Part shown: piece after piece, positions 1 through 54,473 of the stretch | Numbering within the stretch: the first letter of the stretch is position 1 | Layout of the letters: every line of letters starts with the position of its first letter | Position numbers and translations under genes: made by a program | Assembly: GCA_029055625.1 (NCBI GenBank) | Contig: JAIDCY010000023.1 | Coordinates: 1 to 54,473 of the forward strand | Direction of reading: 5' to 3' | From: Ruminococcus sp. | Lineage (GTDB): Bacteria > Bacillota > Clostridia > Oscillospirales > Ruminococcaceae | DNA length: 54,473 nt | Notes under the pieces: generated by a model | The model's database searches: none | Seen by the model: only the letters and a program-made list of their open reading frames with translations | Told to the model about the DNA's origin: nothing

Positions 1-69
1 CAATATATATTATACTCAATGTAAATATATTTCCGGTATTTTTCCGGATATGTTTTCATGATTAAACAC

Positions 70-97
70 GCCGTAATAATAACGGCAGATTGGAGAA
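70..97 (+). promoter_or_regulatory. 5' leader hairpin plus RBS of glgP
   Basis: Stem GCCGT (70-74) / ACGGC (82-86) with a seven-base A/T loop, followed at once by GGCAGATTGGAGAA (84-97), which carries the ribosome binding site. The same 14 bases follow a small hairpin in front of ppk at 4830-4843. This could be an mRNA-stabilising or translational element; that role is inference. Confidence 0.4.
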
Positions 98-101
98 AAT
101 A

Positions 102-2510
102 ATGTCAGAAAAAAATGTTAATCCTCTTATGGACAAAATTAAACAGTCTTTTCCCGAAAAGTTACACGCACTCTTTAACGTGACTCCCGAAGAGGCTTCC
201 GACAAACAGGTATATCAGGTACTCTCTTCTATTATCGTCGACATCCTCGGTCAGAAAAGACAGAACTTCATGAATCATACCCATTCCGTCGGCGGTAAAC
301 AGATTTATTATCTCTCTATGGAATTTCTTATGGGTCGCTCACTCAAAACCAGTCTCTATAACCTCGGTCTCGTTGACGATGTGAAAGCTATGCTTGCCCG
401 TGACGGTATCAATCTTGACAAAATCTATGACCAGGAACCTGATGCCGGTCTCGGTAATGGTGGTCTCGGACGTCTCGCCGCCTGTTATCTCGACGGTCTC
501 GCTACTACCTCTATGCCTGCTATGGGTCACTCTATCTGTTATGAATACGGTATTTTCCAACAGAAATTACAGGACGGCTGGCAGACTGAACTTCCTGACA
601 ACTGGCTTCCTGGTGGTTCTGCATGGCTCGTACCTCGTCCGGAACTCGCTATAGATGTACACTTCGAGGGCGAACTTCAGGAATACTGGGATAAAAGCGG
701 TCACTACATCTCACACGTAAATTATAATACAGTTATCGCTACTCCTTACGATATGTACGTATCCGGTTACGGTTCGGAAGGCGTTTCCGTACTCCGTCTG
801 TGGTCTGCAAAAGCTCCGGGCTTCGATATGGAGATGTTCAATCAGGGCTTCTATGATAAGGCTATCAATCAGAACGCTATCGCAAATGCAATTTCAAAAA
901 TTCTGTATCCTAACGACAATCACGCAGAAGGTAAATCTTTAAGACTTCGTCAGCAGTATTTCCTCTGTGCCGCTGCGGTAGGTGATATTGTCAACAATCA
1001 CATGAATGTATACGGTACACTCGAAAACCTCGCCGATAAGGTAGCAATACACATAAATGATACTCACCCGACGCTCGCTATACCGGAACTTATGCGTATA
1101 CTCCTTGATGACTGCGGTTACTCGTGGGAAAAGGCGTGGGATATTGTTACTAAAACTTTCGCTTATACAAATCATACCGTTATGGCGGAGGCTCTCGAAA
1201 AATGGGATGTCAACCTTGTCAAGAGCGTTATACCTCGTATATTCTCAATTATCGTTGAAATCAATAACAGATACTGTCAGTCACTTATGGAACGTAACGG
1301 TCATGACAGTGCGAAGACAACAAGAATGTCCATTATCAAGGACAATCAGATTCATATGGCAACCCTTTGTGTCGCTTCCTCACACAGCGTAAACGGTGTA
1401 TCTAAACTTCACTCCGATATTATCAAGGATTCCGTTTTCAGTGACGAATTTAATAATACTCCCGAAAAGTTCAAGAACGTCACTAACGGTATCGCCTACA
1501 GAAGATGGCTTTTACAGTCCAACAAGGGACTTACTGACCTGCTCACAGAAACTATCGGCGATAAGTTTATCAGAGATGCTTCCGAACTCTCTAAATTCCG
1601 TGCATTTGAAAACGACAAGACCGTACTTGAAATGCTTACCGAAGTAAAGAAAGAAAACAAGAAGAGATTTTCAAAATACGTTAAGCATAATATGGGTATC
1701 GTCCTTAATCCTGACAGCATTTTTGACGTACAGGTTAAACGTCTGCACGAGTATAAGAGACAGCACCTCAATGTAATGAATATCCTTGCTGATTATGCGT
1801 ACTTGCTCGCTAATCCTGATGCTGATTATACACCGAAAACCTATATTTTCGCCGCAAAGGCTGCACCGGGTTACTACCTCGCAAAGCAGATTATCAAGTT
1901 AATATGGGCTATCTCCGAGGAAATAAGAAAGAATCCTAAAATCAATCAGAAATTACAGGTTGTATTCCTTGAAAATTACTGTGTAACCCTTTCAGAACTC
2001 CTTATGCCAGCCTCCGAAATTTCTGAACAGATTTCTCTTGCAGGTACGGAGGCTTCCGGTACTGGTAACATGAAGTTCATGCTGAACGGTGCGGTAACTC
2101 TCGGTACTCTCGACGGTGCTAATATAGAAATCAACGAATCCGCCGGAGACGGTAACAACATCATCTTCGGTATGAAAACCCCTGAAGTCAATGCTCTTAA
2201 GGCACGTGGTTACAGACCTAATGAGTATTTCCACAATAATCCTGTTATCCATGAAGCTATTGAACGTATGTATCACGGTATAAACGGCTGTACTTTCAAT
2301 GACGTTGCAAACTCCCTTAAAGACCGTGACCCTTATATGGTTCTCGCAGACTTCGATGACTACAGACGGGCTCAGAAATTCAGTACGGAATGCTATAACG
2401 ATACTATGAGATGGGCTAAAATGTCACTGAATAATATCGCCGGAGCAGGTATCTTCTCCGCTGACCGTGCGGTTACAGAATATGCTGAAAACATCTGGCA
2501 TCTTAAGTAA
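102..2510 (+). CDS. glgP: Glycogen/maltodextrin phosphorylase
   Basis: Cytosolic GT35 phosphorylase that releases glucose-1-phosphate from alpha-1,4-glucans using pyridoxal phosphate. About 802 residues, the normal length of bacterial GlgP/MalP. Family signatures are visible: the EPDAGLGNGGLGRLAACYLD region near residue 110, NDTHPT in the middle, VKRLHEYKRQ, and the PLP-lysine motif GTGNMKFMLNGA with the lysine at about residue 658. A TTG at 90 would add four residues, but it lies on the ribosome binding site; the GGAGA at 92-96 sits five bases before ATG 102, so I chose ATG. A small hairpin at 70-86 immediately precedes the site. The GH13 enzyme downstream on the same strand suggests joint use in storage or dietary glucan breakdown. 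Whether glycogen or maltodextrin is preferred cannot be told from the sequence. Confidence 0.95.
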   Translation: MSEKNVNPLMDKIKQSFPEKLHALFNVTPEEASDKQVYQVLSSIIVDILGQKRQNFMNHTHSVGGKQIYYLSMEFLMGRSLKTSLYNLGLVDDVKAMLARDGINLDKIYDQEPDAGLGNGGLGRLAACYLDGLATTSMPAMGHSICYEYGIFQQKLQDGWQTELPDNWLPGGSAWLVPRPELAIDVHFEGELQEYWDKSGHYISHVNYNTVIATPYDMYVSGYGSEGVSVLRLWSAKAPGFDMEMFNQGFYDKAINQNAIANAISKILYPNDNHAEGKSLRLRQQYFLCAAAVGDIVNNHMNVYGTLENLADKVAIHINDTHPTLAIPELMRILLDDCGYSWEKAWDIVTKTFAYTNHTVMAEALEKWDVNLVKSVIPRIFSIIVEINNRYCQSLMERNGHDSAKTTRMSIIKDNQIHMATLCVASSHSVNGVSKLHSDIIKDSVFSDEFNNTPEKFKNVTNGIAYRRWLLQSNKGLTDLLTETIGDKFIRDASELSKFRAFENDKTVLEMLTEVKKENKKRFSKYVKHNMGIVLNPDSIFDVQVKRLHEYKRQHLNVMNILADYAYLLANPDADYTPKTYIFAAKAAPGYYLAKQIIKLIWAISEEIRKNPKINQKLQVVFLENYCVTLSELLMPASEISEQISLAGTEASGTGNMKFMLNGAVTLGTLDGANIEINESAGDGNNIIFGMKTPEVNALKARGYRPNEYFHNNPVIHEAIERMYHGINGCTFNDVANSLKDRDPYMVLADFDDYRRAQKFSTECYNDTMRWAKMSLNNIAGAGIFSADRAVTEYAENIWHLK

Positions 2511-2533
2511 TTAAACACCTTACCCGATTAATA

Positions 2534-2568
2534 AAGGGGACTGAATTAAATTTCCGTCCCCTTATTTT
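2534..2568 (+). terminator. Intrinsic terminator or attenuator after glgP
   Basis: Eight-bp stem AAGGGGAC (2534-2541) / GTCCCCTT (2556-2563) followed by ATTTTG. It lies between glgP and the GH13 gene. No separate promoter for the GH13 gene is obvious between them, so partial read-through is likely. Confidence 0.7.
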
Positions 2569-2592
2569 GTATAAAGGAGAGATTTTTTTAAT

Positions 2593-4473
2593 ATGACACC
2601 TATCTATGATACATGGAATCTGAATTACAAGTCTGTTTTCGGAGCTATAAAAAGAGCTCAGATCTGTAAATTTTCCGTCAGACTTCCGAAAAATATAACT
2701 CTCGATTTCCCACCGGTACTTGTCCTTTTCAGAACAGGTTTCAAGGAAAGATTTCTTAATATGGAACTCACCGCAGAAACTGACGATTACAACCAGTATT
2801 CAACAAGTTATACACCACGTTATACAGATGTTCACTATTATTATTTCTCATATACCAGTGGCGGAATACGTCACTATATAAAAAAGATTAACTGTCATCT
2901 TGGCAATATCGACGACGGCGACTTATTCCAGCTTACCGTATACGACGAAAATTATAATACCCCCGATTTCTTAAAAGGTGGCGTTATGTATCAGATTTTC
3001 CCCGACAGATTCTGTAAAAGCGGAAAAGTTCACGAGGGTGTGCCGTCAGACCGTGTTATGCGTGAATGGGGTGAAACTCCATACTACAGACCAGACCAGA
3101 ACGGTCACGTATGGAATAATGACTACTTCGGCGGTGACTTCGCCGGTATACAGTCGAAACTGGGCTATCTTCACGATTTAGGCGTTACCTGTATTTACCT
3201 TAACCCTATCTTTGAATCGCATGAAAATCACCGTTACAATACCGCCGACTACATGAAGGCTGACCCTCTTTTAGGTACTAATGACGACTTTGAAGAACTC
3301 TGTAAGGAAGCGGAAAAATACGGTATCTCCGTAATACTCGACGGCGTATTCTCACATACCGGTGCGGACAGCGTTTACTTTAACAAGTTTAACCGTTATG
3401 AACCTGTCGGAGCGTTCAATACAAAGGAAAGCCCTTATTATAAATGGTATAGTTTTATAAATTATCCTGATGTCTATGAGGCATGGTGGGGTATTGATAC
3501 GTTACCGAACGTATGGGAAAACAACGAAAGTTATACGGATTTCATATGCGGTGACGAGGGAGTACTGAAATACTGGCTCTCGAAAGGTGCTTCCGGCTGG
3601 AGGCTTGACGTTGCCGACGAATTACCTGACCAGTTCCTTAATAATCTGAGAAGAAGCGTAAAGGATTACGGAGAGGATAAAATAGTTATCGGTGAGGTAT
3701 GGGAAGACGCTTCCAATAAAGAGAGTTACGGCGTAAAGCGTCGCTATCTGCTTGGCAAACAACTTGATTCCGTTATGAACTATCCGTTCCGTGAGGCTAT
3801 TATAAGTTACGTAAAAGGCGGTAGCGTAAAGAATTTCATCTACTCTATTATGACTATCGTTGAAAATTACCCTAAGCCTACTGTAGATGTCCTTATGAAC
3901 TTTGTTTCCACACACGATATTGAACGTGCGATAAACCGTCTTGGTGGTGAGAACTGCGACGACAAAAGCAAAGACTGGATGGCAGAAAAATACCTCAATG
4001 AACAGCAGTACGCTAACGGTAAGAATATGTTGAAATCCGCTATGGCTCTTATGTTCTTCCTCCCCGGTGTACCCAGTATCTATTATGGCGATGAAGCAGG
4101 TCTGCAAGGTTACAAAGACCCCTTCAACAGAAGATGTTATCCGTGGGGTAACGAGGACAAGGAGTTAATAGAATACGTTTCTGAACTCAGCAGAATAAGG
4201 AAGTCCATACCAAACATGAAAGAGGGAAGAACTTATTTTGTCCTCAATGATGACGATATTTTCGACGAACGGGTTGTAGCGTTCACACGTCAGGGAGATA
4301 CAGATTCTATAGTGTTCGTAAACAGAAGTTGCGACGATATAAGAATTGAAAATATTTCCGGACTTATGCCGAGGTTCAGAGACTTTGCTTCTATGTACGG
4401 ATTCTTTGAAAATGATACGGTAGAAATAAAACCATACGGATATACTATTATTTCCGCAAAATTCATGGAATGA
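2593..4473 (+). CDS. GH13 alpha-amylase family enzyme, neopullulanase/cyclomaltodextrinase type
   Basis: 626 residues, no signal peptide, so probably cytosolic. Residues 1-125 look like the N-terminal beta domain (CBM34-like) of the neopullulanase/cyclomaltodextrinase group. The barrel begins at VMYQIFPDRF (131-140). GH13 conserved regions are complete: DGVFSH (His255), GWRLDVADE with nucleophile Asp339, VIGEVWE with acid/base Glu368, and STHD with Asp442. The segment PGVPSIYYGDEAGLQG is also typical. The likely role is hydrolysis of alpha-1,4 (and some alpha-1,6) bonds in imported maltodextrins, supplying ends to the phosphorylase upstream. AAGGAGA at 2574-2580 lies 12 bases before ATG 2593. 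Exact substrate is not predictable from sequence alone. Confidence 0.9.
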   Translation: MTPIYDTWNLNYKSVFGAIKRAQICKFSVRLPKNITLDFPPVLVLFRTGFKERFLNMELTAETDDYNQYSTSYTPRYTDVHYYYFSYTSGGIRHYIKKINCHLGNIDDGDLFQLTVYDENYNTPDFLKGGVMYQIFPDRFCKSGKVHEGVPSDRVMREWGETPYYRPDQNGHVWNNDYFGGDFAGIQSKLGYLHDLGVTCIYLNPIFESHENHRYNTADYMKADPLLGTNDDFEELCKEAEKYGISVILDGVFSHTGADSVYFNKFNRYEPVGAFNTKESPYYKWYSFINYPDVYEAWWGIDTLPNVWENNESYTDFICGDEGVLKYWLSKGASGWRLDVADELPDQFLNNLRRSVKDYGEDKIVIGEVWEDASNKESYGVKRRYLLGKQLDSVMNYPFREAIISYVKGGSVKNFIYSIMTIVENYPKPTVDVLMNFVSTHDIERAINRLGGENCDDKSKDWMAEKYLNEQQYANGKNMLKSAMALMFFLPGVPSIYYGDEAGLQGYKDPFNRRCYPWGNEDKELIEYVSELSRIRKSIPNMKEGRTYFVLNDDDIFDERVVAFTRQGDTDSIVFVNRSCDDIRIENISGLMPRFRDFASMYGFFENDTVEIKPYGYTIISAKFME

Positions 4474-4480
4474 CAAGAAA

Positions 4481-4510
4481 AACGGTTCTCTCCGGAGAAC
4501 CGTTTTTTTT
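4481..4510 (+). terminator. Strong intrinsic terminator after the GH13 gene
   Basis: Ten-bp stem AACGGTTCTC (4481-4490) / GAGAACCGTT (4495-4504), loop TCCG, then eight T. It starts seven bases after the stop codon. Confidence 0.92.
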
Positions 4511-4524
4511 ATGTTCACAATTTT

Positions 4525-4710
4525 GTATCTGTATCTTACATCTGTGCTTTTCGTATACGTTTATGCACGTTCGTGCTGTTACGTGATTAACAATGCAGAA
4601 TCAGGAATTATATGTATCTGTATCTATAGTTTCCCCTTTATCAGTACCTGTACCTACATCTGTGCTTTTCGTATACGTTTATTCACGTTCGTGCTGTTAT
4701 GTGTTAAGTT
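4525..4710 (+). repeat. Noncoding spacer with two ~60-bp direct repeats, period 118 bp
   Basis: Between the GH13 terminator and the ppk promoter there is no convincing gene. The block from ACATCTGTGCTTTTCGTATA to just past GTGCTGTTA occurs at 4538-4582 and again at 4656-4700, exactly 118 bases apart and nearly identical; GTATCTGTATCT also recurs (4525, 4614). Each copy contains the palindrome-like decamer CACGTTCGTG (4566-4575 and 4684-4693). The reverse complement of this decamer, with the same flank TTTATG, recurs in the repeat region at 29.3-29.8 kb. A 79-codon frame runs through it, but its hydrophobic, repeat-derived translation looks spurious. Confidence 0.75.
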
Positions 4711-4762
4711 ATGTAATATTCTACAGGAAAAAATTTTCCGGATTTGCTGAATAAAAATTTTC

Positions 4763-4791
4763 TTGACAGAAAGCCATAAAAGTTATATAAT
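4763..4791 (+). promoter_or_regulatory. Sigma-A promoter of ppk
   Basis: Perfect consensus: TTGACA (4763-4768), 17-bp spacer, TATAAT (4786-4791). It lies 57 bases upstream of the ppk start. Confidence 0.88.
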
Positions 4792-4817
4792 AAAATTACA
4801 TATCGAACATATTATTT

Positions 4818-4843
4818 TGCCTTAAATATGGCAGATTGGAGAA
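4818..4843 (+). promoter_or_regulatory. Leader hairpin plus RBS of ppk, matching that of glgP
   Basis: TGCC (4818-4821) / GGCA (4830-4833) with an eight-base A/T loop, continuous with GGCAGATTGGAGAA (4830-4843). This duplicates the arrangement before glgP. Confidence 0.35.
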
Positions 4844-4848
4844 TTTAT

Positions 4849-6984
4849 ATGGAATATCTCGAAAACAGGGAGCTCTCCTGGCTGAAATTCAATAAGCGTG
4901 TGCTGGAAGAGGCTTCCGATAAAAATAATCCCTTACTTGAAAGACTTTCTTTTTCCGCTATATATCAGAGTAATCTTGATGAATTTTTTATGGTACGTGT
5001 TGGTTCTATCACTGATGCCGAAAAATCCGGTAGCAACAAAAAAGACAGCAAATCAGGTATGACACCGTCTCAACAGCTTGACGCTATTTTTACTACTGTA
5101 AGACGTATGCAACCTGTTGTTGAGAATACATACAGGAAAACTATGTCTGAACTCAGTAAGTACGGTTTTGAACACGTTTCTTTTGATAATCTCACCCGTG
5201 ATGAACTTACTTTCCTTGAACTGTACTTCAAACGTGAAATCAAACCTTTCGTTTCCGGACTGGTAGTAAATAATTCCTTACCGTTTCCGTTTCTTAAAAA
5301 CAAGGAACTCTATGCGGTGGTACAGTTGAATGTCAAAAAAGGCGTATCTATTGGTATAGTCCCGATAGGTCACGAACACAGCGAAAGAATAATACCTCTC
5401 GGAGCAGGCGGAAAACGTTTCATTCTCGAAGAAGATGTAGTCCTGCATTTCGCACACCTGCTCTTTAAAGGTTATAAGGTTCTCGACAGGGCTGTTATCC
5501 GTGTGACCCGTAACGCCGATATTATGGTATCCGGCAAGGGTGCAGGTTTCCGTGACCGTATGGAAGAACTCGTAGCGAAAAGAAAAAAACTTGCTCCGGT
5601 GAGGCTTGAAATATCTGACGATTTCAGCAGAGATGCTCTCGATTACATCTGTAAAAAACTTAAACTAAAAAATGTACGTGTTTTCACGTCGAGAATACCC
5701 CTTGACTTATCGTATCTCTTTCAGTTACAGGAACTCGACGAAAATCAGGAACTCCATTACATACAGCGTACACCGAGAAAATCTGTCGCTCTCGCCGATA
5801 ACAGGTCTGTATTCTCACAGGTTAAACAAAAGGATTTGTTACTTAGTTATCCGTTTGAATCAATTAACACGTCGTTTATACGTCTTCTTCAGGAGTGTGC
5901 CGTTGACCCTAAAGTAACATCTATTAAAATAACTCTCTACCGTCTCGCAAAAGGGAGCAAGGTTATTGACGCTCTCTGTACCGCCTCCGAAAACGGAAAA
6001 GAAGTATTCGTTATGATTGAACTGCGTGCGAGATTCGACGAAGCTAATAATATAGAATGGTCTAAAGTCTTGCAGAAAGCCGGTGTAAAAGTCATCTACG
6101 GTATGAGGGATTACAAAACCCACTCTAAACTCCTTCTTATAAAAAGAAAGTCCACCGGTGACAGTTATGACTATTTAACACAAATTGGTACGGGTAACTA
6201 TAACGAAAAAACTGCTACCCTCTACACTGACTTAATGTACCTTACTACAGACTCTGTAATTGCCCGGGATGCGGAAAAAGTTTTTGAATGTCTCGGTAAC
6301 GGAAATGTTGTTGAGGAAACTGATAAATTATTAGTAGCTCCTTTGTGTCTCCGCAACAAAATCCTTGACATGATGGACGAACAGATTGATATTTCCCGTA
6401 ACGGTGGCAATGGTTATATCGGGGCGAAAATAAACGCCCTCTGTGACGGTACTATTATAAAAAAACTCGTCGAGGCTTCACAGGCAGGCGTTAAAATTGA
6501 ACTCGTTGTGCGTGGTATATGCTGTCTCGTACCGAACGTCACAGGGTTTACGGAAAATATAACCGTAAGAAGTATTGTCGGACGTTTCCTTGAACACAGC
6601 CGTATATACATTTTCGGGGACGAATCCACACAACAGAAAATTTATATCGGTTCTGCTGATTATATGTCAAGAAATACTGTCCGGCGTGTTGAAGTTGCTA
6701 CACCTATTGAAAATGATAAAATCAAAAAGCGTCTGTGGGAAATGTTCCGTGTTATGATGTCCGATAATGTAAAGGCTCGTATAATGCAGTCTGACGGCAC
6801 ATACATACACGTAGAGCAGGCAGATAATGAAGAATCTGTAAACTCTCAGGAATTTTTCTATGAACAGGCTTATAAAAATATCGACGATAAACAGAAACGT
6901 CAGGAGCAGTTGCGTATAAACCGTGAAAATTCCGCTAAAAATAAACCTGCTCCGAAAAAAAGGAAAAATACTGAAAAAATCTGA
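4849..6984 (+). CDS. ppk: Polyphosphate kinase 1
   Basis: Membrane-associated enzyme that polymerises the ATP gamma-phosphate into polyphosphate (reversible). With the start chosen here it has 711 residues, the usual length, and begins MEYLENRELSWLKFNKRVLE, the conserved PPK N-terminus. An upstream ATG (4828) would add seven residues but lies before GGAGA (4838-4842), which is spaced six bases from ATG 4849. The two phospholipase D-like catalytic motifs are present: YKTHSKLLLI with the phospho-acceptor His near residue 425, and LEHSRIYIF with His near 583; FYRLAKGS-like and TGNYNEKTA segments also fit. The C-terminus is a lysine-rich tail of about 35 residues that may bind polyphosphate or membrane. 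Its own consensus promoter lies upstream; the gene for the phosphatidyltransferase follows 47 bases later. Confidence 0.95.
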   Translation: MEYLENRELSWLKFNKRVLEEASDKNNPLLERLSFSAIYQSNLDEFFMVRVGSITDAEKSGSNKKDSKSGMTPSQQLDAIFTTVRRMQPVVENTYRKTMSELSKYGFEHVSFDNLTRDELTFLELYFKREIKPFVSGLVVNNSLPFPFLKNKELYAVVQLNVKKGVSIGIVPIGHEHSERIIPLGAGGKRFILEEDVVLHFAHLLFKGYKVLDRAVIRVTRNADIMVSGKGAGFRDRMEELVAKRKKLAPVRLEISDDFSRDALDYICKKLKLKNVRVFTSRIPLDLSYLFQLQELDENQELHYIQRTPRKSVALADNRSVFSQVKQKDLLLSYPFESINTSFIRLLQECAVDPKVTSIKITLYRLAKGSKVIDALCTASENGKEVFVMIELRARFDEANNIEWSKVLQKAGVKVIYGMRDYKTHSKLLLIKRKSTGDSYDYLTQIGTGNYNEKTATLYTDLMYLTTDSVIARDAEKVFECLGNGNVVEETDKLLVAPLCLRNKILDMMDEQIDISRNGGNGYIGAKINALCDGTIIKKLVEASQAGVKIELVVRGICCLVPNVTGFTENITVRSIVGRFLEHSRIYIFGDESTQQKIYIGSADYMSRNTVRRVEVATPIENDKIKKRLWEMFRVMMSDNVKARIMQSDGTYIHVEQADNEESVNSQEFFYEQAYKNIDDKQKRQEQLRINRENSAKNKPAPKKRKNTEKI

Positions 6985-7031
6985 AATCCGTGATTATACG
7001 GAAAATTTATTCTTTAAGGATTAATATTAAT

Positions 7032-7673
7032 ATGATTGGTTATTATAACTATACAGTTATTCTTACATATATAAGTCTTATATCGTCAGTACTCGGAATG
7101 TTTTTCGCTATGGGAATAAACGGCAGTATCCAGCCGGAATATGCTATAGCTTGTCTCATGATTTCCGGACTGTGCGATATGTTTGACGGTAAAGTAGCAC
7201 GTACAAAAAAAGACCGTACCGAAAGTGAAAAGAAATTCGGTATACAGATAGATTCACTTTGCGATGCCGTATGTTTCGGCGTTCTGCCGTCGGTGATAGG
7301 CTATTCCGTCGGTATGAATAAGTGGTATGATGTACCGATTCTCGTCGCATTTCCGTTGTGTGCGGTGATACGTCTTGCATATTTCAACGTCAACGAGGAA
7401 GAACGACAGAAAAACAGTACAGATGTACGTAAATTATATGAAGGTCTGCCCGTAACAAGTGTGGCATTGATTCTGCCGATTATATACGCTTTTCACAAGG
7501 AAATAAGTTCCGACTGGTTTCCCACTGTCTACGGTACAACTCTTCTTCTGATAGCGGTTGCTTTTATAACTCCCTTCCGACTGAAAAAACCTACTATGAA
7601 AACTATGCTTATTTTTATACTACTGGGTGCGTTTGAGCTCGCTTTCATGCTATACAAAACAAAAATGAGATAA
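7032..7673 (+). CDS. pssA: CDP-diacylglycerol-serine O-phosphatidyltransferase-like (CDP-alcohol phosphatidyltransferase)
   Basis: Integral membrane enzyme of about 213 residues. The CDP-alcohol phosphotransferase motif is intact: CDMFDGKVAR followed after a charged stretch by FGIQIDSLCD, giving the D-G-x2-A-R-x(n)-G-x3-D-x3-D pattern. About six hydrophobic segments are seen. Type II PssA proteins have this size and the wording FGIQIDSLCDAV is typical of them, so phosphatidylserine synthase is the best call; psd for the next step is at 22.5 kb. A GTG at 6990 would add 14 residues, but AAGGA at 7016-7020 precedes ATG 7032, which gives MIGYYNYTV at the membrane. Alternative: another CDP-alcohol transferase. 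Confidence 0.82.
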   Translation: MIGYYNYTVILTYISLISSVLGMFFAMGINGSIQPEYAIACLMISGLCDMFDGKVARTKKDRTESEKKFGIQIDSLCDAVCFGVLPSVIGYSVGMNKWYDVPILVAFPLCAVIRLAYFNVNEEERQKNSTDVRKLYEGLPVTSVALILPIIYAFHKEISSDWFPTVYGTTLLLIAVAFITPFRLKKPTMKTMLIFILLGAFELAFMLYKTKMR

Positions 7674-7701
7674 ATTTTTCTCACATACGAAACGCAAAAA
7701 A

Positions 7702-7731
7702 CCGTATCTTTTTTCAGATACGGCTTTTTTG
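7702..7731 (+). terminator. Intrinsic terminator after pssA
   Basis: Eight-bp stem CCGTATCT (7702-7709) / AGATACGG (7716-7723) followed by CTTTTTTG. Confidence 0.9.
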
Positions 7732-7741
7732 TTATTCACGC

Positions 7742-7782
7742 TTAATTATAAATTATACATTATGAATTATTAATTATTAACG
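7742..7782 (-). repeat. AT-rich dispersed repeat overlapping a stop codon (copy 1)
   Basis: Read on the minus strand, GTTAATAATTAATAATTCAT continues into further ATAATT units. The first units encode the C-terminal Asn-Asn and the TAA of the flavin reductase-like gene. Related copies lie at the stops of deoD, atpC, the four-helix-bundle gene and atpG. Confidence 0.6.
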
Positions 7783-8279
7783 TATACGGCAGTTATTTCC
7801 GAAATGTATGCTCTGTGGTAGGGGTCTGTACTATAGAATTTTTCCGGTATGCCGTCATTTGTAGTGAAGTTTTCGGCGGACTGGTCATACGTATAAAGCT
7901 TACGGCATATAAAAACCATATCAGCTTCTTCAAACGTCATGCAACCGTCTACTTCAACCGGTGTTAATCCTGTTTCCTTTACCTTGTCGTAATCCCTGCC
8001 GGAGTGTGAACCGCAGAACGTCAACGCTTTCCGGTACTCCTCACCGAAAAATGAAGCGGTGAAATACTCGTCATTGTCGACAAATTCGTATGTATAGCGG
8101 TTAGGTCTGATGTAACACGTGAAAACGTTCTTGTTCCAGAGTACGCCAAGCTGTCCCCATGATGCCGTCATTGTATTGAATTTTTCAGCGTTTCCACCTG
8201 TAAGTAACGTCCACTCCTTACCGATTTTTTCAAACGGATTGAACGAAAGTTCAGAGATGCTTATTTTTCTGAAAGCCAT
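7770..8279 (-). CDS. Flavin reductase-like (FMN-binding split barrel) protein
   Basis: 169 residues, cytosolic. The segment FEKIGKEWTLLTGGN followed by FNTMTASWGQLGVLW matches small clostridial flavin reductase-like proteins: the TMTASW region normally contacts the flavin, and YIRPNRYTYEF followed by FTASFF completes the split-barrel core. The partner is unknown; such proteins often reduce FMN or act as flavoproteins in redox stress. A strong AAGGAGGA precedes the ATG. The last two codons and the stop lie in an AT-rich repeat. It is downstream of spo0A on the same strand but separated by 67 bases, so joint transcription is possible but not shown. Confidence 0.8.
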   Translation of the reverse strand: MAFRKISISELSFNPFEKIGKEWTLLTGGNAEKFNTMTASWGQLGVLWNKNVFTCYIRPNRYTYEFVDNDEYFTASFFGEEYRKALTFCGSHSGRDYDKVKETGLTPVEVDGCMTFEEADMVFICRKLYTYDQSAENFTTNDGIPEKFYSTDPYHRAYISEITAVYVNN

Positions 8280-8346
8280 GTAAAAAAATCCTCCTTATGT
8301 TAAAAATTATATATACAATTCCGATTTTTTACCGGCTCTCCGACTG

Positions 8347-9102
8347 TCAGACCTTACGCAATGCCGATTTATACCGGAGGCGTAATTTATCCGTAATCAG
8401 TGCGATAAATTCGGAATTTGTAGGTTTACCCTTTCCGGTATCTACCGTATAACCGAAAAATGCATTTAATGTATCAACATTTCCCCTGTCCCACGCAATC
8501 TCTATGGCGTGTCTTATTGCACGCTCCACACGTGAAGAAGTTGTATCGTATATGCTGGCAACCGTCGGATAAAGTAGTTTTGTTACGCTGTCAAGCAGTG
8601 TTTTATCCTCGATTGAATAAAGTATAGCTGTTCTTAAGTAATGGTATCCCTTTATATGTGCCGGTACGCCTAACTGGTGTATTATATCCGTGACAACTAT
8701 TTCCATATCGTCGCTCAGACTTGTTGCCCTGTCACCGAGTGCGGAATTTATCGCACTGCATAAATCATCCGCATCGTAAGGCTTCAGCAGAAATTTTGAC
8801 GCTCCGTTTTCCATTACCTGACGTTCTATAAATTCGTTATCATATGCGGAAGTCACCACGAATACGGGGAATTTCACACCCTGCTCCCGTACCTTTTTCA
8901 TAAGTGCGAGAACGTCACCATTCTGTAGGTTTATGTCTATTACAACAACATCCGGTGGGTCGTTCCTTATGGAATCGAGTATCACATTACAATCTTTTCG
9001 CCTCGTATACGCATACATACCTCTTTCACGCAACTTATTGGCGACACTTACACCAGTTTCGGCGGAATCGTCACCAATAAGTACCCTGATTTTGTTATTC
9101 AA
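8347..9102 (-). CDS. spo0A: Sporulation master response regulator Spo0A
   Basis: 251 residues in two parts. The N-terminal receiver has acidic residues Asp11/Asp12, the phosphorylation site Asp56 in VVVIDINL, a VVTSAYDN switch region and LLKPYD with the conserved Lys. The C-terminal effector is unmistakable: [56 protein letters not shown] and [18 protein letters not shown] match the Spo0A DNA-binding domain almost word for word. When phosphorylated by the relay it binds 0A boxes to start sporulation and stationary-phase genes. AAAGGAGG precedes ATG 9102. Its presence says that the lineage has, or recently had, the endospore programme. No spoIVB gene is next to it, unlike the common clostridial arrangement. 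Confidence 0.97.
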
Positions 9103-9133
9103 AATTTTTTACCTCCTTTTGTTCAGTAAGTAT

Positions 9134-9163
9134 ATTCTATCATACCATACAAAAGAAGTGCAA
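9134..9163 (-). promoter_or_regulatory. Putative promoter of spo0A
   Basis: Minus-strand TTGCAC (9163-9158), 18-bp spacer, TAGAAT (9139-9134), 32 bases before the ATG. A weaker match than the other promoters here. I see no clear 0A box in this spacer. Confidence 0.45.
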
Positions 9164-9239
9164 CAGATTATTTTCAGTCTTTTTACGTTTTCTTATCGGG
9201 AAATGATGAAATTTGTAGACGGCAAAAATAAATGTCGTT

Positions 9240-10496
9240 TTATAGATGCGATTTAGCAAGAATCCTGTCCGCAATTGTCCTTACTTTAGTACCGGGCGGA
9301 AATAGTTTGTCGGCAATCTGTGAAAGAACGTTTTTTCTGACGGGTCTTGAATATACCGGCAGAATTTCGGGTTCTGTGATGTTCTGAGACCATTTTTTAT
9401 ATAAACCGTCGGAAATACACGAACGGAAGAATAATCTGTCAGCAGGTGCGGTATGTTTTTCCAGAAATCTTAACGGTATCTCACAGCCGGAGCAGGTAAG
9501 ATTATAACCGCTGAAATACTTTCCGTACAAGTACTTAAAATCCGCTATACCTTGCGATATTTTCGGATTATTTCCGAGACCTGATAAAATTTCACTTTGA
9601 AAATCTGTCTCCGGTTTGAAGTCATCTATCAGACTTAACGTACCGAAAATTATGAATCCTGTCATATACGGATTATTGCAGAAATCTGATTTTATTACCT
9701 TATTCTGCGGTATGTCGAAAGCATACATTGAATATATCCCGAATGCACACCGTAAAGCGATATACTCCGGATTGTCTATATCAAGCAACTTTTCCGCCTG
9801 TACGTATCCCCTTAAACGTCCGGATTTCACCATTAACGGCATTTCCGGAGACAGTAACAATGCTTTACATCCTTTAAGTACTGTTATTTCTACATCTTTT
9901 TCGACGTTTCCGCCTATATGTAGCAGTCCGGACGGTTTAATATCTGTTTTTTCCAGTATATCGCAGAAATTATCAGAAAAAACAATATCATCATATTTAT
10001 CGTATCCGCAATTATACAGTATCTTCTTTGTCAGTTCTTCCGGATATATTTTGTCGCATAATATTATTACACGCCTGTTATTTTTTATCGCCTGTCTGTA
10101 CAGTATTTTCCCGCAGTTTCTCGGTACGGTGAATTTCTCTTTTAATTTACACTCAATATCAACAAGTCCGGAAATATCCTTTATTTTTACCGTCTTTGCG
10201 ATATATCGGTATATACTTTCAAGACTTGTTTCACCTGTTTTTTTTATCGTCTTATCGTATGCCTCCGTACGTATTTCAGCAAAATCTTTCCCTGATTTAC
10301 CGTATTTCCTGAAATCTTCTTCCATTAAAACGTACATATCACGCTCTGCGGAAAACGGCATAACTGTGAGTACGTCTTTAAACCGGAAGCTCACCGCTTG
10401 TATTTCCGGTCTGGAAATCTCTTTCAGCATCTTATCTAAAAGTTTTTCCTGCTCCGGAGTTGTCAGCATATCGTGCTTTTCCGTATCCCTTACCAT
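9240..10496 (-). CDS. HAD-superfamily-like protein with degenerate catalytic motifs
   Basis: 418 residues, no signal peptide. The layout resembles the large HAD-fold proteins often found beside surface-glycan genes: an opening hydrophobic strand (QAVSFRFKDVLTVMPF), a middle strand RVIILCDKIYPEEL and LLHIGGNVEKDV. The catalytic residues expected there are missing: the nucleophile position of an SFDxFDTL-type motif reads SFRFKDVL, and the GDN of the last motif reads GGN. The C-terminal half (about 250-418) is unrecognised, with a Cys-rich stretch LTCSGCEIP. The start overlaps the stop of the GH26 gene by seven bases (ATGGTAA), so translation is probably coupled; a second ATG at 10469 is possible. 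A binding or regulatory role rather than phosphatase activity is inference. Confidence 0.55.
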   Translation of the reverse strand: MVRDTEKHDMLTTPEQEKLLDKMLKEISRPEIQAVSFRFKDVLTVMPFSAERDMYVLMEEDFRKYGKSGKDFAEIRTEAYDKTIKKTGETSLESIYRYIAKTVKIKDISGLVDIECKLKEKFTVPRNCGKILYRQAIKNNRRVIILCDKIYPEELTKKILYNCGYDKYDDIVFSDNFCDILEKTDIKPSGLLHIGGNVEKDVEITVLKGCKALLLSPEMPLMVKSGRLRGYVQAEKLLDIDNPEYIALRCAFGIYSMYAFDIPQNKVIKSDFCNNPYMTGFIIFGTLSLIDDFKPETDFQSEILSGLGNNPKISQGIADFKYLYGKYFSGYNLTCSGCEIPLRFLEKHTAPADRLFFRSCISDGLYKKWSQNITEPEILPVYSRPVRKNVLSQIADKLFPPGTKVRTIADRILAKSHL

Positions 10497-12379
10497 TCAC
10501 TGTACCCGTCGTCATAACCATAATCGTAATCATAGTTATAATCATAATCGTAATTGTAACTGTCGTCGTAATTGTAGTCGTAACCGTCGTAATTATATTC
10601 ATCTTCCGTGTAATCCGCTGTAGTTGTTGTAGTGGTTTCCTCGTCTTCTATGTAGCCGTATTCCTGTACCGCTTCTGTAGTAGTTGTAGTAGTTTCCTGC
10701 TGTGCGAGTTCCTCGGAAAAGTTTCTCGTACCGGTCGGTAACTCCTTACCGTCTGTAAGTGTCTTATACTCGTCCAACGTCAGCGAACCTACGGAATTAT
10801 ACGCTTTTGTGAGTTCGTCTTTAGTGTTGTACTGTTCGGAAAATGTGCCGTTTTCGTCCGTCAGATACTCACCGTTCCAGAGACCGAAAAATGACCATAC
10901 CGCATTATCCCGGAACATCGCATCAATATCGGGTACGTTATCGCATTCGCTGACCGCTATTATCTTATTGTCTATGTACTTCTGCACCGCCATAAGCTGT
11001 CCGGAACGACTGCCGAAATTATCGGTATCAGTGTATAAGTCATATGATGCTATATCATACGTTGAAGGGTCTACCGCATAAACATCACTCATACCGTTCC
11101 ATACCCATATCAGATTATCAAGTTCAAAGTAGTTCATGTAGCGATTATACATTAAGTTCCATAACCACTGATACGGTACTGCTCCGCCTGCTCCCCACCA
11201 GTATTCCGCACCTGCTTCCGTATCGTAACCAAGTGACGCTTCATAAAGCGGTCTCCATAATACCGGTACGCCATTTTCTTTTAACGGTTTCAGTTGTTTT
11301 TCCGCAAAATCATCCATTGCAAGTATCAGATTATAGCAATCGTCGGAAATAACGCCATCAAGACGTAAATCTGATATTTCCTGCTGTGTGGACATTGATA
11401 TATCATAATCCGTCATGGCGTTCCATATCGAGAAATTACTTTCCGTCGTGTATATTGAAGATGCCGTTGACGGTGAACTCCATTCCCACGTTATACCGTT
11501 TATACCGCCGTTCTGATGCCACTGTATACACGCATTCACGTTTGACGTATCTTCCGTATTCTCTACCGTTGAAAATCTGATAGCCGGATATTGTCCGGTT
11601 ATATCGTGGATAAGTTCGATTTCCTTGTTATCCGCACCGGAAACATACTGACCTGTAATAGTATACTTACCGTAATTATCCGCAAGAAATTTTATCAGAT
11701 TATTTGCTTCTATTGATATTCTCTGATTTACGGAAAAATCGTCTGTCTTGTAACTTATATTGTTTATTACGTTGGTATTCGTCACGTTGAGATAGTCAAG
11801 CATAACTTCGCCCTCCGGTATTACCTCGATAAATACCGAACCTTTTTCCATAAATACGCCCTGACACGTTATTTTCTGGAAAATACCGTCTGAACTTGTC
11901 GTGAAAGTATATAGTTCCTCACCGTCGAGCAGGACACGACAGTTTACGTTACTTTCCGAGGCGATACCTATTGATATATCGTAATGCTGTGTAGCCGGAG
12001 CGTCAAGACGGAATTTAAGGGAAGTTTTACCGTCCGAACCGAATCCGGTCACGTATCCGCCACCGCTGAATCCTTCATGTGCGTTATCAGGTCTGAGAGT
12101 TCCGGAAAGTCTTTCACGTTCCGCCTCATACATATCTCCGGCGTATGAGTGTTCCATTTCCGGATATGTTACGGGATTTTCCACCGCTGTTACTACTGGT
12201 TCTGTCGTATTCTCTTCCGTTACCGTTTCGCTGACGTTCTCCGTGACAGTTTCTTCCGGTAACGGCGGTACAACACCTGAACCGGAAACTTCTTCTTTTT
12301 TATCCGCATTACATGAAGTCACGGTCAGTACCGACATCGCAACCGCAACTGTTGCGGATATATATTTCAGGATTTTCAT
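10490..12379 (-). CDS. GH26 beta-mannanase-like lipoprotein with CBM-like domain and Tyr/Asp tail
   Basis: 629 residues. A lipoprotein signal ends at LTVTSC (Cys23), so the enzyme should be exported and membrane-anchored. Residues 24-80 are a Pro/Thr/Glu linker; about 84-205 form a beta-sandwich resembling CBM35/CBM6 (YEAERERLSG, GGGYVTGFG, LDYLNV). The GH26 barrel covers about 215-550: QYVSG and INGITWEWSSP, WRPLYEAS with probable acid/base Glu380, EYWWG and VSECDN with probable nucleophile Glu478. The usual RPxHE reads RPLYE. Beyond it come two Thr runs and a C-terminal tail made almost only of Tyr, Asp and Asn. Expected action is endo-cleavage of mannan; the substrate is inferred from family. 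GGAGGAAAT precedes the start. It follows the GH95 gene by 33 bases. Confidence 0.87.
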   Translation of the reverse strand: MKILKYISATVAVAMSVLTVTSCNADKKEEVSGSGVVPPLPEETVTENVSETVTEENTTEPVVTAVENPVTYPEMEHSYAGDMYEAERERLSGTLRPDNAHEGFSGGGYVTGFGSDGKTSLKFRLDAPATQHYDISIGIASESNVNCRVLLDGEELYTFTTSSDGIFQKITCQGVFMEKGSVFIEVIPEGEVMLDYLNVTNTNVINNISYKTDDFSVNQRISIEANNLIKFLADNYGKYTITGQYVSGADNKEIELIHDITGQYPAIRFSTVENTEDTSNVNACIQWHQNGGINGITWEWSSPSTASSIYTTESNFSIWNAMTDYDISMSTQQEISDLRLDGVISDDCYNLILAMDDFAEKQLKPLKENGVPVLWRPLYEASLGYDTEAGAEYWWGAGGAVPYQWLWNLMYNRYMNYFELDNLIWVWNGMSDVYAVDPSTYDIASYDLYTDTDNFGSRSGQLMAVQKYIDNKIIAVSECDNVPDIDAMFRDNAVWSFFGLWNGEYLTDENGTFSEQYNTKDELTKAYNSVGSLTLDEYKTLTDGKELPTGTRNFSEELAQQETTTTTTEAVQEYGYIEDEETTTTTTADYTEDEYNYDGYDYNYDDSYNYDYDYNYDYDYGYDDGYSEW

Positions 12380-12412
12380 TTTATTTCCTCCAGTAAATTT
12401 TTTTTGGATTTC

Positions 12413-14722
12413 TTAAGTCCGGACGGTGTATGTATAGTCTTTTACGGTATCGAAAATTATAACGCCGTCCTCGATACGTGAACCGACTGTTTCGCCGTCA
12501 CGGACTATACTTACCACGCAACCGGTACGGATACGACATATACCGTTATAATCGGCTGTTATCCGTGCTGATTTAAGTCTGCCGTTTTGCCAGTCGATGT
12601 CAACAGTAAATCCTCCTTTCGCACGCAATCCGTATATATGACCCTCTCCCCACTCGTCAGGCAGAGCAGGCAATAACACTATCTCACCGTTTACACTCTG
12701 CATAATCGCCTGTATTATCGCAGACGCTCCGCCGAAATTGCCGTCAATACGGAATTCCGGACTTTTATTTAACATATTAGGTGATGTCGAGTACGCAAGC
12801 AGATTTTTAATATTTTCGTATACCATACGGCTATCGTGAAGTCTCGCCCACATATTCGCAATCCATGCACAACTCCAGCCGGTATGACCTCCGCCATGTA
12901 TCAGACGGCGTATTAATGTAGCACGTCCTGCATCGGCGAGTTTCGGGGTTTTGTATGGCGTAATCAGTTCCGCCGGATACAGTGCGAAAAGTTGCGATAT
13001 ATGCCGGTGTCCGGTTTCTACTTCGTCGTAATCTACCGCCCATTCCTTAATCTGTCCGTATTTGCCAATCTCGATAGGTGGCAGTTTTTTAAGAAGTCCG
13101 TTTAATTTTTTTACGAAAACTTTATCTTTACCGAGTATCTCCGCAGATTTTATAACGTCCGTGAAAAGTACGGTTATAATCTGCGTATCCATAGATGCCC
13201 CCATACACAGACAACCTTTCACACCGTCGGCGGTAAGATACGTATTTTCCGGCGATACCGAAGGACACGTCACAAGTTTACCGTCTTCATTTTCTGTCAG
13301 ATAGTTTACGAAAAATTCAGCGGATTCTTTCATTATATGGTACTTTTCAGCGAGGAAATCCCTGTCAAGCGTGTATTCGTAATGCTCGAATATATGCAAC
13401 GCTAACCACGCTCCGCCGGTAACCCATATCGTCGACGGCAAAAATTTATCCTGTGGTGCGGTATCTCCCCATATATCCGTGTTATGATGACATACAAAAC
13501 CCTTTTCTATGCCGTACATCTCCCTGGCGGTCTTACGTCCGTTCTTACAGATTCGCTCCAGCAGGTCAAAAAGCGGTATGTGACATTCCGGCAGATTACA
13601 GTTTTCCGCAATCCAGTAATTCATCTGCGTGCTGAAATTAACACTGTATCTACTGCCTAACGGTGCGTTCATACTGTCGTTCCATATGCCCTGTATCGTC
13701 ATGGGCTGACTGCCTGCTCTGCTACCCGCAATCATGAGATACCGGCTATAATTGAAGTAAAGTTCAATCAGTTTGTTATCGTGGATAAGTCGCTGACATT
13801 CTTTATTATCAAGTTCGTTACCACGTAATCGGGCAATTCTGCGGTCTGTAGTGAGGACGGAAATATTTTCGTCTCCGGAATTGTTATCAAGTGATAATTC
13901 AACACGTCCGAAAAGTTCCCTGTAATCGCTTACGTGTCTGTAAAAAAGTTCATCGTATTCGCACTGTAACGCCATTTCCGCATCAATCTGTGCGGATTCG
14001 ATATAATTTTTACTGTAGAAACTCGTCTTTACCGCAAATACTATCATTACCTCGTCGGCGTTCCGGACAGATATTTTATTCCCTAATGTACGTATTTCCC
14101 CACCTGTTGCCTTAGCTCCGAGAACTCCGGCGAACATTATTCCCATACCACCAGTATATAATATCATGTTTTCCGCATAAGGTCTGTTATCGTCGTAATA
14201 ATCGTCCCTGCCGTCGATATAGCACGATAACGTAATTTCAGCGGATTCGGAGGCGGTGATATTTATTACTATTACGTCGTCGGGTGCGGAGGCGAATACT
14301 TTTCTTGTATATACAACGCCGTTCACGCTGAAAGATGTTTCTGCTACCGCATCGGCAATGTCAAGGGTACGTGAATATTCCCTTACTTTGCCGTTCAGTT
14401 CCATATCTATGTAAAGATTTCCTAACGGCATATACCTACGCATATCCGGCGTGACTCCCTGCATTTTTTCAAACGCTATCTTTTCCGCTTCCGGAATGTT
14501 TCCGGCTTTTATGAGTTCCCGTACTTCTTTAAATCCTTCCTGTGAATCGGGATTTATACGGTGTCGCAGATTTCCAGACCATACGGAATCTTCATTCAGG
14601 GTTATGATTTCATTTTTTGGTCTGCCGTAAATCATACCGCCTGATCTGCCGTTACCTATCGGAATTGCACAGTCGGAACTTTCCGCCGGACTGTCATATT
14701 TAAGTAAAGTTTCATTGTTCAT
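12413..14722 (-). CDS. GH95 family glycoside hydrolase (alpha-L-fucosidase/alpha-L-galactosidase type)
   Basis: 769 residues without a signal peptide, hence intracellular. The N-terminal beta domain has the family hallmarks IPIGNGRSGGMIYG and ITLNEDSVWSGN; the helical barrel has MNYWIAENCNLPECHIPLFD, CHHNTDIWGDTAP, GHRHISQLFALYPAELI and IDGNFGGASAIIQAIMQS. GH95 enzymes invert the configuration at terminal alpha-L-fucose (or alpha-L-galactose) residues. In characterised members two Asn in a VNxN motif help position the catalytic water; here the motif reads VNFST, keeping Asn362 but with Ser364 at the second place. First gene of the GH95-GH26-HAD operon. AAGGAG precedes ATG 14722. Cytosolic location implies that imported oligosaccharides are trimmed. 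Confidence 0.88.
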   Translation of the reverse strand: MNNETLLKYDSPAESSDCAIPIGNGRSGGMIYGRPKNEIITLNEDSVWSGNLRHRINPDSQEGFKEVRELIKAGNIPEAEKIAFEKMQGVTPDMRRYMPLGNLYIDMELNGKVREYSRTLDIADAVAETSFSVNGVVYTRKVFASAPDDVIVINITASESAEITLSCYIDGRDDYYDDNRPYAENMILYTGGMGIMFAGVLGAKATGGEIRTLGNKISVRNADEVMIVFAVKTSFYSKNYIESAQIDAEMALQCEYDELFYRHVSDYRELFGRVELSLDNNSGDENISVLTTDRRIARLRGNELDNKECQRLIHDNKLIELYFNYSRYLMIAGSRAGSQPMTIQGIWNDSMNAPLGSRYSVNFSTQMNYWIAENCNLPECHIPLFDLLERICKNGRKTAREMYGIEKGFVCHHNTDIWGDTAPQDKFLPSTIWVTGGAWLALHIFEHYEYTLDRDFLAEKYHIMKESAEFFVNYLTENEDGKLVTCPSVSPENTYLTADGVKGCLCMGASMDTQIITVLFTDVIKSAEILGKDKVFVKKLNGLLKKLPPIEIGKYGQIKEWAVDYDEVETGHRHISQLFALYPAELITPYKTPKLADAGRATLIRRLIHGGGHTGWSCAWIANMWARLHDSRMVYENIKNLLAYSTSPNMLNKSPEFRIDGNFGGASAIIQAIMQSVNGEIVLLPALPDEWGEGHIYGLRAKGGFTVDIDWQNGRLKSARITADYNGICRIRTGCVVSIVRDGETVGSRIEDGVIIFDTVKDYTYTVRT

Positions 14723-14767
14723 ATAAATAACTCCTTAAAGATTATAGAGACTTTCCGTTATCAGTTT

Positions 14768-14796
14768 ATTATAACATACTTCTTCAACTTTTGCAA
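14768..14796 (-). promoter_or_regulatory. Promoter of the GH95-GH26-HAD operon
   Basis: Minus strand TTGCAA (14796-14791), 17-bp spacer, TATAAT (14773-14768), 45 bases before the GH95 start. Confidence 0.7.
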
Positions 14797-14948
14797 ACTT
14801 CCGGCGTAATTCTGAAAAATTTCATAAATATTATCTTTCATGCTCCCGACGGTTTGTACATATATACCATATTTCTGACGTACCGGCGGAAATTGTCAGA
14901 TAAAGTCAGGGGGAAATTATTGTTTTATTTAAAAAAATCGTAAAACTA

Positions 14949-14977
14949 ATGACAAACCGGAAAAAATATGTTATAAT
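14949..14977 (+). promoter_or_regulatory. Promoter of the flippase gene
   Basis: ATGACA (14949-14954), 17-bp spacer, TATAAT (14972-14977). The 150 bases between this and the divergent GH95 promoter hold nothing else that I recognise. Confidence 0.65.
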
Positions 14978-15018
14978 AAGTTAGATGTACCAAAATTTTC
15001 CGGAGTGTGAAGAAATTT

Positions 15019-16485
15019 ATGAACAAATATACAAATCTTGCAAAAAATACCCTTGTATTTGCTATAGGAAATTTCGGGTCTAAGATACTTGTCATTCTCC
15101 TTACAAGGCTTTACTCAAACAACATCAATCCAGCGGACAGCAGTACGAAAGAACTTCTTGAAATAACCGCTAATTTCCTGCTACCGATTTTTACGTTTTC
15201 TATGTCGGAAGCGGTAATCAGATACGGTCTTGACAGGAAATACCGAAAGAAAGAAGTATTTACAACTTCAATGGTTCTTAACTTTATCGGACTTATCCTG
15301 ATGTTCCTGCTGTTTCCTGCGATACGACGAATACCCTTCCTGAATTTCGTTGACGGCTATTCAATGTTACTGCTCGTCTATGTGTGTACGTCGTCGATAC
15401 GTTCGATATGTTCGCAGTTCCTCAGAGCGAGAGGACGTGTTAAATTATATGCGTTTGATGGTGTTCTCGCTACCCTGACGCTGTTTCTGTTTAACGTGCT
15501 GTTCATATCCAATATGAAAATGGGCGTAAAAGGCTTTATGCTGTCCGTCATATTCTCAGATGCGTGTTCTGCGTTGTTCATATTCTTTGTATCGGATATG
15601 AAAAGATATACCGGTATAAGATACTTTAACAAGAGCCTCGCAAGAAGTATGATGAAATTTGCCGTACCACTTATCCCTACCGTCATAATGTGGGTAATAA
15701 CAGGTTTTTCGGACAGGCTTTTCATACGATACATGAAAAGCGATATTGTACAGCTCGGTGAGGAATCCGCCGGAATATACGGTTACGCCTCGAAGATACC
15801 GAATCTTATATCTATGATTTCAACAATATTTTTTCAGGCGTGGAATATGTCCGCCATACAGGAAAACCGTTCAAAAGACAGAAGCAAATTCTATGAAAAA
15901 GTCTATACAGCGTACGAAGCGATACTGTTTATCGCCTCGGCGGTACTGATAGCCGGAACTAAGGTTATAACTCCGCTACTTGTAAGCGATAAAAAATTCA
16001 GTGAATACGGTGACGTTTACGTATATACGCCGGTTCTTGTAGTTGCGGTACTGTTCATGTGTCTTGACCAGTTTTTAAGCAGTATATATACCGCTACAAA
16101 AAATACTAAAAATTCTTTCTGGACAAGTTTTGTTGCGAGTATGGCAAATATCGTACTGAATTATTTCCTGATTCCCATATGGGGTATACAGGGGGCATCT
16201 GTTGCAACGTTCCTGAGTTACTACCTCTGCTTCTGGATCAGGATTATTGATGCGAGATATTATATACATTTCCGCTTTAATGGTCTGCGGTCTATTACGA
16301 ATACAGCCCTTATTCTCCTGATGTGCTTATGTATGGCGAAAACTCCCGAATTATACGGTCTGTGGCTGACAGGTCTGTTATTCCTTATCCTGCTGATAAA
16401 CTATAAGGCATTACTTATGACCGTCAGCAAGTTCACGAACCGTTTCAGAAGAAAAAATAAAACCGTCCGTAATGTGAGAAAATAA
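15019..16485 (+). CDS. Polysaccharide/lipid-linked oligosaccharide flippase, Wzx (PST/MOP) type
   Basis: About 488 residues with 12-14 hydrophobic segments spread along the whole chain. The opening NLAKNTLVFAIGNFGSKIL and the later WGIQGASVATFLSYY are typical of MATE-like polysaccharide exporters of Gram-positive bacteria. It should move undecaprenyl-linked repeat units across the membrane. The GTG at 15007 is only one base from GGAG (15002-15005); ATG 15019, 13 bases away, is the better start. The sugar-nucleotide and glycosyltransferase operon lies 25-32 kb away on the other strand, so a joint role is possible but not shown by context. The C-terminus is an Arg/Lys-rich cytosolic tail. Confidence 0.85.
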   Translation: MNKYTNLAKNTLVFAIGNFGSKILVILLTRLYSNNINPADSSTKELLEITANFLLPIFTFSMSEAVIRYGLDRKYRKKEVFTTSMVLNFIGLILMFLLFPAIRRIPFLNFVDGYSMLLLVYVCTSSIRSICSQFLRARGRVKLYAFDGVLATLTLFLFNVLFISNMKMGVKGFMLSVIFSDACSALFIFFVSDMKRYTGIRYFNKSLARSMMKFAVPLIPTVIMWVITGFSDRLFIRYMKSDIVQLGEESAGIYGYASKIPNLISMISTIFFQAWNMSAIQENRSKDRSKFYEKVYTAYEAILFIASAVLIAGTKVITPLLVSDKKFSEYGDVYVYTPVLVVAVLFMCLDQFLSSIYTATKNTKNSFWTSFVASMANIVLNYFLIPIWGIQGASVATFLSYYLCFWIRIIDARYYIHFRFNGLRSITNTALILLMCLCMAKTPELYGLWLTGLLFLILLINYKALLMTVSKFTNRFRRKNKTVRNVRK

Positions 16486-16488
16486 TAC

Positions 16489-16517
16489 TTGCACACTTTC
16501 AGAACTTATGATATAAT
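16489..16517 (+). promoter_or_regulatory. Promoter of the small lipoprotein gene
   Basis: TTGCAC (16489-16494), 17-bp spacer, TATAAT (16512-16517). A hairpin CCGGTA/TACCGG (16525-16539) lies near the predicted transcript start, just before the ribosome binding site. Confidence 0.72.
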
Positions 16518-16558
16518 TGTAATACCGGTAAATTACCGGCGGAAATGAGGAATCATAT

Positions 16559-17065
16559 TTGAAGGAATTTTTATCAGTATTAATTATTTTATGCATTTCT
16601 GCGTGTATAGTTTCCTGTTCCGACGTACAGGAATATGACCTTTACGACGAAAATTTTATACAGAATTTTACTGTCGGCGAGTTTTCAGGAGTGGAAAAAT
16701 TTACGGAAACGTTATCACCTGAAAGATTTGCGAATATCGGAGCAGGTAAAGTTTCAGAAATGCTGGCGGATTTCGATAATGACGGCGTTGTACTTCCGGA
16801 TGTCTTTATCTTTTCTGACGATACGCTGAAAAATTTCAATGTATCTGACGAACTTTATACACGTATAAGAAATAAACTGTCTGATTACAGGGAAATGCAA
16901 TCAGGTTATAATTACTTTTTTATAATCCGTAATTATTCCTGCACCGGTTTTGTATGCACCGACGGTACAGATACGGTTACTGAAAATATTTCCGGATTTT
17001 ATGCCGGTGATGAATATGATGATATATATGATTCTGTATACAGGGAAATTTTATTAAATTATTAA
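16559..17065 (+). CDS. Small putative lipoprotein, function unknown
   Basis: 168 residues starting with TTG; GAGGAA (16547-16552) is six bases upstream. The N-terminus is a signal peptide with lipobox IVSC, so the mature chain begins at about Cys20. The rest is acidic (many Asp/Glu), with no motif I know; the spacing of hydrophobic residues (FSGVEKFTETLSPE, KVSEMLADFDNDG, YNYFFIIRNY) suggests a compact alpha/beta domain. It has its own promoter between the flippase and the two-TM protein. Membrane-anchored extracellular location is the only supported statement; many Ruminococcus genomes carry such short DUF-type lipoproteins. Confidence 0.7.
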   Translation: MKEFLSVLIILCISACIVSCSDVQEYDLYDENFIQNFTVGEFSGVEKFTETLSPERFANIGAGKVSEMLADFDNDGVVLPDVFIFSDDTLKNFNVSDELYTRIRNKLSDYREMQSGYNYFFIIRNYSCTGFVCTDGTDTVTENISGFYAGDEYDDIYDSVYREILLNY

Positions 17066-17080
17066 AAAATATTTAAAATG

Positions 17081-17109
17081 TTGAAATCGCTGTAAATATG
17101 TGGTATAAT
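17081..17109 (+). promoter_or_regulatory. Promoter of the two-TM protein gene
   Basis: TTGAAA (17081-17086), 17-bp spacer, TATAAT (17104-17109). Confidence 0.75.
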
Positions 17110-17161
17110 AAAATATAATTACCTTAAACGGAAAAATAAGTAAAAAAGGATGGGATATTTG

Positions 17162-18385
17162 ATGAAAAAAAGGAAATTTTCGGTTCTGAGATGTTTTATC
17201 TCGATAGTATGCGTACTGTTTATAATCTGTGCGGTGGGGATAAATATAATATACTCGCAGACTAAAACCCCCGATTTTATGGGAAGATATTTCTATATAG
17301 TGACGGAACGTGATACAAACGGTATAAATGACGTTACGAAAGGAGCGGTAATAATAGCAAAAGAAGCCTCCGGAATAAGTATCGCACAGAAAGATTTAGT
17401 ACTATGTAATCCCTCCGGAGACGATGATAATTTAAGACTTTGTGGCATCTTCAACGTCATAACAGAAGAGGACGGTTCAGAAAAATATCAGCTATATTAT
17501 GACGGTCACGAGGATAACAACGAACTCATAACCAAAGACAGCATAAAAGCTATCTGTACAGGTTACCCCGAAAGCGTCGAACTCGGAAATTTCATATCTT
17601 TTACAAGAAGTATTCCCGGTATAGTAGCGGAACTCATTATACCATGCATAATATTACTGGTATTCTTTATTTCCCGGCTTGCTTCGAAAGACGACGAACC
17701 CGATGAAGAAATACCGGATTTCAAATCTGAAAAACGTACTCCGGAACGCAAAAAAACTCAACCGGCTACCGGTAACCCTTTATTTGAACCCTCACAGGAA
17801 TTATCTTCCGATGAACTCGAAAGAAAAAAACAGTCTATAGCGGAAAACTTCACGCAGAAAAAAGTAAATCCGGATTCACCGTATCAGAAAGAAAAAGAAC
17901 GTACTATGCAGTTTAAAGCGTGTCGTCAGGAAGGTACTAAAAATATTCCACGTACTTCACCTGCTCCGTCTGCCGATAAGATACGTGAGGACATACGCCG
18001 TAAAAACGATTATGAAGGTACACACGTAAAGAAACCGGATAATCCGGAACGTGAAATAAATTCAAGACCTGTAAAGACCGTAAAACCTATCGCACCGGTA
18101 AAACCTGTCTCTACTTACGCCAAACCTGAAACTCCGGAATATAATACTGGCATTATCTCCTCTATTCCTGCTCCTGAACCGTCACCGATTCCGGATAGTC
18201 CGAGAAACAGCGTTGAGGAAATAAAAAGCAATATCAGCAAAAAATATGAACCGAAAAGAAGCAGTTCGCCGGATATTTCCGATATACTCAGCCGTACGGA
18301 ATCGAGCAGGCGGAAACGTAATTTTTCCGATATGTCGGTAGACGATTTACTCCGTATTATCGAGGAAGAAAAGAAAAAACTCTGA
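17162..18385 (+). CDS. Two-TM protein resembling a signal peptidase that lost its catalytic residues
   Basis: About 407 residues. One membrane helix at 9-31, an extracellular domain of about 125 residues, a second helix near 156-178, then about 225 cytosolic residues rich in Pro, Lys, Ser and Glu ending in a conserved-looking block SVDDLLRIIEEEKKKL. The external part has the S26 rhythm: RYFYIVTERDTNGI, VTKGAVIIAKE, AQKDLVLCNP compared with the GSMxPT, GDxVxV, GDIVxF of type I signal peptidases. The Ser of the Ser-Lys dyad is not visible, so activity is unlikely. AAAGGA (17145-17150) lies 11 bases before ATG 17162; ATG 17150 overlaps that site. The function is unknown; it could be a scaffold between membrane and cytosol. 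Confidence 0.6.
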   Translation: MKKRKFSVLRCFISIVCVLFIICAVGINIIYSQTKTPDFMGRYFYIVTERDTNGINDVTKGAVIIAKEASGISIAQKDLVLCNPSGDDDNLRLCGIFNVITEEDGSEKYQLYYDGHEDNNELITKDSIKAICTGYPESVELGNFISFTRSIPGIVAELIIPCIILLVFFISRLASKDDEPDEEIPDFKSEKRTPERKKTQPATGNPLFEPSQELSSDELERKKQSIAENFTQKKVNPDSPYQKEKERTMQFKACRQEGTKNIPRTSPAPSADKIREDIRRKNDYEGTHVKKPDNPEREINSRPVKTVKPIAPVKPVSTYAKPETPEYNTGIISSIPAPEPSPIPDSPRNSVEEIKSNISKKYEPKRSSSPDISDILSRTESSRRKRNFSDMSVDDLLRIIEEEKKKL

Positions 18386-18395
18386 CATAAAAATA

Positions 18396-18424
18396 AAAAA
18401 AACCGTTCCGGCGGTTTTTTTTTA
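18396..18424 (+). terminator. Intrinsic terminator
   Basis: AAAAAACCG / CGGTTTTTT with loop TTCCGG, ending in a run of T, directly after the two-TM protein gene. Confidence 0.8.
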
Positions 18425-18478
18425 TAAATAATTTTATACGGTCTGCGTATAATAACTTTATCTGAATCATGAACTGAC

Positions 18479-18507
18479 TTGACAAATTATATCTTGTTAT
18501 GTATAAT
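18479..18507 (+). promoter_or_regulatory. Consensus promoter of the first cyclophilin gene
   Basis: TTGACA (18479-18484), 17-bp spacer, TATAAT (18502-18507): a perfect sigma-A match. Confidence 0.88.
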
Positions 18508-18549
18508 ATTATATGGTACTCTGAAAAATAATTTGTGAGGAAATCAGTT

Positions 18550-19338
18550 ATGTATGGTAATAAAAACAAAAACTTTACGAAAACTCTTATTATAATGATA
18601 GTCGTTGCCGGACTTCTCACGCTTGGTATGATGATTCTGGAACAGGTACGCAAAAGCAACGATACTTACGTTACTATCGACCTTGATAATCTTAATCTCG
18701 TACAGCTGGAGGAAGTAAAAGACGGTGACCCGATAGCTATATTCAATACTACACTCGGTGAGATACGTTTTGTGTTATATCCCGATTACTCACCGGAAGC
18801 GGTAGCAAATTTTACTGAACTTGTTGACAGCGGTTACTATGACGGTACTTACTTCTACAACTCCGAAAGTGGCGTATATTCTTCCGCAGGTTCTAAACAG
18901 AAAGACGGTTCATATACGCAAGGGGATAAGCACGAAAGAATCCCACGTGAATTAAGTCAGGATTTATGGACTTTCAAAGGGGCGGTATGCTGTGCGACTA
19001 CCGATTTTGACAGAAGTTTCAAGGAAATGTTACTTGGTGGTGGTACTTATTATTGCGGTAGCCGTTTGAATTTTCTGAATACTATTGAATTTACCGACGA
19101 ACTCAAAGAACAGTTCAGGGCATCCGATACAAGCGAAGAACTCGTTGAAGCATTCATAGAAAACGGCGGTATTCCGAACTTTTCCCAGCAGATGACGGTT
19201 ATAGGTCAGGTTTATGAGGGGCTCGACGTCGTCGAAAAACTCGCCTTACTTGATGCTACGGATAACGGTTACTATAAAATCCCCGACGAGGATATTATGA
19301 TTATTTCCGCTAAAACTGATATATATTCCGCTGAATGA
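18550..19338 (+). CDS. Divergent membrane-anchored cyclophilin-type protein
   Basis: About 262 residues: a short basic N-terminus, one membrane helix (about 10-30), then an external cyclophilin-like domain from residue 58. The fold is recognisable from FNTTLGEIRFVLYPDYSPEA, VANFTELVDSGYYDG and VIGQVYEGLDVVEKLA. The catalytic FHR motif reads YFYNSE, and the GSQF strand region reads TYYCGSRLNF, so prolyl isomerase activity is doubtful; a chaperone-like holdase role is possible. A GTG at 18535 is discarded because GAGGA (18537-18541) fits ATG 18550. It sits directly before a second gene with two intact cyclophilin domains, suggesting a family expanded for folding of exported proteins. Confidence 0.78.
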   Translation: MYGNKNKNFTKTLIIMIVVAGLLTLGMMILEQVRKSNDTYVTIDLDNLNLVQLEEVKDGDPIAIFNTTLGEIRFVLYPDYSPEAVANFTELVDSGYYDGTYFYNSESGVYSSAGSKQKDGSYTQGDKHERIPRELSQDLWTFKGAVCCATTDFDRSFKEMLLGGGTYYCGSRLNFLNTIEFTDELKEQFRASDTSEELVEAFIENGGIPNFSQQMTVIGQVYEGLDVVEKLALLDATDNGYYKIPDEDIMIISAKTDIYSAE

Positions 19339-19426
19339 TTTTAAAATTATTTACGGCATTTCAGTAAAAAAATTATATGTTTTTCCGGTGTCTTTGACAT
19401 ATTGTTACAAATTTAACCGGAAACTA

Positions 19427-19455
19427 TTTACAAATAAAAAATTATGTTGTATAAT
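19427..19455 (+). promoter_or_regulatory. Promoter of the tandem-cyclophilin gene
   Basis: TTTACA (19427-19432), 17-bp spacer, TATAAT (19450-19455). Confidence 0.75.
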
Positions 19456-19500
19456 TAATAAGCAAATCAATTATCATTTTAGATAGGAGTTAGGAAATTT

Positions 19501-21060
19501 ATGTTAAAAAAAATGCTGGCTGTACTGGTCTGTACGTTCACGATTACAAGCGTATTTTCTTCATGCGGAAAAGAAGCTGAAATAAGTGAAAATTCAAGTC
19601 CCGAATCTGTAGACGATACGGTAAAATCAAACGTACCTGTTGCGAACTTTACCGCACCGGAAAACGGCGATACCATAATTACTATGAATATACGGGATTA
19701 TGGAACGGTAAAATTCAGACTGTTTCCGGAATACGCTGATAAGGGCGTTGAGAACTTCGTGGGACTGGCGGAAAAAGGTTATTATGACGGTCTCACTTTC
19801 CATAGAGTTATAAAGGATTTCATGATACAAGGCGGTGACCCTAACGGCAACGGTACTGGTGGTGAATCGTTATGGGGTGGAAAATTCGACGGCGGTTCTG
19901 ACCCACATCTCATACACTGTGCCGGTGCATTGGCATACGCTAACAGTGGGGCTTTACCTGGTAGCAGTAGCCCTACTTCTTCCGACGGTAGCCAGTTCTA
20001 TATTGTAACCGGTACAGTATGTTCGGAAGATGACATTGATTATTATAAGTCCGGTGGTTATAATATATCCGACGAGATGAAAGCTATCTACACTACCGCC
20101 GGTGGTACTCCGTGGCTTGACGGCAGTTATACCGTATTCGGTCAGGTTTTTGAGGGTCTTGACATTATTTTCCAGATACAGAATGTGACTACTGATACCG
20201 GCAACGACAAGCCAATGACCGATGTTATTATAGATTCCGTGACCGTTGACAAGTACAACGGCGAAGACCTTAAATGGTATATTACCGATTATGAGGGCTT
20301 TGACGCACAGACACAGCAGGAAACGCTTCCGGTTGAACAAGTTCCGGTAAAGAATTTCACAGAGCCTGAAATAGGCGATAAGATAGTAAGCATGACAATT
20401 AAAGATTACGGCGAAGTGAAAATCAGACTGTTTCCGGAATACGCCGACAAGGGCGTTGAGAACTTCCTGGGACTTGCGGAGCAGGGTTATTATGACGGTC
20501 TCACTTTCCACCGGATAATAAACGATTTCATGATACAGGGCGGTGACCCTGAAGGTACTGGACGTGGTGGCGAATCGATATGGGGCGGTGAGTTTGAAGG
20601 CGGTACGGATGCACACCTTATACACTGTGCCGGTGCTGTCTCATACGCTAACAGCGGTTCTACTTCAACTAACGGAAGTCAGTTCTTTATCGTGACCGGT
20701 GAGGTTTATGATGATGAAGGGCTTGCAACTTATGAAAATTACGGCTACAATTTCACAGACGAAGCCAAAAATATTTATAAAACTAACGGCGGTACTCCTT
20801 TCCTTGACGGCGGTTATACCGTATTCGGTCAGGTCTATGACGGTCTTGACGTTATTTTTGAAGTACAACAGGCAGAAACCGATGAAGGTGACAAACCGTT
20901 TGACGACGTTATAATAGAATCCATGAAAGTCGGCGAGTATGACGGTAGCGGTGTTAAGTGGAATCTTTCCGACTATTCCGGTATTGTAACCGCTTCCGAT
21001 GATACGGTGACCGATGATACCGCCGTTTCTGACGATACAGCCGGTGAGCCAATTGAATAA
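19501..21060 (+). CDS. Lipoprotein with two tandem cyclophilin-type prolyl isomerase domains
   Basis: 519 residues. Signal peptide with lipobox at VFSSC (about Cys22). Two cyclophilin domains follow, at about 50-255 and 280-490, joined by a short linker. Each has the full active-site set: YYDGLTFHR with the catalytic Arg, DFMIQGGDP, AYANSG or SYANSG, GSQF(Y/F)IVTG, and GYTVFGQV. The two halves are nearly identical in stretches such as RLFPEYADKGVENF, so they arose by internal duplication. The C-terminus is an Asp/Thr-rich tail. It should catalyse proline cis-trans isomerisation of exported proteins at the membrane surface. The neighbour upstream is a third, degenerate cyclophilin; murA follows. 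Confidence 0.9.
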   Translation: MLKKMLAVLVCTFTITSVFSSCGKEAEISENSSPESVDDTVKSNVPVANFTAPENGDTIITMNIRDYGTVKFRLFPEYADKGVENFVGLAEKGYYDGLTFHRVIKDFMIQGGDPNGNGTGGESLWGGKFDGGSDPHLIHCAGALAYANSGALPGSSSPTSSDGSQFYIVTGTVCSEDDIDYYKSGGYNISDEMKAIYTTAGGTPWLDGSYTVFGQVFEGLDIIFQIQNVTTDTGNDKPMTDVIIDSVTVDKYNGEDLKWYITDYEGFDAQTQQETLPVEQVPVKNFTEPEIGDKIVSMTIKDYGEVKIRLFPEYADKGVENFLGLAEQGYYDGLTFHRIINDFMIQGGDPEGTGRGGESIWGGEFEGGTDAHLIHCAGAVSYANSGSTSTNGSQFFIVTGEVYDDEGLATYENYGYNFTDEAKNIYKTNGGTPFLDGGYTVFGQVYDGLDVIFEVQQAETDEGDKPFDDVIIESMKVGEYDGSGVKWNLSDYSGIVTASDDTVTDDTAVSDDTAGEPIE

Positions 21061-21150
21061 TTAAGTTATATAATTAAATTTATATATATTCCTGCTTGTG
21101 TAGAACAGGAGCAGAGAAAAAAATTTCCTGAGATAAGGAGAGAGTTTATA

Positions 21151-22473
21151 TTGGATAAATTTGTTATAAAGGGTGGTCGTCGTCTTTCCGGTGAAGTAGT
21201 AATCAGCGGTGCGAAAAATGCGGTAGTTGCAATTCTTCCGGCGGTCATTCTTTCCGACCAACCGTGTATTATCGATAACGTACCCGACATAAACGACGTG
21301 AGAATAAGTTTAAAGATTCTGCGTGAAATCGGTGCGGAAGTTTCAAGACTTGATACCTGTAAGTACAGAATTGACCCTACTACTATAAAGCGGTTCTGCG
21401 TACCTTACGAGAGTGCAAAAAAAATGAGAGCTTCATATTATTTTCTTGGTGCGTTACTCGGAAAGTATAATCAGGCGAGGGTTTCAATGCCTGGTGGGTG
21501 TCCGCTCGGCGACAGACCTATTGACCAGCATCTGAAGGCATTTTCTATACTCGGTGCGGATTACACGTTAAGTCAGGGTATGATTGACCTGAAAGCTCAG
21601 AAGCTGACAGGAAATCAGATTTTCTTTGACGTTGTGACGGTAGGTGCGACTATGAACGCTATGTTAGCGGCGGTAAAGGCGGAGGGGCTGACGATTATTG
21701 AAAACGCCGCCAAAGAACCTCATATAGTAGACCTCGCCAACTTCCTCAACTCTATGGGGGCAAACATCATGGGAGCAGGTACGGACGTAATAAAGATACG
21801 AGGTGTGGAATATCTGCGAGGTACGGAATATTCCGTTGTACCTGACCAGATTGAAGCCGGTACGTTCATGATTGCCGCCGCCGCTACTAAAGGCGACGTT
21901 TTATTGAAAAACATTATTCCGAAACATCTTGAATCGATAACCAAAAAACTTGAAAAAATCGGTGTGAATATCGAATCTTTCGATGACAGTATGAGGGTAT
22001 GGGTTGAAGCGGACGCACCACTTGTTAAAGTAAACGTAAAGACCTCTCCACACCCGGGATTCCCTACCGATATGCAACCGCAGATTGCTACACTTCTTAC
22101 GCTCGCAAGCGGTACGAGTATAGTGACGGAGAGCATATGGGACAAGCGTTTCGGATATGTTGACGAGTTAAGACGTATGGGTGCGGATATCACGGTGAAT
22201 GGTTCTGTCGCACTGATAGAGGGTACTGGCAGATTGAACGGTGCACCGGTCAAGGCGTGCGACTTAAGAGCAGGTGCGGCGTTGATTATTGCCGGATTAG
22301 CGGCAAACGGTGTGACGGAAATTGAAGATATTTTCCATATTGAACGAGGTTACGACAGTATGGAAATAAAATTACGTCAGCTTGGTGCGGATATCGAAAA
22401 GGTAGCAATTCCCGACGAGGTACAGACCAATCTTGAAAGAAACAATTTATCTGAAAATGCACAGGCGGTATGA
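21151..22473 (+). CDS. murA: UDP-N-acetylglucosamine 1-carboxyvinyltransferase
   Basis: 440 residues. First committed enzyme of peptidoglycan synthesis: transfers enolpyruvate from PEP to UDP-GlcNAc in the cytosol. The start is TTG, with AAGGAG (21135-21140) ten bases upstream. Signatures: GAKNAVVAILPA with the conserved Lys-Asn, MPGGCPLGDRPIDQHL with the catalytic, fosfomycin-targeted Cys117, HPGFPTDMQPQ, and DLRAGAALIIAGLAA. Cys117 predicts susceptibility of the enzyme to fosfomycin. The 90-base gap after the tandem-cyclophilin gene shows no convincing promoter, so co-transcription is plausible. Firmicutes often have two MurA paralogues; which of the two this is cannot be told here. Confidence 0.95.
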   Translation: MDKFVIKGGRRLSGEVVISGAKNAVVAILPAVILSDQPCIIDNVPDINDVRISLKILREIGAEVSRLDTCKYRIDPTTIKRFCVPYESAKKMRASYYFLGALLGKYNQARVSMPGGCPLGDRPIDQHLKAFSILGADYTLSQGMIDLKAQKLTGNQIFFDVVTVGATMNAMLAAVKAEGLTIIENAAKEPHIVDLANFLNSMGANIMGAGTDVIKIRGVEYLRGTEYSVVPDQIEAGTFMIAAAATKGDVLLKNIIPKHLESITKKLEKIGVNIESFDDSMRVWVEADAPLVKVNVKTSPHPGFPTDMQPQIATLLTLASGTSIVTESIWDKRFGYVDELRRMGADITVNGSVALIEGTGRLNGAPVKACDLRAGAALIIAGLAANGVTEIEDIFHIERGYDSMEIKLRQLGADIEKVAIPDEVQTNLERNNLSENAQAV

Positions 22474-22489
22474 AATCTGTAATAAAATG

Positions 22490-22522
22490 CGGAGTATTTA
22501 TTTAAAAATACTCCGTTTTTTT
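22490..22522 (+). terminator. Terminator between convergent murA and psd
   Basis: Stem CGGAGTATT (22490-22498) / AATACTCCG (22507-22515) followed by seven T. On the minus strand the tail is weaker (CATTTTATT), but it could serve psd also. Confidence 0.9.
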
Positions 22523-22527
22523 CGTAT

Positions 22528-23385
22528 TCAGTAAGCTTTCCCTACTTTTTCGCCGTATCTTACGACGGTTTCATAACCTGTTCCCGTATTTTTCAGTATG
22601 TCGGAATCCGGACGGACTGTATTTTTTTCAAATAACTGTACTATCGTAGAACCTCCGAACTGAAACATTCCTTTTTCCTCACCCCGTGAAAAATTATACT
22701 CTCCGTGATGATTGCATATTCTGCCTACCATTAACGCACCTACTTCAATATGTACGACATCACCGAAATTATCGGTATGCAGTACCGTATATTCCCGACT
22801 GTTCCGCCGGTAGATGTTGTAGTGTCGGAGTGCGATGGGGTTGACGGTGTGAAATTCTCCCTGTATGAATACGTTTTCCGTTTTTATGCCGTCATCTATA
22901 TAACAGTATCTGTGGTAGTCATCCACCGCAAGCCGATATATGAAACAGTATCCGCCTTCATAACGTCGGGCGAGGAACTCATTTGTCATATCGGAAACCC
23001 TGTAAAATGAATCCTTTATTTTGAAGATGCTGTTGCGGTTTATTCTGTATACCGAAAGTTTTGAATCACACGGACTTATAAGATGTTTCGCATTGCAATC
23101 TATCGGACGTTTTCCCTGTTTTATATGCCGTGTGAAAAATTCGTTGTATGAGCGGAAATTATTCATTACGTAATCCGATGTATCGAGATTGTTTTTTTCA
23201 ATGAATTTCCGTATATACGGTACGGATAACGGCGAATCCATAAATACACCGGCTGTACGTGATACAAACGGCATGACAAGAAATTTAAGTAATATCCGTC
23301 CGGCGTAAGTATCGTAAAGTCTTGTTAGAATCCTGTTTTGTTCCTGATTTTCGGCGATAATTTCACCTTTTCTGTTTTTAATCAT
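22528..23385 (-). CDS. psd: Phosphatidylserine decarboxylase proenzyme
   Basis: 285 residues. Converts phosphatidylserine to phosphatidylethanolamine at the membrane; a pyruvoyl group forms by self-cleavage. The cleavage motif is FGGSTIVQLFE, with cleavage expected before Ser246 (GGST instead of the commoner LGST). Other marks: FRSYNEFFTRHI, VDDYHRYCY with the conserved His, and a second His in VVHIEVGALMVG. Last gene of a three-gene run; it starts six bases after the stop of the dehydratase-like gene, with an AAAAGG site overlapping that stop. The partner synthase gene is at 7.0 kb on the other strand. Grouping with acyl-CoA dehydratase activase genes is not functionally obvious. Confidence 0.93.
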   Translation of the reverse strand: MIKNRKGEIIAENQEQNRILTRLYDTYAGRILLKFLVMPFVSRTAGVFMDSPLSVPYIRKFIEKNNLDTSDYVMNNFRSYNEFFTRHIKQGKRPIDCNAKHLISPCDSKLSVYRINRNSIFKIKDSFYRVSDMTNEFLARRYEGGYCFIYRLAVDDYHRYCYIDDGIKTENVFIQGEFHTVNPIALRHYNIYRRNSREYTVLHTDNFGDVVHIEVGALMVGRICNHHGEYNFSRGEEKGMFQFGGSTIVQLFEKNTVRPDSDILKNTGTGYETVVRYGEKVGKAY

Positions 23386-23391
23386 AATATC

Positions 23392-24615
23392 TTACCTTTT
23401 TGCGTTGGCGAGCATTAATTTTATACGGTTTTCCTGATTCACACGGGTTGCACCTGGGTCATAGTCTACCGCTACTATGTTAGCTTCCGGATTATCCTGT
23501 TTTATCGCTCTTGACATACCTTTTGCGACTATGTGATTAGGCAGGCATCCGAACGGCTGGGCACAGATTATATTTCTGATACCCGCTTGTGATAACGCAC
23601 CCATTTCTGCCGGTATCAGCCAGCCCTCACCCATTACTACGCCCTGATTGATGTATTTATCCGCAAGTTTCCGCAGATGTTCAAAATCGTGAAACGGTTC
23701 AAATTTACCGTGTTTTTCCATAATCCTGATTAATTTTTTCTGAAAATGATACATCACTTCATAACCTACGTAATATATACCGGCGGTGATATTGCCGTTA
23801 TCGTATATTTTAGCGTCATTGAAAGTACTTGAAGCACAGTACATGACGAAGTCAAGCAGAGCAGGCACGATAGGTTCGCAACCCTCTGATATAAGAAAGT
23901 CTTCAAGGTGATTGTTTGCCAGTGGTGAGTACTTCACGTATATTTCCCCGACTATCCCGACACGTACCTTTTTCTCCTCACTTAACCGTATATTGCCGAA
24001 ATCGTCGAGAATATCCGTACTTATCTTTTCCAGTTTCATAAAAAATTTACTGTTTTTCCGGAACATATTTCCTATACGTCTTTCCCACTTTGACAGTACT
24101 TTTTCCGCATCTCCGCTGTTTAGTTCATATGTACGGCATTTGTTGTAACACGTCATGAGTAAATCACCGTACATTACGGCGTATATCATCTTTAAAAACA
24201 TTCCGGCAGTTATTTTAAATGCGGAATCCTTTTCAAGTCCGCTGAAATTCAACGATACAACCGGTACTTGTGGGAAATTTTTGTCAACGGCTTTCCGGAG
24301 CAGGTGTATATAATTCGACGCTCTGCAACCTCCGCCGGTCTGAGTAATCATAAGTGCGGTTTTATCGGGGTCATACTTACCACTTTTCAACGCATCCATG
24401 AACTGTCCTATTACCAGTAACGCCGGATAACACGCATCATTATGGACGTTTTTCAGTCCCTCATCTACTACCGCTCTCGAATCGTTCCGGAGCAGTTCCA
24501 TTTTATACCCTTCCGCCTCAAATATACTCATAATCAGTTTAAAGTGTATCGGTAACATATCCGGTACGAGTATTGTGTGTGTCTTTATCATATCTTCCGT
24601 GAACTTTGCTGACAT
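23392..24615 (-). CDS. 2-hydroxyacyl-CoA dehydratase-like protein (C-terminal part of the large activase family, encoded separately)
   Basis: 407 residues, cytosolic. Matches the C-terminal section of the ~1400-residue acyl-CoA dehydratase activase-related proteins of Clostridia: ILVPDMLPIHFKLI, NDACYPALLVIGQF, TQTGGGCRASNYIHLL, FGCLPNHIVAKGM with Cys residues that could hold an iron-sulfur cluster, and VDYDPGATRVNQENRIKLML. Here it is a separate gene starting eight bases after the stop of the activase, in another frame, with GGAGGTG inside the end of the activase gene as its ribosome binding site. 975 plus 407 residues equals the usual fused length. The real substrate of this family is unknown; a reductive or radical dehydration role is inferred from the activase. 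Confidence 0.82.
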   Translation of the reverse strand: MSAKFTEDMIKTHTILVPDMLPIHFKLIMSIFEAEGYKMELLRNDSRAVVDEGLKNVHNDACYPALLVIGQFMDALKSGKYDPDKTALMITQTGGGCRASNYIHLLRKAVDKNFPQVPVVSLNFSGLEKDSAFKITAGMFLKMIYAVMYGDLLMTCYNKCRTYELNSGDAEKVLSKWERRIGNMFRKNSKFFMKLEKISTDILDDFGNIRLSEEKKVRVGIVGEIYVKYSPLANNHLEDFLISEGCEPIVPALLDFVMYCASSTFNDAKIYDNGNITAGIYYVGYEVMYHFQKKLIRIMEKHGKFEPFHDFEHLRKLADKYINQGVVMGEGWLIPAEMGALSQAGIRNIICAQPFGCLPNHIVAKGMSRAIKQDNPEANIVAVDYDPGATRVNQENRIKLMLANAKR

Positions 24616-24622
24616 AATAATT

Positions 24623-27550
24623 TTACACCTCCATTGCGGCGACGAGACTTCTTAATCTTATCCGTGCCGCACCTAAATTATTTATTTCGTCGATTTTAAG
24701 TTGTGTGTAAAGTTTCCCCTTACTCTCCAGAATCTTGCGTACCTCGTCACCGGTTACCGCATCTATACCGCACCCGAATGATACAAGCTGTATCAACTGC
24801 ATATCGGGCTGACGTGTGACGTACTCAGAAGCTCTGTAAAGTCTTGAATGATACGTCCACTGATTCAGTACGTTCAGGCGTGGGGTTTCCGCCAGTGCAG
24901 AAACGCTGTCCTCCGTGACTACCGCCATACCGAGACTTTTTATCAGTTTATTTATTCCGTGATTTATTTCTTTGTCGACGTGATACGGTCTTCCGGCTAC
25001 TACTATTATATTACGTTTTTCCGCTCTCGCCTGCCAGATTATTTTTTCCGCCTGTGAAGCTATATCGTTTCTGTGACGTTCCATAGCACGATACGCCTTT
25101 TCCACCGCAACAGGTATCCGACATCTTAAATTATAGCCTTTCAGGCACTTTTTCAGTACCTTTTCGACGTTTTTCTTTACGTTCAGGTCTATGTAAGGAT
25201 GTATGAAATTATTTTCGTTCAGTCGTGGATTATTCGCAAGCAGTAACTCCGGATAGTACGCCACTACAGGACAATTAAAATGATTATCGCTCTGCCCCTC
25301 GTCGATATTGTAACTCATACACGGATAGAAAATAAAATCAACATTCTTGTCAAGGAGATTTTCAATGTGTCCGTGTGTAAGCTTTGCCGGATAACATACT
25401 GTATCTGACGGTATCGTATGCTGTCCGAGATAGTACATACTTCTCGAACTTTCATCAGAAATTACCGTCCGGAAACCTAATTCAGTAAAAAGCATATGCC
25501 AGAACGGCAACTGTTCATAGAACCCTAACGCAAGCGGAAAACCTACCGTTCCTACCGGACGTTTCGGCTGATGTCTCTTTACCGTATTTACTATGCTGTC
25601 GTATTTATACTCGAATAAATCCGGCACGGTGTTCTGATTCGGGTTACCTGCTCCCTTATCGCACCGGTTACCCGATATGTAATGCCTTCCGCCACCGAAA
25701 TTTATTATATCCAGCTGACAGTGTGCGGTACAACCCCGGCATTGCGTGGAACGTGAGGTATATGTAAAATTTTCTATATCCTCCTGTGAAATCAGTGTTG
25801 ACTTTTCCGCAGACTGTTTTTCCTTGGCGTACAGTGCACACCCGAACGCTCCCATAAGTCCGGAAATTGCCGGTCTGATAACGTTTCTTCCGGTTTCAAT
25901 CTCGAATGAACGCAGTACCGCATCATTCAGAAAAGTTCCACCTTGTACGACGATATTTTTTCCGAGTTCGTCCGGTGAGTTCGCACGGATTACTTTATAT
26001 ATGGCGTTCTTTATTATCGACATTGACAACCCGGCGGATATATCTTCAACCGTCGCCCCGTCTTTCTGTGCTTGTTTTACCGAACTGTTCATGAATACCG
26101 TACATCTTGACCCTAAATCTACAGGATTTTCCGCAAAAAGTCCGAGTTGCGAAAATTCGGAAATATCGTAACCTAATGCCATAGCAAACGTCTGTATGAA
26201 TGACCCACACCCCGATGAACACGCTTCATTTAACATTATACTATCAATACTGTGATTCTTTATCCGGAAACATTTTATATCCTGACCGCCTATGTCTATT
26301 ATGAAATCCACTTCCGGACAGAAATATGACGCTGCCTTGAAATGTGCTACCGTCTCGACTATCCCGAAATCTACCGAAAGTCCCGATTTTATGAGGTCTT
26401 CGCCGTAACCCGTCACCGCAGAGGCTTTTATATTTATTTCCGGATTCATTTCCTGATAGATTTTTTTTATCTGATTTACTATCTTATCAAGTGGCTGTCC
26501 GAGATTTGAAGAATAATGATGATATAAAATTCTGCCGTCGTCGGTAATGAGTACTAATTTTGTAGTAGTAGAACCGGCGTCGATACCTAAATAAGCGTTG
26601 CCCTTGTACTTATGTATATCCGCATAACCTAAGTCAAATTTCCGGTGACGTTCTATGAAATCGTCGTACTCCGAATGTGAGGCGAACAAAGGTTTTCCGG
26701 TAACTATGCCGTCGGATGCTCTTGCTTTACTTATCTTTGATATTATTTCCCCTATCGTCAGATAATCCCCCGACGTTGAGGAGTACAACGCACAACCATA
26801 TGCTACAAATATAGGGGCTTCTTCCGGAAATATAGCGTTTTCCTCGTCTAAATCGAGTGTACGCACAAATGCCTGTTTCAGACCTTTGAGGAAAAATAAA
26901 GGTCCTCCGAGGAATAAAACTTTTCCTTCTATCGTACGTCCTTGTGCGAGACCTGAAACTGTCTGGTCTACAACCGCCTGAAAGATACTGGCGGATATGT
27001 CTTCACGTCTCGCCCCCTGATTGAGTAGCGGTTGAATATCCGATTTTGCAAACACTCCGCACCGTGAAGCTATCGGATATATTTTCTGTGAACGCATTGA
27101 AAGGGCGTCGAGTTCATCGGCAGTAACTCCGAGAAGTGTAGCCATCTGGTCTATGAATGCTCCCGTACCTCCGGCACATGAACCATTCATACGCTGTTCT
27201 ACGCCACCGGTCAGAAATATTATTTTAGCATCTTCCCCACCTAATTCTATTACTGAATCGGCTTCGGGGAACTTTTTCTTTACCGCCAGAAATGCGGAAT
27301 GTACTTCCTGTACGAACGGTATTCCGGCAGAATCGGCAAGACCCAATCCGGCAGAACCTGTTACGCATACGGTGAATAATTCTTCCGGATAGTCCGCACG
27401 TATTATTTTTAACTGGTCTGTCACCGTCTCCTTGACCCTTGAAAGATGTCGCTGATATTTTGAGTATATTATATTGCCGTCAGAATCGGTAATAACAGTT
27501 TTTACGGTTGTAGAACCTACGTCTATACCGAGCGAAAATTTTCTATTCAT
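24623..27550 (-). CDS. Acyl-CoA dehydratase activase-related protein with two BadF/BcrA ATPase domains
   Basis: 975 residues. Two ASKHA ATPase domains: LGIDVGSTTVKTVI at residue 6 and YLGIDAGSTTTKLVL near 320. Each has the cysteines that bind the bridging 4Fe-4S cluster in HgdC-type activases: NGSCAGGTGAF with SRCGVF, and EACSSGCGSF with SRCTVF. A Cys-rich segment (STQCRGCTAHC) and a DUF2229-type region (about 660-975) with FYPCMSYN follow. HgdC-type activases inject one electron into a 2-hydroxyacyl-CoA dehydratase with ATP hydrolysis. The dehydratase-like gene and psd follow as one transcription unit. A TATAAT on the minus strand at 27596-27591 may be its -10, but no good -35 is seen. Function of the double-activase family is not established. 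Confidence 0.88.
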   Translation of the reverse strand: MNRKFSLGIDVGSTTVKTVITDSDGNIIYSKYQRHLSRVKETVTDQLKIIRADYPEELFTVCVTGSAGLGLADSAGIPFVQEVHSAFLAVKKKFPEADSVIELGGEDAKIIFLTGGVEQRMNGSCAGGTGAFIDQMATLLGVTADELDALSMRSQKIYPIASRCGVFAKSDIQPLLNQGARREDISASIFQAVVDQTVSGLAQGRTIEGKVLFLGGPLFFLKGLKQAFVRTLDLDEENAIFPEEAPIFVAYGCALYSSTSGDYLTIGEIISKISKARASDGIVTGKPLFASHSEYDDFIERHRKFDLGYADIHKYKGNAYLGIDAGSTTTKLVLITDDGRILYHHYSSNLGQPLDKIVNQIKKIYQEMNPEINIKASAVTGYGEDLIKSGLSVDFGIVETVAHFKAASYFCPEVDFIIDIGGQDIKCFRIKNHSIDSIMLNEACSSGCGSFIQTFAMALGYDISEFSQLGLFAENPVDLGSRCTVFMNSSVKQAQKDGATVEDISAGLSMSIIKNAIYKVIRANSPDELGKNIVVQGGTFLNDAVLRSFEIETGRNVIRPAISGLMGAFGCALYAKEKQSAEKSTLISQEDIENFTYTSRSTQCRGCTAHCQLDIINFGGGRHYISGNRCDKGAGNPNQNTVPDLFEYKYDSIVNTVKRHQPKRPVGTVGFPLALGFYEQLPFWHMLFTELGFRTVISDESSRSMYYLGQHTIPSDTVCYPAKLTHGHIENLLDKNVDFIFYPCMSYNIDEGQSDNHFNCPVVAYYPELLLANNPRLNENNFIHPYIDLNVKKNVEKVLKKCLKGYNLRCRIPVAVEKAYRAMERHRNDIASQAEKIIWQARAEKRNIIVVAGRPYHVDKEINHGINKLIKSLGMAVVTEDSVSALAETPRLNVLNQWTYHSRLYRASEYVTRQPDMQLIQLVSFGCGIDAVTGDEVRKILESKGKLYTQLKIDEINNLGAARIRLRSLVAAMEV

Positions 27551-27647
27551 TTTTAAAAGTCTCCGTTTCTGAAAAAATTCCGTTTTAAATATTATACTAT
27601 ATTTTTCTGTAAAAATAAAGCGGTAAATTCTGAATTTTTTTCAGTAC

Positions 27648-27673
27648 CAAAAGGGACGGTTCAGACCGTCCCT
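27648..27673 (-). terminator. Terminator of glyS
   Basis: Perfect eight-bp inverted repeat AGGGACGG / CCGTCCCT (27652-27659, 27666-27673), followed on the minus strand by TTTTGG. It begins seven bases after the glyS stop. Confidence 0.7.
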
Positions 27674-27679
27674 ATCGGA

Positions 27680-29086
27680 TTAAAATTCAGTTTTCTTTTC
27701 GAGATACGCCACGAGGTCATTTATATTTACCCGTTCCTGCTCCATTGTATCACGGTCACGGACTGTTACGCAGTTATCCTTTTCGAGTGTGTCGAAATCG
27801 TACGTTATACAGTAAGGCGTACCGATTTCATCCTGTCGGCGGTAACGCTTGCCTATTGTACCGGTTTCGTCAAATTCGCACATGAATTTTTTAGAAAGCA
27901 TTTCAAAAACTTCTTCCGCTTTCGGTGTGAGTTTCTTTACTAACGGCAGTACTGCACATTTAAACGGTGCGAGAGCAGGATGTAAGTGCATTACCGTACG
28001 GATTTCTCTTTTTTCCTTGCCGTTCTTGTCGACGGTAACAAGTTCTTCTTCGTCGTAAGCCTCAGTGAGTATCGACAGGAAAAGTCTTTCAACTCCCAGC
28101 GACGGCTCTATGACGTAAGGTATATATTTTTCATTGGTTTCAGGGTCAAAATATTCAAGAGATTTGCCACTTGTCTTGATGTGCTGTGTGAGGTCGTAAT
28201 CTGTACGGTCGGCAACTCCCCACAGTTCACCCCAGCCGAACGGGAACAGATATTCAAAATCTGTGGTAGCTTTTGAGTAGAAACAAAGTTCTTCCGGGGA
28301 GTGGTCACGAAGTCTGATATTTTCCTCTTTCAGTCCGAGGCTGAGCAGGAAATCTTTACAGTAACTTCTCCAGTAACTGAACCATTCAAGGTCTGTACCG
28401 GGTTTACAGAAAAATTCAAGTTCCATCTGTTCAAACTCACGGACACGGAATATAAAGTTACCAGGTGTTATCTCGTTACGGAAAGACTTTCCCACCTGTG
28501 CAACGCCGAACGGTACTTTTTTCCTTGTGGTACGCTGAATGTTTGCGAAGTTTACGAAGATACCCTGGGCAGTTTCCGGACGGAGATATAATTCTGATTT
28601 GCTGTCTTCCGTTACACCCTGAAACGTCTTGAACATAAGGTTAAACTGTCTTATATCTGTGAAGTTATGCTTGCCACAATCCGGACAGGGAATTTCATGC
28701 TCCTTTATGTAAGCGGACATTTGTTCATTAGTCCAACCTGCTACGTTTGTACCGTCGAAGTCTTCAATCAGATTATCCGCACGGTGTCTGGTGTGACATT
28801 CCTTACAATCCATGAGAGGGTCAGAAAATCCCCCGATATGTCCGGAGGCTACCCACGTCTGCGGATTCATGAGAATTGCACTGTCGAGACCTACATTATA
28901 CTTGTTTTCCTGTACAAACTTCTTTAACCATGCCTTTTTGATGTTGTTTTTGAGTTCAACACCTAACGGTCCGTAATCCCATGTATTAGCAAGTCCGCCG
29001 TAAATCTCAGAACCTGGATACACATAGCCTTTTGACTTGCAGAGGTCTACTATCTTATCCATGACTTTCTCGTTGTTTTTTAACAT
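27680..29086 (-). CDS. glyS: Glycyl-tRNA synthetase (single-chain, class II, alpha2 type)
   Basis: 468 residues, the length of the archaeal/Gram-positive homodimeric enzyme. Charges tRNA-Gly in the cytosol. Start of domain: [19 protein letters not shown]; motif 1 region [18 protein letters not shown]; motif 2 [25 protein letters not shown]; motif 3 [11 protein letters not shown] zinc-type cluster [11 protein letters not shown]...CPDCGKHNF is intact. The C-terminal anticodon-binding domain has [10 protein letters not shown] and [17 protein letters not shown] features ([13 protein letters not shown]). GAGGTA precedes ATG 29086. There is no room for a T-box: the predicted leader is under 40 bases. 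Confidence 0.97.
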
Positions 29087-29125
29087 TAAAAAAAATACCT
29101 CATTTCGTATAGATTTGTCTATTAT

Positions 29126-29154
29126 ATTTTAATCCAAAACTGCGGAAATGTCAA
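29126..29154 (-). promoter_or_regulatory. Promoter of glyS
   Basis: Minus strand TTGACA (29154-29149), 17-bp spacer, TAAAAT (29131-29126), 39 bases before the ATG. Confidence 0.75.
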
Positions 29155-29167
29155 TAGCTGATTGAAA

Positions 29168-29202
29168 AAAAAAGCCATATCCTGTAACGAATACGACTTG
29201 AA
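29168..29202 (-). terminator. Terminator at the distal end of the repeat region
   Basis: Minus strand stem GTCGTAT / ATATGGC (seven pairs, two G-U) followed by nine T. It ends any transcript that passes from deoD through the repeats, just before the glyS promoter. Confidence 0.6.
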
Positions 29203-29235
29203 ACAAAAGATTAATATAAAAGGGAATTGGGGGAT

Positions 29236-29527
29236 TTTCTTAATCCTGTAGAGATTATAAAACAGAATCCTTAAAATAGTCTTAAAAACGTGCATAATTA
29301 TGTATGAAAGTTAACAGACGATTGCGATAATATACGAACGTTTAAAAAAACGTACACGAACGTGAAAAATTATTTTGTGATTGTTTGATGATGCGTAAAA
29401 GTGATTTTCTAATGAAAAATTATAAAACACAAATATTAACTATAATACACGAACGTATATAATCGTTAACGATTGGTAAGTGAAGTATAAAAAAATGATG
29501 TTCTCACGAAAGAACATTTAGTAAGTT
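29236..29527 (-). repeat. Noncoding repeat unit A (~300 bp)
   Basis: Left member of a diverged tandem duplication. Anchors shared with unit B: AATCCTGTAGAGATTATAAA / GATCCTGTAAAGATTGTAAA exactly 300 bases apart, the CACGAACGTG block with GATTGTTTGATGAT, and TATAAAACACAAAT. It contains TACGAACGTT (29333-29342) paired with CACGAACGTG (29355-29364) and a single CACGAACGTA (29448-29457). It ends with a hairpin ATGTTCT/AGAACAT (29498-29517) that has a T-run on the minus strand. No gene is recognised; short frames here look spurious. Confidence 0.8.
29488..29517 (-). terminator. Hairpin with minus-strand T-run between units A and B
   Basis: ATGTTCT / AGAACAT stem with six-base loop, followed on the minus strand by CATTTTTTTATA. 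It is a possible intrinsic terminator within the repeat region. Confidence 0.5.
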
Positions 29528-29535
29528 TCTGATAC

Positions 29536-29849
29536 TTTCTGGATCCTGTAAAGATTGTAAAACAAAATTCTTAACGATTGTTCACAAAGACTTACTATAG
29601 TGCACGAATATTTACAAGCATACACGAACGTGAATATTTTTTTATGATTGTCTGATGATACATAAAAAGTAATTTCCCGATGAAAGATTATAAAACACAA
29701 ATGTAAAAAACGTTCACAGACTTTTACAATATTATACGAACGTTAAAAAACGTACACGAACGTGCATAAATGTATACTATTGTTAGGAGGTACGCAAAAA
29801 ATAAATTTCCCCCGAAAGATTTTTTAATAAACTTTCAGGGGATTTTTTT
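29536..29849 (-). repeat. Noncoding repeat unit B (~300 bp)
   Basis: Right member of the duplication. It carries CACGAATATT (29603-29612) paired with CACGAACGTG (29623-29632), and TACGAACGTT (29735-29744) paired with CACGAACGTG (29755-29764), each pair with starts 20 bases apart. It ends in a hairpin (29809-29841). Read on the minus strand, the outer copy gives TTTATGCACGTTCGTG, the same 16 bases as at 4560-4575. Confidence 0.8.
29809..29849. terminator. Hairpin with T-run downstream of deoD
   Basis: CCCC-GAAAG (29810-29818) / CTTTC-A-GGGG (29832-29841), one bulged A, 13-base loop. The better T-run is on the plus strand (ATTTTTTTA), with a weaker one on the minus strand. It may be a bidirectional terminator or the end of a plus-strand transcript of the repeats. 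Confidence 0.55.
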
Positions 29850-29861
29850 ATTAATGAAAAA

Positions 29862-29884
29862 TTGCCAATTATGCATTATAAATT
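29862..29884 (-). repeat. AT-rich dispersed repeat overlapping the deoD stop (copy 2)
   Basis: Minus strand AATTTATAATGCATAATT; its first bases encode the last Asn-Leu and the TAA of deoD. Confidence 0.55.
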
Positions 29885-30583
29885 AGTACCGGTTTCAAGT
29901 GCTATTTCCATCATATCACGGAAGCCCGATTGTCTTTCCTCGGCGGTAGTGGTGAGGTTCTTTAACGGACAATCCGAGACGGTCAGGATACACAACGCAT
30001 TTTTGCCGGAGCGGGCAGAGTTCATGTAAAGACCGGCGGTTTCCATTTCCACACCGAGTACTCCCATTTTCTGCCATATGGAAAGACTGTCGGAATCGTC
30101 GTAAAAAGTATCGCTTGAAAAAATGTTCCCGACGTGATACGGTATATTTTTACTCTCCGTAATCCGTACCGCCTCCGAAAGTACTTCCCATGATGCGGTA
30201 GGTGCGTACGTCCCAGGTAATCGGTACTGATTGGCATATGCGGAGTTGGTGCTTGCACTCATGGCGATGATAATATCCCTTAAGTTCACATTATCCGCAA
30301 TCGCTCCGGCTGTACCTGTTCTTATGATAGTCCGGACATCGTAAATATTAAAGAGTTCCCACGAGTATATACTCATTGACGGTATACCCATACCGCTACC
30401 CTGTACGGAAATTCTTTTCCCCTTGTAAGTGCCGGTATATCCGTACATACCACGGACTTTGTTATAGCAGACCGCATTTTCAAGATAGTTTTCAGCGATA
30501 AACTTTGCTCTCAGAGGGTCACCGGGCATTATCACGACGGGGGCTATGTCATCGATTTGTGCGTTATTGTGTGGGGTAGGCAT
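29876..30583 (-). CDS. deoD: Purine-nucleoside phosphorylase, DeoD type
   Basis: 235 residues, the usual size of hexameric PNPs. Phosphorolysis of purine (deoxy)nucleosides in the cytosol for salvage. Signatures: PGDPLRAKFIAE at the phosphate site, GMGIPSMSIY, IIRTGTAGAI, GVEMETAGLY with the substrate-binding Met-Glu, and VSDCPL with the catalytic Asp. GAAAGGAGTGA precedes the ATG. Single gene with its own promoter; no pentose-phosphate or deoxyribose genes adjoin it. Its last codons come from an AT-rich repeat. Confidence 0.95.
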   Translation of the reverse strand: MPTPHNNAQIDDIAPVVIMPGDPLRAKFIAENYLENAVCYNKVRGMYGYTGTYKGKRISVQGSGMGIPSMSIYSWELFNIYDVRTIIRTGTAGAIADNVNLRDIIIAMSASTNSAYANQYRLPGTYAPTASWEVLSEAVRITESKNIPYHVGNIFSSDTFYDDSDSLSIWQKMGVLGVEMETAGLYMNSARSGKNALCILTVSDCPLKNLTTTAEERQSGFRDMMEIALETGTNL

Positions 30584-30610
30584 AAAAAATCACTCCTTTC
30601 ACTTGCTATC

Positions 30611-30639
30611 ATTATATCACGGATTGCCGGATTTTTCAA
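30611..30639 (-). promoter_or_regulatory. Promoter of deoD
   Basis: Minus strand TTGAAA (30639-30634), 17-bp spacer, TATAAT (30616-30611). Confidence 0.78.
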
Positions 30640-30650
30640 GTACAAACTGC

Positions 30651-30684
30651 AAAAAAAGAACCGTCAGAAATCTGACAGTTCTTT
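30651..30684 (-). terminator. Terminator of secDF
   Basis: Twelve-bp stem AGAACTGTCAGA / TCTGACGGTTCT (one G-U) on the minus strand, followed by TTTTTTT. Confidence 0.9.
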
Positions 30685-30692
30685 CAGTAAAA

Positions 30693-33041
30693 TTATTTTG
30701 CCTTAGCGGATTCTCTGTTTTTCCACCATGACCACGTAACAGGTGCGACGAAAAGTGAAGAGTAAGTACCTGAAATAAGTCCGAACATGAGCGGAACGGA
30801 GAAAGTAAGTAACGAACTGTAACCGCTTACCGCTACAACTATTGTTACTATAAGCATTGTTGCAATAGTTGTTATTGATGTGCGGATTGAACGTGTCATG
30901 GACTGCGAACATCCTGCGTTGATTAGTTCGTTGAGTGTAGCTTTCGGCATGAGTTTCTGATTTTCACGGATACGGTCATAGATTACGATAGTGTTGTTGA
31001 TTGAGTAACCAAGAATCGTAAGGATTACCGCAACCGTATTTGAATTGAACTCGAAGCCGAGTATAACAGATATTGCGATTGCAACAAGTAAATCGTGGAG
31101 AAGTGCGAGTACCGAACATACACCGGCTGACCATCCGCCGATACGACGGAATCTCACCGCAATGTAGATGATTACGATTACCGCAGCGAATATCACGGCG
31201 ATAAGGCATTTCAACAGAAATTCACGTCCGGAAGACGGGCTTACGTCTGTAGAATCGAACAGTGAAATATTACTGTCGGGGAACTCTGCCTGAAGTGAGT
31301 TAGTCATTTCAACCTGTCTGTCAACGTTAAGACCCTGTTCAGAAGTAAATGATATTATAATCTGTTTTCCGCCGGAATCTATACTTTCGCCCTTACGTAC
31401 GCTTACCGGTACGTTTACTATGTCGCCTACTATTTTTTCCGCCTGGTTTGTATCAATTTCACCGGTATAATCATAAGTAATCATAGTACCGCCACTGAAT
31501 TCAAGGGCGAAGTTTGCACCGCCTCTTATAATCATACCTCCGGCGAATACTACCACTACGCCGATAAGTATTCCGAGTATCATTTTTTTCTTACCGCAGA
31601 AATTGTAAGTCTTTGATTCTCTGGATTTTTCCTTGTATCCGTATAACTTCTTGTTCTGGAAACATTTAAACCTTGAAAGGGATGTAACCATGATTCTTGA
31701 AAGGAATACGCCCATTATGAAGTTAAGTACGACACCGGCAAGGAGCGTTATACCGAAAGAGTAGACAACACCTTCAGCTGTTGCACCGAACATAAAGAAG
31801 ATAGTTTTGTTAAGGATTTTTGAGAAGAAACTTGTCGGAACGCCGAAAGCTCCCATAAGGATTACCGCTATTATAACGTTGGTAATGTTACCGTCGAGAA
31901 TTGCGGAGAACGCTCTTTTATACGCTACCTTTATAGCGGAATCAAGGGATTTTCCCGACTGTATTTCCTCTTTGATACGTTCACCTGTAATGATGTTAGC
32001 GTCAACGCCCATACCTACCGCAAGGATTATACCGGCGATACCTGGTATCGTGAGAGTTGAGCCGGGCATAAATCCGAACCAGCCCGATACTACCGCTATA
32101 CTTCCGGCAATCTGTCCGCATAGTGCGATTACCGCAACCACTCCGGGGAGTTTGTAAAGTATAATCATGTAGATTGCGATAAAGATAAATGCAATCATTG
32201 CCGCAAGAAGTATCGCATCGAGTGAACCTTCACCCATAGTAGGGTCAATGGTCTTGAAACTGGTTGTTTCGAGTTTGAACGGTAACGAACCGGAATTAAT
32301 CTGATTTGCTAACTTATTAGCTGAATCTTCGGTAAAGTTACCGGTGATTACCGCACTGCCGTCTGTGATTGCACTGTTTACCGTCGGATAGGAAATCATA
32401 GTGTTATCCATCCATATGGAAATAGGTGTACCAGTTCCGGCGAGTTCTGCGGTAGCCTCTGCGAACTTGTCCTTACCTGAGGCGTTAAGATTCAGTTCAA
32501 TCAGATTTTCGTATGTGCCGGAATCGTCATTTGCACGGTATACGGCTCTTGCGTTTGCAACGTCCGCACCTTCAAGGACGATTTCACCGGTAGGGATTAC
32601 GTTTCCGTCGTCGTCGGTGATACTGTCCGTACCTTTCCGGAACGTCAGAATTGCCATCTCGCCGAGTTCCTTGACAGATGCCGACGGGTCAAAATCGCTC
32701 TCACCGGCTTGCCATGGGAAACGTACGATGATTCTGTCGCTTTTCTCGTCGCTGTAAACTTCGCTGTCCGTTATGCCGAGTGAAGACAGTCGGGTATCGA
32801 TTATAGCCGTAGCGGCTTTTAACTGGTCAGGTGTAGCCTCCGCACCTTCCGCCGGAGCGAAAGTTACATCAACACCGCCCTTAATATCGATACCAAGGCG
32901 AATATCATTGACACCCTTGATAACGGTTGTTGTGTTATCGCCGTAAATGTAATCCAGACCGATTACCGCCGAAAACGCAAACAGCGTAATTAAAGCAACG
33001 ACAATGAAGAAATTGGATTTTCCGATTTTTTTCACGGTCAT
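30693..33041 (-). CDS. secDF: Fused SecDF preprotein translocase accessory protein
   Basis: 782 residues combining SecD and SecF in one chain, as in Bacillus. It uses the proton gradient to help pull exported proteins through SecYEG. SecD half: LGIDIKGGVDVTF near residue 48, P1 domain with IDTRLSSLGI and IIVRFPW, then six helices including GIAGIILAVGMGVDANIITGERIKEE. SecF half from about 490: FALEFSGGTMITYDY, LTILGYSINNTIVIYDRIREN, and ten to twelve helices in total. Conserved Asp of the TM4 regions are in GVDANI and VIYDRI. AGGAGG precedes the ATG. It has its own promoter and terminator. The long exported proteins in this window may depend on it. Confidence 0.95.
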   Translation of the reverse strand: MTVKKIGKSNFFIVVALITLFAFSAVIGLDYIYGDNTTTVIKGVNDIRLGIDIKGGVDVTFAPAEGAEATPDQLKAATAIIDTRLSSLGITDSEVYSDEKSDRIIVRFPWQAGESDFDPSASVKELGEMAILTFRKGTDSITDDDGNVIPTGEIVLEGADVANARAVYRANDDSGTYENLIELNLNASGKDKFAEATAELAGTGTPISIWMDNTMISYPTVNSAITDGSAVITGNFTEDSANKLANQINSGSLPFKLETTSFKTIDPTMGEGSLDAILLAAMIAFIFIAIYMIILYKLPGVVAVIALCGQIAGSIAVVSGWFGFMPGSTLTIPGIAGIILAVGMGVDANIITGERIKEEIQSGKSLDSAIKVAYKRAFSAILDGNITNVIIAVILMGAFGVPTSFFSKILNKTIFFMFGATAEGVVYSFGITLLAGVVLNFIMGVFLSRIMVTSLSRFKCFQNKKLYGYKEKSRESKTYNFCGKKKMILGILIGVVVVFAGGMIIRGGANFALEFSGGTMITYDYTGEIDTNQAEKIVGDIVNVPVSVRKGESIDSGGKQIIISFTSEQGLNVDRQVEMTNSLQAEFPDSNISLFDSTDVSPSSGREFLLKCLIAVIFAAVIVIIYIAVRFRRIGGWSAGVCSVLALLHDLLVAIAISVILGFEFNSNTVAVILTILGYSINNTIVIYDRIRENQKLMPKATLNELINAGCSQSMTRSIRTSITTIATMLIVTIVVAVSGYSSLLTFSVPLMFGLISGTYSSLFVAPVTWSWWKNRESAKAK

Positions 33042-33087
33042 GCCTCCTGAAAATATAAATTTGTCTGCCTGTACGACAATTAATATT

Positions 33088-33116
33088 ATTTTACTATATA
33101 ATCAGTAAAAAGTCAA
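33088..33116 (-). promoter_or_regulatory. Promoter of secDF
   Basis: Minus strand TTGACT (33116-33111), 17-bp spacer, TAAAAT (33093-33088). Confidence 0.72.
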
Positions 33117-33149
33117 GTATATACGAAAAAAATTTTTAGTAATTTATAT

Positions 33150-33180
33150 TTCTTAATTCTGCATTCTTAATTATGGATTA
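33150..33180 (-). repeat. AT-rich dispersed repeat overlapping the atpC stop (copy 3)
   Basis: Minus strand AAATAATCCATAATTAAGAA, continuing with TGCAGAATTAAG. The TAA of atpC is the first unit. Confidence 0.5.
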
Positions 33181-33588
33181 TTTGAAGTGTTTCTGGGATA
33201 TTTTCAGTCTGTTCATAGCCCGGTTCAGAGCGGTCTGTGTATGGTAATATTCCATGATACTTTGTTTCTGTTTCAGCTTTTCCTCCGCACGGATACGGGC
33301 TTCTTCCGCACGTTTTATATCTATTTCTTCCGGAAGTTCGCAGGAATCGGCAAGAATTATGGAAGATTCCGGCATAACCTGTATGAACCCCTCCGAAATT
33401 GCCGCATAATGCCACTGACCGTCAGTCATGTACTTCAGTTCACCGGTTGGCAGTGAGGTAACAAGTGGTTCGTGACCGTACATGATACCTATTAAGCCAT
33501 CGATAGCGGTTATAACGAGATGTTCGCAGTCGCCGGAATAGAAAACCCTGTCAGTAGCGATTATTTCGAGGTGAAACGTTTTAGACAT
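33178..33588 (-). CDS. atpC: ATP synthase F1 epsilon subunit
   Basis: 136 residues. Rotor-stalk subunit that couples gamma to the c ring and can inhibit ATP hydrolysis. The N-terminal beta sandwich starts FHLEIIATDRVFYSGDCE and contains GLIGIMYGHEPLVTSLPTGEL; the C-terminal helical hairpin (about 90-136) has EIDIKRAEEARIRAEEKL. Last gene of the atp operon, 14 bases after atpD. No clear terminator follows before the secDF promoter. The stop codon lies at the start of an AT-rich repeat. Confidence 0.93.
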   Translation of the reverse strand: MSKTFHLEIIATDRVFYSGDCEHLVITAIDGLIGIMYGHEPLVTSLPTGELKYMTDGQWHYAAISEGFIQVMPESSIILADSCELPEEIDIKRAEEARIRAEEKLKQKQSIMEYYHTQTALNRAMNRLKISQKHFK

Positions 33589-33602
33589 AGGAAAATCCCC
33601 CT

Positions 33603-34994
<1,392 letters not shown>

Positions 34995-35009
34995 TTAATA
35001 CCTCCTCTT

Positions 35010-35045
35010 TAAAAATTAATAATTATTAATTAATAATTATTTTTG
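35010..35045 (-). repeat. AT-rich dispersed repeat at the 3' side of the four-helix-bundle gene (copy 4)
   Basis: Minus strand ATAATTATTAATTAATAATT then ATTAATTTTT; it supplies the TAA of the four-helix-bundle frame. Together with copy 5 it brackets that gene. Confidence 0.65.
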
Positions 35046-35382
35046 TTTCATGGTTTTTATAATACTTGTAAGAAGTTTAATAAGTTCCTGACAGTCATTA
35101 CAGATACTTTCATATTGTTTATCGTCCAGATAATCAGTTTCGTGGAGAAGTTCAAGCCAGTATTCGGATTCACTTGCTTCTTTAATTGCGATACTCATTT
35201 TTGCGACGAAATCCGCTTTACTCTGTCCATATATAGCCTCTTTAATGTTTGCCCCTATACTCGTACCGCTCCGGAGAAGTTGTTTTGACAGAATATATTC
35301 CACTGTACATATATTTATATAGTTTCACGATACGCACCGCAAACGCCTTACTCTTAACTGCTATGATATTATTTTTGTTCAT
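35037..35382 (-). pseudogene. Frameshifted four-helix-bundle (S23/IVP family) gene inside the atp operon
   Basis: The downstream frame (35303-35037) encodes EYILSKQLLRSGTSIGANIK and a second part ending in YWLELLHETDYLDDKQY, the core of the small four-helix-bundle family first known from intervening sequences of 23S rRNA genes. The missing N-terminus is found upstream in another frame: ATG at 35382, MNKNNIIAVKSKAFAVRIVK then LYKYMYS. The two frames meet near 35303-35310. Rejoined they give about 115 residues, the usual family length or slightly short, consistent with a small net deletion at the junction. A poor RBS (AAGGGAAG) precedes 35382. A GTG at 35303 could start the truncated 88-residue protein, but without a visible RBS. 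Family function is unknown. Confidence 0.8.
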
Positions 35383-35401
35383 AATACAAAAACTTCCCTT
35401 T

Positions 35402-35442
35402 TATTTTAATTAATAATTGTTAATTATTAATTATTAATTGAT
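35402..35442 (-). repeat. AT-rich dispersed repeat overlapping the atpG stop (copy 5)
   Basis: Minus strand TCAATTAATAATTAATAATT, continuing with AACAATTATTAATTAAAAT. It encodes the last Ile-Asn-Asn and the TAA of atpG. It resembles copy 4 on the other side of the four-helix-bundle gene. Confidence 0.65.
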
Positions 35443-36335
35443 TCTGCTCCTCCGCAGACTTCCGTAATTTCCTGCGTAATACTGGCTTGTCTCGCACGGT
35501 TATATAACAGCGAAAGTTCTTTGATTATATCCTTAGCACTTTTTGTAGCGGAATCCATAGCGGTCATACGTGCCTGCTGTTCGCAACAAAACGCCTCTAC
35601 CATTGCACCGTAAATTATACCTTTTGCGAAGTTCGGGATAAGATACGCCATAACCTCTTCCGGCGACGGTACAAATGATGCTTTCGGAAGTTTTTTCATA
35701 GTACCGTCAGGGGACTTGCCTAAATGTCGTCTGCTGAACGGTAAAAGCTGTACTGTTTTCGGTTCGAACTGACTTGAATTTATCATCTGCGTATAGATTA
35801 AATACACTTCGTCGAGTTCTTTTTTCTCGAATTTTTCGAGAACCAGTTCCGCAATTTCCCTCGCACGATACAGTGTAGGATTCTGTGTGGTGTACAGAAA
35901 TTCACCGTCGACGTAAGCCATTTTATCACGTTTCATGCGGTTCTGAAAGTACATTCTTCCGACGTGTCCCATCACGAACAGATAACAATTATCAATATAT
36001 TTTGCTTCCGATAGCTTCTGTTCGGTATATCTCAGGATATTATGATTATAACTGCCACATAATCCCTTGTCGGCGGTGATGACTATATAACCCTTTTTTC
36101 GCTTATCATCGGAAATGCCTTGTCTTTTATCGAAATAGAACTGTCTTGTATGCGGTGTATGTTCGAGGATACTTTCTATAGTGGACTGTAATTTTTCAAA
36201 GTAAGGCGTGGTATCGTCAAGAGACTTTCGGGCTTTTTTGAGTTTCGAGGAGGATATAAGATACATGGCATTTGTGATTTTAAGTATCTGCTGTATACTG
36301 GCGATACGTTCACGGATTTCCCTGATATTAGCCAA
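35427..36335 (-). CDS. atpG: ATP synthase F1 gamma subunit
   Basis: 302 residues. Central rotor shaft. N-terminal coiled coil ANIREIRERIASIQQILKIT with NAMYLISSSKLKKA, the conserved middle ITADKGLCGSYN, and the C-terminal helix with MTAMDSATKSAKDII and YNRARQASITQEITEV, all typical. The start is TTG: AAGGAGG lies eight bases upstream, while the ATG just before it runs into a stop after four codons. The chain ends GGAESINN, the last two residues being supplied by an AT-rich repeat. It begins 13 bases after atpHA. Confidence 0.96.
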   Translation of the reverse strand: MANIREIRERIASIQQILKITNAMYLISSSKLKKARKSLDDTTPYFEKLQSTIESILEHTPHTRQFYFDKRQGISDDKRKKGYIVITADKGLCGSYNHNILRYTEQKLSEAKYIDNCYLFVMGHVGRMYFQNRMKRDKMAYVDGEFLYTTQNPTLYRAREIAELVLEKFEKKELDEVYLIYTQMINSSQFEPKTVQLLPFSRRHLGKSPDGTMKKLPKASFVPSPEEVMAYLIPNFAKGIIYGAMVEAFCCEQQARMTAMDSATKSAKDIIKELSLLYNRARQASITQEITEVCGGAESINN

Positions 36336-36348
36336 AAAACATACCTCC

Positions 36349-38367
36349 TTATTCCTCGAAAGCCGTCAGGATTCTTTCAATTCTTTCTGCGAGGTCATCA
36401 GTAAGAACCTTTTTATTTTCAAGTTCCTCAATAATATCCTGTCCGTAACTGCGTATATAGTTCATTAGTTCCGTACGGTATTCACGCAGTTCTTTCAACG
36501 GAATATCCCTGAAAAAACCGTGTTGTGCGGCGTATAGCAATATGACCTGCTCATAATGTGGTAGCGGATTATATAGCGGTTGTTTGAGAAGTTCGGTAAG
36601 CATACGTCCATGATTGAGTAAATCGGTAGTGGCTTTGTCGAGTTCTGAAGAAAACTGTGTAAATATTTCCATTTCCTTGAACTGTGCCAAGTCTATACGC
36701 AAATTTCCGGCAGATTTTTTCATAGCTTTTGTCTGAGCCGCACCGCCTACACGTGATACAGAAAGTCCATAATTTACCGCTGGTCTCTGACCGGAATTGA
36801 ATAATTCGCTTTCAAGAAATATCTGACCGTCGGTGATAGAGATTACGTTTGTAGGGATATACGCAGAAATATCACCGGCAAGAGTTTCGATAATCGGCAG
36901 TGCGGTAAGAGAACCGCCACCGTGTTCGTCATCGAGACGGCTGGAACGTTCAAGAAGTCTTGAGTGCAGATAGAAAACGTCACCGGGATATGCTTCACGT
37001 CCTGGGGGACGGTGCAGTAACAGTGACATCGCACGGTATGCCACGGCGTGTTTTGATAAATCGTCATAAACTATCAGAACGTCCTTACCTTTTGACATGA
37101 AATACTCCGCCATAGCCGTACCTGAATATGGTGCGATATACTGAAAAGGTGCGGGTTCGCTTGCAGATGCTGAAACTACTACGGAATAGTCCATAGCACC
37201 GTATTTTTTCAGATTATTCACCACCTGTGCGACGGTAGAGGATTTCTGACCGATTGCCACGTATATACATATAACGTCCTTGTCTTTCTGGTTTATGATA
37301 GTATCTATAGCAATAGAAGTTTTACCGGTTTGGCGGTCACCGATAATAAGTTCACGCTGACCACGTCCGATAGGAAACATTGAATCTATTGCGAGAATAC
37401 CGGTCTGTAACGGTACATTTACCGATTTTCTTTCAATAACGCTCGGTGCTTCACGTTCTATCGGGAAGTAGTCGACAGCCTTTATATTACCTAATCCGTC
37501 GATAGGCGAACCGAGTGCATCTACAACACGTCCGAGAAGTTCGTCACTTACGCCGACACCGGCACGCTTTCCGGTACGTATTACAGAAGAACCTTCTGTT
37601 AAACCCTGCTCCTGTCCGAGCAGTACAGCACCTACAGTTTTTTCTTCGAGACTTTGAATTATACCACGTACACCGTTTTCAAATTCGACGAGTTCACCGT
37701 ACATAACGCCGGTCATACCGTGTATACGGGCTATACCGTCGCCGATTCTCGTGATGAATCCTGTTTCGGTAGTACCTGTTTTTACGGTAAAGTCTTTTAC
37801 CTCGGTTTTGAGAACTGAAATAATATCGCCTGATGTTGTATCTTCCGATTCCGCCATTTCGGTAGCCTTTGTCTGAAACTGTTCTTTCATCTTCTTAAGG
37901 CTTGTACGATAGCTTCTGTCGTACTCGACATCACCGGCATTAAGGATAAAACCGCCGATAATATCGGGATCGTGACGGTATTCAATAGCTACATCATCTT
38001 TGAAGAATTTTTCCATTATGAATTTCCGTAAATCCGCCTGCTGAACTTCGGTAAGTGGTGTCACGTATCTTACAACCGCACGGATACTGTTCTGCTTATC
38101 AAGTAAAATATCGGTGTATTCGTCGAAAATATCCGGCAGACTGTCTATAACACCGTCTTTCACGGCGTTAATTAAAAATCTGTTGAGAATTTCCGGAAAA
38201 AGTTTCTTGATGATGTTTCTTTTTTCGTCGGGGGTAACAAGCGGATTTGACAGAGTATCCGCAACATCCGGACACGACGAGAATATATTTCTTACTTTAT
38301 CGATTTCTTCCTGTTGTACGTCAAGGCGGATTAATTCCTTAATGAAGTCTTTCCGATTATCTTTCAT
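36349..38367 (-). CDS. atpHA: Fused ATP synthase delta and alpha subunits
   Basis: 672 residues, one uninterrupted frame. Residues 1-170 are the delta subunit (OSCP): [30 protein letters not shown], and the C-terminal [23 protein letters not shown]. From about 171 the chain is a full alpha subunit: [18 protein letters not shown], Walker [10 protein letters not shown] near 345, [20 protein letters not shown], arginine-finger region [10 protein letters not shown] near 537. An internal ATG at 37857 ([10 protein letters not shown]) is preceded by AAAGG with eight bases between, and would make a free alpha of 502 residues, the normal length. Normally delta and alpha are two genes in a 1:3 ratio. 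AGGAGG precedes ATG 38367, whose ATGA overlaps the atpF stop. Confidence 0.95.
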
Positions 38368-38876
38368 GAATCGTCAACCTCCTCTGCGGTGAGAAATTCG
38401 TCGACAAGTCGGCGATTTCGTTCGTCGTCAATGTTTTCGCCGATAATTTTAGATGCCGTTTCGATAGCGAGGTCGGCAATCTGTGCCTGTGCCTGCTGGA
38501 TAATTCTTTTACGTTCATTTTCGATAGTTTTTCCGGCATTGCTTATAATTTCAGATGCTTCTTCCTGCGATTTTTTGAGTATAGCAGATTTTTCCGCTTC
38601 CGCCTCGTCGTGAGCTTTCATAATAATCTGTTGTGCTTCGTCCTTTGCGTTACTGATACTTTCTGCGTACTGTTCTTTAAGTTCTTCCGCTTCCTGACGT
38701 GATTTTTCCGCCTTATCGAGATTATCCTGAATCGTCCTTGTGCGTTCGTTCATGATTTTGGTAATCGGTTTAAACAGGAATATCCGGAGCAGGACAAACA
38801 GTATTATTATATTTACCGCCGACCATATGAAATTCCATATATTAACGTCAAGCATCGTACCTTTTAAAGCGTCCAT
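38364..38876 (-). CDS. atpF: ATP synthase Fo b subunit
   Basis: 170 residues. Peripheral stalk: one N-terminal membrane helix ([20 protein letters not shown]), then a long charged helix rich in Ala, Glu, Lys, Gln through residue 160. It joins Fo to delta on top of F1, here to the delta part of the delta-alpha fusion. GAAAGGAG precedes ATG 38876; the stop overlaps the start of atpHA by four bases. Confidence 0.95.
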
Positions 38877-38916
38877 GTTACAACTCCTTTCAAATGATTA
38901 TCTCCGATACAGAATA

Positions 38917-39138
38917 TTATTTGAGTATGAAGATTATCAGAATTGCTATGACGAATCCGTAAATTGCGGTAGCTTCGGCGAGTGCACAGCCTAAAAGTAA
39001 TGCCTTGTTAATATCGCCTTTAGCTTCCGGCTGACGTGCTATAGCGTCGGCAGCCTTTGAAGTTGCTATACCTATACCTATACCTGCTCCCATACCTGTG
39101 AGAACGGCAAGTCCTGCACCTATTGCGATTAATCCCAT
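38917..39138 (-). CDS. atpE: ATP synthase Fo c subunit
   Basis: 73 residues, two membrane helices with the ARQPEAKGDI loop between. The ion-binding Glu is Glu55 in LAEATAIYG. The classical sodium signature of Ilyobacter-type rings needs Gln in helix 1 (GVGQGY) and Ser after the Glu; here those positions read Ile22 (GIGIGI) and Ala56, so a proton ring is more likely, although Thr57 is present. CGGAGG precedes the ATG. Confidence 0.96.
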   Translation of the reverse strand: MGLIAIGAGLAVLTGMGAGIGIGIATSKAADAIARQPEAKGDINKALLLGCALAEATAIYGFVIAILIIFILK

Positions 39139-39179
39139 AATAAATTACCTCCGAAAAAAATTTTTTTAAATAAATTATT

Positions 39180-39866
39180 TTATTCGTTTTCCATAGCCTC
39201 CGACATGAAAAGCGATGTTAAAAATACGAACACATAAGCCTGAATGCAACCGTCGAAAATATCGAAATAGAAACTGAATACCAACGGCAGACCTACAGGG
39301 AGTATCATTTTGATAAGTTCCATTACGACGAATGCACCGAGAACGTTGCCGAAAAGTCGCATACATAGGGACAGCGGTTTGATAACGAGTTCAAGTATAT
39401 TCATAGGTAACATCAACGGCATAGGTTCTTTGAAACTCTTTAACCAGCCTTTCAGACCCTTTTCATTGATTCCGCTGAACTGTATAAGCAGTATCGCAAA
39501 GAGTGCGAGAGTAGCGGTAACGCCTAAATCTTTTGTAGGTGGTCTCAAACCAAAAAGCCCTATGATATTTGACATACCTATATATATAAGAAACGTTTCC
39601 AGTATCGGCAGATATTTTTTGCCTTTTTCTCCGAGTATCTCCGTAAAGAAATTATTCATCCACTCGATACCCGATTCTATCAGGCACTGTATACCGGTAG
39701 GAACTGTCTTAAGATTCCGTACGAATATTATAGACGCTATGACGAGTACCGCCATTATCACCCACGTTATAACACACGATTCGGGAACGGGAATACCACC
39801 TAAAACCGGTATGGTAAACGCTACACGACATTCGAGTTCTTCCATAAGTTTTTCTGCAATATCCAT
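39180..39866 (-). CDS. atpB: ATP synthase Fo a subunit
   Basis: 228 residues. Ion-channel half of Fo; five to six membrane helices. The essential Arg is in KPLSLCMRLFGNVLGAF, with the NExxE-type and final helices FSFYFDIFDGCIQAYVFVFL. First gene of the atp operon. A GTG at 39875 overlaps the AGAAGG site, so ATG 39866 (MDIAEKLMEEL) is preferred. No atpI is seen upstream. Confidence 0.95.
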   Translation of the reverse strand: MDIAEKLMEELECRVAFTIPVLGGIPVPESCVITWVIMAVLVIASIIFVRNLKTVPTGIQCLIESGIEWMNNFFTEILGEKGKKYLPILETFLIYIGMSNIIGLFGLRPPTKDLGVTATLALFAILLIQFSGINEKGLKGWLKSFKEPMPLMLPMNILELVIKPLSLCMRLFGNVLGAFVVMELIKMILPVGLPLVFSFYFDIFDGCIQAYVFVFLTSLFMSEAMENE

Positions 39867-39894
39867 AAATAACACCTTCTTTCAGATATAATAA

Positions 39895-39926
39895 AACGGA
39901 GACAGCACATGGCATAAATCTCCGTT
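39895..39926 (-). promoter_or_regulatory. Terminator-like hairpin in the atp operon leader
   Basis: Minus strand AACGGAGA (39926-39919) / TCTCCGTT (39902-39895) with a 16-base loop and TTTTATT after it, lying between the atp promoter and atpB, about 30 bases before the start codon. It could attenuate the operon or stop transcripts from the exopolysaccharide operon upstream. Confidence 0.5.
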
Positions 39927-40000
39927 GATTTTGTCAGAAATAAGTACTGCAAAGTATATCAGACAATACCCGACAGCCATATTTTTTACTGCCCTTAATT

Positions 40001-40029
40001 ATCATATAACAAAAATTTTGTAAAGTCAA
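40001..40029 (-). promoter_or_regulatory. Promoter of the atp operon
   Basis: Minus strand TTGACT (40029-40024), 17-bp spacer, TATGAT (40006-40001), giving a leader of about 130 bases. Confidence 0.72.
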
Positions 40030-40072
40030 GAAGAAAATGAAAAATTTCACAATTCACACAAAAAAATCACTT

Positions 40073-40471
40073 TTATTTCTGATTTTCTGCAATAGAAATT
40101 GCATTGTTAAGACGTTCTATGGCGGTATTGTTAAGTTTTGTGGAAAGGCGTACACGGTCTAACTCCGCCTTAAGAGATTTGAGTTCAACGGCGATATTTT
40201 TCATAGCGTTGGAGTGTTCCGCCTGAATTTTCCTGATAGTTTCCGTCTGGGTTTCCACAAAATGATTTAAAGTTTCTGCTAACTGTACGTTCTGGTCTTC
40301 AAGAAAACATACTCTTTTAAGTAGTTCGTTAATATTGGTAGCGAGCAGGATATTAGCGTTATTTTGTTTTATACCAAAATCGGTCAGTCGGGAAGCTGTC
40401 TGAAAAGTTGAAATTTTTTCCTCACTGTCGAAAGTGTTCATATTTGCATTGGTTAGCGTTATATCTGACAT
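40073..40471 (-). CDS. Small coiled-coil protein, function unknown
   Basis: 132 residues, no signal peptide or membrane segment. Residues 45-130 have heptad-like spacing of Leu, Ile and Val (INELLKRVCFLEDQNVQLAE, LNHFVETQTETIRKIQ), predicting a long coiled coil. AAAGGAT, overlapping the stop of rmd, is its ribosome binding site, so it is the last gene of the exopolysaccharide operon. I recognise no family. A structural or regulatory partner of glycan assembly is only a guess from position. Confidence 0.7.
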   Translation of the reverse strand: MSDITLTNANMNTFDSEEKISTFQTASRLTDFGIKQNNANILLATNINELLKRVCFLEDQNVQLAETLNHFVETQTETIRKIQAEHSNAMKNIAVELKSLKAELDRVRLSTKLNNTAIERLNNAISIAENQK

Positions 40472-40480
40472 TTCAGTAAA

Positions 40481-41416
40481 TTATCCTTTCTTTTTTAAAA
40501 TTTCACGCCAGTAATTGAGAGTACGGGAAATAGTTTCCTCAACGGATATTTCCGGAATCCAGCCGGTATCACGGAAAATTTCTGAAATATCGGGTTCGAT
40601 TACGGGAATATCGGAAGCTCTCAGACGTGCAGGGTCAAGCCGGTGGGTAATCGGTATTTTTGCGAGATGCAAAGCGGTATTCAGTATATATTCAATGCTT
40701 ACCGCCTTACCTCTGCCGACGTTGTAAGTTTTTCCGGAAATACCCATTTCCCCTAAAAGACGGTAAGCACGTACAATGTCTTTCACGTCGGTGAAGTCAC
40801 GTTTAGCGGAGAGGTTACCGGTACAGATTTCCGGTTTACGCAGACCGTTTTCTATTTCCGCAATCTGTTTACAGAAATCTGATATTACAAAAGTTTCCGC
40901 CTGACCTGCTCCGGAGTGATTGAAAGCCCTGACGTTGATAATATCCTTACCGTACGCACGTTGATAAATTTTTCCAATCATACCGGCACATACTTTTGAT
41001 ACGGCGTATATATTCGCAGGATTCGGCGGTTCAGTTTCCTTTATCGGACAGGCATTTTCACGTATAAAGCCGTACTCCTCACCTGAACCAATCAGAATAA
41101 GCCGTGTTTTATCCGGTAACGCCTCCATTACATTTATAGAACCGATTATGTTAATTTCGGTAGTAAGCTGTGGTTTTTTCCAGGATACCGCAACGGAACT
41201 CTGTGCGGAAAGATGATATATAATATCCGGTTTAACGTCGCCGATAAGTTTTTTAACTTCATTCTGCCGGAGAACGTCGAGAACATACCGGAAACAGTCG
41301 GAATTTATAGTTTCACCGGTCAGATGCGTGGCGTGTACCTCATAACCGTTTGCAGTAAGTTCCCGAATCAGATACCCCCCGACAAATCCGCTACCACCAA
41401 TTATTAAAGATTTCAT
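40481..41416 (-). CDS. rmd: GDP-6-deoxy-D-mannose reductase (GDP-D-rhamnose synthesis)
   Basis: 311 residues, extended short-chain dehydrogenase. Rossmann start IIGGSGFVGGYLIREL, active-site region LIGSGEEYGF, catalytic YAVSK, and the C-terminal RLRASDIPVIEPD, which fits RMD-type reductases better than GDP-fucose synthase. It reduces GDP-4-keto-6-deoxy-D-mannose, the product of gmd in the same operon, to GDP-D-rhamnose. The start ATGA overlaps the stop of the glycosyltransferase upstream. Alternatives in this fold (GDP-fucose or GDP-perosamine route) are less likely: no epimerase-reductase or aminotransferase is present. Confidence 0.83.
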   Translation of the reverse strand: MKSLIIGGSGFVGGYLIRELTANGYEVHATHLTGETINSDCFRYVLDVLRQNEVKKLIGDVKPDIIYHLSAQSSVAVSWKKPQLTTEINIIGSINVMEALPDKTRLILIGSGEEYGFIRENACPIKETEPPNPANIYAVSKVCAGMIGKIYQRAYGKDIINVRAFNHSGAGQAETFVISDFCKQIAEIENGLRKPEICTGNLSAKRDFTDVKDIVRAYRLLGEMGISGKTYNVGRGKAVSIEYILNTALHLAKIPITHRLDPARLRASDIPVIEPDISEIFRDTGWIPEISVEETISRTLNYWREILKKKG

Positions 41417-42552
41417 ATATTCACCTCGTCAGTAATTATTTTATATAAATCCTGAATAACATTTTTTTCGTTGAAATTTTCAAGTACTCGTTTCCGTGCG
41501 TTCTGACCGAGTTTTTCACGGAGATTTTTATTTTTCCGTAATATATTTATCGCTTCCGCAAGCTGTACGGAATTTTTCGGCTGTACCGTTATACCGGTTT
41601 TTTCGTGTATGCTGACATACGGTACGCCTGACGGTAGATTTGTATTTATGACCGGTTTTCCGTAAATCATAGCCTCTAACTGTACTATGCCGAAAGCCTC
41701 GCTTTTTTCCACGGAAGGAAGTATGAATATGTCACAATCAGAAAATGCCTGTTTTAACTGTGCATCAGGCAGGAAACCTAAAAAATGTACCCTGTCATTC
41801 AGACCGTATTCATGTACTTTTTCTTTAAGTTGATTTTCAAGAATACCAGTACCGGCAATGAACAATTCGCAATTATCGCCGACTTTCCGGAAAGCATTTA
41901 TAAGAACGTCGACCCCCTTGTAATAAACAAGCCTGCCGGTAAAGAAAACTTTTATACTTTCCGGATTGGTAAGTTTTTCCGTAAGAAATGGTATTTTTTT
42001 TATGTCGGTATAATTTTCCGGAGATATTCCGTATGGGAGTACACGGCATTTACTGTGATATTCCGGTAAAAATTCAGAGCCGTATATATGACCTTCCGTC
42101 GCAACAAGAATACAATCCGCCCGATTGAGTAAGTATTTCATCAGGGGCTTGTAAAGACGGAGAAGTTTTTTTTGTTTTACGATATCGCTGTGCCACGAAA
42201 CGATTACTTTTCCGCTGTATCCCGATAATAACAACGCCAGATCTGTTAACGGAAACGGTACGTGTATATGGATTACGTCGGCATTTTCCGACATTTTCCG
42301 GAAAATTTTCAGGAACGACATTGACACCGGACACGAAAAATAAGTCCCGAAACTTCCGGCACGTACAAGCCGGACACCGTTAATATTTTCGGAGCAGGTT
42401 TTGCCGATACCGTCACGGCATACGAGGGTACGCACTTCGATATTTTTAAATTTCCCGAGTTCTTCGGAGTACTGTTTTACGAGGGTTTCAATACCGCCGG
42501 TATGTGGGAAATACGCCTTGTTTACCTCAAGGATTCTGATTTTATTTTTCAT
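41413..42552 (-). CDS. GT4 family glycosyltransferase
   Basis: About 379 residues, GT-B fold, cytosolic or peripheral. N-terminal ILEVNKAYFPHTGGIETLVK is the acceptor-side motif of GT4 enzymes; the C-terminal half has VFFTGRLVYYKGVDVLINAF and the donor-binding E-x7-E in SEAFGIVQLEAMIYGKPV. Upstream in-frame codons to 42618 lie inside the previous gene; AGGGAG eight bases before ATG 42552 decides the start, which overlaps the upstream gene by 11 bases. It likely adds mannose or D-rhamnose from the GDP-sugars made by this operon. Confidence 0.88.
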   Translation of the reverse strand: MKNKIRILEVNKAYFPHTGGIETLVKQYSEELGKFKNIEVRTLVCRDGIGKTCSENINGVRLVRAGSFGTYFSCPVSMSFLKIFRKMSENADVIHIHVPFPLTDLALLLSGYSGKVIVSWHSDIVKQKKLLRLYKPLMKYLLNRADCILVATEGHIYGSEFLPEYHSKCRVLPYGISPENYTDIKKIPFLTEKLTNPESIKVFFTGRLVYYKGVDVLINAFRKVGDNCELFIAGTGILENQLKEKVHEYGLNDRVHFLGFLPDAQLKQAFSDCDIFILPSVEKSEAFGIVQLEAMIYGKPVINTNLPSGVPYVSIHEKTGITVQPKNSVQLAEAINILRKNKNLREKLGQNARKRVLENFNEKNVIQDLYKIITDEVNI

Positions 42553-43702
42553 GCAGAAGCTCCCTGTAAATAGCGTATAATTTTTCCGCAGACTTTTCCC
42601 ATGTAAAATTACTTGCACGTTCGATACCTTTTATACTAAGATATTTCCTTAACTCAGTATTTTTATAAAGTCTGTACATACTTTCCGCAATACTTTTAAC
42701 GGAATATGCATCACAGATTACCGCACAATCGCCGGTAACTTCCGGCAGTGACGCTTCTGCGGACGTGAGAACAGGTACGCCACAAGCCATAGCTTCTAAC
42801 GGTGGAAGGCCGAAACCCTCATACAGCGACGGAAACACAAAAGCCATCGCACCGGAAATAAGCGGAGGCATACTTTCCGTCGGGACATACTCCGTAAAAA
42901 TGACGAGTTTTTCGAGAGACAGTTTTTCAACAAGCCGGAAAAAGTCGCCATATAGCCAACCTTTACCACCTGCAATAACGAGTTTCGGCGGATTTTGTAT
43001 GTGGCGTGTGAGAATTTTGTAGGCACGTACGAGACGTTTTAAATTTTTGCGTGGTTCGATAGTACCGACGTAAAGAAAGTAATCGCCGTCAATGCCGAGG
43101 TTTTTTTTAACATTTTTAATAATATCCGGATCTGTACAGGGTCTGAATTTTTCGCAATCCACGCCACACGGTACAACACGTATTTTTGCTGAGTATTCCG
43201 GGAAATATTTAATAATTTCCGTCCGTGAAAATTCGGAATCGGTGATAATAATATCCGCTCTTTTCATGGATTTTTTAAGACCCGATTCAAGCATAAACCG
43301 GGTGCGACCCCTTACGGTATCGGGAAAAGTCTTGTAAACCATATCGTGTACGGTTACAATTTTTTTCCCATGTACGAACGGCGGAACTATATAGTTAAAA
43401 AAATGCGTGATGTCTGATTTTTTCCCGAAAAACAGGGAATACGGTACAGGCAGGAACGCAGATAATCCCCTGTAGAGATACCCCGAAAATACGGAATAGT
43501 TGAGATTAATATTGTTTCCGGCGAAAGTACGGGCTTTTTCAATGCGTGATTTCTTACCGCTTGTAAAGAACGTATATTCATAATTGTTATCGGGAAAAAG
43601 TTTCGCAACGGCTTGCGTCTGACCGATTTCACACCAACCGATACCGGTTATTTTATCGGCGATTATCGGGATGGCATCAAAAGAAATATTTATTTTCCGC
43701 AT
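42542..43702 (-). CDS. GT4 family glycosyltransferase (mannosyl/rhamnosyltransferase type)
   Basis: 386 residues. [40 protein letters not shown] and the donor site [20 protein letters not shown] with [21 protein letters not shown] are typical of WbdA/B-like mannosyltransferases and their rhamnosyl relatives. It should act on the lipid-linked chain at the cytosolic membrane face. ATG 43702 lies within the last codons of gmd (13-base overlap), so translation is coupled; there is only a weak GGA upstream. Confidence 0.9.
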
Positions 43703-44706
43703 TTTATCAGTTCCAGATCGTTTTTAACCATTCTTTCGACGAGTTCAGGGAAAGAAATTTCACGTTTCCAGCCGAGTAATTTTTCAGCTTTTGCGGGATT
43801 TCCTAAGAGTACATCAACCTCTGCCGGACGGAAAAATTTCTGATTTACTTTTACGACTGTTTTTCCGGTAGCCTTATCAATGCCGGTTTCGTCGATTCCG
43901 TGACCGTGCCATTCTATGTCGATACCGGCGTATCTGAATGCGAGTTCCGCAAATTCACGGACGGTACGGGTTTCATTGGTAGCGATTACGAAATCGTCGG
44001 GGGAATCCTGTTGTAACATCAGCCACATCGCACGCACATAATCCACAGAGTGTCCCCAGTCACGCTTTGAATCGAGATTACCCAGTTCAACGCAATCTTT
44101 AAGTCCGAGACTTATTTCAACAGCGGATTTAGTTATTTTTCTCGTGACAAATTCTATCCCTCGCCGTTCGCTTTCGTGATTGAAAAGTATTCCGGAGCAG
44201 GCGAAAAGTCCGTAACTTTCACGGTAATTTTTCGTAATCCAGTGACCGTATAACTTTGCCACACCGTACGGACTGCGTGGGTAAAACGGTGTATTTTCAG
44301 TCTGTGGCATTTCCTGAACGAGTCCGAACATCTCGGAGGTGGAAGCCTGATAGAATCTTGCTTCCGGCTTTACAATACGGATAGCCTCCAGTAAATTGGT
44401 TACGCCGAGGGCATCAATTTCAGCGGTACTTAACGGAGTATCCCAACTTGTCGCAACAAATGATTGTGCGGCAAGATTGTAGACTTCGTCAGCCTGCGAA
44501 ATTTTCATAGCGGAAATCAGGGAAACAGGGTCAGTCATATCGGCGTAAATGAGATTTACCTTGTCTTTGAGATGTCCGATATTTCCGTAATCTACCGTTG
44601 CCTTGCGTCGCCATATACCGTAGACGTTGTAACCCTTTTCAAGTAAGAGTTCCGCTAAATATGAACCGTCCTGACCGGTTATACCTGTAATGAGTGCGTT
44701 TTTCAT
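43690..44706 (-). CDS. gmd: GDP-mannose 4,6-dehydratase
   Basis: 338 residues. ALITGITGQDGSYLAELLL at the NADP site, QASTSEMFG, and the catalytic SPYGVAKLYGH, all diagnostic of GMD. Makes GDP-4-keto-6-deoxy-D-mannose from GDP-mannose. AAAGGAG precedes ATG 44706, 13 bases after manC. Placed between manC and the glycosyltransferases, with rmd two genes on. Confidence 0.96.
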   Translation of the reverse strand: MKNALITGITGQDGSYLAELLLEKGYNVYGIWRRKATVDYGNIGHLKDKVNLIYADMTDPVSLISAMKISQADEVYNLAAQSFVATSWDTPLSTAEIDALGVTNLLEAIRIVKPEARFYQASTSEMFGLVQEMPQTENTPFYPRSPYGVAKLYGHWITKNYRESYGLFACSGILFNHESERRGIEFVTRKITKSAVEISLGLKDCVELGNLDSKRDWGHSVDYVRAMWLMLQQDSPDDFVIATNETRTVREFAELAFRYAGIDIEWHGHGIDETGIDKATGKTVVKVNQKFFRPAEVDVLLGNPAKAEKLLGWKREISFPELVERMVKNDLELIKCGK

Positions 44707-44719
44707 GATAAAATCTCCT

Positions 44720-45784
44720 TTAAATAAATTCTGTACGGTTGTTTTCTTTAAGTTTCGCTATAATTTTTTTGATGTCCTGCGTGCTGTTCTTTGAACATAC
44801 AAGTAAAACGTCGTCAGTATCAACTATCACGGTATCTTCCATACCGACTACCGCCACAAGACGTTTACCACCGCAGATAGTGGAACGTTTGCAGTTTTCG
44901 GCTATAACGTCGCCTTTTATGAAGTTTCTGTTGTCGTCAGTTTCATTGATGCGTTCGATAGCAAGCCAGCTCCCGACATCATCCCATCCGAAACTGCCGG
45001 GGATAGTGAAAATATTTTCCGCTTTTTCCATGATACCAAAATCAATTGATTCCGACGGGAATTTATTGTATTCGGTTTCAAGAACCGTTTCAAAATCGGG
45101 TGTACCGTAAGCGTCGGCGATTTTCTGCGTACCGTAAAAAATATCGGGCATGAATCGGGCGAAACATTCCATAATAGCCGAGACTTTCCATACAAACATA
45201 CCGCTGTTCCATAGATACTTACCGGAAGCGAGGTATTTTTTAGCAGTCCGGAGGTCAGGTTTTTCGACGAATTTCTCCACTTTGTAGGCGTTGCCGTCCT
45301 CATCGCTGAAGTTAATATATCCGTAACCGGTTTCCGCATACGTGGGAGTTATGCCGATAGTGAGCAGGTTATCGCCTTCGGTAGCCTTGACTATTGCGTT
45401 ACAGAGAGTACGTGTAAAAATGTTCTCGTATTTTATGAGGTGGTCTGACGGTAAGACGAGCATTACCGCATTACCGTATTTTTTCCGGATTATCGCACCG
45501 GCAAACGCTATACAAGGGGCGGTATTACGTCCGCAAGGTTCGGAAAGAATATTTTCCGGTGGAATTTCCGGTAACTGTTCACGGACGAGATTTTTATAGG
45601 CGGAATTGGTTACAATGAAGATGTCTTCGTTCTGAACTACCGGACTGATACGGCGGACAGTTTTCTGAATCATTGTCACACCGTCACCAGTAAGCGACAG
45701 AAACTGTTTAGGGTGATTTTCCCGACTTTCAGGCCAGAATCTCTCACCTTTACCGCCTGCCATTACGACTGCTGTTATTTTCAT
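44720..45784 (-). CDS. manC: Mannose-1-phosphate guanylyltransferase
   Basis: 354 residues, nucleotidyltransferase part only (no isomerase domain, which would make it about 470). VVMAGGKGERFWPESRENHPKQFL is the GTP/metal signature; VEKPDLRTAKKYL and WNSGMFVWK follow. Makes GDP-mannose. AAAAGGAG precedes the ATG. A phosphomannomutase to supply its substrate is not in the window. Confidence 0.95.
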   Translation of the reverse strand: MKITAVVMAGGKGERFWPESRENHPKQFLSLTGDGVTMIQKTVRRISPVVQNEDIFIVTNSAYKNLVREQLPEIPPENILSEPCGRNTAPCIAFAGAIIRKKYGNAVMLVLPSDHLIKYENIFTRTLCNAIVKATEGDNLLTIGITPTYAETGYGYINFSDEDGNAYKVEKFVEKPDLRTAKKYLASGKYLWNSGMFVWKVSAIMECFARFMPDIFYGTQKIADAYGTPDFETVLETEYNKFPSESIDFGIMEKAENIFTIPGSFGWDDVGSWLAIERINETDDNRNFIKGDVIAENCKRSTICGGKRLVAVVGMEDTVIVDTDDVLLVCSKNSTQDIKKIIAKLKENNRTEFI

Positions 45785-45829
45785 TTTAATATCTCCTTTT
45801 TCTGTACGCTTTATATATATAATAGTATA

Positions 45830-47194
45830 CTATAAGTCTTTTTTGTCATCCGGCAGAACGTTTTGTATATCTGAATTGTTTTTTGCCGGAAAGAACATAG
45901 TTTTGATGGTCATAAGAATTATCTGTAAATCCATACGGAATGAATAGTTTTCGATGTACATCAAATCCATTTTTAACTTGTCAGCCGGTGAGGTATCGTA
46001 AACACCGGTAACCTGTGCGTAACCTGTGAGACCGGCTTTCACTTTAAGTCTGAAAACAAATTCCGGCATATCCTGCCTGTAGAGAGCCGTTAATTCCGGA
46101 CGTTCCGGACGTGGACCGACTACCGACATATCGCCCATAAGGATATTAAAGAGTTGTGGGAACTCGTCTATACGGAATTTGCGTAAAATTTTCCCTACCG
46201 GTGTTATACGGTCATCGTTTTCGGAGGCAAGTTTTATACCGTTTTTTTCCGCATCCGCAATCATGCTACGGAATTTGTAGACGTAAAATTCTTTACCGTC
46301 ACGTGTAAGACGTTTCTGTTTATAGAAAACGTTTCCGCCGTCGCAAAGTTTAACGGCAAAAGCGGAAGCAATCATTATCGGGGAGAGAATTACAATCGCA
46401 AACAGTGAGAAAACCACATCAAAGAGACGTTTTAACATCTGCTGTTCGGCGGTAAGACCGTAATTCCGACACAGGAGCAGGGGGGTATCAAAAAGTCTGA
46501 TGTCCTCACTTCCCCTTACTATAATATCTGAAATTTCCGGTACTATATACACCCTGACCGATTTTTCAAAGCAGAATTTGAGATATTCATTGCGTTGTAC
46601 CTCCGGAATATCGCAGATAATTACGCCCTCGTACTTCAGAATAAGTTCACGTATTTTGTCGTCAGGTTCGGAAGAACTTACGGATTCGCAAATCATGTAC
46701 TTATCTACACGCCTGCTCATTTTCATTACAAGTGAACCGGCTTTCCTGCTACCGTAAATCAGTATTAGTTTCCGTGGGGGATATATCAGAAAATATAACT
46801 TCCCACTTAATACCGTCCATATCGCAATTATTCCGAAGTCGGTGAAAGTGAGGTACAGAATCGGCAGAAACGCCATGAAGTCACGACCTATCAGGCTTAT
46901 CATGAAGTAGGCGATAATATTGATGCATACCATTGATATTATCTGCGAATATAACATATCCGTCTTTTTCAGATAACCTAATTTGAATCCACCATATGCC
47001 TTGAAAAATAAGGCGGTCAGAATGCAGTATATCCCGATAAGAACCCAGTTACCACGGCGATAGAATGGTAGTACTATAGTTTCGCTGTAGTACTCGTACC
47101 ACATAAGCCCGAAAAGTCCTGTAAGGATACATAGCAGAAATACTGCTGAAATGAATGAAATAAATCTTTTATACCGGTCTTTTTTGTTAGTCAT
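45830..47194 (-). CDS. Initiating undecaprenyl-phosphate sugar-1-phosphate transferase (WcaJ/WbaP type)
   Basis: About 454 residues. Four to five N-terminal membrane helices, a central CoA-binding-like region, a further helix (VVFSLFAIVILSPIMI), then the polyprenyl-phosphate transferase catalytic domain: KQKRLTRDGKEFYVYKFRSM, RKFRIDEFPQLFNILMGD and VVGPRPERPE. It loads the first sugar phosphate onto the lipid carrier, starting the repeat unit that the downstream glycosyltransferases extend. First gene of the operon. Start: ATG 47194 or GTG 47200; the only good Shine-Dalgarno (AAAGGAGA, 47232-47225) is far upstream, separated by a small hairpin. Confidence 0.92.
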   Translation of the reverse strand: MTNKKDRYKRFISFISAVFLLCILTGLFGLMWYEYYSETIVLPFYRRGNWVLIGIYCILTALFFKAYGGFKLGYLKKTDMLYSQIISMVCINIIAYFMISLIGRDFMAFLPILYLTFTDFGIIAIWTVLSGKLYFLIYPPRKLILIYGSRKAGSLVMKMSRRVDKYMICESVSSSEPDDKIRELILKYEGVIICDIPEVQRNEYLKFCFEKSVRVYIVPEISDIIVRGSEDIRLFDTPLLLCRNYGLTAEQQMLKRLFDVVFSLFAIVILSPIMIASAFAVKLCDGGNVFYKQKRLTRDGKEFYVYKFRSMIADAEKNGIKLASENDDRITPVGKILRKFRIDEFPQLFNILMGDMSVVGPRPERPELTALYRQDMPEFVFRLKVKAGLTGYAQVTGVYDTSPADKLKMDLMYIENYSFRMDLQIILMTIKTMFFPAKNNSDIQNVLPDDKKDL

Positions 47195-47232
47195 AATCAC
47201 GCACCGGTGTTCAGACAGCCGGTATCTCCTTT
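47195..47232 (-). promoter_or_regulatory. Shine-Dalgarno, hairpin and start codon of the exopolysaccharide operon
   Basis: AAAGGAGA (47232-47225), then ACCGG / CCGGT (47223-47219, 47207-47203) with an 11-base loop, then eight bases to ATG. With the hairpin folded the site is effectively about nine bases from the start; unfolded it is 30. Confidence 0.45.
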
Positions 47233-47257
47233 ATACTTTTTAAATATACTATAGGTC

Positions 47258-47286
47258 ATTATAACAGATAGTAAACATTGTGTCAA
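47258..47286 (-). promoter_or_regulatory. Promoter of the exopolysaccharide operon
   Basis: Minus strand TTGACA (47286-47281), 17-bp spacer, TATAAT (47263-47258): perfect consensus. Confidence 0.88.
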
Positions 47287-47414
47287 TAGAATATGGCGTA
47301 TTTTACAGGAATTTTTTCACATTTACAGCGTTATGCACAAAAGCCTGAGAGTATACTATTATAATAGGGGAGTTCTGATGTATATAAAAAATAATTTAAT
47401 TATATCGAAAACAC

Positions 47415-47443
47415 TTGACAAATCCGGAAACTTATGATATAAT
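47415..47443 (+). promoter_or_regulatory. Promoter of tRNA-Thr
   Basis: TTGACA (47415-47420), 17-bp spacer, TATAAT (47438-47443), ten bases before the tRNA. Perfect consensus. Confidence 0.9.
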
Positions 47444-47453
47444 ACAATAAGAC

Positions 47454-47526
47454 GCTTGTGTAGCACAGTCGGTAGTGCAGCTCATTCGTAATGAGCAGGT
47501 CGCAGGTTCGAATCCCGTCACAAGCT
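47454..47526 (+). tRNA. tRNA-Thr (anticodon CGT)
   Basis: 73 bases, no encoded CCA. Acceptor GCTTGTG / CACAAGC is perfect; D arm GCAC/GTGC; anticodon arm GCTCA-TTCGTAA-TGAGC with CGT at 47487-47489, reading ACG codons; T loop TTCGAAT. The T stem GCAGG / CCCGT has one A-C mismatch (47504/47516) and a G-U pair, where a CCTGT strand would pair fully. Flanked by its own promoter and terminator. ACG is a minor threonine codon in the adhesin gene next to it, where ACA dominates. Confidence 0.93.
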
Positions 47527-47530
47527 TTAC

Positions 47531-47557
47531 GCCCTCGTATTTACGGGGGCTTTTTTG
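47531..47557 (+). terminator. Terminator of tRNA-Thr
   Basis: GCCCTCGT (47531-47538) / ACGGGGGC (47543-47550), one T-G pair, then six T. Confidence 0.9.
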
Positions 47558-47612
47558 TGCAGATTTTACAAAAATGCACGTATTTTTTCTATTTGCATAT
47601 AATAACTGGGTA

Positions 47613-47641
47613 TTGACTTTTTGAACATCAAATGATATAAT
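47613..47641 (+). promoter_or_regulatory. Promoter of the giant surface protein gene
   Basis: TTGACT (47613-47618), 17-bp spacer, TATAAT (47636-47641). Confidence 0.8.
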
Positions 47642-47655
47642 TGATTTGTGATAAA

Positions 47656-47679
47656 CTTGTGAAGGGCAGGGTTCGCAAG
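47656..47679 (+). promoter_or_regulatory. Leader hairpin of the giant surface protein mRNA
   Basis: CTTGTGAA / TTCGCAAG, eight pairs with one G-U, loop GGGCAGGG, beginning close to the predicted transcript start and 37 bases before the ATG. No known riboswitch is recognised; it may protect the 5' end or bind a regulator. Confidence 0.45.
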
Positions 47680-47716
47680 CTAAGCAAAAATTTTTTTAAT
47701 GAAGGGAGATATCCAC

Positions 47717-50700
47717 ATGAACAAACTGAAAACACGGTCGATTAGTTTCGTCACGGCGTTTATGCTGTCCGTGATGAGCATTATGACCGGAATGTCACCA
47801 CCAAAAACACTGGCGGCAGAACCAATTACAAATGAATCAGGTAGTAAAACCATTGATGATGTCGTTTTGCTTGCAGGTAAGAAAGGCTTGATTGGTAGTG
47901 ACATTGAAGCAACAATTAAGAATTACGAGAAAGAGTACGCTTTAGGTATGGCGTCACAGTTCTGTATATTCTTGGGTGAAGATTTCAAGCCAAGCAATTC
48001 AGACGCAGAAGGACGTGTTGCCGTCGGAGGAAATCTCGAGTTCCAGGGTGACTGGGATTACGAAATCGGTAACGGTGACTACGAAAGCAAAACTTCTCTT
48101 GGAGCACTCATAGACAATGAAGATTACGCCGTTGCTATTGTAAACGGTAAGACTTTAGCCAAAGTAAGACCAAATTCAGAAAATGAGTATTCTGACGGAG
48201 AAAAAAATAGCCAGGTTGCAAAGAACTTCTGGATAGCAGATGATACAGAAGTTTCTTACAGATGGTGGAATGATAACAACGCAGATAACAAACTCGGAAT
48301 CAAAGCAGACGATACTATATATCGTGGTTCAGAAGCCTTTAATGTCAAAGCATATCTTGATTCTCTGAAAGAAGCAAGTAAAAAGCTTGGAAGTAAGACA
48401 TCAGACAGTAAAGTATACATGGGTGACGACGGACATATTAAAATGGAATTTACAGGTTCTCCGGCAGATACCGTATACTTCAATATGACGGCGGAACAAT
48501 GGGAACTGTACAAGAGTTCAGCTTATCTTGACTTCGTGAATATTCCTGAACTGAAAGAACCACGAGAAGTCGTTGATAATGACGGAACAAAAACAACATG
48601 GAAATATTCTTATATTGTTGTTACCGTTGAGGGTGAAGGTGAAGTACATCTTACTGACCCGCAGGTATTCGGCGGACAGAAATTCACCAGCATAAACGGC
48701 GAATATATAAGCAGAACTGATTACACTGATAATGACACTTCAAAAAACAACCACCCGGGCGTTACAAGTTTACTCTATAACTTCCCGGATGCAACTACTG
48801 TTGTTCTCGGAAACAACTTCCAGGGTACAATATTAGCACCTAATGCACACGTTACAGATGAAAACACATTAGGTAAAGGAGACCGTGGTCACTTATCAGG
48901 TGCATTGATTGCACAGTCTTTTGAGGGTGCAACAGAGTTTGGTTACAGACCGTTTACAGGTCCTAAGTCAATGCTCGGTTCTGTTTCAGGATATGCACTT
49001 GAACTGACAAAGACAGACGGTGTTAATTTCATTGCTGGTGCGGTACTCGGACTTGTTGAAATCAATAACGGCAAAGAAAGTGTAGTTTCAGATGTTGAGA
49101 CAAACACAACCGCTTACGATTTCGTAACTGTACCTTCTTCACTGGATACTTCAGATTCAGAAGTAAAGGCATACGTTAAAGACTATGTGTTAAAAGAATT
49201 ATCCGCTCCGGCAGGATATATACAGACAGATGACACATACCCTGTAAAGATAGTTGAAAACGTTAAGGAAATCAAGGAATTTGACGGCGAAAGAAAAGTT
49301 CCTACAGTTGTAGAAGTTTCAATTTATCGTGGTGAATTGAACGGAACACTTCCGGCAGGTGAAACAGCACCTCAGGAATTCCTTGTCAGACACCTGACCT
49401 ATACTGACAGTTACAATGATAACGGCGAACAGATTTCAAGAAATATTGTAATTGATTCACCTATCGACGGTATGACCGAATCAGTAGAGATTACTTTCGA
49501 CCTTACAATTGCTAACGGAAAAGTTACAGCCATCAGACAGACACTTGACGGTAAAGAATCAAACCCGATAGCAGATTATACCGTAAATCAGGAATTTACA
49601 GTTAATTTCAATGACACAGACAGCACATATTATTATGATGCCGAGAATATGATGATTACACGTATTCCGCAGAATAAAGTTCCGGAATTCGTAAATAATG
49701 CAAAGGAAATAACACTTAAAAAAGTTGACGCAGACGACGACGCATTACTTGACGGTGCAGTGATTTCTGTTTATAAAGCAGGCACAAATCCGGCACAGTT
49801 AGCAAGAGAAGATTTAAAAGATGTAAAAGTAGATAAAGAGGGCGTAAACCTCGGACATCTTGACCCGGGCAGATACTATATCACAGAGTCAACAGCTCCT
49901 GAAGGATATGAAAAGCCAGTAAACGACATCTACTTTACAATAACAGAAAATTACGAACTTCAGGGTGAAGGCTCAAGAACAAATTATCCTGTTAAGTATA
50001 CTGTTAATTATGCTGGTGAATCAAATGGTCCATTCAATGCAAATATCAGTGAAAGCGATATAACCATTAAAGAAGGATTCAAGACAGCTGATGTAACTGT
50101 ACCATTCTTTACAGAAGACAATATAAAGAATAATGAAACATACACTTACGCAGATTGTGCTGATAAAGTCATTGAAAAGATTGTAGTTCATGTATCTTCT
50201 GTTGATTATGGCGAAGGTGGCATTCAGTTTAAACATAATGGTGATGACCAATGGGCTCAGCTTTCTTTAAAGCAAGGTACAAATGAATTTACAAAAGCAC
50301 AGTTAAATAATGCTACATTTGAAGGCGGAAAGATAAAACTGACTTACTGGAACGCAGCAATTGACAGCATTGATTATTACTGTTCAGGACTTACAACTAT
50401 AGGTATAGACAATAAAGCAGTAGTAGACAGCATAACAATTGAATGTCCTGCATATCTTGAAGGTTCAGTTCTTGAAGTAGGCAACAGTGAAGATGAAGAT
50501 GGTTCTACAGGCGTAGTAAAGGCAACCGAAGACGGAAAATATATCTGTGAAATCAAGATAGGCGAAGCATTTACAGACTTCCCTACACTTGAAATTGAAA
50601 CTCTTGAAATCAACAAGACAGATATTTATGACCCGACATCAGAATCTCCGCTTGAAATCGTATTACCTAACCAAAAGGAAGAGGGAGAAGAAATATCTAT

Positions 50701-53700
50701 AGAACTCAACAAGGTTAATATGCGAGGCGTTGAAGTGGAAGGTGCTTTACTTGAACTTGCATCTGAAGACGGAAGCGATATTACTTCAGACGGTCAGACA
50801 TCACCAATGACATGGACATCACACCAGAAGACATCATGGAAAATAACAAACATTAACCCAGGTACTTATACACTCACTGAAAAAACAGCACCTAATGGTT
50901 ATTTAATAGCAGACCCGATTACATTTAAAGTTGACGAAGCGGGTGTTATTACAGTAATTAAAGACGGCGAAGAATTTAACGTTAAAGAAAACGAAGAAGG
51001 CATAAAACAACCAGCAAGAGGAGATAATTTCATACTCTCCTGCAATAAAGACGGACGTTACAGTCTTGATATGCGTGACGGAAGATTACTGAGATTCCAG
51101 AAGTCAGATGCAGAAGGTAACCTGCTTACAGGTTCAGTATTCAGACTTACAGCAACACAGACTGTTACAGATGACGAAGGAAACACAAGCCAGGAAGCAA
51201 TTAAATTTAATAATGAAATAGTTAAATTTGATGAAGAATATCAGAACTATGCAAGATTCAACACCGACAGAACAGCTATTTTATGGTATTCAAACGGACT
51301 TCCGGAAGTTGAAGATGCCGAGCCGATGGCATTCTTTGAAGTAAGAAACCTCCCGAACGGTAATTATACACTTGAAGAACGTACAGCTCCTGACGGATAC
51401 ACAGTAAAGACAGTTAAATTTACTATTACACCTACAGTAGTAGACGGAAAACCAGGAAACGGTATAACTGTTTCAAGTACAGCAAGTACAGACGATTTAG
51501 TAATCAATAAGGAATATAAACCGGAGAACGCCGGAGACATAAAACTCAATGAATTAACGCTTAAGGATAACGAAGCTAAAATCAAGTTCAGCAAGAAAGA
51601 CGTAAGCGCTACTACTAATACAGAACTTGCCGGAGCTAAACTTTCACTTACCCGTATCGACGCAGAGGGTAAACCGATAGCATTTGACGACAAACAGATT
51701 AAAAATTCAACAGGCACATTAAGCGAAGATAAGACACAGATTACATGGACATCAGGAGAAACAGCATTAGAAATAACAAAGATTCAGGACGGTACATACG
51801 TACTTAAGGAAGAAGAAGCACCAGCCGGTTACGAAACCGCAAAGGATATTACAATTGTAATTGAAAATGGTGTTATTGTAAGTGCAACAGTAAAAAGCGA
51901 CGTAGAAGGTGAAGAACCTGTAAGCGTTCTTGATAAGAATGTAAGTCTTACTAAAGATACCGTTACTATGCTGGACAGAGCAATAGTAAAGATTGGTAAG
52001 AGAGAACTTATTACAGAAAATGATGAAGAAACAAGAGCTCCTTTAGCAGGTGCGGAACTTCTTCTCGTAGGCGTAAACAACGCAACAGACAGAACACCTA
52101 TTGAACTTACTGAAGCTAACATTAACGCAGTTGAAGGCATAACGGCAGAACTTACAAAAGCATCAGCTGATGCAGACGGTAAATTAATTGAAGACGAAAA
52201 CGGCACATATTCCGCTATCAAGTGGACATCAACAGATAAAGACCTTGAACTCAGAGCACTTCCGAACGGTATATATACTCTTACAGAAATAAATGCTCCG
52301 GAAGGTTATAAAATAGCAGACCCGATGAGCTTTACAGTTACAGACGGAAAGGTTACAAGAAACGGAAGACCGATTGACAAGAACACAATCTTAATGGTTG
52401 ACGAAAAGGAAAAAGAAACTACAACAACTACAACCACAACAACAACTACAACTACTACAACAGCAGTTACAGTAATAGTTGAAAAGGTTGACGAAAACGG
52501 CAAACTTCTTTCAGGAGCAGACCTTTCAATTACAGGTACAGACAAAGACGGTAACCCGATTATCTTCAATGAAGACAATGCACCTGTTGAATATCTCGTA
52601 ACAGATGAAGCAGGTTCAGTAACAACAACTACTACAACGGCTGATGCAACAGTTACAGGTTCAGACGAAGTAACAACAACAGAAACTACTACAGCAGACG
52701 TTACAGGTACTGACGAAGCAGTTTCAACAACAGAAGCCACAACAACAGACGTTACAGAAGCAGAAGAAACAACAGAATCTGCTACAGAAGCAGAAGCTGA
52801 AGAAGAAGAGCCGGTTGATACAGACATAGCAGTACTGGCTGATGATGATGCTGAACCGGCAACAACTACACCTTCCGGCACAACAGAAGATGAAGTTAAA
52901 GAAACAGTAACAGCTAAGAAGATAGCATGGACATCAAGTGATAAGGCATTTGAATTAAATCTCCCGGCAGGTGATTACATACTCGTTGAAGATAATGTAC
53001 CGGCTGGATACGTTAAAGCAGATGACATTAAGTTTACAGTTGAGGAAGACGGAACAATTACAGTTAACGGCGAGACAGTAGAAAAAATCACCATGACAGA
53101 TAATGACATCACAGTAAAAATTGACAAGGTAGACGAAGACGGAAATTACGTTGCGGATGCTGTACTTTCACTTACAGGTAAGGACAGCGACGGAAATGAT
53201 GTAGTATTTGGTGAAGAATTTGACAAATATTTTGAAGAAGACATATTAGCAACATTAACTACTACAACAGCAGAATCCGGCACAGACGCAACAACTACTA
53301 CAACAACAGCAGAATCAGATGACGAAGATGCAACAACAGAATCCACTACAGCACCGGTTGCAGATGATAACGACGAAACAGAAAACGATACAGAAATAGA
53401 AGTACAGGCTGACGGCGACGAAGCAGAAGATACAACAAGAACACAGCTTGTATGGCTTTCAAAAGATGCTACAGAGATAATAAAGAATCTCCCGGCTGGT
53501 GAGTATACACTTCACGAAATAATAGCTCCGGACGGTTACGAAGTAGCAGAAGACATTACATTCACAGTTGAAGCAGACGGCACAATCAAGATAGACGGCG
53601 TAGAAGTTTCAGAAATCAAGATGATTGATAAGACAGCAGAGACTACAACAACAACTACTACAACTACCACCACAACAGAAACTACTACAACTACAACAAC

Positions 53701-54473
53701 AGCTACAGTAGATATTGTTAAGATAGGTAGTGAAAGCAGTACAACATACGTTCTTTCCGGAGCAGTTCTTGAACTCGAAGGTAAAAACGGAACAGACCCG
53801 ATAGTATTTGGTGAAGAGTACAAAGACTACTTCACAGTAACGACAACAACAGGTACATCTGCAACAGGTACTACAACAGAAGATGAAGACGAAACATCTA
53901 CAGCAACCACTACAACTGACGAACCTTCCGTACAGGCAGACGACGACGAAACAACTACAACTACTGCTTCAACAGAAGATGAAGAGACAGTAACAACATC
54001 CACAGTAACAAAGCTCATGTGGATTTCAGGAGATAAAGCATTCCCGGTAGGACTTCCAGCCGGTGAGTACACACTCCACGAAGTATCAGCTCCGGACGGA
54101 TATCTGACAGCAGATGACATAGTATTTACAGTTGACGAAGACGGAAACGTTACAAGAAAAGACGGTGTAGAAGTTAAAGATAATACAATCGAGATGATAG
54201 ACGAAAAGATAACTACTACAACGACTACCATCACAACTACTACAACTACAACAACGACTACAACAACTGAATCCACCACAACTACAGAAGAGACTTCAAC
54301 CTCAACAACTACTACTACAACAACCACGACAACTACAACGACTACAACCACAACAACAGGAACAGGTTCAACAACTACAACGACTACTACAACTACTACA
54401 ACCACAACAACGGGAACAGGTTCAACAACAACTACAACAACTACTACAACAACTACAACAACAGGTACAGCTT
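47717..54473 (+). CDS. Giant surface adhesin/pilin-like protein: choice-of-anchor A domain plus SpaA/Cna-B repeats (3' end outside window)
   Basis: At least 2252 residues; the frame is open at the window edge. Signal peptide of about 33 residues ending TLAA. Residues 55-410 match a choice-of-anchor A domain (SQFCIFLGEDF, SDAEGRVAVGGNLEF, GNNFQGTILAPNAHV). Then about nine SpaA/Cna-B beta domains, each with an E-box such as YYITESTAPEGY, YTLTEKTAPNGY, YVLKEEEAPAGY or YTLHEIIAPDGY, the glutamate that helps form a Lys-Asn isopeptide bond. A different beta domain lies at about 765-890. From residue 1565 Thr runs of 10-18 residues separate domains, and the last three SpaA domains contain inserted Thr/Asp/Glu-rich loops. 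A cell-wall sorting signal would be expected beyond the window. AAGGGAG lies eight bases before the ATG. The likely role is adhesion or matrix formation. Confidence 0.88.
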   Translation, partial: MNKLKTRSISFVTAFMLSVMSIMTGMSPPKTLAAEPITNESGSKTIDDVVLLAGKKGLIGSDIEATIKNYEKEYALGMASQFCIFLGEDFKPSNSDAEGRVAVGGNLEFQGDWDYEIGNGDYESKTSLGALIDNEDYAVAIVNGKTLAKVRPNSENEYSDGEKNSQVAKNFWIADDTEVSYRWWNDNNADNKLGIKADDTIYRGSEAFNVKAYLDSLKEASKKLGSKTSDSKVYMGDDGHIKMEFTGSPADTVYFNMTAEQWELYKSSAYLDFVNIPELKEPREVVDNDGTKTTWKYSYIVVTVEGEGEVHLTDPQVFGGQKFTSINGEYISRTDYTDNDTSKNNHPGVTSLLYNFPDATTVVLGNNFQGTILAPNAHVTDENTLGKGDRGHLSGALIAQSFEGATEFGYRPFTGPKSMLGSVSGYALELTKTDGVNFIAGAVLGLVEINNGKESVVSDVETNTTAYDFVTVPSSLDTSDSEVKAYVKDYVLKELSAPAGYIQTDDTYPVKIVENVKEIKEFDGERKVPTVVEVSIYRGELNGTLPAGETAPQEFLVRHLTYTDSYNDNGEQISRNIVIDSPIDGMTESVEITFDLTIANGKVTAIRQTLDGKESNPIADYTVNQEFTVNFNDTDSTYYYDAENMMITRIPQNKVPEFVNNAKEITLKKVDADDDALLDGAVISVYKAGTNPAQLAREDLKDVKVDKEGVNLGHLDPGRYYITESTAPEGYEKPVNDIYFTITENYELQGEGSRTNYPVKYTVNYAGESNGPFNANISESDITIKEGFKTADVTVPFFTEDNIKNNETYTYADCADKVIEKIVVHVSSVDYGEGGIQFKHNGDDQWAQLSLKQGTNEFTKAQLNNATFEGGKIKLTYWNAAIDSIDYYCSGLTTIGIDNKAVVDSITIECPAYLEGSVLEVGNSEDEDGSTGVVKATEDGKYICEIKIGEAFTDFPTLEIETLEINKTDIYDPTSESPLEIVLPNQKEEGEEISIELNKVNMRGVEVEGALLELASEDGSDITSDGQTSPMTWTSHQKTSWKITNINPGTYTLTEKTAPNGYLIADPITFKVDEAGVITVIKDGEEFNVKENEEGIKQPARGDNFILSCNKDGRYSLDMRDGRLLRFQKSDAEGNLLTGSVFRLTATQTVTDDEGNTSQEAIKFNNEIVKFDEEYQNYARFNTDRTAILWYSNGLPEVEDAEPMAFFEVRNLPNGNYTLEERTAPDGYTVKTVKFTITPTVVDGKPGNGITVSSTASTDDLVINKEYKPENAGDIKLNELTLKDNEAKIKFSKKDVSATTNTELAGAKLSLTRIDAEGKPIAFDDKQIKNSTGTLSEDKTQITWTSGETALEITKIQDGTYVLKEEEAPAGYETAKDITIVIENGVIVSATVKSDVEGEEPVSVLDKNVSLTKDTVTMLDRAIVKIGKRELITENDEETRAPLAGAELLLVGVNNATDRTPIELTEANINAVEGITAELTKASADADGKLIEDENGTYSAIKWTSTDKDLELRALPNGIYTLTEINAPEGYKIADPMSFTVTDGKVTRNGRPIDKNTILMVDEKEKETTTTTTTTTTTTTTTAVTVIVEKVDENGKLLSGADLSITGTDKDGNPIIFNEDNAPVEYLVTDEAGSVTTTTTTADATVTGSDEVTTTETTTADVTGTDEAVSTTEATTTDVTEAEETTESATEAEAEEEEPVDTDIAVLADDDAEPATTTPSGTTEDEVKETVTAKKIAWTSSDKAFELNLPAGDYILVEDNVPAGYVKADDIKFTVEEDGTITVNGETVEKITMTDNDITVKIDKVDEDGNYVADAVLSLTGKDSDGNDVVFGEEFDKYFEEDILATLTTTTAESGTDATTTTTTAESDDEDATTESTTAPVADDNDETENDTEIEVQADGDEAEDTTRTQLVWLSKDATEIIKNLPAGEYTLHEIIAPDGYEVAEDITFTVEADGTIKIDGVEVSEIKMIDKTAETTTTTTTTTTTTETTTTTTTATVDIVKIGSESSTTYVLSGAVLELEGKNGTDPIVFGEEYKDYFTVTTTTGTSATGTTTEDEDETSTATTTTDEPSVQADDDETTTTTASTEDEETVTTSTVTKLMWISGDKAFPVGLPAGEYTLHEVSAPDGYLTADDIVFTVDEDGNVTRKDGVEVKDNTIEMIDEKITTTTTTITTTTTTTTTTTTESTTTTEETSTSTTTTTTTTTTTTTTTTTTGTGSTTTTTTTTTTTTTTGTGSTTTTTTTTTTTTTGTA
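54214..54473 (+). repeat. Threonine-codon minisatellite at the end of the adhesin gene
   Basis: Nearly pure ACN codon runs with mixed third bases. GGAACAGGTTCAACAAC (Gly-Thr-Gly-Ser-Thr) recurs at about 54358 and 54413, with poly-Thr of 13-14 residues between, and a GGTACAGC variant follows at 54465. The mixed third positions suggest selection for threonine as well as slippage. Confidence 0.8.

Follow-up and report, generated by a model that had tools for sequence, protein, structure and literature searches.

A natural fusion of the ATP synthase delta and alpha subunits in Ruminococcus and its shortened and extended relatives in Clostridia

Textbooks give one delta per F1 as a constant of ATP synthases. 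An operon of a Ruminococcus sp. in which delta and alpha are encoded by a single reading frame raises the question of how this number could be kept: with three alphas in F1, and hence three deltas in a purely fused enzyme, the ratio becomes a puzzle, as pointed out in the first-pass annotation of the locus and supported here. The locus lies in a window of 54,473 nucleotides (the whole stretch of DNA analyzed), which is an entire contig (C68), one of the 151 in a genome of 2.5 Mb that is 92% complete. Natural b-delta fusions and an engineered fusion of the delta C-terminal domain with alpha are already known; we ourselves are not aware that natural delta-alpha fusions have been reported, and make no claim about the literature.

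The fusion gene (atpH-atpA; 36349–38367, minus strand), identified from its reading frame, profile matches, and conservation in the genus, starts with ATG and continues for 672 codons without a stop. Residues 15–163 match the delta/OSCP family PF00213 (E 7e-28; 98.2 bits against a gathering cut-off of 22.3; profile positions 19–171 of 172), with both the N-terminal domain (NTD) and the C-terminal domain (CTD) present, and residues 179–671 match the F-type alpha model TIGR00962 (atpA) over its whole length (770 bits against a cut-off of 484.45; model positions 4–498 of 503), with Pfam alpha domains at residues 201–266, 323–538, and 545–670; thus, one open frame indeed carries a complete delta followed by a complete alpha, as first annotated. 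The AlphaFold2 model of the protein (51 sequences; pLDDT 76.5, pTM 0.63) together with the profile matches delineates a six-helix bundle of the delta NTD (residues 1–91; 38095–38367, minus strand); the delta CTD (residues 92–172; 37852–38094, minus strand), the sole delta part retained in the deltaCTD-alpha relatives described below; a non-helical linker (residues 173–178; 37834–37851, minus strand), variable in sequence and length among the genus; and the alpha subunit (residues 179–672; 36352–37833, minus strand) with a predicted N-terminal helix at 179–196, the linker and this helix being modelled with a pLDDT near 50.

Other known systems share single features with this gene. Alpha homology is common to the fusion and to the N-ATPase (alternate F1F0, TIGR03324), but the fusion scores 617.1 bits against that model, below its cut-off of 750.5. 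Delta is covalently joined to another subunit also in the mycobacterial b-delta fusion (NF009961; PDB 9vkp chain d, 'ATP synthase subunit b-delta'); the partner there is b, whereas in the window the partner is alpha and b is a separate gene. The mycobacterial enzyme has one delta, hence no ratio problem arises. Ordinary F-type operons, represented by the unfused sister loci L040, L041, and L046, have the same surrounding gene order and the same alpha and delta families, but one or more stop codons and a GGAGGTGA-type ribosome site lie between their delta and alpha; the window has neither a stop in the 672 codons nor a conserved start with an SD sequence.

The operon, all on the minus strand and assigned by Pfam, has the order a, c, b, delta-alpha, gamma, beta, epsilon: atpB (a; 39180–39875), atpE (c; 38917–39138), atpF (b; 38364–38876), the fusion, atpG (gamma; 35427–36335, with a TTG start in the list of open reading frames), atpD (beta; 33603–34994), and atpC (epsilon; 33178–33588). 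The stop of atpF overlaps the fusion start by four bases, ATGA, in agreement with the first-pass annotation. The operon is otherwise ordinary, except that gamma and beta are separated by a small additional gene (35037–35303, minus strand) encoding a four-helix protein of the 23S rRNA-intervening-sequence type (PF05635, 1e-24), whose N-terminus looks short, since the profile match covers positions 28–105 of 106; it is also seen in L005 (91%), has a weak match in L034 (30%), and, beyond the window's own L001/L003, matches no further fetched locus, not all of which extend that far. Just upstream of atpB, a 132-residue protein without a Pfam match is encoded (40073–40471, minus strand). A search of the own genome with the fusion yields no second F-type alpha and no separate delta; besides the fusion it matches the beta subunit and, on contig C89 of this genome, two ATPase-like frames (G000; 8680–10931; L002 and L004) of 455 and 592 codons, at 27–30% to alpha. 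By length and position the latter are taken for V-type subunits, hence this genome may hold a V/A-type ATPase as well.

A search of 125 genus genomes, own genome included, gives a match in 120, and 116 of them have the same in-frame fusion (G018, G025, and G033, partial but covering the junction, are counted as fused). The first-pass annotation had proposed to look for it in related Ruminococcus genomes, and had set against it the finding of separate atpH and atpA in all close relatives; the reverse of the latter is observed. The remaining four genomes (G062, G090, G102, and G110) show only an unfused, more distant alpha; being 85–99% complete, they might still have a fusion that the assemblies miss. 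All eight nearest matches in the named collection, among the matches listed, are labelled Ruminococcus, one being R. flavefaciens. Estimates of dN/dS, rough because dS often exceeds 1 or cannot be estimated, are 0.07–0.14 for the delta NTD (six of 12 pairs estimable) and 0.025–0.043 for the alpha core (11 of 12 pairs), so that, judged by substitution rates where they are estimable, the delta NTD is kept in this genus under purifying selection. A sequencing or assembly error, or gene decay, can be dismissed: nothing found speaks for it, and the frame shared by the 116 genomes and the low dN/dS values, where estimable, rule against these explanations and bear out the earlier view that the gene is intact. 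Separately, eleven genomes (G029, G039, G042, G045, G046, G057, G058, G061, G069, G078, and G087) have a second, unfused F-type alpha (55–61% identity) beside the fusion; a separate delta adjoins each of the three that were fetched (L075–L077).

Scanning the family (396 genomes), the order (394), and the phylum (398), plus 80 loci of the named collection, gives 256 loci with alpha, genus loci included, or 245 after removal of 11 with an identical alpha core. Among the matches listed, 85 of these have a full delta-alpha fusion, 71 a deltaCTD-alpha fusion, 15 a b-deltaCTD-alpha fusion, and 74 separate genes; as the loci are best-scoring matches to fusion-type queries, these shares are not natural frequencies. 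The window's genus contributes 53 of the 171 fused loci, all with the NTD. Named holders of the full fusion include Pseudobutyrivibrio xylanivorans (DSM 14809, L200), Agathobacter ruminis, and Oribacterium parvum, and those of the deltaCTD-alpha form include Butyrivibrio hungatei, Shuttleworthella satelles, and Absicoccus porci. By a delta model built here, 86 of the 171 fused loci lack the NTD, whereas all 73 separate deltas among the matches listed have it (the 74th separate locus, L055, is cut by a contig end and is left out of this count). In all ten shortened or triple fusions scanned, OSCP is matched no earlier than from profile position 79–110 of 172 onward. Full fusions (L043–L045) and fusions without the NTD (L047, L049–L051) occur in one clade of a single genus, g35, which, as far as its gene sequences tell, is a case of the NTD-loss step itself.

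The 15 triple fusions (L160–L174; families f19, f20, f21, and f24 of the order) are frames of 736–784 codons whose product starts with a membrane helix resembling that of b, followed by a long helical stretch, the delta CTD, and alpha. ATP-synt_B, OSCP, and alpha are matched together in the two that were scanned with Pfam, and a hydrophobic N-terminal stretch is seen in all 15, with a 19-residue hydropathy of 2.1–2.8 versus a maximum of 0.86 in the first ~200 residues of the window fusion. These genes lie downstream of c and, in six of 15 cases, also downstream of a separate short b gene (BLAST). A structural model of a triple fusion has an overall pLDDT of 63.7, with much of it at low confidence.

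A simple escape from the ratio puzzle, suggested in the first-pass annotation, would be a dual product: an internal start at 37857 would yield free alpha of normal length, and most alpha would be unfused. The in-frame ATG (residue 171; 37855–37857, minus strand) with AAAGG eight bases upstream is present near the alpha boundary as described; nevertheless, it probably is no start. The place is alignable by a flanking motif in 37 of the 49 genus loci, and Met is found in one of these 37, the window itself; the eight nearest loci (L005–L012) have Leu or Phe. The ATG sits in a variable stretch, the linker length differing across the genus. The 48 genus loci parsed (L039 was inspected manually) share no place near the junction where a start codon accompanied by an SD-like site recurs; SD-like matches of four to six bases by some in-frame start are seen in six loci (L001, L016, L030, L032, L078, and L080), each time at another position. 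Upstream of alpha, 44 of the 49 genus loci contain a Met codon in the last delta helix, which in principle could start without an SD; however, it has none in the genus scan, and it is present within the delta of the unfused L040 and L041 as well.

The unfused loci show what a working alpha start looks like. The GGAGGTGA ribosome site directly precedes the alpha ATG in L040, L041, L046, L054, and L056; strong in these sisters, it is lost in the fusions. A criterion of five-base SD cores does not count the AAAGG of the window (scored here as having no signal), and 23 of the 74 separate loci fail it, too. By this criterion, 51 of 74 separate loci have an SD core at an in-frame start close to the first position of alpha, versus two of 53 genus fusions and seven of 118 other fusions at the alpha boundary, among the matches listed; the same scan inside alpha gives a background of 4.1% in fused and 4.7% in separate loci. 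The two genus fusions (L032 and L183) have a GTG with the core GAGGT near the boundary, and may be counted in favor of a dual product. As fused loci are at the background level for start signals and have lost the SD of the sisters, and as conservation of the ATG at 37857 is lacking, the internal start is rejected and a dual product is very unlikely. Delta and alpha of L040 and L041 are in the same frame, a few codons with two stops apart, which makes stop-codon loss a plausible route to the fusion.

We consider it probable, from the comparison of genes, that the operon makes a single 672-residue delta-alpha product, that each F1 carries three tethered deltas, and that the tether replaces NTD docking. 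Three deltas per F1 would follow because neither free alpha nor a conserved alpha start signal is seen. Alpha would be made solely as the fusion, and at least one delta would do the normal job, its CTD gripping the b dimer and so tying F1 to the peripheral stalk. Since delta would be held covalently on alpha, the tether would take over the non-covalent docking of the NTD on the F1 crown, which would no longer be essential; the proposed replacement would explain why the NTD has been lost more than once in fused lineages and not in the free deltas examined. The other two deltas would be idle, or each would recruit its own b dimer, perhaps with an a subunit. Such an enzyme, genus-wide and unaccompanied by any free alpha in the genome searched, that of the window, would challenge the one-delta constant in gut bacteria, and the loss of the docking domain in fused but not in free deltas provides an evolutionary argument for the purpose of that domain. 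The NTD of known F1 sits singly on the top axis, hence three full deltas should be crowded.

The main alternative to three tethered deltas is proteolytic release: the fusion would be translated whole and then cut in the cell at the linker to give free delta and alpha. Of five regions compared, residues 159–181, which hold the non-helical, low-confidence linker, are the least similar in 12 of 12 pairs by identity, which would suit a cleavage loop. However, neither the sequence nor the length of the linker is conserved in the genus, hence no fixed cleavage site is visible; the loss of the NTD in fused but not in free deltas would be unexpected if delta were released; and the b-deltaCTD-alpha form would need two cuts. 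We thus regard cleavage as rather unlikely.

Three tethered deltas have a designed precedent. The best Foldseek match of the window model is PDB 9jc1 ('Engineering of ATP synthase', released 2025-07-09), with chains I, J, and K at ranks 1, 7, and 9 and a sequence match covering residues 96–666 (a VIA-align comparison, with 50 rows shown, mainly concerns the alpha part and does not have 9jc1 among these rows, with no bearing on the conclusions). The fused chain of 9jc1 consists of the Bacillus PS3 delta CTD (letters the same as in 6n2y chain I), a GGSGGS-containing linker, and alpha; it is present in three copies, hence a triply fused F1 can assemble. With 563, 548, and 559 of 580 residues in the structure library, part of the delta extension is presumably modelled in each copy. 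As in the window, delta is in frame with the alpha N-terminus; unlike the natural window protein, which retains the NTD, 9jc1 is designed, with an artificial linker and without the NTD, so that the window does not belong to this type and the analogy for three full deltas is weakened. Natural deltaCTD-alpha relatives, e.g., that of Butyrivibrio hungatei DSM 14810 (L221), are closer to the design than the window is; judging by these genes, nature has made the 9jc1 junction too and, in many Clostridia, the same delta NTD deletion. The engineered enzyme was reportedly built for up to three stalks and a-subunits, in order to raise the proton-to-ATP ratio.

Given three tethered deltas, two or three of them might each bind a b dimer, perhaps with an a subunit, to form up to three peripheral stalks, possibly with a higher proton-to-ATP ratio. 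This is a tentative possibility, on the doubtful side. It is favored by the engineered deltaCTD-alpha enzyme, with most of the fused chain seen in all three copies, and by the b-deltaCTD-alpha form, which would place a membrane helix, hence an anchor of its own, on every alpha of that enzyme; on the other hand, the window keeps the NTD, and probably only one NTD fits on the F1 axis. The single a, c, and b genes of the window operon are uninformative on copy number. More broadly, Clostridia might, somewhat speculatively, have repeatedly evolved ATP synthases in which several peripheral stalks are covalently anchored, with delta placed on three alphas (Ruminococcus), the docking domain dropped (Butyrivibrio and many others), and a membrane-anchored b added (one lineage). 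If true, multi-stalk enzymes would be a natural counterpart of the engineered one, and would serve anaerobes that have to manage with a low proton-motive force. The multi-stalk question is most pressing for the b-deltaCTD-alpha form, with which the stator stalk number of natural F-type enzymes can be put to a direct test.

The history of the fusions was assessed on trees of alpha only, built by quick methods and midpoint-rooted, in which gains and splits are indistinguishable: fusion state needs eight changes on a tree of 160 rows (of 176, with 16 near copies dropped by hand; the named-collection loci are outside this set) and ten on a tree of 72 of 73 hand-picked loci (L221 being left out for its identical core). 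A single clade of all fused rows is rejected (p 1e-77), and so is one of all rows lacking the NTD (p 5e-69). The alpha tree fits repeated fusion as well as an early fusion with later splits. For pairs of genera, picked after the tree was seen, one clade of the window's genus (g1) with g54 is rejected, and a joint fused clade of g1 and g35 is compatible with the data (p 0.087); the window fusion may therefore share its origin with that of g35. Two c-subunit-like frames are found in the operon at L040, L042, L064, L067, L078, and L079.
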